NCBI GenBank assembly: GCA_019116025.1
Contig: DXCM01000002.1
Coordinates: 1-33,253 of the forward strand
DNA from: Candidatus Companilactobacillus pullicola
Lineage (GTDB): Bacteria > Bacillota > Bacilli > Lactobacillales > Lactobacillaceae
Reading direction: 5' to 3'
DNA: 33,253 nucleotides
Shown here: positions 1-33,253 of the stretch, piece by piece
Numbering within the stretch: the stretch's first letter is position 1
Layout of the letters: each line of letters opens with the position of its first letter
Notes under the pieces: generated by a model
Databases searched by the model: none
The model's input: only the letters and a program-made list of their open reading frames with translations
What the model was told of the DNA's origin: nothing
Made by a program: the position numbers and the translations under genes

Positions 1-2
1 GA

Positions 3-131
3 ATGAAAAATATTAATCAAGCATTGAGTATCTTGAATACATTGCATGCTCAAAGTTATAGTGAAAACTTAAAAAAATACCTAAATCAGATTGCTATGAG
101 ATATGGAATAAATATTGAGTATAATAACTAA
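3..131 (+). CDS. C-terminal fragment of an unidentified protein (cut by the window edge)
   Basis: An open frame runs from the left edge to a TAA at 129-131 and gives 43 residues ending RYGINIEYNN. An ATG sits at position 3, but no ribosome binding site can be seen because the window starts there, so this is more likely the 3' end of a longer gene. The segment looks helical and amphipathic (SILNTLHAQSYSENLKKYLNQ is typical). It is followed at once by a strong terminator. A replication protein would be a reasonable occupant of this place in the plasmid, but nothing in the residues shows it. I do not recognise the family. Confidence 0.45.
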   Translation: MKNINQALSILNTLHAQSYSENLKKYLNQIAMRYGINIEYNN

Positions 132-150
132 GAGTATAATATGAACAGAT

Positions 151-188
151 GAAAAAGAAGAAAGTCTTAATGGCTTTCTTCTTTTTTT
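151..188. terminator. Bidirectional Rho-independent terminator
   Basis: A 10-bp stem (157-166 with 172-181, one G-T pair), a 5-base loop and a T-run at 182-188 end the rightward gene at 131. The A-run at 152-156 makes it work leftward as well. The TAA stop of the leftward gene lies across the loop, so convergent genes share it. Confidence 0.85.
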
Positions 189-445
189 CGATATTTTTCG
201 AGTTTGTGAGCTTTAACATAGCCGGAAAATTGCTTTAAAAAATCTTCCGTTTCGGCAACTGACAAGTTATCAATTTCAAAATACTTTTCAAGCAAAGCTC
301 CTTTTTGAATCAATCTACGTGTTCGTGCTTTCCGTTCTTTTGAGCGTTGCAGATATGTCTGTTGTTTAATAATCCGTTCCTCATGATTGATTTTTTCTTG
401 GAGTTTTTGTTTTTGTTGATTTAAACGTTGGATATAACTACTCAT
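167..445 (-). CDS. Small mobilisation-associated protein, DUF3847/TraD-like
   Basis: This 92-residue, very basic, mostly helical protein has an N-terminal coiled coil followed by the segment RKARTRRLIQKGALLEKYF. That segment is characteristic of the small DUF3847/TraD-like proteins found next to relaxase genes on mobilisable elements of Firmicutes. Such proteins are thought to assist relaxosome function, though the biochemical role is poorly known. I chose the ATG at 445. An in-frame GTG at 454 would add three residues, and neither has a strong ribosome binding site. Translation is probably coupled to the preceding gene, whose stop codon overlaps the start. The pair is transcribed away from the oriT and divergently from the relaxase. 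Family placement is from the motif only. Confidence 0.7.
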   Translation of the reverse strand: MSSYIQRLNQQKQKLQEKINHEERIIKQQTYLQRSKERKARTRRLIQKGALLEKYFEIDNLSVAETEDFLKQFSGYVKAHKLEKYRKKEESH

Positions 446-647
446 GGTGTTCACTTGCTTGGTAGAGATGAGCTAATTGATTAATTAAGTGGTTAATCGT
501 GTCCTTATCTAGATCAGTATAGTCTAAGTTCAATTTAGCAATCAATTTATGTCCTAAATTCTTATCAATTGTAATTTTAGCTTCCTTGATTTGAGCATTT
601 AATTTTTTAAGCTGAGCTTCCTGCTTAGCAAGTTTACTATTATTCAT
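438..647 (-). CDS. Small relaxosome-associated hypothetical protein
   Basis: The product is 69 residues. It has an N-terminal coiled coil (LAKQEAQLKKLNAQIKEAK) and a C-terminal helical part containing NLGHKLIAKLNLDYTDLD. It lies directly left of the oriT, is transcribed leftward, and overlaps the DUF3847-like gene by a few bases, so the two form one operon. Position and size suggest an accessory protein that helps the relaxase at oriT, like the small MobC/TraD-type proteins of other plasmids. There is no recognisable ribbon-helix-helix or HTH motif, so DNA binding is not shown. The ATG at 647 is preceded by a purine-rich AGAAAGAAG. It is probably a real gene because it sits in a conserved kind of place with tight coupling. 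Confidence 0.6.
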   Translation of the reverse strand: MNNSKLAKQEAQLKKLNAQIKEAKITIDKNLGHKLIAKLNLDYTDLDKDTINHLINQLAHLYQASEHHE

Positions 648-743
648 TTTGCATACTTCTTTCTAAAAGTTATTGATTACAAGGTAAGGATATCATAGCT
701 GACAAAGGAAATAAATTAGCGAAACAAATAAATCTAAATTAAT

Positions 744-775
744 TTGAACTGTATGGATAAAAACGTTATTATCCA
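744..775 (+). promoter_or_regulatory. Relaxase promoter with overlapping inverted-repeat operator
   Basis: TTGAAC (744-749), a 17-base spacer and TATTAT (767-772) form a good sigma-A promoter pointing at the relaxase. A perfect inverted repeat TGGATAA-N8-TTATCCA (754-760 and 769-775) covers the -10 element. A protein bound there would block transcription. The relaxase or one of the two small leftward proteins is the obvious candidate, but that is inference. Confidence 0.65.
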
Positions 776-824
776 AATAATAAATGGTTAAGAAATAGAG
801 AAATGAATACTAGATAATTAAAGA

Positions 825-900
825 AATCAGTAAACGAGCAAAGCGAGGTTTACTGCGCACTTACACGTCAAATTAAAATTGACGTAAATAAGTGCTTAAA
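825..900. other. oriT: Origin of transfer (oriT), RSF1010/MOBQ type
   Basis: Between the divergent mobilisation genes lies a perfect inverted repeat AGTAAAC/GTTTACT (829-835 and 848-854). Next to it is GCGCACTTA (855-863), whose complement TAAGTGCGC matches the nic core of RSF1010-type oriTs. A second nested inverted repeat follows: GCACTTA/TAAGTGC (857-863 and 889-895) encloses ACGTCAA/TTGACGT (865-871 and 879-885). A MOBQ relaxase is encoded 50 bp downstream, as expected. By analogy, nicking would be on the minus strand near TAAGTG/CGC. Confidence 0.85.
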
Positions 901-945
901 AAGTGTGAGAGAATTCGCTACGCTCAAACAAAGGAGAAGATTTTA

Positions 946-3012
946 ATGGCAATTTTCCATATGTCGTTTAACAATATTTCAAATGGAAAAGGGAGAGGAG
1001 CAATTGCGAGTGCTAGTTATCGGAGTGGAGAACAGTTATATGATGAAAAAGAAGGACGAAGTTATTTTTATGAACGAAGTGTAAAACCAGAAACATATAT
1101 TTTAAAACCAGACTATGCACCAGAATGGTGTTTAGATCGAGAAAGGTTATGGAATGAAGTTGAAAAAAAGGAAAATAAAATTAATTCAAGGTATGCTAAA
1201 GAATTTAATGTCGCATTGCCGATTGAATTAAATGAAGAAGAGCAAAAAGAGCTGTTATTAAATTATGTTCAACAAAATTTTGTAGATGACGGAATGGTAG
1301 CGGATATTGCGATTCATCGCGATCATGATCAAAATCCGCACGCACATGTAATGTTGACTAATCGACCATTTAATCAGGACGGAACATGGGGACAAAAGAG
1401 TAAACATGAGTATATCTTAGATAGAAACGGAAATAAAACATATACCACAAATGGCAATGTTAGAAATCGAAAAATCTGGTTAGTTGATTGGGATAAAAGA
1501 GAAAAGATGGAAGAGTGGCGGAGTAACTGGGCGAAAGCGGTTAATGAACAACTAGAAAAGAAAGGGTTAAGTGAACGGATTAGTCATAAATCATTTGAAA
1601 GACAAGGAATAAATCAAGAGCCAACCATCCATGTGGGCGTTAAAAAAAGTAAACAAAGAATTGCGTATAACAAGGCAATTAAAAGTAAACAAAAGGCCGA
1701 TCAAAGATTAGAAGAAACTGAGCGAAAGGCAAAAAATAACCGTCATCGGAACAAACTAAATAGTTTTTTATCATATGCAGAAAAACACCAAATTGCAGAT
1801 CTAAGTAAAACGTTAAAAACATATGTTGATTTTGAAAATATCAATGATAAACGGCGAATGCTTGAGAATTGGAAAAACAGTGTTTTAGTTAAGAAAATTA
1901 TGGGAATGGACGTTGTGCGTCAGATGGCCCTAATCAATAAAACGGAATTGAATGTCAATAAGGCCAATGAATTATTGGATAAAGTCGCCAATCGAATGAT
2001 AAAGAAACTATATCCGCAATTAGAAAAAAGCAACATGAATGAATATGAAAAACGAGAATTAATCGAAGAAACAGTTAAGGACGATCATGTTTATCAGGGA
2101 AAAGAATTAGCGGATAAAATGGAAGATATTCGTGAATATCTGTTGGATAAACGGGTAACAACTTTTATAAGACGGCCGATGGTTAATTTAAGACTGTTAG
2201 GAAAATGGAATGAAAGCAATTATCAAAAGTTGAATGAATTACTAAATGGATATGACGTTACGAGTGATGAGTTAATTAAAGGGGAAAAGACTGACAAATT
2301 AAATGGGATGAGAGAAAGCGATAAAAAGAAAGTCGGTCAGTTAGCAAAAAATATCCGAAGTAATGATTATATGGAAGCGATTATTAATACACAGTATAAA
2401 GCGGTATTAGGAATGGCATTTCCTAAAATCAATCAAGATCGGTTATCGATCAAAGATAAAGAGAAATTATATATGCACGCAATGTACTATGATCCAGCAT
2501 TAAAGCCGTATTCGACTACCGAAATAAAAGAAATTGTCCAGCAAGCTAAACCAGAGTTTACGCATGAGGAACATGAGATCGGATTGGAATTTCTAGATGG
2601 TAAAAGAAAGATTGATACGATCACAAATAAACATTTGAAATCAGTATTACAACATCAAGGAATGAAGCAAATGTTTATTTATGAATGCCGTGAAGATAAG
2701 CAGCTTGATCAAGATAAGGTATCAAAAATCAGAAAGAAGTTTATGGCTAACGAGGACTATCTTGATAAACAAAGAGAAGCAACATTTAACGACTATAAAG
2801 CATTAGGATATAACGATTATACGGCAACGGAATATAATCAAACGACTTTTAGTGATCAAATCATTAATGACCTGATGAGAGAAGATTATAGCAAGTATGA
2901 ACTAGAACATCGGAAAGCGGAAGAAAGAAAACTAGAACGAGAAATGACTCGAAAACAGCGGAAAGGCAAAGGAAAAGGACGACGCAAAGATTCATTTACA
3001 CCACATTTATGA
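946..3012 (+). CDS. mobA: MobA/MobL family (MOBQ) relaxase
   Basis: This protein nicks oriT, stays covalently bound to the 5' end and pilots the strand into the recipient. The N-terminal domain (about residues 1-230) shows the catalytic tyrosine context SASYRSG (Tyr25) and the metal-binding histidine motif HRDHDQNPHAHV (residues 124-135), both hallmarks of MobA/MobL relaxases. The C-terminal 450 residues are charged and helical with no motif I recognise. The C-terminus is extremely basic (QRKGKGKGRRK). I place the start at the ATG at 946, which follows AAGGAG at 931, giving 688 residues. A GTG at 892 in the same frame lies inside the oriT inverted repeat and is unlikely to be used. The gene follows oriT and precedes the type IV secretion operon, so the element is self-transmissible by layout. 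Confidence 0.95.
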   Translation: MAIFHMSFNNISNGKGRGAIASASYRSGEQLYDEKEGRSYFYERSVKPETYILKPDYAPEWCLDRERLWNEVEKKENKINSRYAKEFNVALPIELNEEEQKELLLNYVQQNFVDDGMVADIAIHRDHDQNPHAHVMLTNRPFNQDGTWGQKSKHEYILDRNGNKTYTTNGNVRNRKIWLVDWDKREKMEEWRSNWAKAVNEQLEKKGLSERISHKSFERQGINQEPTIHVGVKKSKQRIAYNKAIKSKQKADQRLEETERKAKNNRHRNKLNSFLSYAEKHQIADLSKTLKTYVDFENINDKRRMLENWKNSVLVKKIMGMDVVRQMALINKTELNVNKANELLDKVANRMIKKLYPQLEKSNMNEYEKRELIEETVKDDHVYQGKELADKMEDIREYLLDKRVTTFIRRPMVNLRLLGKWNESNYQKLNELLNGYDVTSDELIKGEKTDKLNGMRESDKKKVGQLAKNIRSNDYMEAIINTQYKAVLGMAFPKINQDRLSIKDKEKLYMHAMYYDPALKPYSTTEIKEIVQQAKPEFTHEEHEIGLEFLDGKRKIDTITNKHLKSVLQHQGMKQMFIYECREDKQLDQDKVSKIRKKFMANEDYLDKQREATFNDYKALGYNDYTATEYNQTTFSDQIINDLMREDYSKYELEHRKAEERKLEREMTRKQRKGKGKGRRKDSFTPHL

Positions 3013-3066
3013 AAACATGTTGCTAAGCAATATATTAGTTCATATAATGAAGATTGAAAGGTGGTG

Positions 3067-3372
3067 ATGAGATTGGAAGTGAATATGAATGATTGGATTT
3101 CATTAGCACAAGCTAGTAAGAATTTAGGATTTAATAGAAATTATATTCAAAGTCGAATTTTAAAATATGATCTTGAATCTGAAATGCTTGATAGGGGAAT
3201 GCTTTTAGAGCTAGGGAACGCCAAATTCATAAATTCAAAGGGGATTGAATTTGTGAAACAGCACGTAAAAAAACTGGGCGTCCACGTAAACAGGAGAAGT
3301 GATTACGTGGACATGTACTTAAAGATCGCCCCTTTAAGCACAATTGTCCCAGCAGTTAATATTGTATACTAA
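3067..3372 (+). CDS. Small helix-turn-helix protein preceding the transfer operon
   Basis: The 101-residue product contains DWISLAQASKNLGFNRNYIQSRILKY, which reads as an excisionase/MerR-like helix-turn-helix. I use the ATG at 3067 behind GAAAGG; a GTG at 3061 and an ATG at 3085 are alternatives. The gene sits alone between the relaxase and the secretion operon, where a transfer regulator would be expected. Its last 90 bases contain two inverted repeats and a promoter-like sequence, so the protein may control the operon from sites inside its own 3' end. Function as a transfer regulator is inferred from context; the HTH is moderately clear. Confidence 0.65.
   Translation: MRLEVNMNDWISLAQASKNLGFNRNYIQSRILKYDLESEMLDRGMLLELGNAKFINSKGIEFVKQHVKKLGVHVNRRSDYVDMYLKIAPLSTIVPAVNIVY
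3280..3370 (+). promoter_or_regulatory. Inverted repeats and candidate promoter of the transfer operon
   Basis: Inside the end of the HTH gene lie a perfect 9-bp inverted repeat GTCCACGTA/TACGTGGAC (3280-3288 and 3304-3312) and a 7-bp one CTTAAAG/CTTTAAG (3318-3324 and 3332-3338). Just behind them is TTGTCC followed 15 bases later by TATACT (3366-3371 region), a plausible but short-spaced promoter. Together they look like an operator-promoter block for the genes starting at 3408. Confidence 0.4.
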
Positions 3373-3407
3373 ATCAAAATATTTTTTTAAAGAGGAGATA
3401 ATATTCT

Positions 3408-4028
3408 ATGCGTGCAGAGAAGTATGAGGGAATTGATAAAGTACTTGTAATTGATGATCGCGGGGAAAAGGCAGTGATTTCCAAAGGGGAAGATTTGGAA
3501 GATAAAACGCAATTATCTAATCAACTACAAGCAAGGGGAAAGAGCGTTAATCAAGCAAGAGAAGAATTGATTACGAAAAGTTTAACTAATAAGTTGAAGT
3601 TTGCACCAGCAAGACTGAAAGAATATTTTGCAGAACGCAATCAATCTGATGAGGTTGAAAAGATTGATAAGCTAACATCAACTGTACCAAGTCAGAACTT
3701 TAAAAAGATCTCAAACGAAGTTGAATTCTTTGGACAGAGCTTTTTAGAAGGCTTTTTGGATTTTTATGGGATTGAATTAGACAATGCCGTAAAAGATTAC
3801 GAACGAAGGTTACATATCATTGAGCAAGTGGATTTGAATAATCATCATAAAGCATATTATTTAGGAACAGTCATTGATAATGACTTGAAACTTGCGAATG
3901 AAAAAGAGCCATTAGCTTCAAGAGAAGAAGCTGAAGAGGTGTTGCAGAAATTCAGTAAATCTGAAGCAGAACGAGACTTATCAGCGACTTTGCAAAGGAG
4001 AGAAGAAAAAGACGATGAAAATGAATGA
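3408..4028 (+). CDS. Conjugation operon protein of unknown function (first gene)
   Basis: This 206-residue, hydrophilic, charged protein has no signal peptide or membrane segment, so it is cytoplasmic. The ATG at 3408 follows AGAGGAGATA. It begins the transfer operon and its 3' end overlaps the pilin-like gene by 14 bases. Small cytoplasmic TrsA/TrsB-like proteins occupy this place in related Gram-positive transfer operons, but I see no catalytic motif. The C-terminal part (EEAEEVLQKFSKSEAERDLSATLQ is typical) is strongly helical. A regulatory or assembly role is possible and unproven. Confidence 0.7.
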   Translation: MRAEKYEGIDKVLVIDDRGEKAVISKGEDLEDKTQLSNQLQARGKSVNQAREELITKSLTNKLKFAPARLKEYFAERNQSDEVEKIDKLTSTVPSQNFKKISNEVEFFGQSFLEGFLDFYGIELDNAVKDYERRLHIIEQVDLNNHHKAYYLGTVIDNDLKLANEKEPLASREEAEEVLQKFSKSEAERDLSATLQRREEKDDENE

Positions 4029-4374
4029 GGCCAAATCCAAGATTAGTAGAATGAAAAGCAAACTAGCTTTAGCTGGAACAACGGCAATGATGACATTATT
4101 AAGTGCTAGTCCAGTATTAGCGGACGCGAGTGCAGGTCAAGTACAAAGTAAGATTACAAATGTTGCACATGTTGTTCAGGGAGTATTGACTGGTTTGATT
4201 GTCGTTGTTGGAATTTGTGTAGCTTTATTTATTATTTTAAAGCGTATGCCAGACGCTGACGATCCACGTGAAAAGAGTGAAGTTTATCATGCAGTTGGGC
4301 GTGTGGCAGGATTAGTTGCTTTAGGAGCAGCGATTGTGTGGTTGCTTCCATGGGTATACAGCTTATTCCAATAA
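4015..4374 (+). CDS. VirB2-like pilin / CagC-family type IV secretion protein
   Basis: The product has 119 residues. A basic N-terminus (residues 1-18) is followed by a hydrophobic stretch ending in SPVLADA, which reads as a signal peptide with cleavage after VLA. Two membrane helices then follow (about residues 50-75 and 92-115) with a short polar loop between them. This is the architecture of VirB2/TrbC-type major pilins and of the CagC family found in Gram-positive conjugation operons. It sits upstream of the VirB3-like and VirB4 genes, as in other type IV systems. The start overlaps the preceding stop (ATGAAAATGAATGA), indicating translational coupling. In Gram-positive bacteria it is expected in the membrane channel or a surface fibre; which one is unknown. 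Confidence 0.8.
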   Translation: MKMNEAKSKISRMKSKLALAGTTAMMTLLSASPVLADASAGQVQSKITNVAHVVQGVLTGLIVVVGICVALFIILKRMPDADDPREKSEVYHAVGRVAGLVALGAAIVWLLPWVYSLFQ

Positions 4375-4389
4375 AAAAGGAGAGTTTAC

Positions 4390-4734
4390 ATGAAGAAAGG
4401 GAAAGAATTTGTCTTTCCTGAAAATGTGAATAAGGATTTTGGTGTGTGGCATGGATTTACGTTGAAAGATATTGGGGTCATGCTAGGCGTCTTAGCAATC
4501 GGGCTATTGTTATTTTTAATTCCACCATACAATCTGATTTTGGTGATTATCAAAATAGTAATAGTTGCAGTAGCCATGACAATCGTCATGGCTATTTTAT
4601 CAATCAAGCCGATCAAATCACGGAAAAACATTAAGATGAGTGATCTTCACAAAATCAGGAAAGCATATCGAAAAAGTCAGAAATTGTATTATATCGCACC
4701 AAAGAAAAAAAGAGATGATTTAGATGAAAAATAA
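4390..4734 (+). CDS. VirB3-like / PrgI-type membrane protein
   Basis: The 114-residue product has a short cytoplasmic N-terminus beginning KKGKEFVFPENVNKDFG, two adjacent membrane helices (about residues 27-46 and 48-70), and a basic C-terminal tail. That topology and its place immediately before the VirB4 module match VirB3 and PrgI-family proteins, which anchor the VirB4 ATPase at the membrane. The ATG at 4390 follows AAAGGAGAG. Its end overlaps the next gene by 11 bases. A complementary-strand frame here is a shadow. Family assignment is from topology and gene order. Confidence 0.75.
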   Translation: MKKGKEFVFPENVNKDFGVWHGFTLKDIGVMLGVLAIGLLLFLIPPYNLILVIIKIVIVAVAMTIVMAILSIKPIKSRKNIKMSDLHKIRKAYRKSQKLYYIAPKKKRDDLDEK

Positions 4735-5377
4735 AGGGAAAGAAAATAAAAAGTTTGAGTGGACTTATCGGCCACCGAAAGTTGATAACGGGAAACAGAC
4801 ATTTGATCAAATGAGCTTGGTACAAGGAATCTATGAAGATTACTTTGTATTAAAAACGGGGAGATTAACGGGAGCGATAGCAGTCAGTGGTGTTAATTTA
4901 GATCTATTAAGTAGCCAAGAACAGGGCGACTTATTTGATGACTATAATGCCTTTTTGATTAGTACATTTGGGGAAGAACATGAGAGCTTAGAGTTTAGAG
5001 AAACAACAGTTCCGGTCAATATGGAAGAGTATATCAAGCATTTAAAAAAGATTTATTTAAAACTTCAAGAAGAAACACCAGAACAGATTTTTAAAATCAA
5101 CTTAGTCGCAAGTTATATAGATCACTTCTCAAAAATCCAACGAGAAAGCGAAATGACAACCAAAGAACGCATGATTATTGCAAGTGAATCAATTAAAAGT
5201 AAAAGATTTGAAGATCTACAAGCTAGTAGTCAACGGTTGAAAGAAAAGTTAAACCAGATCATGAAAGATCTTAGCAACTCATTAAGTGATTATGATGTAC
5301 AAATGCGAATCGTTACCGGAAACGAATATAAACACAATTTGAAGAATTTAATCAACTTTGAAAAGAATGATTATTAA
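4724..5377 (+). CDS. TrsD-like conjugation protein, partner of the VirB4 ATPase
   Basis: This 217-residue soluble protein contains VDNGKQTFDQMSLVQGIYED and a charged helical second half. In staphylococcal and enterococcal transfer operons a TrsD/TraD protein of this size lies directly before the VirB4 gene, and it resembles the N-terminal part of VirB4 proteins. The gene overlaps the VirB3-like gene and is followed 17 bp later by trsE, so the products are likely made together. No ATPase motif is present. A role at the base of the channel with TrsE is inferred from order. Confidence 0.7.
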   Translation: MKNKGKENKKFEWTYRPPKVDNGKQTFDQMSLVQGIYEDYFVLKTGRLTGAIAVSGVNLDLLSSQEQGDLFDDYNAFLISTFGEEHESLEFRETTVPVNMEEYIKHLKKIYLKLQEETPEQIFKINLVASYIDHFSKIQRESEMTTKERMIIASESIKSKRFEDLQASSQRLKEKLNQIMKDLSNSLSDYDVQMRIVTGNEYKHNLKNLINFEKNDY

Positions 5378-5394
5378 TTACGGAGGGGAAGCTA

Positions 5395-7368
5395 ATGAGT
5401 TTAGGAGATAGAGTAATTGATTTCTTTATGGGGAAGAAAAGCGAAGAACCTGTATCAGAAAAGAAAAGTAAAGATATCGATTTTGTTAAAGCGTTGAATC
5501 AAGATGATTTGCATGCAATTTTCCCATTTGCGTGGGAACAGTATCCAACTAAAGTTCAGACTGGAGAAAATTATGTACGAGTTTTAGCGGTGGCTGATTA
5601 TCCGAAACGAGTTTATGGGAACTGGTTATCAGAATTACGGCGAAAAAAAGGCGTTATCGACATCGTACAGTATGTCGATAGCGCCAATAATCAATCAATG
5701 ATTGATTATTATCGCAAAACTATCCAGAACAAAGAGGCTGAAAAGCTTCAAGTTCATGATCCTTACAAGTTAAAGATCTTAGATAGTTATATCAAGTCTG
5801 CCAATCAGCAACTGGATAAATACTTGGATAATCAAGCAACCTTTGTTTACCAGCATATGTTAATTTATTTACGAGCGAAAAGCGAAAAAGAGCTTGATGA
5901 TCTAACGGATAAAGTCAAAAATACGTTGATTAAATTACAAATGAAACCGTTAGTTCCGGTCAAAGCAACGTTTCAAGCGTTCTGGTCGGCAATGCCAATC
6001 AATACGAATTTACTAAGTGAGTATACGTATCGTGAAAGCAATACTGATGTAGCCAGTTCAATGTTCCCGTTTGATAATCCTGAAATCTTAGATTTGAAAC
6101 CACGTAGTGATATTGAAGGAATCAATCAAGATACGGGGAGTTTGATTGCAATTGATAAGTTTGATCGGAATAAAACGTTAAATCAAAACGAAGTAATTAT
6201 CGGGACGTCTGGAGTGGGCAAGACAACCTATATGATTCAGAAGATTTTACGTTATGCGGTACAAGGCTACAAGATCTATATTATTGATCCAGAAAATGAA
6301 TATTCAAAGATCGTAGAAAAATTAGGTGGAGCGGTATTGCATTTGTCTTCTAATAGTTCACATAAAATCAATCCGTTACAGATTTTTAGTGAAGAGTTAA
6401 TTAGTGAAGATGAAAAAGCCGATAGTATGTACAAGTTAGTCAACGAAAAGATCCAACGGCTAAAAGGCTTTTTGGAAACATTGAAACCAGATATTAACCA
6501 AGTTGAAAAAGCGATTATGGACGACATTTTCCAACAAGCATATAAAACAAGTGGAATCTTACAATATCGGCACATTGATGAAATCAAAGCGGAACAGTGG
6601 CCAACATTGAAGAATGTATATGATGAACTTGAGAAGTTAAAGAGTAGCAATGCAGAACGTTTCGAGCGGGTCAAGGATCTGTATTACATTTTGGGAAGCT
6701 ATGTAAACGGATCAAATACATTATTTAATGGCATAACAAGTGTTGATTTAAAGAGCAACATCGTTTCTTTTGATCTAAAGCCATTGCAAAGCGAACATGA
6801 AGTCCAAGCGGGAGCATATTTAGTGACGTTCCAATTTCTATGGGACGAAATCACAAAGGAAAGAACACAGAGAAAGAAATTATTTGTTGATGAATTTCAC
6901 TTTTTAACGTTGCATAAACAATCAGCAACATTTTTCCATCAAGCATACAAGCGATTTCGGAAGTACAATGCGGGGGCAATTGCCGGAACGCAACAAATTC
7001 AAGACGTTATTGAGGGGCATACAGATAACGGTATGAATATCGGGGAAGCGATTATTGGAAATAGTTTTACCAAAGTGTTTTTTGGCTTAGACGGTAAAGG
7101 GGTCGATGAAGTCATTGCCAAATTGCACATGAAATTCAGTGACAAGGAACGGAAGCTGTTAAATCACAGACGACAGGGGCAATGTTTGATGATTTATGGT
7201 GGGCAAAGAGCTTTCATGAACGTTGAATTAACTGAAGAAGAGCTAAGGTTGGTTGATCCAGAGGCGTATATGAAGAAGTATGAACGGGAAGATGATGAAC
7301 AACCGGATTATACGAAACGAATTACATTTACGCCAACGGAATTAGCTGAATTGCGCGATGAGCAATAA
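5395..7368 (+). CDS. trsE: VirB4-type conjugation ATPase TrsE
   Basis: The 657-residue product is the energising ATPase of the type IV secretion channel, acting on the inner face of the membrane. Walker A is GTSGVGKTT (about residues 270-278) and Walker B is KKLFVDEFHF (about residues 493-502). A later segment YNAGAIAGTQQIQDV fits the conserved VirB4 motif following Walker B. The length is typical of TrsE/TraE. The ATG at 5395 follows GGAGGGGAAGCTA. It lies between the TrsD-like protein and the EssB-like membrane protein. All expected ATPase motifs are intact. Confidence 0.95.
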   Translation: MSLGDRVIDFFMGKKSEEPVSEKKSKDIDFVKALNQDDLHAIFPFAWEQYPTKVQTGENYVRVLAVADYPKRVYGNWLSELRRKKGVIDIVQYVDSANNQSMIDYYRKTIQNKEAEKLQVHDPYKLKILDSYIKSANQQLDKYLDNQATFVYQHMLIYLRAKSEKELDDLTDKVKNTLIKLQMKPLVPVKATFQAFWSAMPINTNLLSEYTYRESNTDVASSMFPFDNPEILDLKPRSDIEGINQDTGSLIAIDKFDRNKTLNQNEVIIGTSGVGKTTYMIQKILRYAVQGYKIYIIDPENEYSKIVEKLGGAVLHLSSNSSHKINPLQIFSEELISEDEKADSMYKLVNEKIQRLKGFLETLKPDINQVEKAIMDDIFQQAYKTSGILQYRHIDEIKAEQWPTLKNVYDELEKLKSSNAERFERVKDLYYILGSYVNGSNTLFNGITSVDLKSNIVSFDLKPLQSEHEVQAGAYLVTFQFLWDEITKERTQRKKLFVDEFHFLTLHKQSATFFHQAYKRFRKYNAGAIAGTQQIQDVIEGHTDNGMNIGEAIIGNSFTKVFFGLDGKGVDEVIAKLHMKFSDKERKLLNHRRQGQCLMIYGGQRAFMNVELTEEELRLVDPEAYMKKYEREDDEQPDYTKRITFTPTELAELRDEQ

Positions 7369-7383
7369 GGGAGAGGAAAAGTA

Positions 7384-8799
7384 ATGAAAATGAAGTTATA
7401 TAATTTCGAATATGGAACATTTCAGCAAAAAGACCGTCAATTAGAACTCAAAATTGATCGAAACCAGTTTAATTATGATGAGCTACGAGAATTAAATGAT
7501 ATTAAGAAGTCAAATCCATTTTTTCTGGGAGTTAGAAAGATCAGTGAAAAAGACGGGCAAGTAACCATTCAATATACAATTCCAAATGAATATCAAAATT
7601 TAACCCAAATAAAAAAAGAACCAAAAGCAATCAGAACAGCGATTGCGAAGCAGATTATTCAAGATAATGTTTTAAATAACCTAACACAAGATATTGAGTA
7701 TGTTTCACTGAACCCAACAAATATCTGGTATTTTCCGATGAAAAATGTGAAATATGCTTATCGAGCGAATAGTTTAATGCCATTAGATCATAAACACACG
7801 CATTTAGAAAAATATAAGGCGGTTATCTTATTTTGTTTGACAGGCGCACCGTATGAAAAGCTATTAGATGAGCCTAAAATCGCTAATCAGAAAAATGATG
7901 AACTGTTAAATCAAATCATTAGTGCAAAAAGTATTGAACAACTAAGCGACATGATGAAGCAAATCGATAATTATGTTGAATATAGCGAATGGAAAGACAT
8001 CAAGAAGCAACAAGCAAAGGTTAAGCAGAGGATGTGGCTGTCGATTGGAGCAGTTGCATTAATCGGAATAATTCTAATTGGGTTAGAAAACAAATCATGG
8101 AAAAATAAATATCAAGCATTACAAGCAGAAAACGTTAAAGCTGTTAGAGAGGCTAAAGAAAGCACGTATTTAGATAGTGCAATGAAAGATGAAAAATATC
8201 ATAAAGCCAAGGCATATATGGATCAAATGGGCTATTCCAAAGCCAAACAAGTTCAAACTTTTGAAAAATATGGTGCATACCAACAGGCGTTGAATGTTGA
8301 ACCAGGGCAATTAGATACGATTGTTAATCGGCTATATCAAAAAAGCGAAGAGAAAAAGGTTTTAAATCTGTCGTTACCAAGTAGTGCAAGTAGCAACGAA
8401 AATGAAACATTGAAGTTAGATCAGGCAATTTTGAACTATGATACGACAACATTACAAAATGAACTTTCATTCTGTGAAAATGGCATAATTTTGTTACGCA
8501 TGGGTGAAGCATATATCGAACATAATGACCTCCAAGACGCTCAAAGTACAGTCGAAAAATTAGAAGAAGTTAGTGTCACGAAAGGCAAGTATTTAAATGC
8601 TCAAATTAATTTGGCACAGGCAAACCAAAGCGTGGCAAATGCCAAGCAAGACTTAGTTAATGCAAATAAATTAGCTGACAATGACAACACTAAGAAAGGC
8701 AAGGTTGAATCAGCTAAATCAGAGTTAGCAACGGCACGAAATAAGCAAAGAACATATCAGAAAGAAGTCAAGAAGCTCAAAAGAGAAGTGAATGAATAA
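7384..8799 (+). CDS. TrsF-like bitopic membrane protein with EssB/YukC-like layout
   Basis: The product has 471 residues. A soluble N-terminal domain (about 1-215) is followed by one membrane helix (WLSIGAVALIGIILIGL, about 218-238) and a C-terminal extracytoplasmic region rich in helices, ending in a long coiled coil from about residue 390 onward. The N-terminal part contains NIWYFPMKNVKYAYRANSL and HLEKYKAVILFCLTG. That spacing and the bitopic topology recall the pseudokinase domain of EssB/YukC, the core membrane protein of type VII secretion. In related transfer operons this slot holds TrsF. The gene starts behind GGGAGAGGAAA and its stop overlaps the next start by one base. The EssB relation is inference; a channel or scaffold role is likely. 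Confidence 0.7.
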   Translation: MKMKLYNFEYGTFQQKDRQLELKIDRNQFNYDELRELNDIKKSNPFFLGVRKISEKDGQVTIQYTIPNEYQNLTQIKKEPKAIRTAIAKQIIQDNVLNNLTQDIEYVSLNPTNIWYFPMKNVKYAYRANSLMPLDHKHTHLEKYKAVILFCLTGAPYEKLLDEPKIANQKNDELLNQIISAKSIEQLSDMMKQIDNYVEYSEWKDIKKQQAKVKQRMWLSIGAVALIGIILIGLENKSWKNKYQALQAENVKAVREAKESTYLDSAMKDEKYHKAKAYMDQMGYSKAKQVQTFEKYGAYQQALNVEPGQLDTIVNRLYQKSEEKKVLNLSLPSSASSNENETLKLDQAILNYDTTTLQNELSFCENGIILLRMGEAYIEHNDLQDAQSTVEKLEEVSVTKGKYLNAQINLAQANQSVANAKQDLVNANKLADNDNTKKGKVESAKSELATARNKQRTYQKEVKKLKREVNE

Positions 8800-9944
8800 T
8801 GGGAGGAAGAAGAAAATATCATTGGCTGATCTGGCTAGCAGTGGGTTTGCCAATTTTAATTATCATTCTGGTGGTAGGAACGTTAGCCGGCTCACAAAGT
8901 AGCTGCGACGATAGTTCAAGCAATACCAAAAGCGAAACGAACATGAATAGTAAAGACATGACAACGAATGCGAAAAATATCTATCAGCATTGGCAGAAAG
9001 AGTATCACGCTACACCACAAGGAGCAGCTGGAGTATTAGGAGCGTTGCAGTTGGAAAGTCGTTTAGATCCAAAATCAGTTAATTCAAGTTCAGGAGCAAC
9101 AGGACTTTGCCAGTGGCTAGGTAATCGATTGGTTGCTTTAGATCAGTTGGCTAAAAGTGAGGGGAAAGATCCAACTAACTTAGGAGCACAGCTAGACTAC
9201 TTAGATCAAGAATTACATGGATCGTATAAGCAATACCAAAGCATTTTAAGATTGAATAACGTCCATGAAGCAACGAAGCAATGGACATTAGGCTTTGAAG
9301 GACTGAAAAATAATCCAGATCAATGGTATTTACAACAACGTCAAAGCTATGCAGATCACTTGTATTCCGTGATTGGAACAAGTGATCCAGCTTCAAAGGA
9401 CGCAATGGCAAATGCTAGTAATGGCGAAGAAATAACACTGGGGTGTGATAATGATCCAAGTTTTGACGGTGGAAATGACATTGTAAAAACGGCGGAACAT
9501 TTTAAAGGGTGGTTCTACTATAATCAAACCCACCCAAGTAAAGACTTAGGCAATCTTAATAATCCCAATAAAAATGGTGGAACAGACTGTTCGGGATTTG
9601 TGTGGTTAGTGTTAAACAAAGCAGGTTATAAAGTTCCGCCAGATATGGGTTGGTACACAGCGACTATGGCGAGCGACGCTAACGGAGCGCATAAATGGTT
9701 ACAGGCGATTCCGTCAAGTCAGGCTAAAGCAGGCGATATTGTGATCGTTAATCAAGGCAATGGTGGCGGAAGCAATGGACATACGGCAATTTTACTTGAA
9801 ACCTGGCATGGAAACAGCACGAAAGTGATCGAAGAGGGAGGAAGAACAAACCGTAGCAGTGTGAATGAAGATGAGTTTGGAACTTCATTTACAGACTTAT
9901 TAAACGGTGGGAATGTTGTTTTTGCTCAACCGATTAAAAAGTAA
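8799..9944 (+). CDS. Two-domain peptidoglycan hydrolase (TrsG/TraG type, VirB1-like)
   Basis: This 381-residue protein opens the cell wall for the conjugation channel. It has an N-terminal membrane anchor (about residues 8-30). A lysozyme-like domain follows (about 55-195), with LGALQLESRLDPKSVNSSSGATGLCQW. The C-terminal half is a cysteine peptidase of the CHAP or NlpC/P60 type, with DCSGFVW carrying catalytic Cys264 and GHTAILLE carrying His328. The same pairing of a muramidase-like and a CHAP domain is known from pIP501 TraG and pSK41/pGO1 TrsG. It starts at an ATG overlapping the previous stop (TAATG). Both catalytic residues of the peptidase are present. Confidence 0.92.
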   Translation: MGGRRKYHWLIWLAVGLPILIIILVVGTLAGSQSSCDDSSSNTKSETNMNSKDMTTNAKNIYQHWQKEYHATPQGAAGVLGALQLESRLDPKSVNSSSGATGLCQWLGNRLVALDQLAKSEGKDPTNLGAQLDYLDQELHGSYKQYQSILRLNNVHEATKQWTLGFEGLKNNPDQWYLQQRQSYADHLYSVIGTSDPASKDAMANASNGEEITLGCDNDPSFDGGNDIVKTAEHFKGWFYYNQTHPSKDLGNLNNPNKNGGTDCSGFVWLVLNKAGYKVPPDMGWYTATMASDANGAHKWLQAIPSSQAKAGDIVIVNQGNGGGSNGHTAILLETWHGNSTKVIEEGGRTNRSSVNEDEFGTSFTDLLNGGNVVFAQPIKK

Positions 9945-9957
9945 GGGAGCGGATTTT

Positions 9958-10572
9958 ATGAATAAAAAGAGAGTCATTGTGATTCTAGGTGTAATTTGTG
10001 GACTATCAATTGTTTTGAATATCACGCAGGCTTATGGGAAACATCAAGCAAAACGACAATTAGAAACAATGCAAACAGAATTAAAGTCAAGCAATAAAAA
10101 GGTAATACAGCAGAAAGATCAAATAGACAGTCTAAATGACAAGGTTGAAATTTTAAATCAAAGCCTTAACAACAAAGGCAAAAGTGCTTCAGAAGCGACA
10201 TTTAATAATGTTTGTCAGCAGTTTATTAAAGTAATGTTTTCGTTTAACCCGAATAGTTATCAAGAGCGAAAAGCTAAGCTCACGCCCTTGGTTTCAGATC
10301 AGTTGATGAAACAGTATTTTCCAAAAGGACATTATGGAGACGCTAATGGAGTAACTTCAAGGGTAGATCAGGAACAGATTTATGGTCAAGCGCTTCAAGG
10401 CGATAACATGAATGGCTTAGCCGTGATTACTTTTGAAAGTAAAAGTGGCGATAACGATTTTCAAAAGCAAACGGTCGTTTATCAATTAACGATGGATACG
10501 AAAACAAACAAGTTGATTAAGGTTCAAGATCTAGGCAGTGTAACGACGGGAAGCGATTTGAATGAAAGTTAA
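9958..10572 (+). CDS. VirB8-like membrane-anchored conjugation protein
   Basis: This protein has one N-terminal membrane helix (about residues 5-22), a short coiled coil (about 35-75) and a C-terminal extracellular domain of about 120 residues. That is the architecture of the VirB8-like proteins (TraM, TcpC, TrsH) that form part of the Gram-positive channel. I chose the ATG at 9958 behind AAGGGAGCG, giving 204 residues. An in-frame ATG at 9907 lies inside the end of the hydrolase gene and lacks a binding site. The gene overlaps the thioredoxin-like gene by 11 bases. The NTF2-like fold is expected for the family but not visible by eye. Confidence 0.72.
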   Translation: MNKKRVIVILGVICGLSIVLNITQAYGKHQAKRQLETMQTELKSSNKKVIQQKDQIDSLNDKVEILNQSLNNKGKSASEATFNNVCQQFIKVMFSFNPNSYQERKAKLTPLVSDQLMKQYFPKGHYGDANGVTSRVDQEQIYGQALQGDNMNGLAVITFESKSGDNDFQKQTVVYQLTMDTKTNKLIKVQDLGSVTTGSDLNES

Positions 10573-10942
10573 GTTTAAAAAAGAAGGTTTGATTTTTTTA
10601 AACGTAATCATGATGATCGTAGTACTGCTTTTAAGCGGGCAATTAATAATCCAACACCAAGAAAAGGAACGTATATCAGTTAAATTAACGAATACGCAAA
10701 ATGTAACCTTGTTTTTTTACCGTGATGATTGTCGTGATTGTCAGAAAGTGTTTGATGATGTTTATTGGCAAAAAATAAGCGGTCAGAAATTGATTTTCAT
10801 TAATATGAATAATCAATCTAACCGCCGATATATTGGGAAGTATGACTTGGTAAGCGTTCCAACGTTTATTAAGAATCATCATAGGTATGTTGGAACAAAT
10901 TTAAGTAAAATCAATCAAGTCATACGGGAGGATAAAAATTGA
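10562..10942 (+). CDS. Membrane-anchored thioredoxin-like protein of the transfer operon
   Basis: The 126-residue product has an N-terminal membrane helix (about residues 10-31) and then a thioredoxin-like domain with the active-site motif CRDC (Cys57, Cys60) after VTLFFYRDD. SVPTFI supplies the conserved cis-proline region. The domain should lie outside the membrane, where it could make or repair disulfides in channel proteins such as the hydrolase. The start ATG overlaps the VirB8-like stop. The fold is shorter than full thioredoxin but has its core motifs. Confidence 0.82.
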   Translation: MKVKFKKEGLIFLNVIMMIVVLLLSGQLIIQHQEKERISVKLTNTQNVTLFFYRDDCRDCQKVFDDVYWQKISGQKLIFINMNNQSNRRYIGKYDLVSVPTFIKNHHRYVGTNLSKINQVIREDKN

Positions 10943-11394
10943 AAAAAACACTATTAAAAACAATACCATATCTCATCATATATTTTCTAGGAGTTTATCT
11001 GATCGAGATTTTAACAGCTTATTTAATGGCATTGTCGCAATTTAAGGCACAAATTGGATTGCATGTAAATGCAGTTTTAACTAACGCAATTCAGCACCCG
11101 ATAGTGAATATCCAATCATATATGCAACAGCATAATCCGATTATGTTGTTAGGAGCGTTAGGGTTATTGGTTTATTTGCTTTATTTTGCGATGAAACGTC
11201 ACAGTAAAAAGCAAGATTGGCAAACCGCAGATGAACAAACACACGGAAGTGCAAGGTGGGGAAGCGAAAGAGAATTAATTAATGACGGACATTATTTCAA
11301 AATTAAAGAAAAAGAAGTGCAGACGGAATTTAACGAGAGCTTTGATAATGATGTTCTGAATGAGATCAAGAAATTAAGGGGCGAAAAAGAATGA
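10939..11394 (+). CDS. TrsJ-like membrane protein, equivalent to the N-terminus of VirD4
   Basis: The product is 151 residues. It has two membrane helices (about 8-32 and 66-86) and then a cytoplasmic tail containing TADEQTHGSARWGSERELI. HGSARWA-like motifs are characteristic of the region that joins membrane anchor and ATPase in VirD4/TraG coupling proteins. The next gene encodes that ATPase without a membrane anchor, so the coupling protein appears split into two polypeptides. Translation starts at a TTG at 10939 behind GGGAGG, overlapping the previous TGA. The end overlaps trsK as ATGA, ensuring equal synthesis. Confidence 0.82.
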   Translation: MKKTLLKTIPYLIIYFLGVYLIEILTAYLMALSQFKAQIGLHVNAVLTNAIQHPIVNIQSYMQQHNPIMLLGALGLLVYLLYFAMKRHSKKQDWQTADEQTHGSARWGSERELINDGHYFKIKEKEVQTEFNESFDNDVLNEIKKLRGEKE

Positions 11395-13022
11395 ATGGAA
11401 CAATTCTAGGCGAAGTTAATCATGATGTAATCTTTCAGAGTAATCGAACACGGCCAAACCGCAATGTTTTTGTGGTTGGAGGACCAGGATCATATAAGAC
11501 ACAAGCGTATGTGATGACTAATGTATTTAATGAAACAGAAAACAGCATTGTAGTAACTGATCCTAAAGGAGAGTTATATGAACACACAGCAGCAATCAAA
11601 CAAGCGCAAGGGTATGAGGTACATGTAATTAATTTTGCGAATATGGCGCATAGTGATCGGTATAACCCGTTAGATTATATTCGAAAAGATGTTGACGCCA
11701 ATGAAGTCGCTACAAAAATTGTTGCAAGTGGAAATAAAGACAGCAAGAAAGATGTTTGGTACTATTCACAAATTGCTTTACTAAAAGCGTTGATTTTATA
11801 CGTATTGAATGAACGTGAACCAGCATTGCGGAATTTAAAAGGAGTTACCGAGTTTTTGCAAGCTAATAGCGTGACGAAAGATCAGGACGGTGTAAGTGAA
11901 CTAGACCAGAAGTTTGATGAGTTAGAAGTTAGTCATCCGGCTAGAAAAGCATATGAATTAGGATTTAAAAAGTCAAAAGGCGAAATGCAAAGCTCAATTA
12001 TCATGAGCTTACTGACGACGATCGCTAACTTTGTTGATGAAGAAGTGGCCGAGTTTACGAGTTTTTCTGATTTTGATTTAAAAGATATTGGGGATCGAAA
12101 GGTCATACTATATGTGATTATTCCCGTTATGGACACGACATTTGAAAACCTAACGAATTTATTTTTCACTCAAATGTTTAGTGAGTTATATAAATTGGCT
12201 AGTGATCATCATGCACATTTACCAAACGAAGTTGACTTTTTATTAGATGAATTTGTTAATTTGGGGAAATTTCCTAAATATGAAGAGTTTCTCGCAACGT
12301 GTCGGGGATATGGTATTGGAGTATCAACGATTTGTCAAAGTTTAACACAAATGCAGGCGTTATATGGGAAAGATAAGGCGGAAAGTATTTTAGGAAACAA
12401 CGCCGTTAAGATTTGTATGAACGCTACAAATGAAGCAACTGCCGAGTATTTCAGTGATTTATTAGGACAGGCAACGGTAAAAGTCCGGTCTGGAAGTCAA
12501 AGTACCAGTCATGGCCGAGAAAGCAATAACTCATCAAAAAGTGATAGCTATAACTATACAAGTCGAAAGCTAATGACGCCAGATGAGATCATGCAGATGA
12601 ATGAAAATCAGGAAATCTTGATATTTAGTAACGAACGGCCATTAAAAGCTAAAAAGACCTTTCAATTCAAGCTATTTCCGGGAGCGGATCATTTAGTGGT
12701 ATTAAATCAAAATGAATATCAGGGCCAGGCAAGTAAAACTCAATTAGCGCAATTTAAACATCAAAACGAAGAATGGAAAAAACGAGAAGCAAAGTTGCGA
12801 GCTAAATTGCGAGAACAAGAGGTCGAATTAGAAAAGCAACGACAAATTGAAGCCAAACAAGCAAAGAAAGAAAAGGAAGCTGATCAGGCAGAATTTTATC
12901 AGCAAATCTTTGCGAGTTATCAAAAACAAAAGTTAAGAAAGAAGCAGATCAAGGCGGGACATCAAGAAGAAAAGCAAAATAAAGATAACCCCCAAGATAC
13001 AGATAATGATTTCACACTTTGA
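11391..13022 (+). CDS. trsK: VirD4/TraG-type coupling ATPase TrsK
   Basis: The 543-residue coupling protein brings the relaxase-DNA complex to the channel. Walker A is GGPGSYKT (residues 30-37) and Walker B is VDFLLDEFVNLG (residues 281-292). TNLFFTQMFSELY and GIGVSTICQSLTQMQ are further family motifs. No membrane helix is present; the anchor is supplied by the preceding TrsJ-like gene. The last 80 residues form a highly charged coiled coil (EEWKKREAKLRAKLREQEVE is typical) that may bind cargo. It is translationally coupled to the upstream gene. All ATPase motifs are intact. Confidence 0.95.
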   Translation: MNGTILGEVNHDVIFQSNRTRPNRNVFVVGGPGSYKTQAYVMTNVFNETENSIVVTDPKGELYEHTAAIKQAQGYEVHVINFANMAHSDRYNPLDYIRKDVDANEVATKIVASGNKDSKKDVWYYSQIALLKALILYVLNEREPALRNLKGVTEFLQANSVTKDQDGVSELDQKFDELEVSHPARKAYELGFKKSKGEMQSSIIMSLLTTIANFVDEEVAEFTSFSDFDLKDIGDRKVILYVIIPVMDTTFENLTNLFFTQMFSELYKLASDHHAHLPNEVDFLLDEFVNLGKFPKYEEFLATCRGYGIGVSTICQSLTQMQALYGKDKAESILGNNAVKICMNATNEATAEYFSDLLGQATVKVRSGSQSTSHGRESNNSSKSDSYNYTSRKLMTPDEIMQMNENQEILIFSNERPLKAKKTFQFKLFPGADHLVVLNQNEYQGQASKTQLAQFKHQNEEWKKREAKLRAKLREQEVELEKQRQIEAKQAKKEKEADQAEFYQQIFASYQKQKLRKKQIKAGHQEEKQNKDNPQDTDNDFTL

Positions 13023-13043
13023 TTTTAGAGGGAGGAAAAGAAC

Positions 13044-13886
13044 ATGGGAAGCATGATTACGAAGGCGATTAATAATTTTTTAATGGGTTGGGCAGAAAAA
13101 ATACTAGACGGCGCAATCAGTGCTTGTAAGTATCCAGTTGATTTAATATCACACAATATTAAATCAGTTGATGAATGGTATGGCATATTTGCTGGAGTGG
13201 CGGTGGCATTAGTAGTAGTCGTTGTTTTAGGACGGATTTTGATGACGATTTTAAAACAAGCTGATGAAAGTACAGACGTAACGTGGGCAAATATTGTTAT
13301 GGACGCAATTAAATCAGGAGCGTCAATGCCCGTTATGGTATTTCTACAGGGGATTTTACAAGGAAAAGTAATTTATCCGCTACTAAAAACGGTATTTTCG
13401 ATGAATAGTAAGTTCACAGCCAAACAGGTTGCTTCGCTGAATAAGATTCCAGGAGGATTCACAATTTCAGGACCGTTATGTATTTTGTTAGCAATCTTTT
13501 TTGCGGTTGTAATGGTTTTTTTCTTTGTAAAGATGAGTATTTATTACGTAGAAATGATGTGGTTTAACATCACAATTCCAATTGTAGCAGTATCAATCGC
13601 AACAGAAACGTTTGATTATGGATCAACATGGTGGAAGAAGCTGATTTACTACAACATTACCGTATTTTTCCAAGTATTAAGTCTAACGTTTATGGTAATG
13701 TGCTTCGAAAATATTGGACATGGTTTCTGGTACTTAATGGGAGCAATCGGTTTTGGAGTAACAACAGTTCGCGCGCCATTTGTTATGGATCAATTCTGGT
13801 CTTCAACGGGAATTACAAAGGCAGGCACGAGAAATATGATTCGGTCAGGCAGTCGCTTTATTGGAAATAAAATTAGTAGAAACTAA
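13044..13886 (+). CDS. VirB6-like polytopic membrane protein (TrsL)
   Basis: The 280-residue product has about five or six membrane helices, including GVAVALVVVVVLGRILMTIL, CILLAIFFAVVMVFFFV and ITVFFQVLSLTFMVM. It ends with a basic cytoplasmic tail. VirB6/TrbL-type proteins with this topology form the membrane core of type IV channels, and in related operons TrsL follows TrsK as here. The ATG at 13044 follows GGGAGGAAAAG. Membership is inferred from topology and order because VirB6 proteins share little sequence. Confidence 0.75.
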   Translation: MGSMITKAINNFLMGWAEKILDGAISACKYPVDLISHNIKSVDEWYGIFAGVAVALVVVVVLGRILMTILKQADESTDVTWANIVMDAIKSGASMPVMVFLQGILQGKVIYPLLKTVFSMNSKFTAKQVASLNKIPGGFTISGPLCILLAIFFAVVMVFFFVKMSIYYVEMMWFNITIPIVAVSIATETFDYGSTWWKKLIYYNITVFFQVLSLTFMVMCFENIGHGFWYLMGAIGFGVTTVRAPFVMDQFWSSTGITKAGTRNMIRSGSRFIGNKISRN

Positions 13887-13902
13887 CAAAGGGGAAGAAA
13901 GA

Positions 13903-14277
13903 ATGTATTACAAAATAATCTTATATGTTGTATTTCCGGTAATTGTATGGGCAATTCCATTAGTAATAACTTTGCAAATTGGAAAAGGAGATCATCGTTT
14001 TTATTTTAGGAAATTATTATTTCCCTATTGGTATTTACAGCAAAGGTTATTCGAGAAACTATCGCATAATGTAAGAATTGTTTGTCGCATTTTACAGGGG
14101 ATTTCACTTTTTATAAATTATTTTATCTGGATGATGATAATCGGAATCTTAACTGCCTTTTCGATTAATCCGGCACATTATGAATCGTTTGGAATGGTGA
14201 TGATGTGGTATTTGATTTTGGGGACGATACTATATCTATTTCAACCAAAAAAGGGCAAAATTTATGAAACAAAATAA
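13903..14277 (+). CDS. Small membrane protein at the end of the transfer operon
   Basis: The 124-residue product has an N-terminal hydrophobic helix (about residues 4-24), a basic loop, and two more helices (about 65-90 and 98-114). The real start is the ATG at 13903 behind AAAGGGGAAG; the frame is open further upstream but without a start of its own. It follows the VirB6-like gene by 16 bp, so it belongs to the same transcript. I do not recognise the family. Comparable small TrsM-like membrane proteins occur here in other operons. Confidence 0.6.
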   Translation: MYYKIILYVVFPVIVWAIPLVITLQIGKGDHRFYFRKLLFPYWYLQQRLFEKLSHNVRIVCRILQGISLFINYFIWMMIIGILTAFSINPAHYESFGMVMMWYLILGTILYLFQPKKGKIYETK

Positions 14278-14391
14278 AAAAGGCTTCATGAATTGTGCTC
14301 TAAGCAATTTTCTCTAGAAGTTCAGTAAATTATATTAAAAGCTATAAAAAGGCGGTAAATAAGCAGAAATAAAGTTTTAGGAGGAATAGTC

Positions 14392-14622
14392 ATGGAAGAT
14401 ACAGATAAAGAATTATATTTTGTAAGTAAAATCAACGAAAAGGATCAAAGTGTTGAAGTTGAAAGTTTGTTATTTGGAAACGTGTTTGTGATTAAGCACG
14501 ATCCAGACTTTTATGAATTTGCAAAAGGGACAGTCGACATGGAGAGCGAGGAAGATGAACCGTTATTTTTTACAATTGATTTTGATATAAATGGGAAACC
14601 AATGAATTACGGGAAGCATTAA
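14392..14622 (+). CDS. Small acidic protein of unknown function
   Basis: The 76-residue product is strongly acidic (ESEEDEPLFF) with a predicted beta-rich pattern and no membrane segment. The ATG at 14392 follows AGGAGG with good spacing, and the gene ends 20 bp before the primase-like gene. The 114-bp gap before it holds no clear terminator. A small acidic protein beside an ArdC/primase gene invites comparison with DNA-mimic anti-restriction proteins, but there is no sequence evidence for that. Confidence 0.6.
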   Translation: MEDTDKELYFVSKINEKDQSVEVESLLFGNVFVIKHDPDFYEFAKGTVDMESEEDEPLFFTIDFDINGKPMNYGKH

Positions 14623-14642
14623 AAGAAAGCAGGGGAAAAATA

Positions 14643-16808
14643 ATGCGTAAACAGAAAATGAATTGGTCAGAACGACAGACTGAAATCAAGCAATTTACAA
14701 AGGAAGCCCTAGAAGAAGTCAGAAAATATGTTGAGAAACCAGAACAAACGTTGGAAATGGCAGATTTTATGGCACAATTTCCAAATTATTCGTTCAAAAA
14801 TGTTGCATTGATTAAACACCAGTTCAAAGGAGCAACTGCGGTTGCGGGATATAAGGAATTAGCAAAGAAAGGATTTCCAGTGCGGAAAGGGGAACGTGGA
14901 ATCCGTATTTTAGCGCCTGTTCCTTATCAATATATCCTAGATCAAAAAGGAAAACGAAAAAGTAAACGCTATTGGAGTAAAGAAGAAAAAGCCAAAATTG
15001 ATCGTGGCGAAATCAAGGTTAAAGATGATGTGTGGTATCGAAATGTATATGTTTTTGATATATCGCAAACCAACGCTAAACCAGAAGATTTACCAGATAT
15101 TTTTCCAAACCGGCCGTATAGCTATGACTATACGCAAGTCAGGAATCGTCAGTCTTTATATGACGCATTAGTAGAGTTTTCCAAGACGAATGGTGTACCA
15201 GTTAAAGTTGTAAGTCTTGACGAATGGAATGGCCAAAGATTCGGAACAGCAAAGGGAGTATTTAGTCAAAGTCAAAAGGGTAAACAAATTATGTTAAGTC
15301 CCCGATTAAACGATGATGAAAAAATTCCAGTATTAATTCACGAAATCACACATTCGATATTGCACAATGAGCAACAACAAAGTAAACGGGATAAACCGTT
15401 AAATACCATTCAAAAAGAATTTCAAGCGGAGCTTTCAAGTTATGTCATAGCCAAGCACTATGGAATTGATACAAAGAAACAAGCAATTCCATACATTGAT
15501 AGTTGGACAAATAATCTGAAAGAGATCTCAAAGGAGGATCAAATTCGCGATATTAATGAAGCTCAGAAAGTCAGTCGTCAAATTACAAATCAAATCGACG
15601 CTAAATTGTTTGCTCAACAAGAGCAAAAGCAAGCTAATTCACAGAAAAAAGAAACGACCGCTAATTATCAAAAATTCAAAGATCAAATTGAAAAAGCAAA
15701 AAACGCCGATATTGTTGAAGTGATTGAACGAGCAGGTTTCCATCTAAAAAAGGAAAGTCGTAATCAGTATCGTGGGGTTGAACACGATAGCTTAGTGATT
15801 GATGTAGCGAAGAATCGGTATTACTTTAATTCGCAGAAATTAAAAGGCGATCCGATTAGTTTTGCGCAAAAAGTGATTGGAATTGATGATTTTAAACAAG
15901 CAGTTAATTTTGTAAATGGCTTAGATGTTGACATAAAAAAAGTCAAAACAAAACCGCAAGTCAAGAAGCCGTTTGAGTATCATCAAGAATATGAAGCGCC
16001 GACCACAAAACAGGCAAAAGATTATTTAATAAATGAACGTAAGATCGATAAACGAGTAGTTGATATCTTTATCGAAAAAGGATTAATCAGACAAGATAAG
16101 CGAAAAAATGTTTTGTTTATCTGGGAGGATCAAAAAGGACAGATTAAAGGTTGTTCGGAACAAGGGACTATTCATACCGACAAGTTAAAACGTGGTTATT
16201 GGAAGAAAATTCAGGCCAATTCAACTGAGGGCCAAGGATTTAATTACTTGCAAGGGAAACCCGAAAATCTGAAATTTTTTGAATCACCAATCGATATGTT
16301 GAGTTATATATCAATTAATCAAGGACAAGGTAAATTAAATAATACGTGGCTGATTTCAATGGACGGTTTGAAAGATGAGGTTTTAAATCATTATTTTAAG
16401 GAAGCAAATCAGCAATGTGAAATCAAAAGTTTTAATTTGTGTGTCGATAATGATCAGGGAGGTGATCGTTTCGCCAAGAAATATACACCGTTTGAATTTC
16501 AACAAGGAGAAAAGAAAGTTCCAATCGAGCGAGAAAGTCCTGCAAAGCCGTTTGAAATTAAAACTGATAAATGGGATTGGAATAATGAACGTCAATATGA
16601 AGTGAAACAGCAACAAGCGAGCAAGTATACAAGTATTGAGAATGTAGAAAAGAGCTTAGGTAAATTTGTACAAAGTAACCATTTAGAAAAGAATAAATTT
16701 TCAGAAAAGGAAAATCAGAAAACGGCGGAACAAAATTTGAAAAAATTTATCGTGAAGAATAAGCTGAAGGTTTCAAATAAACCTTCAGAGCAACAATTAA
16801 ATAGATAA
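14643..16808 (+). CDS. LtrC-like protein: ArdC ssDNA-binding, zincin and Toprim primase domains
   Basis: The 721-residue product has several domains. Residues about 5-125 match the ArdC N-terminal single-strand-binding domain (ADFMAQFPNYSFKNVALI, GYKELAKKGFPVRKGERGI). A zinc metallopeptidase-like domain follows with HEITH at residues 233-237. Residues about 350-420 resemble the DUF3991 primase-associated domain. A Toprim domain has FFESPIDML (Glu547) and CVDNDQGGD (Asp602, Asp604). LtrC-type proteins with this layout travel on Gram-positive conjugative plasmids. They are thought to protect or prime the incoming single strand in the recipient. The catalytic residues look intact. It is the last gene of the transfer block. 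Confidence 0.88.
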   Translation: MRKQKMNWSERQTEIKQFTKEALEEVRKYVEKPEQTLEMADFMAQFPNYSFKNVALIKHQFKGATAVAGYKELAKKGFPVRKGERGIRILAPVPYQYILDQKGKRKSKRYWSKEEKAKIDRGEIKVKDDVWYRNVYVFDISQTNAKPEDLPDIFPNRPYSYDYTQVRNRQSLYDALVEFSKTNGVPVKVVSLDEWNGQRFGTAKGVFSQSQKGKQIMLSPRLNDDEKIPVLIHEITHSILHNEQQQSKRDKPLNTIQKEFQAELSSYVIAKHYGIDTKKQAIPYIDSWTNNLKEISKEDQIRDINEAQKVSRQITNQIDAKLFAQQEQKQANSQKKETTANYQKFKDQIEKAKNADIVEVIERAGFHLKKESRNQYRGVEHDSLVIDVAKNRYYFNSQKLKGDPISFAQKVIGIDDFKQAVNFVNGLDVDIKKVKTKPQVKKPFEYHQEYEAPTTKQAKDYLINERKIDKRVVDIFIEKGLIRQDKRKNVLFIWEDQKGQIKGCSEQGTIHTDKLKRGYWKKIQANSTEGQGFNYLQGKPENLKFFESPIDMLSYISINQGQGKLNNTWLISMDGLKDEVLNHYFKEANQQCEIKSFNLCVDNDQGGDRFAKKYTPFEFQQGEKKVPIERESPAKPFEIKTDKWDWNNERQYEVKQQQASKYTSIENVEKSLGKFVQSNHLEKNKFSEKENQKTAEQNLKKFIVKNKLKVSNKPSEQQLNR

Positions 16809-16860
16809 TAAAAAGAGGCCTGATGAGAGTCTTTTTATGTAATAAAATACTAAAATAATA

Positions 16861-16888
16861 ATGTATACAAATTAACATTATTACATTT
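16861..16888. repeat. Outlying partition-type repeat
   Basis: ATGTATACA and CATTATTACAT, the two motifs that fill the region upstream of parA, recur here beyond the far end of the partition operon. This may be a second ParA/DUF5388 binding site or a remnant of a duplication. Confidence 0.5.
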
Positions 16889-16894
16889 ATAAAC

Positions 16895-16925
16895 AAAAAG
16901 GTAGAAGATTAACTTCTACCTTTTT
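16895..16925. terminator. Strong bidirectional terminator between transfer and partition operons
   Basis: A perfect 13-bp stem AAAAAGGTAGAAG/CTTCTACCTTTTT (16895-16907 and 16913-16925) with a 5-base loop gives a U-tract in both directions. It ends the rightward transfer operon and the leftward partition operon. Confidence 0.9.
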
Positions 16926-16926
16926 G

Positions 16927-17769
16927 TTATTTTTGCTTATCCCAATCAGCCTTAAGAAGTTCTGAAATACAAGCCTTAAATAAAATGATTTGGTCTTCTT
17001 CAAGGGGAGTATTAAGGGATTCGATAGTGTTAAAGTTACCTAATAGATTATCATAAGAATTTTGTTGATTCTGTGTAGCATGATTAATTAAGGTAAGAGC
17101 TTGTTCTAAGTTTAGTTTAGCATCGCTGAACGTCTGTTGAACATTCTTTATTTGTTGATCATCATTAATTAAATTTTTAGCTTGCTCTAATTGATCACAA
17201 TTACCAGTTAAAGTTTGTTTTATTTCTTGTTCAACATCGATAATCGCCTTTTGAACAAGTTTTTCTTGATCACAATCACCAGTTAAAGCTTGTTTTATTT
17301 TATGTTTAGCATCATTAATCAAACTTTGAACTTGTTTGGTATCATCAATTGAAACATGTGTTTTATTGTATAGGTTAAAAAGCTCTACGTTAAGGTCAAA
17401 TTTTTTGTCTAAGATATGTTTTATAGCAATTTTAACGGCGGTATCAATATCAGTACTTTTACTCTTATTAACATTGAAAAAGGCTGTAAAATACAATACA
17501 TCGTTATACGTAATTTTCTTTTTTTTCATAAGATTGTAGAGCCGAGGACGCCATTGCGCTTCAGAATGAAGTGCAATTCTTTTTTTCATAATCTCACTAT
17601 AGAAATATGAGAAAATAACTCCTGCTAAAGAAAATAATGATATGATAATTGTAGCTTTCTTTCCAAAAGAAGCAGAGCCATAGTAACCAATATAAAAACT
17701 TCCACTAATTGCTAATATAAGAATAATTATAAAGATTATAGGTAATGTATTTTTTTTAATTTTTTTCAT
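16927..17769 (-). CDS. Membrane protein with helical repeats, third gene of the partition operon
   Basis: The 280-residue product has two N-terminal membrane helices (about residues 8-30 and 36-56). A long helical region follows, containing imperfect repeats of about 30 residues with the theme I..(T)LTG(D/N)CDQ (about residues 150-235). Cysteine-aspartate-glutamine recurs in each repeat. The start is 10 bp behind the DUF5388-like gene and has no clear ribosome binding site, so translation is probably coupled. I know no function for it. Co-transcription with parA could mean membrane tethering of partition complexes, or simply a passenger; the sequence cannot decide. Confidence 0.6.
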   Translation of the reverse strand: MKKIKKNTLPIIFIIILILAISGSFYIGYYGSASFGKKATIIISLFSLAGVIFSYFYSEIMKKRIALHSEAQWRPRLYNLMKKKKITYNDVLYFTAFFNVNKSKSTDIDTAVKIAIKHILDKKFDLNVELFNLYNKTHVSIDDTKQVQSLINDAKHKIKQALTGDCDQEKLVQKAIIDVEQEIKQTLTGNCDQLEQAKNLINDDQQIKNVQQTFSDAKLNLEQALTLINHATQNQQNSYDNLLGNFNTIESLNTPLEEDQIILFKACISELLKADWDKQK

Positions 17770-17779
17770 GCGAGGTTCG

Positions 17780-18151
17780 TTACTTTTTACTTTTAACTAA
17801 AACATCACGATCTTCTAGCGTTTTAACAGCAATTTTATACTTTCGTTTAAAATCATCAGGCAGGGAGTTTAAATAATAGTCAAGTGCTATTTCTACAGCC
17901 TGTTTTTGCGATTTAGCAAGTCCTAACATGGTTAATGCTTCCAATTTATTTTTAATGTGATTGTTGATTCGAATATTAGCATAGAATGTAACCCGTTCAA
18001 CAACATTTTTTTTAGATGTTTGTGGTTTCTTATTTTCTTGCGGTTGTTTTTCTTCTAACTCATTTAATGAGAAAGTATTTTCTGGTTTAATATCATGCCC
18101 GCGATCAATTTTCTTAGATTTATTTCGATTAGATCTAACTAAACTACTCAT
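17780..18151 (-). CDS. DUF5388-like plasmid partition DNA-binding protein
   Basis: The product is 123 residues from the ATG at 18151, which follows GGAGG; a TTG six bases upstream is possible. The N-terminal 50 residues are basic and disordered. The C-terminal half (VERVTFYANIRINNHIKNKL, then LGLAKSQKQAVEIALDYYL) reads as a ribbon-helix-helix-like domain. Small proteins of this type, often labelled DUF5388, pair with ParA on lactobacillus plasmids and take the ParB role of binding the centromere. The gene overlaps the parA stop, so the two are coupled. Confidence 0.78.
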   Translation of the reverse strand: MSSLVRSNRNKSKKIDRGHDIKPENTFSLNELEEKQPQENKKPQTSKKNVVERVTFYANIRINNHIKNKLEALTMLGLAKSQKQAVEIALDYYLNSLPDDFKRKYKIAVKTLEDRDVLVKSKK

Positions 18152-18959
18152 TTTCAATTTCCTCCCAACGTTGAATCATTTCTTTAGTTACTTCTTGATA
18201 TACCTCTTGTACTTTTTTATCAAAACGGTCTTTAAATGTAACTCCTGTTAAATCATAACGTTTAATACGTTCCATATTTCTAATAGTTATATCAAAGATA
18301 TTTTCTGTTCCGAAAATTTCATGAGCTGTTTGAAGCGTGCTATTATCAACCGGTGCACCATTTTTTAACAATACAGGCAAAATACCTAGAACCTCTAAAG
18401 TAGGTGCTCCAAATTGATCGATAACCTGCTCTTGAATGTACTTGATAAATGCTTCTGCCCCTTGCAATGATCGTTCTTGCGTTTGAAGAACAATCACACA
18501 GTAATCGGAAGTATATAACGCACTATCAGTTAAAAGAGAAATTGTCGGTGGAATATCAATCAAGATAATATCGTATTTCTCTTTAAGAGCTGATAAAAGA
18601 GAATCAAAATAATGCACCCTATCCACGTAGTTAGTTTTAACTTGTTCCATATAGCGCGGATAAAGTGAGAAATCAGCAGCCGAAGGTAGTAAGTCAAGAT
18701 TTTCTTTAATTGGAATAATAATTTTTTGCAGATTTTTTTCTTTAATCGCAGCCATTAAAGTTTCCTTGAAAGTTACTAAATCGCCGTCAAGATTTTCTTT
18801 TGTCTTTAAATATAAATTTGTTGCGTTGGCTTGCGGATCTAAATCAACTAAAAGTGTTTTGTAACCTTTCTTAGCAAACTCTAAACCGCTTAAAGTACAG
18901 TTTGATGTTTTACCAGTTCCACCCTTAAAGTTGCCAAATGTAATAGTACGACAAACCAT
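18144..18959 (-). CDS. parA: ParA partition ATPase
   Basis: The 271-residue product moves plasmid copies apart before division. The deviant Walker A is FKGGTGKTS near the N-terminus, followed by LLVDLDPQANAT and IILIDIPPTISLL, all typical of ParA/MinD ATPases. It lacks the N-terminal HTH of longer ParA proteins, so it is of the small type and DNA recognition should be by the partner gene. The ATG at 18959 follows AGGAGG. TATAAT on the minus strand (19010-19015) overlaps a TACATGTATACA repeat, suggesting autoregulation. Confidence 0.95.
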   Translation of the reverse strand: MVCRTITFGNFKGGTGKTSNCTLSGLEFAKKGYKTLLVDLDPQANATNLYLKTKENLDGDLVTFKETLMAAIKEKNLQKIIIPIKENLDLLPSAADFSLYPRYMEQVKTNYVDRVHYFDSLLSALKEKYDIILIDIPPTISLLTDSALYTSDYCVIVLQTQERSLQGAEAFIKYIQEQVIDQFGAPTLEVLGILPVLLKNGAPVDNSTLQTAHEIFGTENIFDITIRNMERIKRYDLTGVTFKDRFDKKVQEVYQEVTKEMIQRWEEIENE

Positions 18960-18996
18960 TAAATCTCCTCCTAATGCATGTTATACATAGTATTTT

Positions 18997-19232
18997 ATTA
19001 CATGTATACATTATATTAAACAATAACAAAGAAATTAGTACATTACTACATCATTACATTATTACAATAGTGCATATATACATTATTACATTAACATTTT
19101 ATTACATGTATACACGATAGCCGTGAACATTGATATATCAACAATTAAACCGTGTAATAAAATTAACATTATTACATTTGTTCATTATTACATTAATTCA
19201 TGTATACATTATTACATTAACGCATGTATACA
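18997..19232. repeat. Centromere-like repeat field upstream of parA
   Basis: ATTACATGTATACA occurs at 18997-19010 and 19101-19114, with close versions at 19199-19209 and 19223-19232. CATTATTACATT and variants fill 19041-19068, 19081-19093 and 19165-19220. A 12-bp palindrome TTGATATATCAA lies at 19130-19141. Position and arrangement fit a partition site bound by the DUF5388-like protein. An iteron role in replication is an alternative, although no initiator gene is next to it. Confidence 0.7.
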
Positions 19233-19336
19233 ATTAAATTTTGCGTTGAATAGGGGTTGTAAAAGAATGTCGGGGTTGTTACGATAAGAAATGTAAATTA
19301 ATAGAATATAAAAAAGGGTATAGAAAAAGGCCCTAG

Positions 19337-19432
19337 CTTTCAAATTGAACTACCAATTCAAATTGAAAGGTTCTAATTGATGAACGCTCCATCAATTAAA
19401 ACAGTTACAATCAACTACCAATTGAATGTAAC
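19337..19432. repeat. Three tandem hairpins with 7-base loops
   Basis: Hairpin 1 (19337-19369) has stems CTTTCAA/TTGAAAG and TTGAA/TTCAA split by an A-A mismatch, with loop CTACCAA. Hairpin 2 (19374-19398) has TAATTGATG/CATCAATTA with loop AACGCTC. Hairpin 3 (19404-19432) has GTTACA/TGTAAC and TCAA/TTGA split by an A-A mismatch, again with loop CTACCAA. The shared design cannot be chance. Role unknown: RNA leader, protein site, or single-strand origin. Confidence 0.7.
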
Positions 19433-19453
19433 CTTGCGTCTAGAGTCTTGTTC

Positions 19454-19482
19454 TTGATACATACTATTATAGTATATATGTT
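19454..19482 (+). promoter_or_regulatory. Candidate promoter of the large structured RNA
   Basis: TTGATA (19454-19459), 17 bases, then TATGTT (19477-19482). The spacer contains the near-palindrome ATACTATTATAGTAT, a possible operator. An overlapping TATAGT at 19468 is an alternative -10. The start would fall near 19484-19490, at the 5' strand of the RNA's closing helix. Confidence 0.55.
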
Positions 19483-19483
19483 G

Positions 19484-20175
19484 AGAAGAAGACAAGAGGA
19501 TAGTTTGAAATATCAAACTAATTTAGCTAGACCTTAAGTTTTAATTGAAATCATCGGAAATAAATGAATGGGAGACATCAATTAGAAGATAATTGGTGCC
19601 TCTTTTAATTTATCCCGATGAGATGAAACAAACACCGTTAACAAACATTGAAAGATAGCGGATTTCTAACCGCTAAGACCAAAGATAGAACGTGCCTATC
19701 AGCGTTTCTGTTGTTAGCTGGTAGGCAAGGTCAGTGGGTAAAAGTTGCAAGCCCACACGATCAAAGGATCGAAGCCTAAAGCCCCGATAAAAAGAAGAAA
19801 TCGGAAAGGTAAGGTAAAAAGCAATGGTGGTCAAACTTCGCCACTTAGTTACGACTGGAGTTAGTACAGCAGTAAAACTAAACTTCTTTTGGAAGTTAAT
19901 CGAGTTAAGAAAGCTGTATGAGTTGCTCGTAAGCGGACGGTGGACTTTAGTAGTGCGACAGGGACTAATACAAAGGATATGCGAAAGCTTAACACGTAGG
20001 GCGTGCGAATGCGTGGAAAAAGTATTAGGGTCAGTTGAAATGCTGACTAAGGATAACAACAGTACGTGACACGATGGCTGTACTGCGACGTACAGGTAGA
20101 TAAGTAGCGTAGGTCTTTCCTAGAACTGTTTTAACCAACAGTTAAATAACAGGGAAAGATTGCGCTCTTCTTCTG
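19484..20175 (+). ncRNA. Large ornate non-coding RNA, probable ROOL class
   Basis: About 690 bases contain no credible gene but many helices. The ends pair exactly: AGAAGAAGA (19484-19492) with TCTTCTTCT (20166-20174). Inside are TAGCGG/CCGCTA (19656 and 19670), an 11-bp helix 19693-19703 with 19717-19727, a nested pair CTTTCC/GGAAAG (20115 and 20153) enclosing AACTGTT/AACAGTT (20124 and 20137), and several GNRA-like and purine-rich loops. Base composition is less AT-rich than the flanks, as in structured RNA. Size, complexity and occurrence on a lactobacillus mobile element fit ROOL, a giant RNA class that assembles into RNA-only multimers; its function is unknown. The structured-RNA call is firm, the class call moderate. 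Open frames at 19673-20059 and 19824-20069 are chance. Confidence 0.68.
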
Positions 20176-20280
20176 ACTCCCAGCTCTATACAAGCAAATT
20201 GAATGAATTTATGCAAATTATTTTTTTATTTTTATATGTTTTTGTTGATGTCTTTGAGATTAGGTATATAGTTTAGTTAA

Positions 20281-20347
20281 GTTATAGTTTTTCTATAACC
20301 CATATTAAAATTTTTCCTGAAGTACTAGTTTTTCTAGTACTTTTTTT
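20281..20347 (+). terminator. Two hairpins with TTTTT loops; the second is a Rho-independent terminator
   Basis: GTTATAG-TTTTT-CTATAAC (20281-20299) is followed by AGTACTAG-TTTTT-CTAGTACT (20321-20341), then a T-run. The second hairpin ends transcription coming from the large RNA and shields gadB. Between 20176 and 20459 I see no gene, only these hairpins and the gadB leader. Confidence 0.82.
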
Positions 20348-20459
20348 ATGCAATTATTCTTTACTATTAATGGTATTTATATGTATTTAAGTGTCAGTTG
20401 TAATATGTTGAAAGTGTGATAAAGATATTAATTTTTTTATAAATGAAGGAGGTTATTTT

Positions 20460-21857
20460 ATGAATAAGAGTAAAGATTTTGATTCATATTTGGAAGATTC
20501 TTTTATGGGAAGCCGTGAAGCTAGTCGTCCAATGCCTGAATCTTTTATCCCAGATAAAAGTATGGATCCTGATTTAGCTAAGGAATTAATTGAACATTTA
20601 CGTCTTGATGAAGCAAAGGCTGATCAGAATTTTGCTACTTTTTGTACAACGCAAATGGAACCACAAGCTGATGAATTAATGCTTCATGCTTTGAATACTA
20701 ATTCAATTGACAAATCAGAATATCCTAAGACAGCCGCAATTGAAAATTATTGTGCTGCTATGTTAGGACATTTATGGGGATTGGATAAAAATAAAAAGTT
20801 TATTGATGATTATATTGGTACTTCAACTGTGGGTTCATCGGAAGGCTGTATGCTTGGTGGATTAGGATTGTTATTTTCTTGGAAGCATCGTGCTGAAAAA
20901 GCAGGATTAGATATTAATGATTTGCATAATCATAAGCCAAATTTGGTAATTGTTTCTTCATATCAGGTTGTTTGGGAAAAATTCTGTAATTATTGGAACG
21001 TAGAAATGAGAACGGTCCCAATGGATCCTGAAACATTATCACTAGATATGAATACCGTAATGGATTATGTTGATGAAAATACAATCGGAATTGTAAGTAT
21101 TCAGGGAATTACTTATACAGGTGGAGTTGATGATGCGGAAAAACTTGATGAATTGGTAGAAAAGTATAATCAAGAACATCCTGATTTACCAATTCATATC
21201 CATGTTGATGCAGCTTCTGGTGGATTTTATTGTCCATTTGTTGATGATCAATTCAAGCCGTGGGATTTTAGATTAAAAAATGTAGTATCAATTAATGCAT
21301 CTGGACATAAGTATGGGCTTGTATATCCAGGTGTTGGTTGGATTGTATGGCGTGAAAATAGTGAAGAATGTTTACCACATGAATTAAGATTCTCAGTACC
21401 TTATTTAGGTGGAGAAGTTGATTCAATTGCAATTAACTTTTCACGGAGTGGAGCTCAAATCATTGGCCAATATTATAACTTAGTTCGTTTTGGAAAAGAA
21501 GGATATCACGCAATTATGGAGAATAACCATAAAGTTGCAAGTAAATTATCCAAGAAATTGAATAAATACGATATTTTTGAAATGGTTCATACAGGTGAAG
21601 GTACGAATTTGCCAATTATTTGTTGGAAGTTAGCAGATAATGCTAATGTTAAATGGACTCTGTACGATCTTGAGGACAAATTGAAAGAATATGGTTGGCA
21701 AGTACCGGCTTATCCTCTTCCGAAGATTCGTGGCGTTAATAAAGAAATTATTGTTTCTCGGGTTGTTTGCCGTCCAGGAATGACGATGGCAATCTGTGAT
21801 GACTTTATTGAAGATTTGGAAAACGCTATTAGTGAGTTAAATAAAGAATCAAAATAA
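20460..21857 (+). CDS. gadB: Glutamate decarboxylase GadB
   Basis: The 465-residue PLP enzyme converts L-glutamate to GABA and CO2, consuming one cytoplasmic proton. The lysine that binds PLP is in INASGHKYGLVYPG (Lys284), and HVDAASGGF carries the aspartate that contacts the cofactor ring. The length is typical of bacterial GADs. The ATG at 20460 follows an ideal GAAGGAGG. It is followed by gadC on the same strand, with a terminator-like hairpin between. The enzyme is used for acid resistance and GABA formation in lactobacilli. It looks intact throughout. Upstream promoter elements are not clear to me. Confidence 0.97.
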   Translation: MNKSKDFDSYLEDSFMGSREASRPMPESFIPDKSMDPDLAKELIEHLRLDEAKADQNFATFCTTQMEPQADELMLHALNTNSIDKSEYPKTAAIENYCAAMLGHLWGLDKNKKFIDDYIGTSTVGSSEGCMLGGLGLLFSWKHRAEKAGLDINDLHNHKPNLVIVSSYQVVWEKFCNYWNVEMRTVPMDPETLSLDMNTVMDYVDENTIGIVSIQGITYTGGVDDAEKLDELVEKYNQEHPDLPIHIHVDAASGGFYCPFVDDQFKPWDFRLKNVVSINASGHKYGLVYPGVGWIVWRENSEECLPHELRFSVPYLGGEVDSIAINFSRSGAQIIGQYYNLVRFGKEGYHAIMENNHKVASKLSKKLNKYDIFEMVHTGEGTNLPIICWKLADNANVKWTLYDLEDKLKEYGWQVPAYPLPKIRGVNKEIIVSRVVCRPGMTMAICDDFIEDLENAISELNKESK

Positions 21858-21862
21858 AGTTA

Positions 21863-21896
21863 TAAAAAAGACCTGTTTTTTAACAGATCTTTTTTA
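21863..21896 (+). terminator. Terminator or attenuator between gadB and gadC
   Basis: AAAAAAGA-c-CTGTT, loop TTTT, AACAG-a-TCTTTTTT forms a stable hairpin with a long T-run right behind the gadB stop, just before the gadC ribosome binding site. It could reduce gadC transcript relative to gadB. Confidence 0.75.
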
Positions 21897-21915
21897 TTGG
21901 TAGGAGGTAATTAAA

Positions 21916-23382
21916 ATGACTAAGTCTAAAGTAAGAACACTGACGTTATTTGATTTCTTTGCTATCACAGCATCAATGGTTATGACAGTGTATGAATATC
22001 CAAGTTTTGCTACATCTAAGTTATCTGCAGTATTTTTTGCTATTTTAGGAGGAATTTTTTGGTTTTTACCGACGGCATTAATTTCTGCTGAAATGGATAG
22101 TGTTGAAGGTTGGAGTAATGGCGGTGTATTTGGTTGGGTAGGCAATGCATTGCATAGTGAACGAGTTGGATTTTTTGCAGTATTTTTCCAATGGTTCCAA
22201 ATAACAGTTGGATTTGTAACTATGAGTTACTTTATCATCGGAATGCTATCACGAGTTTTTAATTGGCCAGCACTAAATAATGATCCTATATTAAAGTTTA
22301 TTGGTGTTTTAGTAGTGTTTGGTTTGATTACAGTTTTGCAATTGGGTGGTACAAAGTATACTGCTAAAATTGCACGTTGGGGATTTGTCATTGGGATTCT
22401 TGCCATGTCAGTTGTCTTTTTTGGATTGGCAATTGCATATTTAGCACAAGGCAATCCTTTGCAAATTGATTTTAGCTGGCATGCATTAATTCCTGATTTT
22501 AGAAAGGCTGGAACTTTAACAATTTTTGCAACATTTATTTTAGCCTTTACTGGAATTGAAGCATCAGCATCACATATCAATGAATTACAAAATCCTAGTA
22601 GAAATTATCCACTAGCAATGATTATTCTTGTTGTTTTGGCTATCATTTTAGATGCAGCTGGTGGGTTAGCTGTAGCTGCTGTAATTCCACAAAAAACATT
22701 ATCATTTAACGGTGGAATTGATCAAACTTTTAAGTTTTTATTGTTGCACTTTATGCCACATGGACAATGGTTGTTAGATATTTTTGTTCTGTTAATTGTA
22801 TTAGGAGTAGTTGCGGAAATTGGATCGTGGGTTGTAGGGCCTTCGCGTGCTTTGCAAGTTGCTACAGAATATGGAATGATGCCACAAGTATTTCGTAAAA
22901 CAAATAAACATGATGTTCCAGTACCGCTTTTGATATTACAATCAGTAATGGTTGTAGTTTGGGACGCTATTTTAACGTTTGGTGGAAATGGTAATGGGAA
23001 TGTCTCATTCTTGGTAGCTACAACACTTACAACATTGTTGTATTTAGTATGTTATATTTGTATGTATATTGCTTACTTTTCATTAATCTTTAAGCATTCA
23101 GATGCTAAAAGAACATATAATGTTCCCGGTGGAAAGGTGGGTAAAATTGTTGTTGCCGTTTGTGGATTGGCAACATCGATTTTCACATTAGTAGTATCAT
23201 TTATTCCATCAACTGCATTACAAACTGCCACAGCGCGGCATCACTATCTAATTATTTTGACTATTTGTTTTGTAATCGGATTAATCATTCCAATAGTAAT
23301 ATCTGCATTTCGAGATAAATACGATCAGCATAGTGAAGAAACAATAAAACATTTGGAATTTGAAGAAAAGAAAGATAATTAA
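21916..23382 (+). CDS. gadC: Glutamate/GABA antiporter GadC
   Basis: The 488-residue APC-family transporter has about 12 membrane helices. It imports glutamate and exports the GABA made by GadB, completing the proton-consuming cycle. The opening segment TLFDFFAITASMVMTVYEYPSFA and later WVVGPSRALQVATEYGMMPQVFRKTNKHDVPVPL-type sequence are characteristic of GadC. The C-terminal tail after the last helix is short (RDKYDQHSEETIKHLEFEE) compared with the plug of the E. coli protein. The ATG at 21916 follows TAGGAGG. Confidence 0.95.
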   Translation: MTKSKVRTLTLFDFFAITASMVMTVYEYPSFATSKLSAVFFAILGGIFWFLPTALISAEMDSVEGWSNGGVFGWVGNALHSERVGFFAVFFQWFQITVGFVTMSYFIIGMLSRVFNWPALNNDPILKFIGVLVVFGLITVLQLGGTKYTAKIARWGFVIGILAMSVVFFGLAIAYLAQGNPLQIDFSWHALIPDFRKAGTLTIFATFILAFTGIEASASHINELQNPSRNYPLAMIILVVLAIILDAAGGLAVAAVIPQKTLSFNGGIDQTFKFLLLHFMPHGQWLLDIFVLLIVLGVVAEIGSWVVGPSRALQVATEYGMMPQVFRKTNKHDVPVPLLILQSVMVVVWDAILTFGGNGNGNVSFLVATTLTTLLYLVCYICMYIAYFSLIFKHSDAKRTYNVPGGKVGKIVVAVCGLATSIFTLVVSFIPSTALQTATARHHYLIILTICFVIGLIIPIVISAFRDKYDQHSEETIKHLEFEEKKDN

Positions 23383-23386
23383 ATTG

Positions 23387-23425
23387 AAAAGGCTATGACT
23401 TCATTTAAAAAGTCATAGCCTTTTT
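23387..23425. terminator. Bidirectional terminator between gadC and glsA
   Basis: AAAAGGCTATGACTT and AAGTCATAGCCTTTT form a 15-bp stem with an 8-base loop and U-tracts on both strands, ending the convergent gadC and glsA transcripts. Confidence 0.9.
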
Positions 23426-23455
23426 GTAAGGGACAGTTTTGATCATAGTTAAATC

Positions 23456-24385
23456 CTATTCAAAAATATTTAAATTTAATTTTTCTACAAGATTCTTTAA
23501 TGCTTTCATTCCGGCAACGCTATTTCCTTCCTTATCTAATGCTGGACCAAAAACGCCAATTCCTGCTTTTTGAGGAATTGCGGACATTAGTCCTCCTCCG
23601 ACACCACTTTTGGAAGGAACACCAACATGCGAAGAGAAGTCTCCTGATTCGTCATATAATCCAGCTGTTACCATAATTGATTTAACAACAGTAGCATTTT
23701 CCTTTTTTAGGATTCGTTGATTATTCCATGGTGCGATTCCACCGTTAGCTAATAAAGCTGCTAAGTTGGCTAAATCTTTAGTTGTAACATTTACAGAACA
23801 TTGTTTGAAATACGAATCCAAGACGTCTTCTACATCACCTTTAAACATATCATTAGCTTTCATGTAATATGCTAAAGAACGGTTCATATTCCCAGTTTGT
23901 GATTCAGAATGATAAATCTCTTCATTTAAAGTTAAATCAGGATCATTGCAAATTTCTTTCATGAAATTTAAAATCCGATCAAATCTTTCTGCACTATCTT
24001 TTCCAGGAATCAGTGAATTGACTACAATTGCACCTGTATTTACAAACGGATTCATTGGATAGTGTCGTTTATTAATTTCCATATTTAAAATTGAATTGAA
24101 AGAAAACCCTGTTGGTTCTTCATCTACATGTTGAAAGACATTTTTAAGACCATTTTCTTCAAGAGCAAGTAATAATACTGGAACCTTAGAAATACTTTCA
24201 ATTGCAAACTGAGTACTATCATCTCCTGCAGAATAAACGGTATTACTTTTGAGATCATAGTATGTGATACCTAGTAATGTCGGATCTACTTTTCCTAAAG
24301 CAGGAATATAAGTGGCAACGTGTCCATTCTTATATGAATTAATAGAACCATTAATTGCGTTATTAAGTAATTTTTGAATATCCAT
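23456..24385 (-). CDS. glsA: Glutaminase GlsA
   Basis: The 309-residue enzyme hydrolyses glutamine to glutamate and ammonia. It has the beta-lactamase-like catalytic motif SISK (Ser64, Lys67), the family segment NPFVNTGAIVV, and SGVGGGLMSAIPQ near the C-terminus. The length is normal for GlsA/YbaS. It supplies glutamate to GadB and releases ammonia, which itself takes up a proton. E. coli uses YbaS in the same way for acid resistance. The gene converges on gadC and diverges from amt. The ATG at 24385 follows AAGGAGG on the minus strand. Confidence 0.96.
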   Translation of the reverse strand: MDIQKLLNNAINGSINSYKNGHVATYIPALGKVDPTLLGITYYDLKSNTVYSAGDDSTQFAIESISKVPVLLLALEENGLKNVFQHVDEEPTGFSFNSILNMEINKRHYPMNPFVNTGAIVVNSLIPGKDSAERFDRILNFMKEICNDPDLTLNEEIYHSESQTGNMNRSLAYYMKANDMFKGDVEDVLDSYFKQCSVNVTTKDLANLAALLANGGIAPWNNQRILKKENATVVKSIMVTAGLYDESGDFSSHVGVPSKSGVGGGLMSAIPQKAGIGVFGPALDKEGNSVAGMKALKNLVEKLNLNIFE

Positions 24386-24411
24386 AGATTTAAACCTCCT
24401 TGTAAATTTTT

Positions 24412-24437
24412 CTGAAAGAAAAGTATATCTCTTTCAG
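24412..24437 (-). promoter_or_regulatory. Inverted repeat over the glsA -10 region
   Basis: A perfect 8-bp inverted repeat CTGAAAGA/TCTTTCAG (24412-24419 and 24430-24437) lies in the glsA leader. On the minus strand TATACT falls between the two half-sites, so a bound repressor would block glsA. No -35 is obvious. Confidence 0.5.
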
Positions 24438-24599
24438 TTATAAATTTTATATCTGATTGATAGCGCCTTAAATTGAAAGCATATGAACTTAGTGAACAAA
24501 TACTTTGCGTAATATATATAAGTAATTCATTGAGAGAGAGAAACTACAATTTTAAAATTTAAGGGGAGAGGGAAAATCTATATATCAAGGTGAAAAATT

Positions 24600-25835
24600 A
24601 TGCTAACACATATCTTAAATTTAAATGCAAGTTTAGGTAATTTAACGTATGTATTTTTGTGTACAATTCTGGTTTTTCTGATGACACCAGGATTGGCTCT
24701 TTTTTATGGGGGACTTGAACGAAGAAAAAATTCTCTAACAATTATGTTAAAGGTATTCCTTTCAATTGGAATTGTTGGGCTTCTTTGGATTTTCGGTGGA
24801 TTTAGTTTGGTTTTTGGAAAAGATATTGGTGGGATAATTGGGAATCCAACTCAATTTTTTGCATTTCATGATTTACTATTTGACATTAATCATATGTATG
24901 GAATGCATATTCCATTTATTCTGTTCTTCTTATACCAATTAATGTTCGCTATTATTACTCTTCCATTGATGACGGGAGCAACAGCTGGACGGTTAACGGT
25001 CGGCGGATGGATCAAGTTCTTGATCGTTTGGATGATTTTAGTTTACTTTCCTGTTGCCCACTGGATCTGGGGTGGTGGATTCTTACAAAAGTTAGGGTTC
25101 GTTGACTTTGCCGGAGGAACGGTTATTCACATTTCTTCAGCATTCTCTGGATTGGCTGCAATCTTATATTTAGGAAAACGAATTGAACACGATAAAGAAA
25201 ACCCAAAACCATCAAACATGGGATTGGTTGGAATCGGTGCCGGTTTGCTTCTCTTTGGTTGGTTTGGATTTAACGCCGGTGGAACATTAGGCGCTAATGA
25301 CAAAGCAGCAATTATTATTGCCAATACTGCCGTTGCCGCAATCGTTGCAATGGTCGTCTGGACAATTATTGCCTACTTCCACGATGGTCACCACTTCTCA
25401 TTTGTTGAACCATTAGTTGGGGCAGTTGCCGGATTAGCTACGATTACACCTGCTTCTGGATATGTAACTCCAGTTGCCGCAATGTTGATCGGCTTATTAG
25501 CTGCGATCGTTTGCTACATTTGTGTAAAATTAGCAGACAAATTCAAATGGGATGACGCATTAGACGTATGGGGGGTCCACGGAATGGGTGGAATGCTCGG
25601 TACGATCTTGATCGGGGTTTTAGCTGATCCTGTAATCAATGGTGTTCATGCTGGAATCCATCAATTGCTTATCCAAATCATGGGTGCTGTTTTAGTTGCT
25701 GCATATGCAATGATCTTAACTTGGATTATCTTATTTGTTCTTGACAAGATTGGTCATATTCGGACAACAGCTGAACAGCAAAGAGAAGGTTTGGACAAGA
25801 CATTATTACACGAAACATATTCAAAAAATGGTTAG
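24600..25835 (+). CDS. amt: Ammonium transporter Amt
   Basis: The 411-residue channel has about 11 membrane helices and conducts ammonium or ammonia. Both twin-histidine contexts are visible: FAGGTVIHISSAF and DVWGVHGMGG. ATAGRLTVGGWIKF and the aromatic gate regions also fit. The length is typical. No glnK/PII gene follows, unlike many amt operons. Being divergent from glsA, it probably handles ammonia released by glutaminase, or scavenges ammonium when expressed alone; direction depends on gradients. Codon use becomes visibly less AT-rich after about the first 120 codons, which may mean mosaic origin. The ATG at 24600 follows AAGGTGAAAA. Confidence 0.95.
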   Translation: MLTHILNLNASLGNLTYVFLCTILVFLMTPGLALFYGGLERRKNSLTIMLKVFLSIGIVGLLWIFGGFSLVFGKDIGGIIGNPTQFFAFHDLLFDINHMYGMHIPFILFFLYQLMFAIITLPLMTGATAGRLTVGGWIKFLIVWMILVYFPVAHWIWGGGFLQKLGFVDFAGGTVIHISSAFSGLAAILYLGKRIEHDKENPKPSNMGLVGIGAGLLLFGWFGFNAGGTLGANDKAAIIIANTAVAAIVAMVVWTIIAYFHDGHHFSFVEPLVGAVAGLATITPASGYVTPVAAMLIGLLAAIVCYICVKLADKFKWDDALDVWGVHGMGGMLGTILIGVLADPVINGVHAGIHQLLIQIMGAVLVAAYAMILTWIILFVLDKIGHIRTTAEQQREGLDKTLLHETYSKNG

Positions 25836-25839
25836 TTAA

Positions 25840-26050
25840 AAAAGGAGGAGCGGTATTACGCACTTCCTAAGAGAGAATAGAACTAATTCTGTTATTAGTT
25901 TATTATATTGGTATTTCCAAGTATGAGCCAAAACTTTAAGTATGTTATAGTTTTGACGTAGAGAGATTATCGCTACTGCATGGCGGTTGGAATAAGATAT
26001 GCAATTATAAGAGATTGACTACTGATATTTGTGATATCAGTAGTTTTTTG
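25840..26050 (+). ncRNA. Decayed type III antitoxin RNA (single repeat)
   Basis: This stretch is a degraded copy of 27389-27704. It keeps half of the GGAAGTGCGT inverted repeat, a TGTTATAGT extended -10 (about 25943), one 48-base repeat starting at 25965 (GATTATCGCTACTGCATGGC), and a perfect 11-bp terminator hairpin ACTACTGATAT/ATATCAGTAGT (26018-26044). The intact locus has three repeats. The promoter and terminator look usable, so a one-repeat RNA might still be made. Confidence 0.75.
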
Positions 26051-26069
26051 TTATTAAGAAGTTTTATTT

Positions 26070-26201
26070 ATGGAAAATGCCAATAATGGGAAGATTGACG
26101 GATATTTAGTATTTGTTAAAGATGAATTTATTGATTTGGTAAAAGATCCCTATTTGAGGGTTAATAAAGGAAAAATCATAAGCGTCCACATTTTTTGTTA
26201 A
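26070..26201 (+). pseudogene. Truncated type III toxin gene (CptN/ToxN-like)
   Basis: The first 35 codons match the intact toxin at 27719 almost residue for residue (NNGKI-GYLVFVKDEF, DLVKDPYL, VNKGK). Loss of one A in an A-run near 26170 then shifts the frame into a stop at 26199. Homology ends about there, so the rest of the gene is deleted. The core RPHY and SSKVEK motifs are missing, so this copy cannot be an active RNase. Confidence 0.85.
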
Positions 26202-26321
26202 TTAAACATAAGAAATTAGTTTGAATATTCAAATATTTTGATAGTAATAAATAAAATTATTAATTTTTTATTGAGAACTCAAAGTGTTACTATGCCTTCT
26301 GGAGAGGAGAGATTAAGTAAA

Positions 26322-26438
26322 ATGAATAATAAACAAAAACTAGTAAATGAAGACAACTATGTTCCAGTACATGCGATTGGTGGTTATCTTTCACAATTAC
26401 GTTTAAAACAAAAGTTAGAAAAAGAAAATAAAGAGTAA
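26322..26438 (+). CDS. Small ORF of 38 residues, unknown
   Basis: The product is 38 residues, hydrophilic and basic at the end, with NEDNYVPVHAIGGYLSQLRL in the middle. GGAGAGGAG lies at 26301, a little far from the ATG at 26322; an in-frame ATG at 26292 would add ten residues. A hairpin with a T-run follows directly, so the unit looks like a real small transcription unit. I do not recognise the family. Confidence 0.4.
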   Translation: MNNKQKLVNEDNYVPVHAIGGYLSQLRLKQKLEKENKE

Positions 26439-26440
26439 GT

Positions 26441-26460
26441 AGTATAGGCTATACTTTTTG
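26441..26460 (+). terminator. Terminator of the small ORF
   Basis: AGTATA-GGC-TATACT followed by TTTTT, directly after the stop codon of the 38-residue ORF. Confidence 0.6.
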
Positions 26461-26512
26461 TTAGTTTATAAGAAGTTGTGACATGGGTATTCAAAAATAA
26501 TTTTTGAATTAT

Positions 26513-26562
26513 AAAAATAGCGAGATTCAATTTGAGAAAATTGAATTTTGCTATTTTTATTT
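26513..26562. terminator. Long imperfect hairpin, probable bidirectional terminator
   Basis: AAAAATAGC/GCTATTTTT encloses ATTCAATTT/AAATTGAAT with a GAGA loop. T-runs on both strands fit termination of both the rightward small ORF and the leftward ECF gene. Confidence 0.6.
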
Positions 26563-26640
26563 TTTCTTGCCATGGGAAACGGTCCCTGTAGCAATTCTTA
26601 CAGGCATAATACTCTGACTGGCAAATGGAATATAGGAAAA
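26557..26640 (-). pseudogene. C-terminal scrap of an ABC-2 type permease
   Basis: On the minus strand, downstream of the ECF gene, one frame reads YIPFASQSIMPVRIATGTVS before a TAA at 26557. The pattern IPF.(S)..MP.RI..G.VS is typical of a loop in NatB/YhaP-like ABC-2 permeases. No start or remaining gene is present, so this is at best a leftover fragment. The match is by memory of the family pattern and needs a search. Confidence 0.4.
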
Positions 26641-26644
26641 TACT

Positions 26645-27190
26645 TTAATGGATGACAATTTTCATAACTCGATTTAAAACTTTAAAAAACAGCGGAATGG
26701 TTACAAACATTGCGATTCCTGTAATTATACTTGCTGGTACAGATAATAATGCTGTAGCGAATAATTTGTCTCCATGCATTCCAACAATTATTCCTTCAAT
26801 TAAGTAACGTAAGAAACCTGATAACATTTTTGATAGACCACTAATAATACTTACTAAAATAATTTTTGAAAGGTGAGTAGAGTAATGAGTCGCTTTAAAT
26901 GTAAGCCAACTAGCTGATACAACAATAAAAGCTTCCATAACAGTTAGATAGACGTGAGCTGCATAGCCATTCAGTAGATCAAAAAGCGCTAATCCGATAA
27001 TTCCAGATATCAATCCATATTTGTATCCTAAGAAAAGAGTTCCGATAACTACAAACGTGAATCCTAAATCAATAAAAGGACGTCCAATTAGTGATGGAAT
27101 ATGAATTTGAAACATTGCTAAAATATAATCGATTGTTGCAAAAATGGCCGCAAAAGTAATATTGCGTAAAGTATTATTAGATTTGTACAT
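26645..27190 (-). CDS. ECF transporter S component (substrate unknown)
   Basis: The 181-residue membrane protein has about six helices and binds a vitamin-like substrate for an energy-coupling-factor transporter. GRPFIDLGFTFVVIGTLFLG and GLISGIIGLALFDLLNGYA follow the pattern of the RibU-like/PF07155 group of S components. The T and A/A' subunits are not in the window, so it must use a chromosomal ECF module. The ATG at 27190 follows GAGGAGG. I see no clear riboswitch in the leader, so the substrate is open (hydroxymethylpyrimidine, pyridoxine or other). It lies between the intact and decayed type III toxin loci. Confidence 0.8.
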   Translation of the reverse strand: MYKSNNTLRNITFAAIFATIDYILAMFQIHIPSLIGRPFIDLGFTFVVIGTLFLGYKYGLISGIIGLALFDLLNGYAAHVYLTVMEAFIVVSASWLTFKATHYSTHLSKIILVSIISGLSKMLSGFLRYLIEGIIVGMHGDKLFATALLSVPASIITGIAMFVTIPLFFKVLNRVMKIVIH

Positions 27191-27342
27191 AAAGAATCCT
27201 CCTCATTTACTAAGTATATATGTCCGTTTGATAGATGGGTAAAAAAGAAAGCAATTATTATTTACTCATATACTGAATTATTAGTGTTAGGAAGTGTTCT
27301 CTTATAAAAGACAATTAAATTATGAAATAGTATATTGATTTA

Positions 27343-27382
27343 AAAGATAAGGACTAATTAGTATAGTACCTTATCTTTTTTT
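27343..27382 (+). terminator. Terminator-like hairpin upstream of the type III locus
   Basis: AAAGATAAGG and CCTTATCTTT (27343-27352 and 27369-27378) with a T-run behind. No rightward gene is visible before it, so it either insulates the type III locus or ends an unrecognised transcript. The rest of 27191-27390 holds only the leader of the ECF gene. Confidence 0.65.
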
Positions 27383-27390
27383 ATCAAAAA

Positions 27391-27414
27391 GGAAGTGCGT
27401 AATAACGCACTTCC
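27391..27414. promoter_or_regulatory. Perfect inverted repeat upstream of the type III antitoxin
   Basis: GGAAGTGCGT-AATA-ACGCACTTCC, a 10-bp stem with a 4-base loop. Half of it survives in the decayed copy near 25850, so it belongs to the duplicated module. It may be an operator or a module boundary. Confidence 0.6.
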
Positions 27415-27500
27415 TGAGAGAGAATAGAATTAGTATTATTATTGTCTAGATTATAGTTTATTATGTTGAAAATTCCAAGTATGAGTTAAAGCTATGAATA

Positions 27501-27509
27501 TGTTATAAT
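27501..27509 (+). promoter_or_regulatory. Extended -10 promoter of the type III antitoxin RNA
   Basis: TGTTATAAT is a perfect extended -10 element, 14 bases before the first antitoxin repeat. The decayed copy keeps TGTTATAGT. No good -35 is seen, as usual for extended -10 promoters. Confidence 0.7.
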
Positions 27510-27515
27510 TAAAGT

Positions 27516-27704
27516 GTGATAAGATTACCGCTACTGTACGGCGGTCTGAATAAGTGGTACAACAATTGAGATTATCGCTACTGCACGGCGGTCTAGATAA
27601 ATGGTGCAATAAACAGATTACCGCTACTGCATGGCGGTCAGAACAAAATATGCAGTTATAAGAGATTGGCTACTGGTATTTGATATCAGTAGCTTTTTGT
27701 TATT
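27516..27704 (+). ncRNA. Type III antitoxin RNA (three repeats plus terminator)
   Basis: Repeats start at 27523, 27570 and 27616 (periods 47 and 46) and share GATTAYCGCTACTG, a CGGCGGTC or TGGCGGTC block, and a variable tail. A fourth start at 27664 runs into a terminator hairpin GCTACTGGTAT/ATATCAGTAGC (27669-27693) with a T-run. In type III systems the toxin cuts such a precursor into single pseudoknots that inhibit it, and leaky termination sets toxin level. The 46-48-base repeat length is near that of the CptI family. Within each repeat GCTACTG and CGGCGGTC-type segments could form the pseudoknot. Confidence 0.85.
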
Positions 27705-27718
27705 AAGGAGTTTTATTT

Positions 27719-28306
27719 ATGAGAAATGCTAATAATGGGAAGATTAACGGATATTTAGTATTTGTTAAAGATGAATTTTTTGATTTGGTAAAAGATCCTT
27801 ATTTGAAAATTAATAAAGGAAAAAATCATAAACGTCCACATTATTTTGCTTTTAAAATGCGGGAAAGTAAAGATATGTACTGGGTAGCACCGTTATCAAG
27901 TAAGGTTGAGAAGTTTGATAAAATAGTAGCTAAAAAACAGGCACAAGGAAAGCCAACTGATATTCTATTTAGAACAAAGGTACGGGATAAGGCATCTTAT
28001 GTGTTGTTTGCTGATATGTTTCCAGTAAACGGTAGATATTTATACATTTATAATCGTGATAATCGGCCAGTGGAGATTGATCCGCGAGATAAGAAAAAGG
28101 CATTAAAAGAGGCGCGAAAAGTAGTAACCCTTTTGAATAAAGGAGTTAAATTTACGCGAACTTCGCCAGACGTCAAGCGAATTAAGCAGGTTCAATTAAA
28201 ACAAGAGCAAACGGAACAGCAAGATAATGTTCAGAAAGATTTGGAAGAATTTGTTAAAAAGTATCAACTCCAAGAAAATGAGCAAAATCAAGGCCGTAAG
28301 TTATAA
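27719..28306 (+). CDS. Type III toxin, CptN/ToxN-family endoribonuclease
   Basis: The 195-residue endoRNase is held in check by the RNA repeats just upstream. It shows NHKRPHYFAFKMRESKDMYW and PLSSKVEKF, both typical of CptN/ToxN/AbiQ toxins. The C-terminal 50 residues are charged and helical, longer than the core fold needs. ATG at 27719 follows AAGGAG, 20 bp behind the antitoxin terminator, the standard layout. Known members act as plasmid addiction modules and as phage-abortive systems. The subfamily (CptN rather than ToxN) is my best reading from the motifs and repeat length. Confidence 0.85.
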   Translation: MRNANNGKINGYLVFVKDEFFDLVKDPYLKINKGKNHKRPHYFAFKMRESKDMYWVAPLSSKVEKFDKIVAKKQAQGKPTDILFRTKVRDKASYVLFADMFPVNGRYLYIYNRDNRPVEIDPRDKKKALKEARKVVTLLNKGVKFTRTSPDVKRIKQVQLKQEQTEQQDNVQKDLEEFVKKYQLQENEQNQGRKL

Positions 28307-28375
28307 ATAAGCGTGTTATATTATAACTATAGACTTGATCCTAATTGATTGTTCTATTAGTTATGAAAACGTATA

Positions 28376-28403
28376 AAGGAGACTTGATCAGGTCTCCTTT
28401 TTT
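28376..28403 (+). terminator. Terminator of the type III toxin operon
   Basis: AAAGGAGAC and GGTCTCCTTT around a short loop, with a T-run behind. Confidence 0.85.
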
Positions 28404-28410
28404 ACTTTAA

Positions 28411-28547
28411 TATCAAACGTGTTTAACACTAAAAATGTTATCCTAGGTGTGTGATGATTTGTATTTTCAATGTAAATCTCAATTCTCTTCTGGATACAAA
28501 TTATTCGTTATTTTGAAGAAGTCTTTAAAGACTTTCTTCTTTTTTTA
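28411..28547 (+). ncRNA. Candidate sRNA, copy A of a three-member family
   Basis: An imperfect palindrome TCAAAC-GT-GTTTAA (28413-28426) precedes the extended -10 TGTTATCCT (28436-28444). About 75 bases later a terminator GAAGAAGTC...CTTCTTTTTT-type hairpin ends the unit (28515-28547). Bases 28481-28523 are identical to 29698-29740 in copy C. A 20-codon frame exists here but is not kept in copy C, so the unit is non-coding. Confidence 0.6.
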
Positions 28548-28622
28548 TGCGGTAAATAGTATTACGAAAAAGCCTTATTTATCAGTAATTTGTTTAGTAG
28601 CGATAGTTTCGCATTAGTTATA
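28548..28622 (-). pseudogene. 3' scrap of a serine resolvase gene
   Basis: Read on the minus strand this matches the end of the resolvase at 31531: TKQI-D and RNTIYRIKKE correspond to IKQIADEAGITRNTVYRIKKE. A stop codon and a frame shift interrupt it, and everything upstream is missing. It is a leftover of an earlier resolvase copy, so this part of the plasmid has been rearranged. Confidence 0.72.
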
Positions 28623-28698
28623 TTGCCAAATAGCTATTATTATGTTGAGGATAATAGAATATATTGATGAGAACGCTTGATAATTGTCATGCAAATGA

Positions 28699-28819
28699 TT
28701 TGTATATTACGAACAATGGAACTATAGTGAAGGTGGTTGGTAAGTGAGCTTTCATTCTAGTAGGTGAGTGAAAGACTATCAATCTAATCTTCGCTCTGGA
28801 TATGGAGCGAAGTTTTTTT
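28699..28819 (+). ncRNA. Candidate small RNA D with promoter and terminator
   Basis: TTGTAT, 17 bases and TATAGT (about 28700-28728) form a promoter. A terminator CTTCGCTC/GAGCGAAG (28789-28796 and 28805-28812) with seven Ts follows. The transcript would be about 85 bases and includes CTTTCA/TGAAAG. No ribosome binding site with a frame of useful length is present. Confidence 0.5.
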
Positions 28820-28851
28820 AATAATTTGAGATTTAAACTTAAATTATTAAC

Positions 28852-28881
28852 TTGACATATATATATATATATATATATACT
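28852..28881 (+). promoter_or_regulatory. Promoter with a (TA)11 spacer, likely phase-variable
   Basis: TTGACA (28852-28857) is a perfect -35. An uninterrupted (TA)11 tract begins at 28858 and its end forms the -10 TATACT (28876-28881), leaving an 18-base spacer. Loss or gain of one TA unit would give 16 or 20 bases and change promoter strength, a known route to phase variation. Confidence 0.7.
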
Positions 28882-28887
28882 CCTACA

Positions 28888-29026
28888 CGGGAGAAAACGC
28901 TTTGTAGTTTTTTCCTCTTTCATCAATTATGGTAAGCAAAATCGATTAGATTGCCCTATACTAGTTGATAATTAGCCTACTTATTAATTCCTATTATTAC
29001 ATTAAGTAATGATAGGAATTTTTTTG
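28888..29026 (+). ncRNA. Candidate small RNA E driven by the TA-repeat promoter
   Basis: A 9-bp hairpin GGAGAAAAC/GTTTTTTCC (28890-28915) lies at the 5' end. A strong two-part terminator (AATTCCTAT/ATAGGAATT enclosing ATTAC/GTAAT, 28986-29020, then a T-run) lies at the 3' end. The only frame with an ATG is six codons. The product is therefore probably a roughly 140-base RNA of unknown role. Confidence 0.5.
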
Positions 29027-29047
29027 TAAACAAATTTTGGAAAACGG

Positions 29048-29075
29048 TTTACTTATTTATTGATCAGCTTATAAT
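29048..29075 (+). promoter_or_regulatory. Promoter of the 106-residue ORF
   Basis: TTTACT (29048-29053), a 16-base spacer and TATAAT (29070-29075), about 67 bases before the start codon at 29142. Confidence 0.6.
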
Positions 29076-29141
29076 ATTAAGTAAAGGTTAAGAGCTTAAT
29101 AAAAAATTAATAAATGTAACAATTGGGAAGAGGATGTCTTT

Positions 29142-29462
29142 ATGTACTATATTATTAACCCGATTAATAGTACTGTATGTTCAAAATGGAATTATATGAA
29201 CGATACAACGGAACATTTTTGTTGGAAAACCGCAGAAGAAATTAGAAATAATAATTCATATCGTAATGATACAACCGAGGCCATTAGGTTTAGTACGAAA
29301 GGTAAAGCTGAGAATTTTATAAAAACCGTGTTAGGGAACCAAAAAGGATTGGAGATTATTACTACAAGTTATATCCAGCATTTAATAGATTTAATTGGAA
29401 ATAGAATAGAACAGTTATTTAATCATAAAAAGAATAAGCATCATATGACGTTATACTATTGA
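29142..29462 (+). CDS. Hypothetical protein of 106 residues
   Basis: This small basic protein has an internal echo: YMNDTTEHFCWKTAEEIR is followed by YRNDTTEAIRFSTKGKAENF. So the pattern Y-x-N-D-T-T-E occurs twice. STKGKAENFIKTVLGN is typical of short nucleic-acid or phage-like helper proteins, but I cannot name a family. It has a promoter, AAGAGG ahead of the ATG, and lies between candidate sRNA units E and B. Two cysteines (residues 13 and 27) are present. It is probably real, but the function is unknown. Confidence 0.6.
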   Translation: MYYIINPINSTVCSKWNYMNDTTEHFCWKTAEEIRNNNSYRNDTTEAIRFSTKGKAENFIKTVLGNQKGLEIITTSYIQHLIDLIGNRIEQLFNHKKNKHHMTLYY

Positions 29463-29479
29463 AAAGTTTTTTTGCCTAA

Positions 29480-29607
29480 GTGTCAAACATGTTTGACAGT
29501 AAAGATGTTATCTTAAGCATGTGAAGGCTTGTAGCTTCCAAATAATCCCTTTGAGGAATATATACGTGGGCATTTTGAAGAAACTCTTTAGGGGTTTCTT
29601 TTTCTTT
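29480..29607 (+). ncRNA. Candidate sRNA, copy B, with an 18-bp palindromic operator
   Basis: TGTCAAACATGTTTGACA (29481-29498) is a perfect palindrome, followed by the extended -10 TGTTATCTT (29506-29514) and a terminator near 29577-29607. The layout matches copies A and C, although the transcribed middle has diverged. The palindrome occupies the -35 position, so a bound protein should repress it. Confidence 0.6.
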
Positions 29608-29631
29608 GTAAATATAAAAAATTTTGCTTTG

Positions 29632-29765
29632 ATGTTATACGTGCTTAACATTAAAAATGTTATTTTAAATGTGTAGTGATTTGTATTTTAAAATCCTAAT
29701 TCTCTTCTGGATACAAATTATTCGTTATTTTGAAGAAGTCTTTTAAAGGGCTTCTTCTTTTTTTA
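29632..29765 (+). ncRNA. Candidate sRNA, copy C
   Basis: A degraded palindrome (TTATACGTGCTTAACA) precedes TGTTATTTT (29658-29666). The 43 bases 29698-29740 are identical to copy A, and a terminator GAAGAAGTC/GGCTTCTTC (29732-29757) with T-run ends it. It stops 26 bases before the SOS box of the polymerase gene. Confidence 0.6.
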
Positions 29766-29790
29766 TATAGTTTTGTGATATACTTTTTAT

Positions 29791-29813
29791 CGAACGTATG
29801 TTCTATTTATAGT
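29791..29813 (+). promoter_or_regulatory. LexA (SOS) box and -10 of the Y-family polymerase gene
   Basis: CGAACGTATGTTCT (29791-29804) fits the Gram-positive LexA/DinR box CGAAC-N4-GTTC exactly. TATAGT follows at 29808-29813. The gene should be induced by DNA damage. Confidence 0.88.
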
Positions 29814-29826
29814 ATAGGTGATCAAA

Positions 29827-31305
29827 GTGAGTAAAGTATATATGGCGATTGATCTTAAGTCTTTTTATGCTTCGGTTGAATGTAGAGAACGAAAATTGGA
29901 TCCGTTAGATATTAATTTGGTGGTTGCTGACGAAAGTCGAACAGATAAAACGATTTGTCTTGCAGTATCTCCGGCGTTAAAAAGTTTTGGTGTACCGAGG
30001 AGACCGCGATTATTTGAAGTCAAACAGCAAATTAATCTATTAAATAATAATCGGAAGAGTAGGATTTTAGGTCATCGATTTAGGTGTGGGTCATGTAGTC
30101 GTAAAGAATTACTTAAAAATAAAGCGTTAGAAATTGGATTCAAGATAGCTAAACCGCGAATGAAACTGTATGAGGAAATAAGTGCTTATATTTATAGTAT
30201 TTACTTGCGATATATTGCAGCAGAGGACATTCATGTTTATTCGATTGATGAAGCCTTTATTGATATAACGCCATATTTGAAACTTTATGATTGTGAACCA
30301 GTAGAGCTGGCAGATCGAATAATTAGTGATGTTTATCAAGAAACAGGAATAACAGCAACGGTTGGAATTGGAACTAATTTGTATTTAGCGAAAGTTGCAA
30401 TGGATATCGTTGCGAAACATATGACACCGACAAAAGTAGGGTTTAAAGTTGCTGAATTAAATGAACGTACATATCGGGAACAGTTATGGGATCATCAACC
30501 AATAACAGATTTTTGGCGTGTAGGAAGAGGCTATGCTCGAAGATTGGAAAAGTTAGATATTCATACAATGGGAGAAATTGCTGCATGTTCTCTAGGGACA
30601 CTTAGTGATCGATATAATAAAGCGTTGTTATATCGTGAATTTGGAATAAATGCTGAGATCTTAATAGATCACGCATGGGGATTTGAGAATTTAACGATTA
30701 AAGATATTAATGATTATCGCCCGAAAAATCATTGCTTGACGGTCGGTCAGTTACTAAATGAGCCATACAATTACAGCAACGGTTTGATGATTATTAAAGA
30801 GATGAGCCAAGAACTGGCGTTAAAGTTGCTGAATACTAAGCAGGTAACTAATGAGCTATCTTTGAGTATTCATTATGATTGTAAGACGTTCAATTATGTT
30901 GATGACATTGAAGAAACTGAGGTTGATCGTTTCGGCAGAGTTCGGCCGAAATCGGTAAGAGGTCATATTGGCCTCATTAGATATTCTAATTTGGAACATG
31001 ATATTAGAAAGCAATTATTACGGTTATTTAATGAAATTGTCGATTCAGATTATCTACTACGGCGAATTACAATTACTGCTCATAATTTAAAGGATTGTCA
31101 GAATACAATCATTAATTATGAGCAAGGCAATTTATTTTGTGATTTTTCAAATGAAAATGGATTGGATCAGCAGCAAATTTTGCAGGAAACAACGTTGAAG
31201 ATTCAAGAACGGTTTGGAAAAAGCGCAATTTTTAGAGGATTGGATTTAAAAGATAAGGCGATGACATTAAGAAGAAATAAGCAGATAGGAGGGCATTTAG
31301 CATGA
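29827..31305 (+). CDS. Y-family DNA polymerase (UmuC/UvrX-like)
   Basis: This 492-residue translesion polymerase shows the catalytic motifs MAIDLKSFYASVECRERKLD at the N-terminus and HVYSIDEAFIDIT in the palm. TATVGIGTNLYLAKVAMDI and a helix-hairpin-helix region (FWRVGRGYARRLEKLDIHTM) follow. It belongs to the UvrX/UmuC group often carried by Gram-positive plasmids and phages. I prefer the GTG at 29827 behind AGGTGA; an in-frame GTG at 29818 would overlap that site. The stop overlaps the next start (ATGA). It would provide SOS mutagenesis or UV tolerance to the host. Confidence 0.93.
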   Translation: MSKVYMAIDLKSFYASVECRERKLDPLDINLVVADESRTDKTICLAVSPALKSFGVPRRPRLFEVKQQINLLNNNRKSRILGHRFRCGSCSRKELLKNKALEIGFKIAKPRMKLYEEISAYIYSIYLRYIAAEDIHVYSIDEAFIDITPYLKLYDCEPVELADRIISDVYQETGITATVGIGTNLYLAKVAMDIVAKHMTPTKVGFKVAELNERTYREQLWDHQPITDFWRVGRGYARRLEKLDIHTMGEIAACSLGTLSDRYNKALLYREFGINAEILIDHAWGFENLTIKDINDYRPKNHCLTVGQLLNEPYNYSNGLMIIKEMSQELALKLLNTKQVTNELSLSIHYDCKTFNYVDDIEETEVDRFGRVRPKSVRGHIGLIRYSNLEHDIRKQLLRLFNEIVDSDYLLRRITITAHNLKDCQNTIINYEQGNLFCDFSNENGLDQQQILQETTLKIQERFGKSAIFRGLDLKDKAMTLRRNKQIGGHLA

Positions 31306-31481
31306 CTTACGACGCAGAAACAATAATTGATTATGATTATGCAGCGCATAAGGATCAGTATCGAATGCCGTTAAACGAAAGAGCTTCAATTTTCTTACCG
31401 TTTGCAGCATTAGCAGGATTTGAAGAAGAAATTAAAAAGGTCTTACATAAGGCAGGGTATAAGAGAAATTATGAAAGATAG
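31302..31481 (+). CDS. YolD-like partner of the Y-family polymerase
   Basis: The 59-residue protein is translated from an ATG that overlaps the polymerase stop, behind TAGGAGGG. RMPLNERASIFLPFAALAGFEEE matches the core of YolD-like proteins, which commonly follow uvrX/umuC-type genes and are thought to help or regulate them. It is shorter than usual (about 100 residues), ending soon after the core. The tight overlap implies a fixed ratio of the two proteins. Confidence 0.75.
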   Translation: MTYDAETIIDYDYAAHKDQYRMPLNERASIFLPFAALAGFEEEIKKVLHKAGYKRNYER

Positions 31482-31492
31482 AATATTAAACA

Positions 31493-31518
31493 AAAAAGAG
31501 ACTTTTTAGTCTCTTTTT
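31493..31518. terminator. Bidirectional terminator between YolD-like and resolvase genes
   Basis: AAAAAGAGACT and AGTCTCTTTTT (31493-31503 and 31508-31518) around a short T loop. Confidence 0.85.
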
Positions 31519-31530
31519 ATTTATCAATTA

Positions 31531-32166
31531 TTAATCTGTATTCTTATCATATTCAATTTCTTTTTTTATACGATAAACAGTATTACGAGTGATTCCAGCT
31601 TCATCAGCAATTTGTTTAATAGTGATTGGTTCACCGTCAGCTTTACGTTTAAGCATGGAAACTACGGTATTATAGATTAATCGTCGTTGTGGGTTCTTAC
31701 TATCTTTAGAATATTGCACAACGCCACCTTTATATGCACCGCGTTCTTTGGCAAGTTTAATTCCTTGTTGTTGGCGTTCAAGAAGAGTTTTACGTTCTTG
31801 TTCGGCGGTATATTTTTGGATCTCTAAGACAAGATTAGTTAGTAGATTCTTTAAGTTACGATCTTTAATACCTTCAAAAGAAGGTAAATTAAGAATGTTG
31901 ATTGTCGCACCTTTATGTTTAATTTGTTCAATGATATTTGAAATATCACGACTATTACGTCCTAAACGATCCATACTAATAACAACAACTTCATCATCTT
32001 CACGAATGAAATCTAACATTGCCTGTAGCTGCGGGCGATTAGTGTCTTTTCCGGAAATTTTTTCCTGGAAGATTTTTTTGCAATTTGCTTGATGAAGTTG
32101 TTCAAGCTGACGATCTAAGTTTTGATCCGTGGTTGAAACACGTGCATATCCAACCTTTATTTTTAT
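31531..32166 (-). CDS. Serine resolvase/invertase with an ATA start codon
   Basis: The frame from 32166 gives 211 residues with a complete resolvase: VGYARVSTTDQNLDRQLEQL carries the catalytic serine (Ser11), then MDRLGRNSRDI and a C-terminal HTH (ITIKQIADEAGITRNTVYRI). No ATG, GTG or TTG precedes the catalytic region in frame. The expected start after AGGAG is ATA (32164-32166). The first ATG (32019) would remove the active site. Either ATA is used with coupling to the gene upstream, or the gene was silenced by an ATG-to-ATA change. It would resolve plasmid multimers or invert DNA. Confidence 0.8.
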   Translation of the reverse strand: MKIKVGYARVSTTDQNLDRQLEQLHQANCKKIFQEKISGKDTNRPQLQAMLDFIREDDEVVVISMDRLGRNSRDISNIIEQIKHKGATINILNLPSFEGIKDRNLKNLLTNLVLEIQKYTAEQERKTLLERQQQGIKLAKERGAYKGGVVQYSKDSKNPQRRLIYNTVVSMLKRKADGEPITIKQIADEAGITRNTVYRIKKEIEYDKNTD

Positions 32167-32729
32167 TGCACTCCTTTCTTTAGTTCCTTAATTTTAATTT
32201 TTGATAATTTAATAAAATCTAGATAATCTTCTTGTTTTTTTAACACGTTTATTGTTTCTAGTAAATCTCTACTTGCTGGTATTGTTGCTAAAATTAATTT
32301 GCCAAATAAGGTAACTGGCTTTTTAAAACACCATATAATTAATACAATAAAAGTTCCAGATTTTATAGCATCGATTTGGTTGTTTATATAACGTTGGAGG
32401 TTAGTAAAATTTTTAAAGTGTCCCCAATTGATAATTATAAAAATTACATAAAGTATGGCTGTTAACAAGATATATCCCATAAATAGTTCCCAAAATGTTA
32501 TAAAAAACAAAGTTTGATAGGAATACCTTTTTATGACTTTTAATTGAGAAATTGAACACTCCTCTATGTATTCGATACCTTTCTTATTTAGTTTTTCAAT
32601 GATATCAGAGTGCTTTTTTTGAGATCTATAAACGAGATAACCTCCTATAAATGTAATAACTAATAAAATAAAAAAGCACGTCCAGAATCTAAATAGAATA
32701 ATTTTTTCTAGCCATTTAATTAAACTCAA
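32163..32729 (-). CDS. Membrane protein of unknown function upstream of the resolvase
   Basis: The 188-residue product has three or four hydrophobic helices: FWTCFFILLVITFIGGYLVY, then TLFFITFWELFMGYILLTAI with LYVIFIII, and SGTFIVLIIWCF. It ends in a charged cytoplasmic tail. Its stop codon overlaps the resolvase start region by three bases (the TAA shares bases with ATA), so the two genes are co-transcribed. I do not recognise the family. The ATG at 32729 follows a purine-rich AAAGGAGAGA. Confidence 0.6.
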   Translation of the reverse strand: MSLIKWLEKIILFRFWTCFFILLVITFIGGYLVYRSQKKHSDIIEKLNKKGIEYIEECSISQLKVIKRYSYQTLFFITFWELFMGYILLTAILYVIFIIINWGHFKNFTNLQRYINNQIDAIKSGTFIVLIIWCFKKPVTLFGKLILATIPASRDLLETINVLKKQEDYLDFIKLSKIKIKELKKGVQ

Positions 32730-32790
32730 TTAACGTCTCTCCTTTAATTTAAATTGAACAATGTAGATTACACACATAATATTATAAATA

Positions 32791-32816
32791 AAACCTAGTA
32801 TTTTTACTAGGTTTTT
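32791..32816. terminator. Hairpin terminator right of the resolvase operon
   Basis: AAACCTAGTA-TTTT-TACTAGGTTT followed by more Ts. It can stop rightward transcription into the resolvase promoter region. The rest of 32730-32870 shows no gene. Confidence 0.65.
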
Positions 32817-32869
32817 CAATTTCAAATAATGTTAAATGAGGGTGTACCCTGTTTAAACGCTATGTATAA

Positions 32870-32942
32870 AATAAAAGCCTAACTGGTTAGGCGGCGCAGT
32901 TAGGTTTGATGAAGTCACAATTATGATTACATCTCTGTTCGT
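32870..32942 (-). ncRNA. Antisense antitoxin RNA of the Fst-like type I locus
   Basis: On the minus strand TTGCCA, 18 bases and the extended -10 TGTTATAAT (hexamer at 32947-32952) precede a unit of about 70 bases. It ends in a hairpin CCTAACTG/CAGTTAGG and a U-rich tail (32870-32900). Its 5' end, GAACAGAGATGTAA, can pair over 14 bases (one G-U) with the toxin mRNA just after the start codon. GACTTCA pairs with TGAAGTC by the toxin ribosome binding site. Size and pairing fit RNA II of par/Fst systems. Confidence 0.72.
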
Positions 32943-33019
32943 CATTATTATAACATGATATAATGATTTCTGGCAACTGCCCCGAAAGGGGGTGAAGTCG
33001 CATGCTTACATTTCTGTTC
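32910..33019. repeat. Direct repeats linking the Fst toxin and its antisense RNA
   Basis: TGAAGTC occurs at 32910-32916 and 32993-32999. TTACAT-Y-TCTGTTC occurs at 32927-32940 and 33006-33019. An ATG lies between the two blocks in both copies. Because the first copy is transcribed leftward, its RNA is complementary to the second copy. This is the logic of DRa/DRb in the pAD1 par locus. Confidence 0.8.
32959..33000 (+). promoter_or_regulatory. Toxin promoter -10 and ribosome-site hairpin
   Basis: TATAAT at 32959-32964 lies back to back with the antisense -10. The leader then holds GCCCC-GAAA-GGGGG, a hairpin that buries the GGGGGTGA ribosome binding site of the toxin, as known for Fst-type leaders. 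Confidence 0.7.
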
Positions 33020-33091
33020 AAAAACATCCTTGCACCATTGCTTGTTGGGTGCTTGGTGGCTATCTTTACGCAATGGATTAATAAGCGGTAA
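33002..33091 (+). CDS. Fst/Ldr-family type I toxin peptide
   Basis: The 29-residue hydrophobic peptide has a membrane helix with KNILAPLLVGCLVAIFTQW and a basic end (NKR). Fst-family toxins share a proline followed by (I/V)-x-V-G and a tryptophan or charged residue near the end, all visible here (Pro12, Gly16, Trp25). Such peptides damage the membrane and nucleoid when the antisense RNA is lost. GGGGGTGA lies 9 bases before the ATG. It would be a second addiction module beside the type III system. Confidence 0.85.
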   Translation: MLTFLFKNILAPLLVGCLVAIFTQWINKR

Positions 33092-33128
33092 AGGTTGCTA
33101 TCTGTTGCGTTAATAGGTAGAAATCGTT

Positions 33129-33161
33129 CGATAGAATTAGGCACTCTATCGGGCGTTTTTT
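33129..33161 (+). terminator. Terminator of the Fst toxin mRNA
   Basis: CGATAG and CTATCG (33129-33134 and 33146-33151) with GGCG and a T-run behind. Confidence 0.65.
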
Positions 33162-33199
33162 AATAATTTAAATTTATAAAATGGAAAAAGAGTTCAATA

Positions 33200-33222
33200 A
33201 AAAAGCCCGTTATACGGGCTTA
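33200..33222 (-). terminator. Leftward terminator of a gene beyond the right edge
   Basis: On the minus strand AAGCCCG-TATAA-CGGGCTT is followed by TTTT. A leftward transcript entering from outside the window ends here. The few bases to its right (33223-33253) are too short to assign. Confidence 0.7.
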
Positions 33223-33253
33223 AGAAAACAATGATTGCCATTGTGTCATTCAT

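Follow-up and report, generated by a model that had tools for sequence, protein, structure and literature searches.

What does a long noncoding RNA do on a lactobacillus plasmid, set between the partition genes and a decarboxylase gene? The locus that raises this question lies in a stretch of 33,253 nt from Candidatus Companilactobacillus pullicola (GCA_019116025.1, contig DXCM01000002.1, positions 1 to 33,253, forward strand), hereafter the window, in which a preliminary description had seen a large structured RNA, probably ROOL, carried by a conjugative plasmid and flanked by partition genes and gadB. The setting is borne out by genes for ParA, a DUF5388 protein and gadB around the RNA, and by those for a MobQ relaxase and type IV secretion elsewhere in the window. 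Here we consider what this RNA is, how it may be controlled and whether it may drive the replication of its plasmid.

The Locus and Its Carriers

Sequence conservation reaches at least 150 bases 5′ of position 19484, so that the whole element, predicted promoter included, covers about 19257-20200 and is larger than the 19484-20175 first described. Its features and neighbors are as follows.

17780-18157, minus strand: DUF5388 protein, a probable ParB partner judging by its adjacency to ParA
18144-18959, minus strand: ParA-type partition ATPase, upstream of the RNA
19000-19240: ACATTATTACATTA-like, AT-rich repeats separating parA from the RNA, read from the sequence
19257-19285, plus strand: predicted, weak promoter of the structured RNA (TTGTAA, 17, TACGAT), with a start near 19292
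19324-19459, minus strand: predicted antisense RNA of ~135 nt, spanning all three hairpins, with its end at hairpin 1 and a following T run
19337-19369, plus strand: hairpin 1, antisense loop UUGGUAG, read from the sequence in a conserved region
19370-19402, plus strand: hairpin 2, the 5′ arm of which (19371-19382) is the putative antiterminator strand
19404-19432, plus strand: hairpin 3, antisense loop UUGGUAG, likewise read, and gapped in most other lineages
19484-20175, plus strand: main structured noncoding RNA (z -7.1), with a covarying consensus structure in six relatives
19495-19466, minus strand: putative antisense promoter TTGTCT-18-TATAAT (10/12 matches)
19572-19611, plus strand: putative attenuator, an intrinsic-terminator hairpin (19572-19602) with a T-rich tail, its 5′ arm (19576-19587) pairing with 19371-19382
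19921-20055, plus strand: 3′ core, the best conserved part, with homology to GEBRO positions ~231-338
20151-20190, plus strand: conserved 3′ end, AGGGAAAG followed by a C/U-rich tract, in 6/6 elements examined
20319-20350, plus strand: intrinsic terminator between the RNA and gadB (terminator scan)
From 20460: pyridoxal-dependent decarboxylase (gadB), downstream of the RNA

The AT-rich repeats are possibly a partition site or iterons. No sign of circularity was seen in the window contig, and its source assembly consists of 99 contigs with 8.2% contamination, which counts against the idea that the RNA drives a replicon. PLSDB held no close relative of the window plasmid backbone, as matches covered no more than 8% of the transfer region. 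The same plasmid encodes a type III toxin-antitoxin toxin of the CptIN family (27719-28306, plus strand; 125 bits against a cut-off of 90).

Relatives of the RNA occur in several Lactobacillaceae genera and many are plasmid-borne. Besides the window's own genome, blastn found the RNA in three of 120 genomes, one of which (G065) gave only a 38-nt match. A pattern scan of genome contigs returned 11 stretches, of which five were accepted (Lactiplantibacillus plajomi, Ligilactobacillus acidipiscis, Liquorilactobacillus capillatus and two metagenome bins); the other six (L015, L018 and L022-L025) were deemed chance, and the profile matched none of them. In PLSDB, five L. plantarum plasmids carry the whole element and the L. 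amylovorus plasmid pRKC30SC2 a divergent copy. A covariance model of the core, R1, matched eight of 397 Lactobacillaceae genomes (window's own included, one partial), and two of 395 genomes drawn from the order, both known already; with so few matches the element is rare. One new copy (L052) adjoins a ParA-like gene with AT-rich repeats between that gene and the RNA, as in the window, and another (L053) is 5′-truncated in a setting that is not plasmid-like. The element was not found on L. mali unnamed2 nor in the first 25 kb of the 68.5-kb L. hordei plasmid pL11822-1.

The counts given here leave out the 38-nt match, the 5′-truncated copy, a 100-bp piece in Pediococcus pentosaceus (L032) and a partial core (L054); L020 is left out wherever it lacks a 5′ end, L035 and L041 from some of the analyses, and L039 from the attenuator tests, its 5′ region being unalignable. 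Three of these partial or truncated Lactobacillaceae cores, L053 11879-12214 (minus strand), L054 3195-3723 and L032 699-799 (minus strand), have apparently decayed. The contig L017 is filed under a Ureaplasma metagenome bin; its RNA is nearly identical to that of a Gallilactobacillus bin and it is probably misbinned. In genome G072, contig C26 holds a pB21AG01-like segment with the RNA (7078-29786) between two copies of one transposase pair, together with RepA_N and ParA, as if two replicons had fused into a cointegrate. In L. acidipiscis, a RatA antitoxin RNA (L019 64-154, minus strand; 49.6 bits against a cut-off of 49) lies close to the element.

A Conserved Structured RNA

The stretch 19484-20175 holds no credible gene, as had been noted earlier. 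Its longest ORFs (of at least 60 aa) have 81 aa on the plus and 128 aa on the minus strand, and their frames are not kept in relatives: among five of these, the matching frames are broken up or contain stops, and this domain has no ORF longer than 25-44 aa (plus strand) or 31-80 aa (minus strand). The stretch has a G+C fraction of 0.40, higher than the 0.24 and 0.22 of its flanks. The predicted fold has an energy of -208.6 kcal/mol against -162.4 kcal/mol for dinucleotide shuffles, none of 20 being as good; the reverse strand folds equally well (z -7.0), so that folding energy alone leaves the strand of the RNA unsettled.

The structure is seen best in the pattern of substitutions. Within the core alignment of nine sequences, 95.8% of the cells are paired and 13 of 21 pairs have changed on both sides, and none of 500 shuffles reached any of five measures; when the partners were slid, 29-39% remained paired, a control that favours the structure used, as this was taken from one of the nine aligned sequences. 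RNAalifold independently gave nearly identical four core helices. The consensus fold of the six main domains places helices across much of the RNA, with two-sided changes at 6/7, 4/5 and 5/7 pairs of single helices, alongside a few short helices without any such change. Of the two helices that the preliminary description had put forward, the long internal one stands, its 6-bp part (UGCCUA/UAGGCA) being paired in all cells counted among six relatives and changed on both sides at three of six pairs. The 9-bp closing helix is exact in the window (19484-19492 with 20166-20174) and present in the predicted fold, but is missing from the six-relative consensus and thus looks lineage-specific, for which reason we rejected it as a defining feature.

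Judged by this covariation, 19484-20175 is a real, conserved structured RNA. That it should be a remnant of a coding gene or a chance fold is extremely improbable: short ORFs do overlap the RNA, and parts align with relatives at 36-74% translated identity, as expected of conserved DNA, but the stops in the relatives' frames argue against the former and two-sided compensatory changes far in excess of both shuffled and slid controls argue against either.

Not ROOL but a Relative of GEBRO

By size, host and plasmid setting the RNA would fit ROOL or GOLLD, and ROOL, like the L. salivarius lncRNA, is a large structured RNA of lactobacillus plasmids. The covariance-model check named along with the ROOL label nevertheless refutes it. 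No Rfam family was found at gathering score in the whole window; ROOL (RF03087, cut-off 99.1 bits) matched neither the window nor its genome, and neither ROOL nor GOLLD is listed for 19200-20450 at E up to 10, although the ROOL model does work, as one of 11 genomes searched, from the same order, gave a copy of 228 bits. The GOLLD result, at gathering score in the window and at E up to 10 in 19200-20450, is a negative whose model had no positive control. We give practically no credence to either identity. We also rejected a viral home for the element, as two element patterns and one GEBRO pattern had no match in viral contigs, and blastn with the window and L. plajomi elements found nothing in phages.

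The sole significant Rfam match in 19200-20450 is a partial one to GEBRO (RF02988) at 19956-20049 (44.6 bits, E 8e-11), which spans model positions 249-338 of 350 and stays below the full-model cut-off of 284.7 bits. The name GEBRO presumably stands for GC-Enriched, Between Replication Origins, and the RNA reportedly comes from an NAR paper of 2017; we know of no function for it, and among the matches listed in our literature search there was no paper on it, which does not prove absence in print. The conserved 3′ core of GEBRO, a multi-helix domain with a GAAA hairpin and a GUAGGGC segment, is present in the window element. Used as query in PLSDB, the 3′ part of GEBRO found six plasmids, all streptococcal; the four that were fetched (pUA140, pLM7, pSt0 and pST64987) all carry GEBRO over its cut-off, and R1, the model of the lactobacillus core, finds GEBRO in each of them over all 136 positions (54.7-57.7 bits). 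With matches in both directions, the window RNA and GEBRO share a core: on this comparison, ~130 nt at the 3′ end of the element are homologous to GEBRO. Over cut-off, GEBRO occurred in none of 201 Lactobacillaceae genomes and in none of 398 genomes of the phylum, where a weak match (G532, 22.8 bits) was used only for viewing more of the consensus.

The two RNAs have further traits in common. Both occur on plasmids without RepA_N or Rep_3, a forward terminator precedes GEBRO in pUA140 and, by eye, in pST64987, and in these same two plasmids a promoter motif lies upstream on the opposite strand. The window RNA differs in being about twice as long, with other 5′ domains and 44.6 of the 284.7 bits that the full model asks for. 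In S. mutans plasmids, GEBRO sits in the high-G+C region between the putative origins, a region that the published account describes as structure-rich and flanked by a double- and a single-strand origin, both putative (PMC3547324). A long sense-strand hairpin that precedes the RNA is common to two GEBRO plasmids (L037 and L040, at 2164, minus strand) and to L017 (at 3355, minus strand), and its loop, UUGGCG, is a possible U-turn kissing loop.

A Predicted Antisense-Attenuated Leader

Upstream of the main RNA, the element has the makings of a control region. The predicted antisense RNA would begin at a promoter motif that recurs widely: TATAAT is found at the same place on the opposite strand in 10/10 elements, in a search that favours TATAAT, and the antisense lengths to the nearest T run are 95-135 nt in the elements compared. 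The promoter scan as a whole yielded no more promoters than shuffles did. For the forward promoter, the best candidate in the range 55-190 nt 5′ of hairpin 2 has 8/12 matches, tied with others, where the scan needed 9/12; the weakness of the elements' forward promoters counts against a transcript that drives replication.

An intrinsic terminator in the leader was listed by the scan in pB21AG01 (L031) and L017, and its window homologue, unlisted, was read from the sequence. In all eight leaders tested, from four lineages, the 5′ arm of hairpin 2 is the best partner of the terminator's 5′ arm within 235 nt upstream. Between 0 and 5 of 1000 shuffles were as good across the eight leaders, five of which are close relatives of one another (window, 5/1000). 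Duplex energies are -14.0 kcal/mol for the window, -17.0 to -18.9 kcal/mol for the pB21AG01 group and, depending on the pieces taken, -8.0 or -15.2 kcal/mol for L017, and the extension of the antiterminator covaries, with TTC/GAA in the window and CCT/AGG in the pB21AG01 group. Of seven leaders, one (that of pL1277-5) has the antiterminator in its minimum-energy fold; six keep the terminator, which counts against the replication reading. The three GEBRO plasmids tested differ, as this pairing was not found in them (952, 305 and 380 of 1000 shuffles as good).

The arrangement recalls the Inc18 plasmids. In pIP501, a 136-nt RNAIII attenuates the 329-bp leader of the rate-limiting repR (PMC4981023). 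Here, similarly, an antisense RNA of ~135 nt is predicted over a leader of ~320 nt that ends in an intrinsic terminator and offers a competing antiterminator pairing, a likeness to pIP501/pAMbeta1 to which a faint sequence resemblance may be added. Plasmid_RNAIII (RF00235) matched the antisense strand of two of four relatives scanned (L021, 36.6 bits; L016, 35.5 bits; E 0.02-0.04), below its 60-bit cut-off, and was absent among the window's own matches at E up to 10 (19200-20450). The output is what differs, since the pIP501 circuit controls a Rep protein and that of the window a noncoding RNA. We infer that the antisense RNA of ~135 nt exists and acts, and the region looks like a plasmid copy-number circuit whose limited product is an RNA.

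That RNA, rather than a protein, is the product is suggested by what follows it. In the window the RNA is followed, past a terminator, by gadB, in L052 by a UmuC-like gene, in pL1277-5 by a SAP-domain gene and in L017 by a convergent gene; in pB21AG01, NML21 and pLP41P-1 a replication-relaxation gene lies ~500 nt downstream on the same strand. No conserved ORF was found inside the RNA when window ORFs were compared with five relatives. As the downstream gene varies by lineage and no ORF is conserved, the RNA itself looks like the constant output of the circuit. A UmuC/ImpB-like polymerase gene also lies elsewhere on the window plasmid (29818-31305, plus strand), and apparently the same gene directly follows the RNA in L052 (16333-17820, minus strand).

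Replication Genes of the Carriers

Of the ten plasmid records retrieved that carry the element or GEBRO, eight have no RepA_N and no Rep_3 (seven circular, and pLP41P-1, filed as linear). Of the other two, pL1277-5 carries RepA_N and pL125-4, which was outside these searches, has an annotated RepA; both count against replication by the RNA. So do the L. plajomi contig, where RepA_N is present and the element lies between two transposase pairs, the L017 contig, with an ORF2/G2P-type Rep beside the element, and pRKC30SC2, one of the eight, whose annotated "replication initiation factor" resembles MobT (86 bits, cut-off 600). In the L. plajomi and L. capillatus genomes, Rep_3 is found on other contigs. 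The whole genome of the window has neither RepA_N nor Rep_3, and no Rep is among 25 of the 38 Pfam families from 32 of the 41 non-overlapping ORFs of the window contig. MOB-suite, via PLSDB, names no replicon for pB21AG01, pLP41P-1, NML21 unnamed1, pRKC30SC2 and the four streptococcal plasmids that were fetched. A Rep_1 search was silent everywhere, controls included, and is therefore uninformative.

For the L. plantarum plasmid pB21AG01, which has the element but neither RepA_N nor Rep_3, the question has already been raised in print: its authors state that no rep gene was found, that the replication mechanism is yet to be determined and that the relative copy number is 7.60 (PMC7423119). Among 25 of the 34 Pfam families from its 26 ORFs, six of which were also scanned one by one, Replic_Relax is the sole replication name. 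Some related plasmids deserve mention here. The L. mali (L043 33840-35220) and L. hordei (L042 10872-12260) plasmids hold a 1.4-kb noncoding gap beside ParA, between it and a coupling or replication-relaxation gene, with a UUGGUAG-loop hairpin; they have a coupling-protein gene 77% identical to that of pB21AG01 and no RepA_N or Rep_3. The gap could hold another origin RNA; its folding, computed for L. mali, is not significant (z -1.3, 60 shuffles). The Bacillus-plasmid RNA (RF01691) occurs over cut-off on a Pediococcus plasmid (L032 3290-3350) and on an L. amylovorus plasmid (L039 2674-2737).

A Role in Replication?

Computation supports a conserved RNA with a core homologous to GEBRO, a leader terminator with its antiterminator pairing, an antisense promoter motif, and the absence of RepA_N and Rep_3 from most carriers. 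Given a control region that resembles a copy-number circuit and limits an RNA, it is simplest to suppose that replication is limited by this RNA. We lean, by a modest degree of belief, towards an RNA under antisense attenuation that would limit plasmid replication and perhaps prime it, the locus being a copy-control and replication module.

The scheme might work as follows. The forward transcript would start near 19292, and its leader could fold in two ways, the 5′ arm of hairpin 2 either staying within the leader or pairing with that of the terminator (19572-19602). This switch region would be covered by a convergent antisense transcript of ~135 nt. With many plasmid copies there would be much antisense RNA, the terminator would form and transcription would stop; with antisense scarce, the antiterminator would form and an RNA of roughly 900 nt would be completed. 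This RNA, and not a protein, would be the output that limits replication. We infer further that it initiates replication, most likely by acting, like ColE1 RNAII, as a pre-primer whose transcription crosses the origin, where it would be primer or scaffold.

ColE1 RNAII is a pre-primer transcribed across the origin. RNAII and its antisense RNAI resemble the element in having a long structured RNA with an antisense of about three hairpins (here predicted) at the 5′ end, on plasmids without a recognised Rep. The differences are that the window element has no Rfam match to this system, that its hosts are Gram-positive, that its priming is a conjecture, and that its control would work by transcriptional attenuation, in contrast to refolding of the primer in ColE1. 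A likeness between the core and ColE1 RNAII seen by eye was rejected, as it fails in other lineages. Our literature search met no report on Gram-positive ColE1-type replication that fitted most of the search terms, which leaves absence in print unproven.

A bolder version would see in these plasmids a class of Rep-protein-free replicons in the Lactobacillales, the antisense-attenuated RNA being both rate-limiting initiator and primer. The GEBRO RNA of streptococcal plasmids would then work in the same way, and the S. mutans 5.6-kb plasmids would have been wrongly assigned to rolling-circle replication. We offer it tentatively, as a real possibility that we would not on balance expect to hold in full.

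The main rival holds that replication is really initiated by a replication-relaxation-like protein, for which the RNA would be an attenuated leader, or else an accessory structure at the origin. The position of that gene in pB21AG01, NML21 and pLP41P-1, given above, speaks for it, as does ORF1 of the GEBRO plasmid pUA140, which is placed alike; in S. mutans, the literature terms ORF1 a rolling-circle Rep, assigns it a role in stability and calls the plasmids pT181-like (PMC3547324). The streptococcal ORF termed Rep in print resembles an ORF of pST64987 (E 4e-10) and, faintly, the pB21AG01 protein (E 0.024). No such gene follows the element in the window, L052, L017, L034 or L039, however, which argues against the protein as a general initiator. 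Furthermore, pUA140 ORF1 matches no Pfam family at E 0.01, the pB21AG01 protein is nearest, weakly, to MobC-type relaxation proteins (25.9 bits in Pfam, 20.2 bits in NCBIfam), and a simple leader would need no such long conserved structure. We regard this rival as unlikely, though one to be taken seriously.

Still more doubtful, in our judgment, is that the RNA is an accessory one like ROOL, involved in plasmid assembly or maintenance under antisense control, with Rep encoded elsewhere or unrecognised. Some carriers do have a Rep, and deletion of the lncRNA of L. salivarius, a large plasmid RNA, cut megaplasmid copy number, possibly indirectly (PMC5643018). Against this stand the eight of ten records that have neither RepA_N nor Rep_3, together with the nature of the circuit itself. 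To our knowledge, every known case of pIP501-type antisense attenuation serves to limit a replication initiator.

An RNA that limits and perhaps primes replication would be a testable answer to the open question of how Rep-less plasmids such as pB21AG01 replicate, would suggest a function for GEBRO, and would show the antisense circuit of pIP501 wired to an RNA output. Typing based on Rep misses plasmids of this kind, and a compact Rep-free replicon would serve as a vector part for food-grade lactobacilli.
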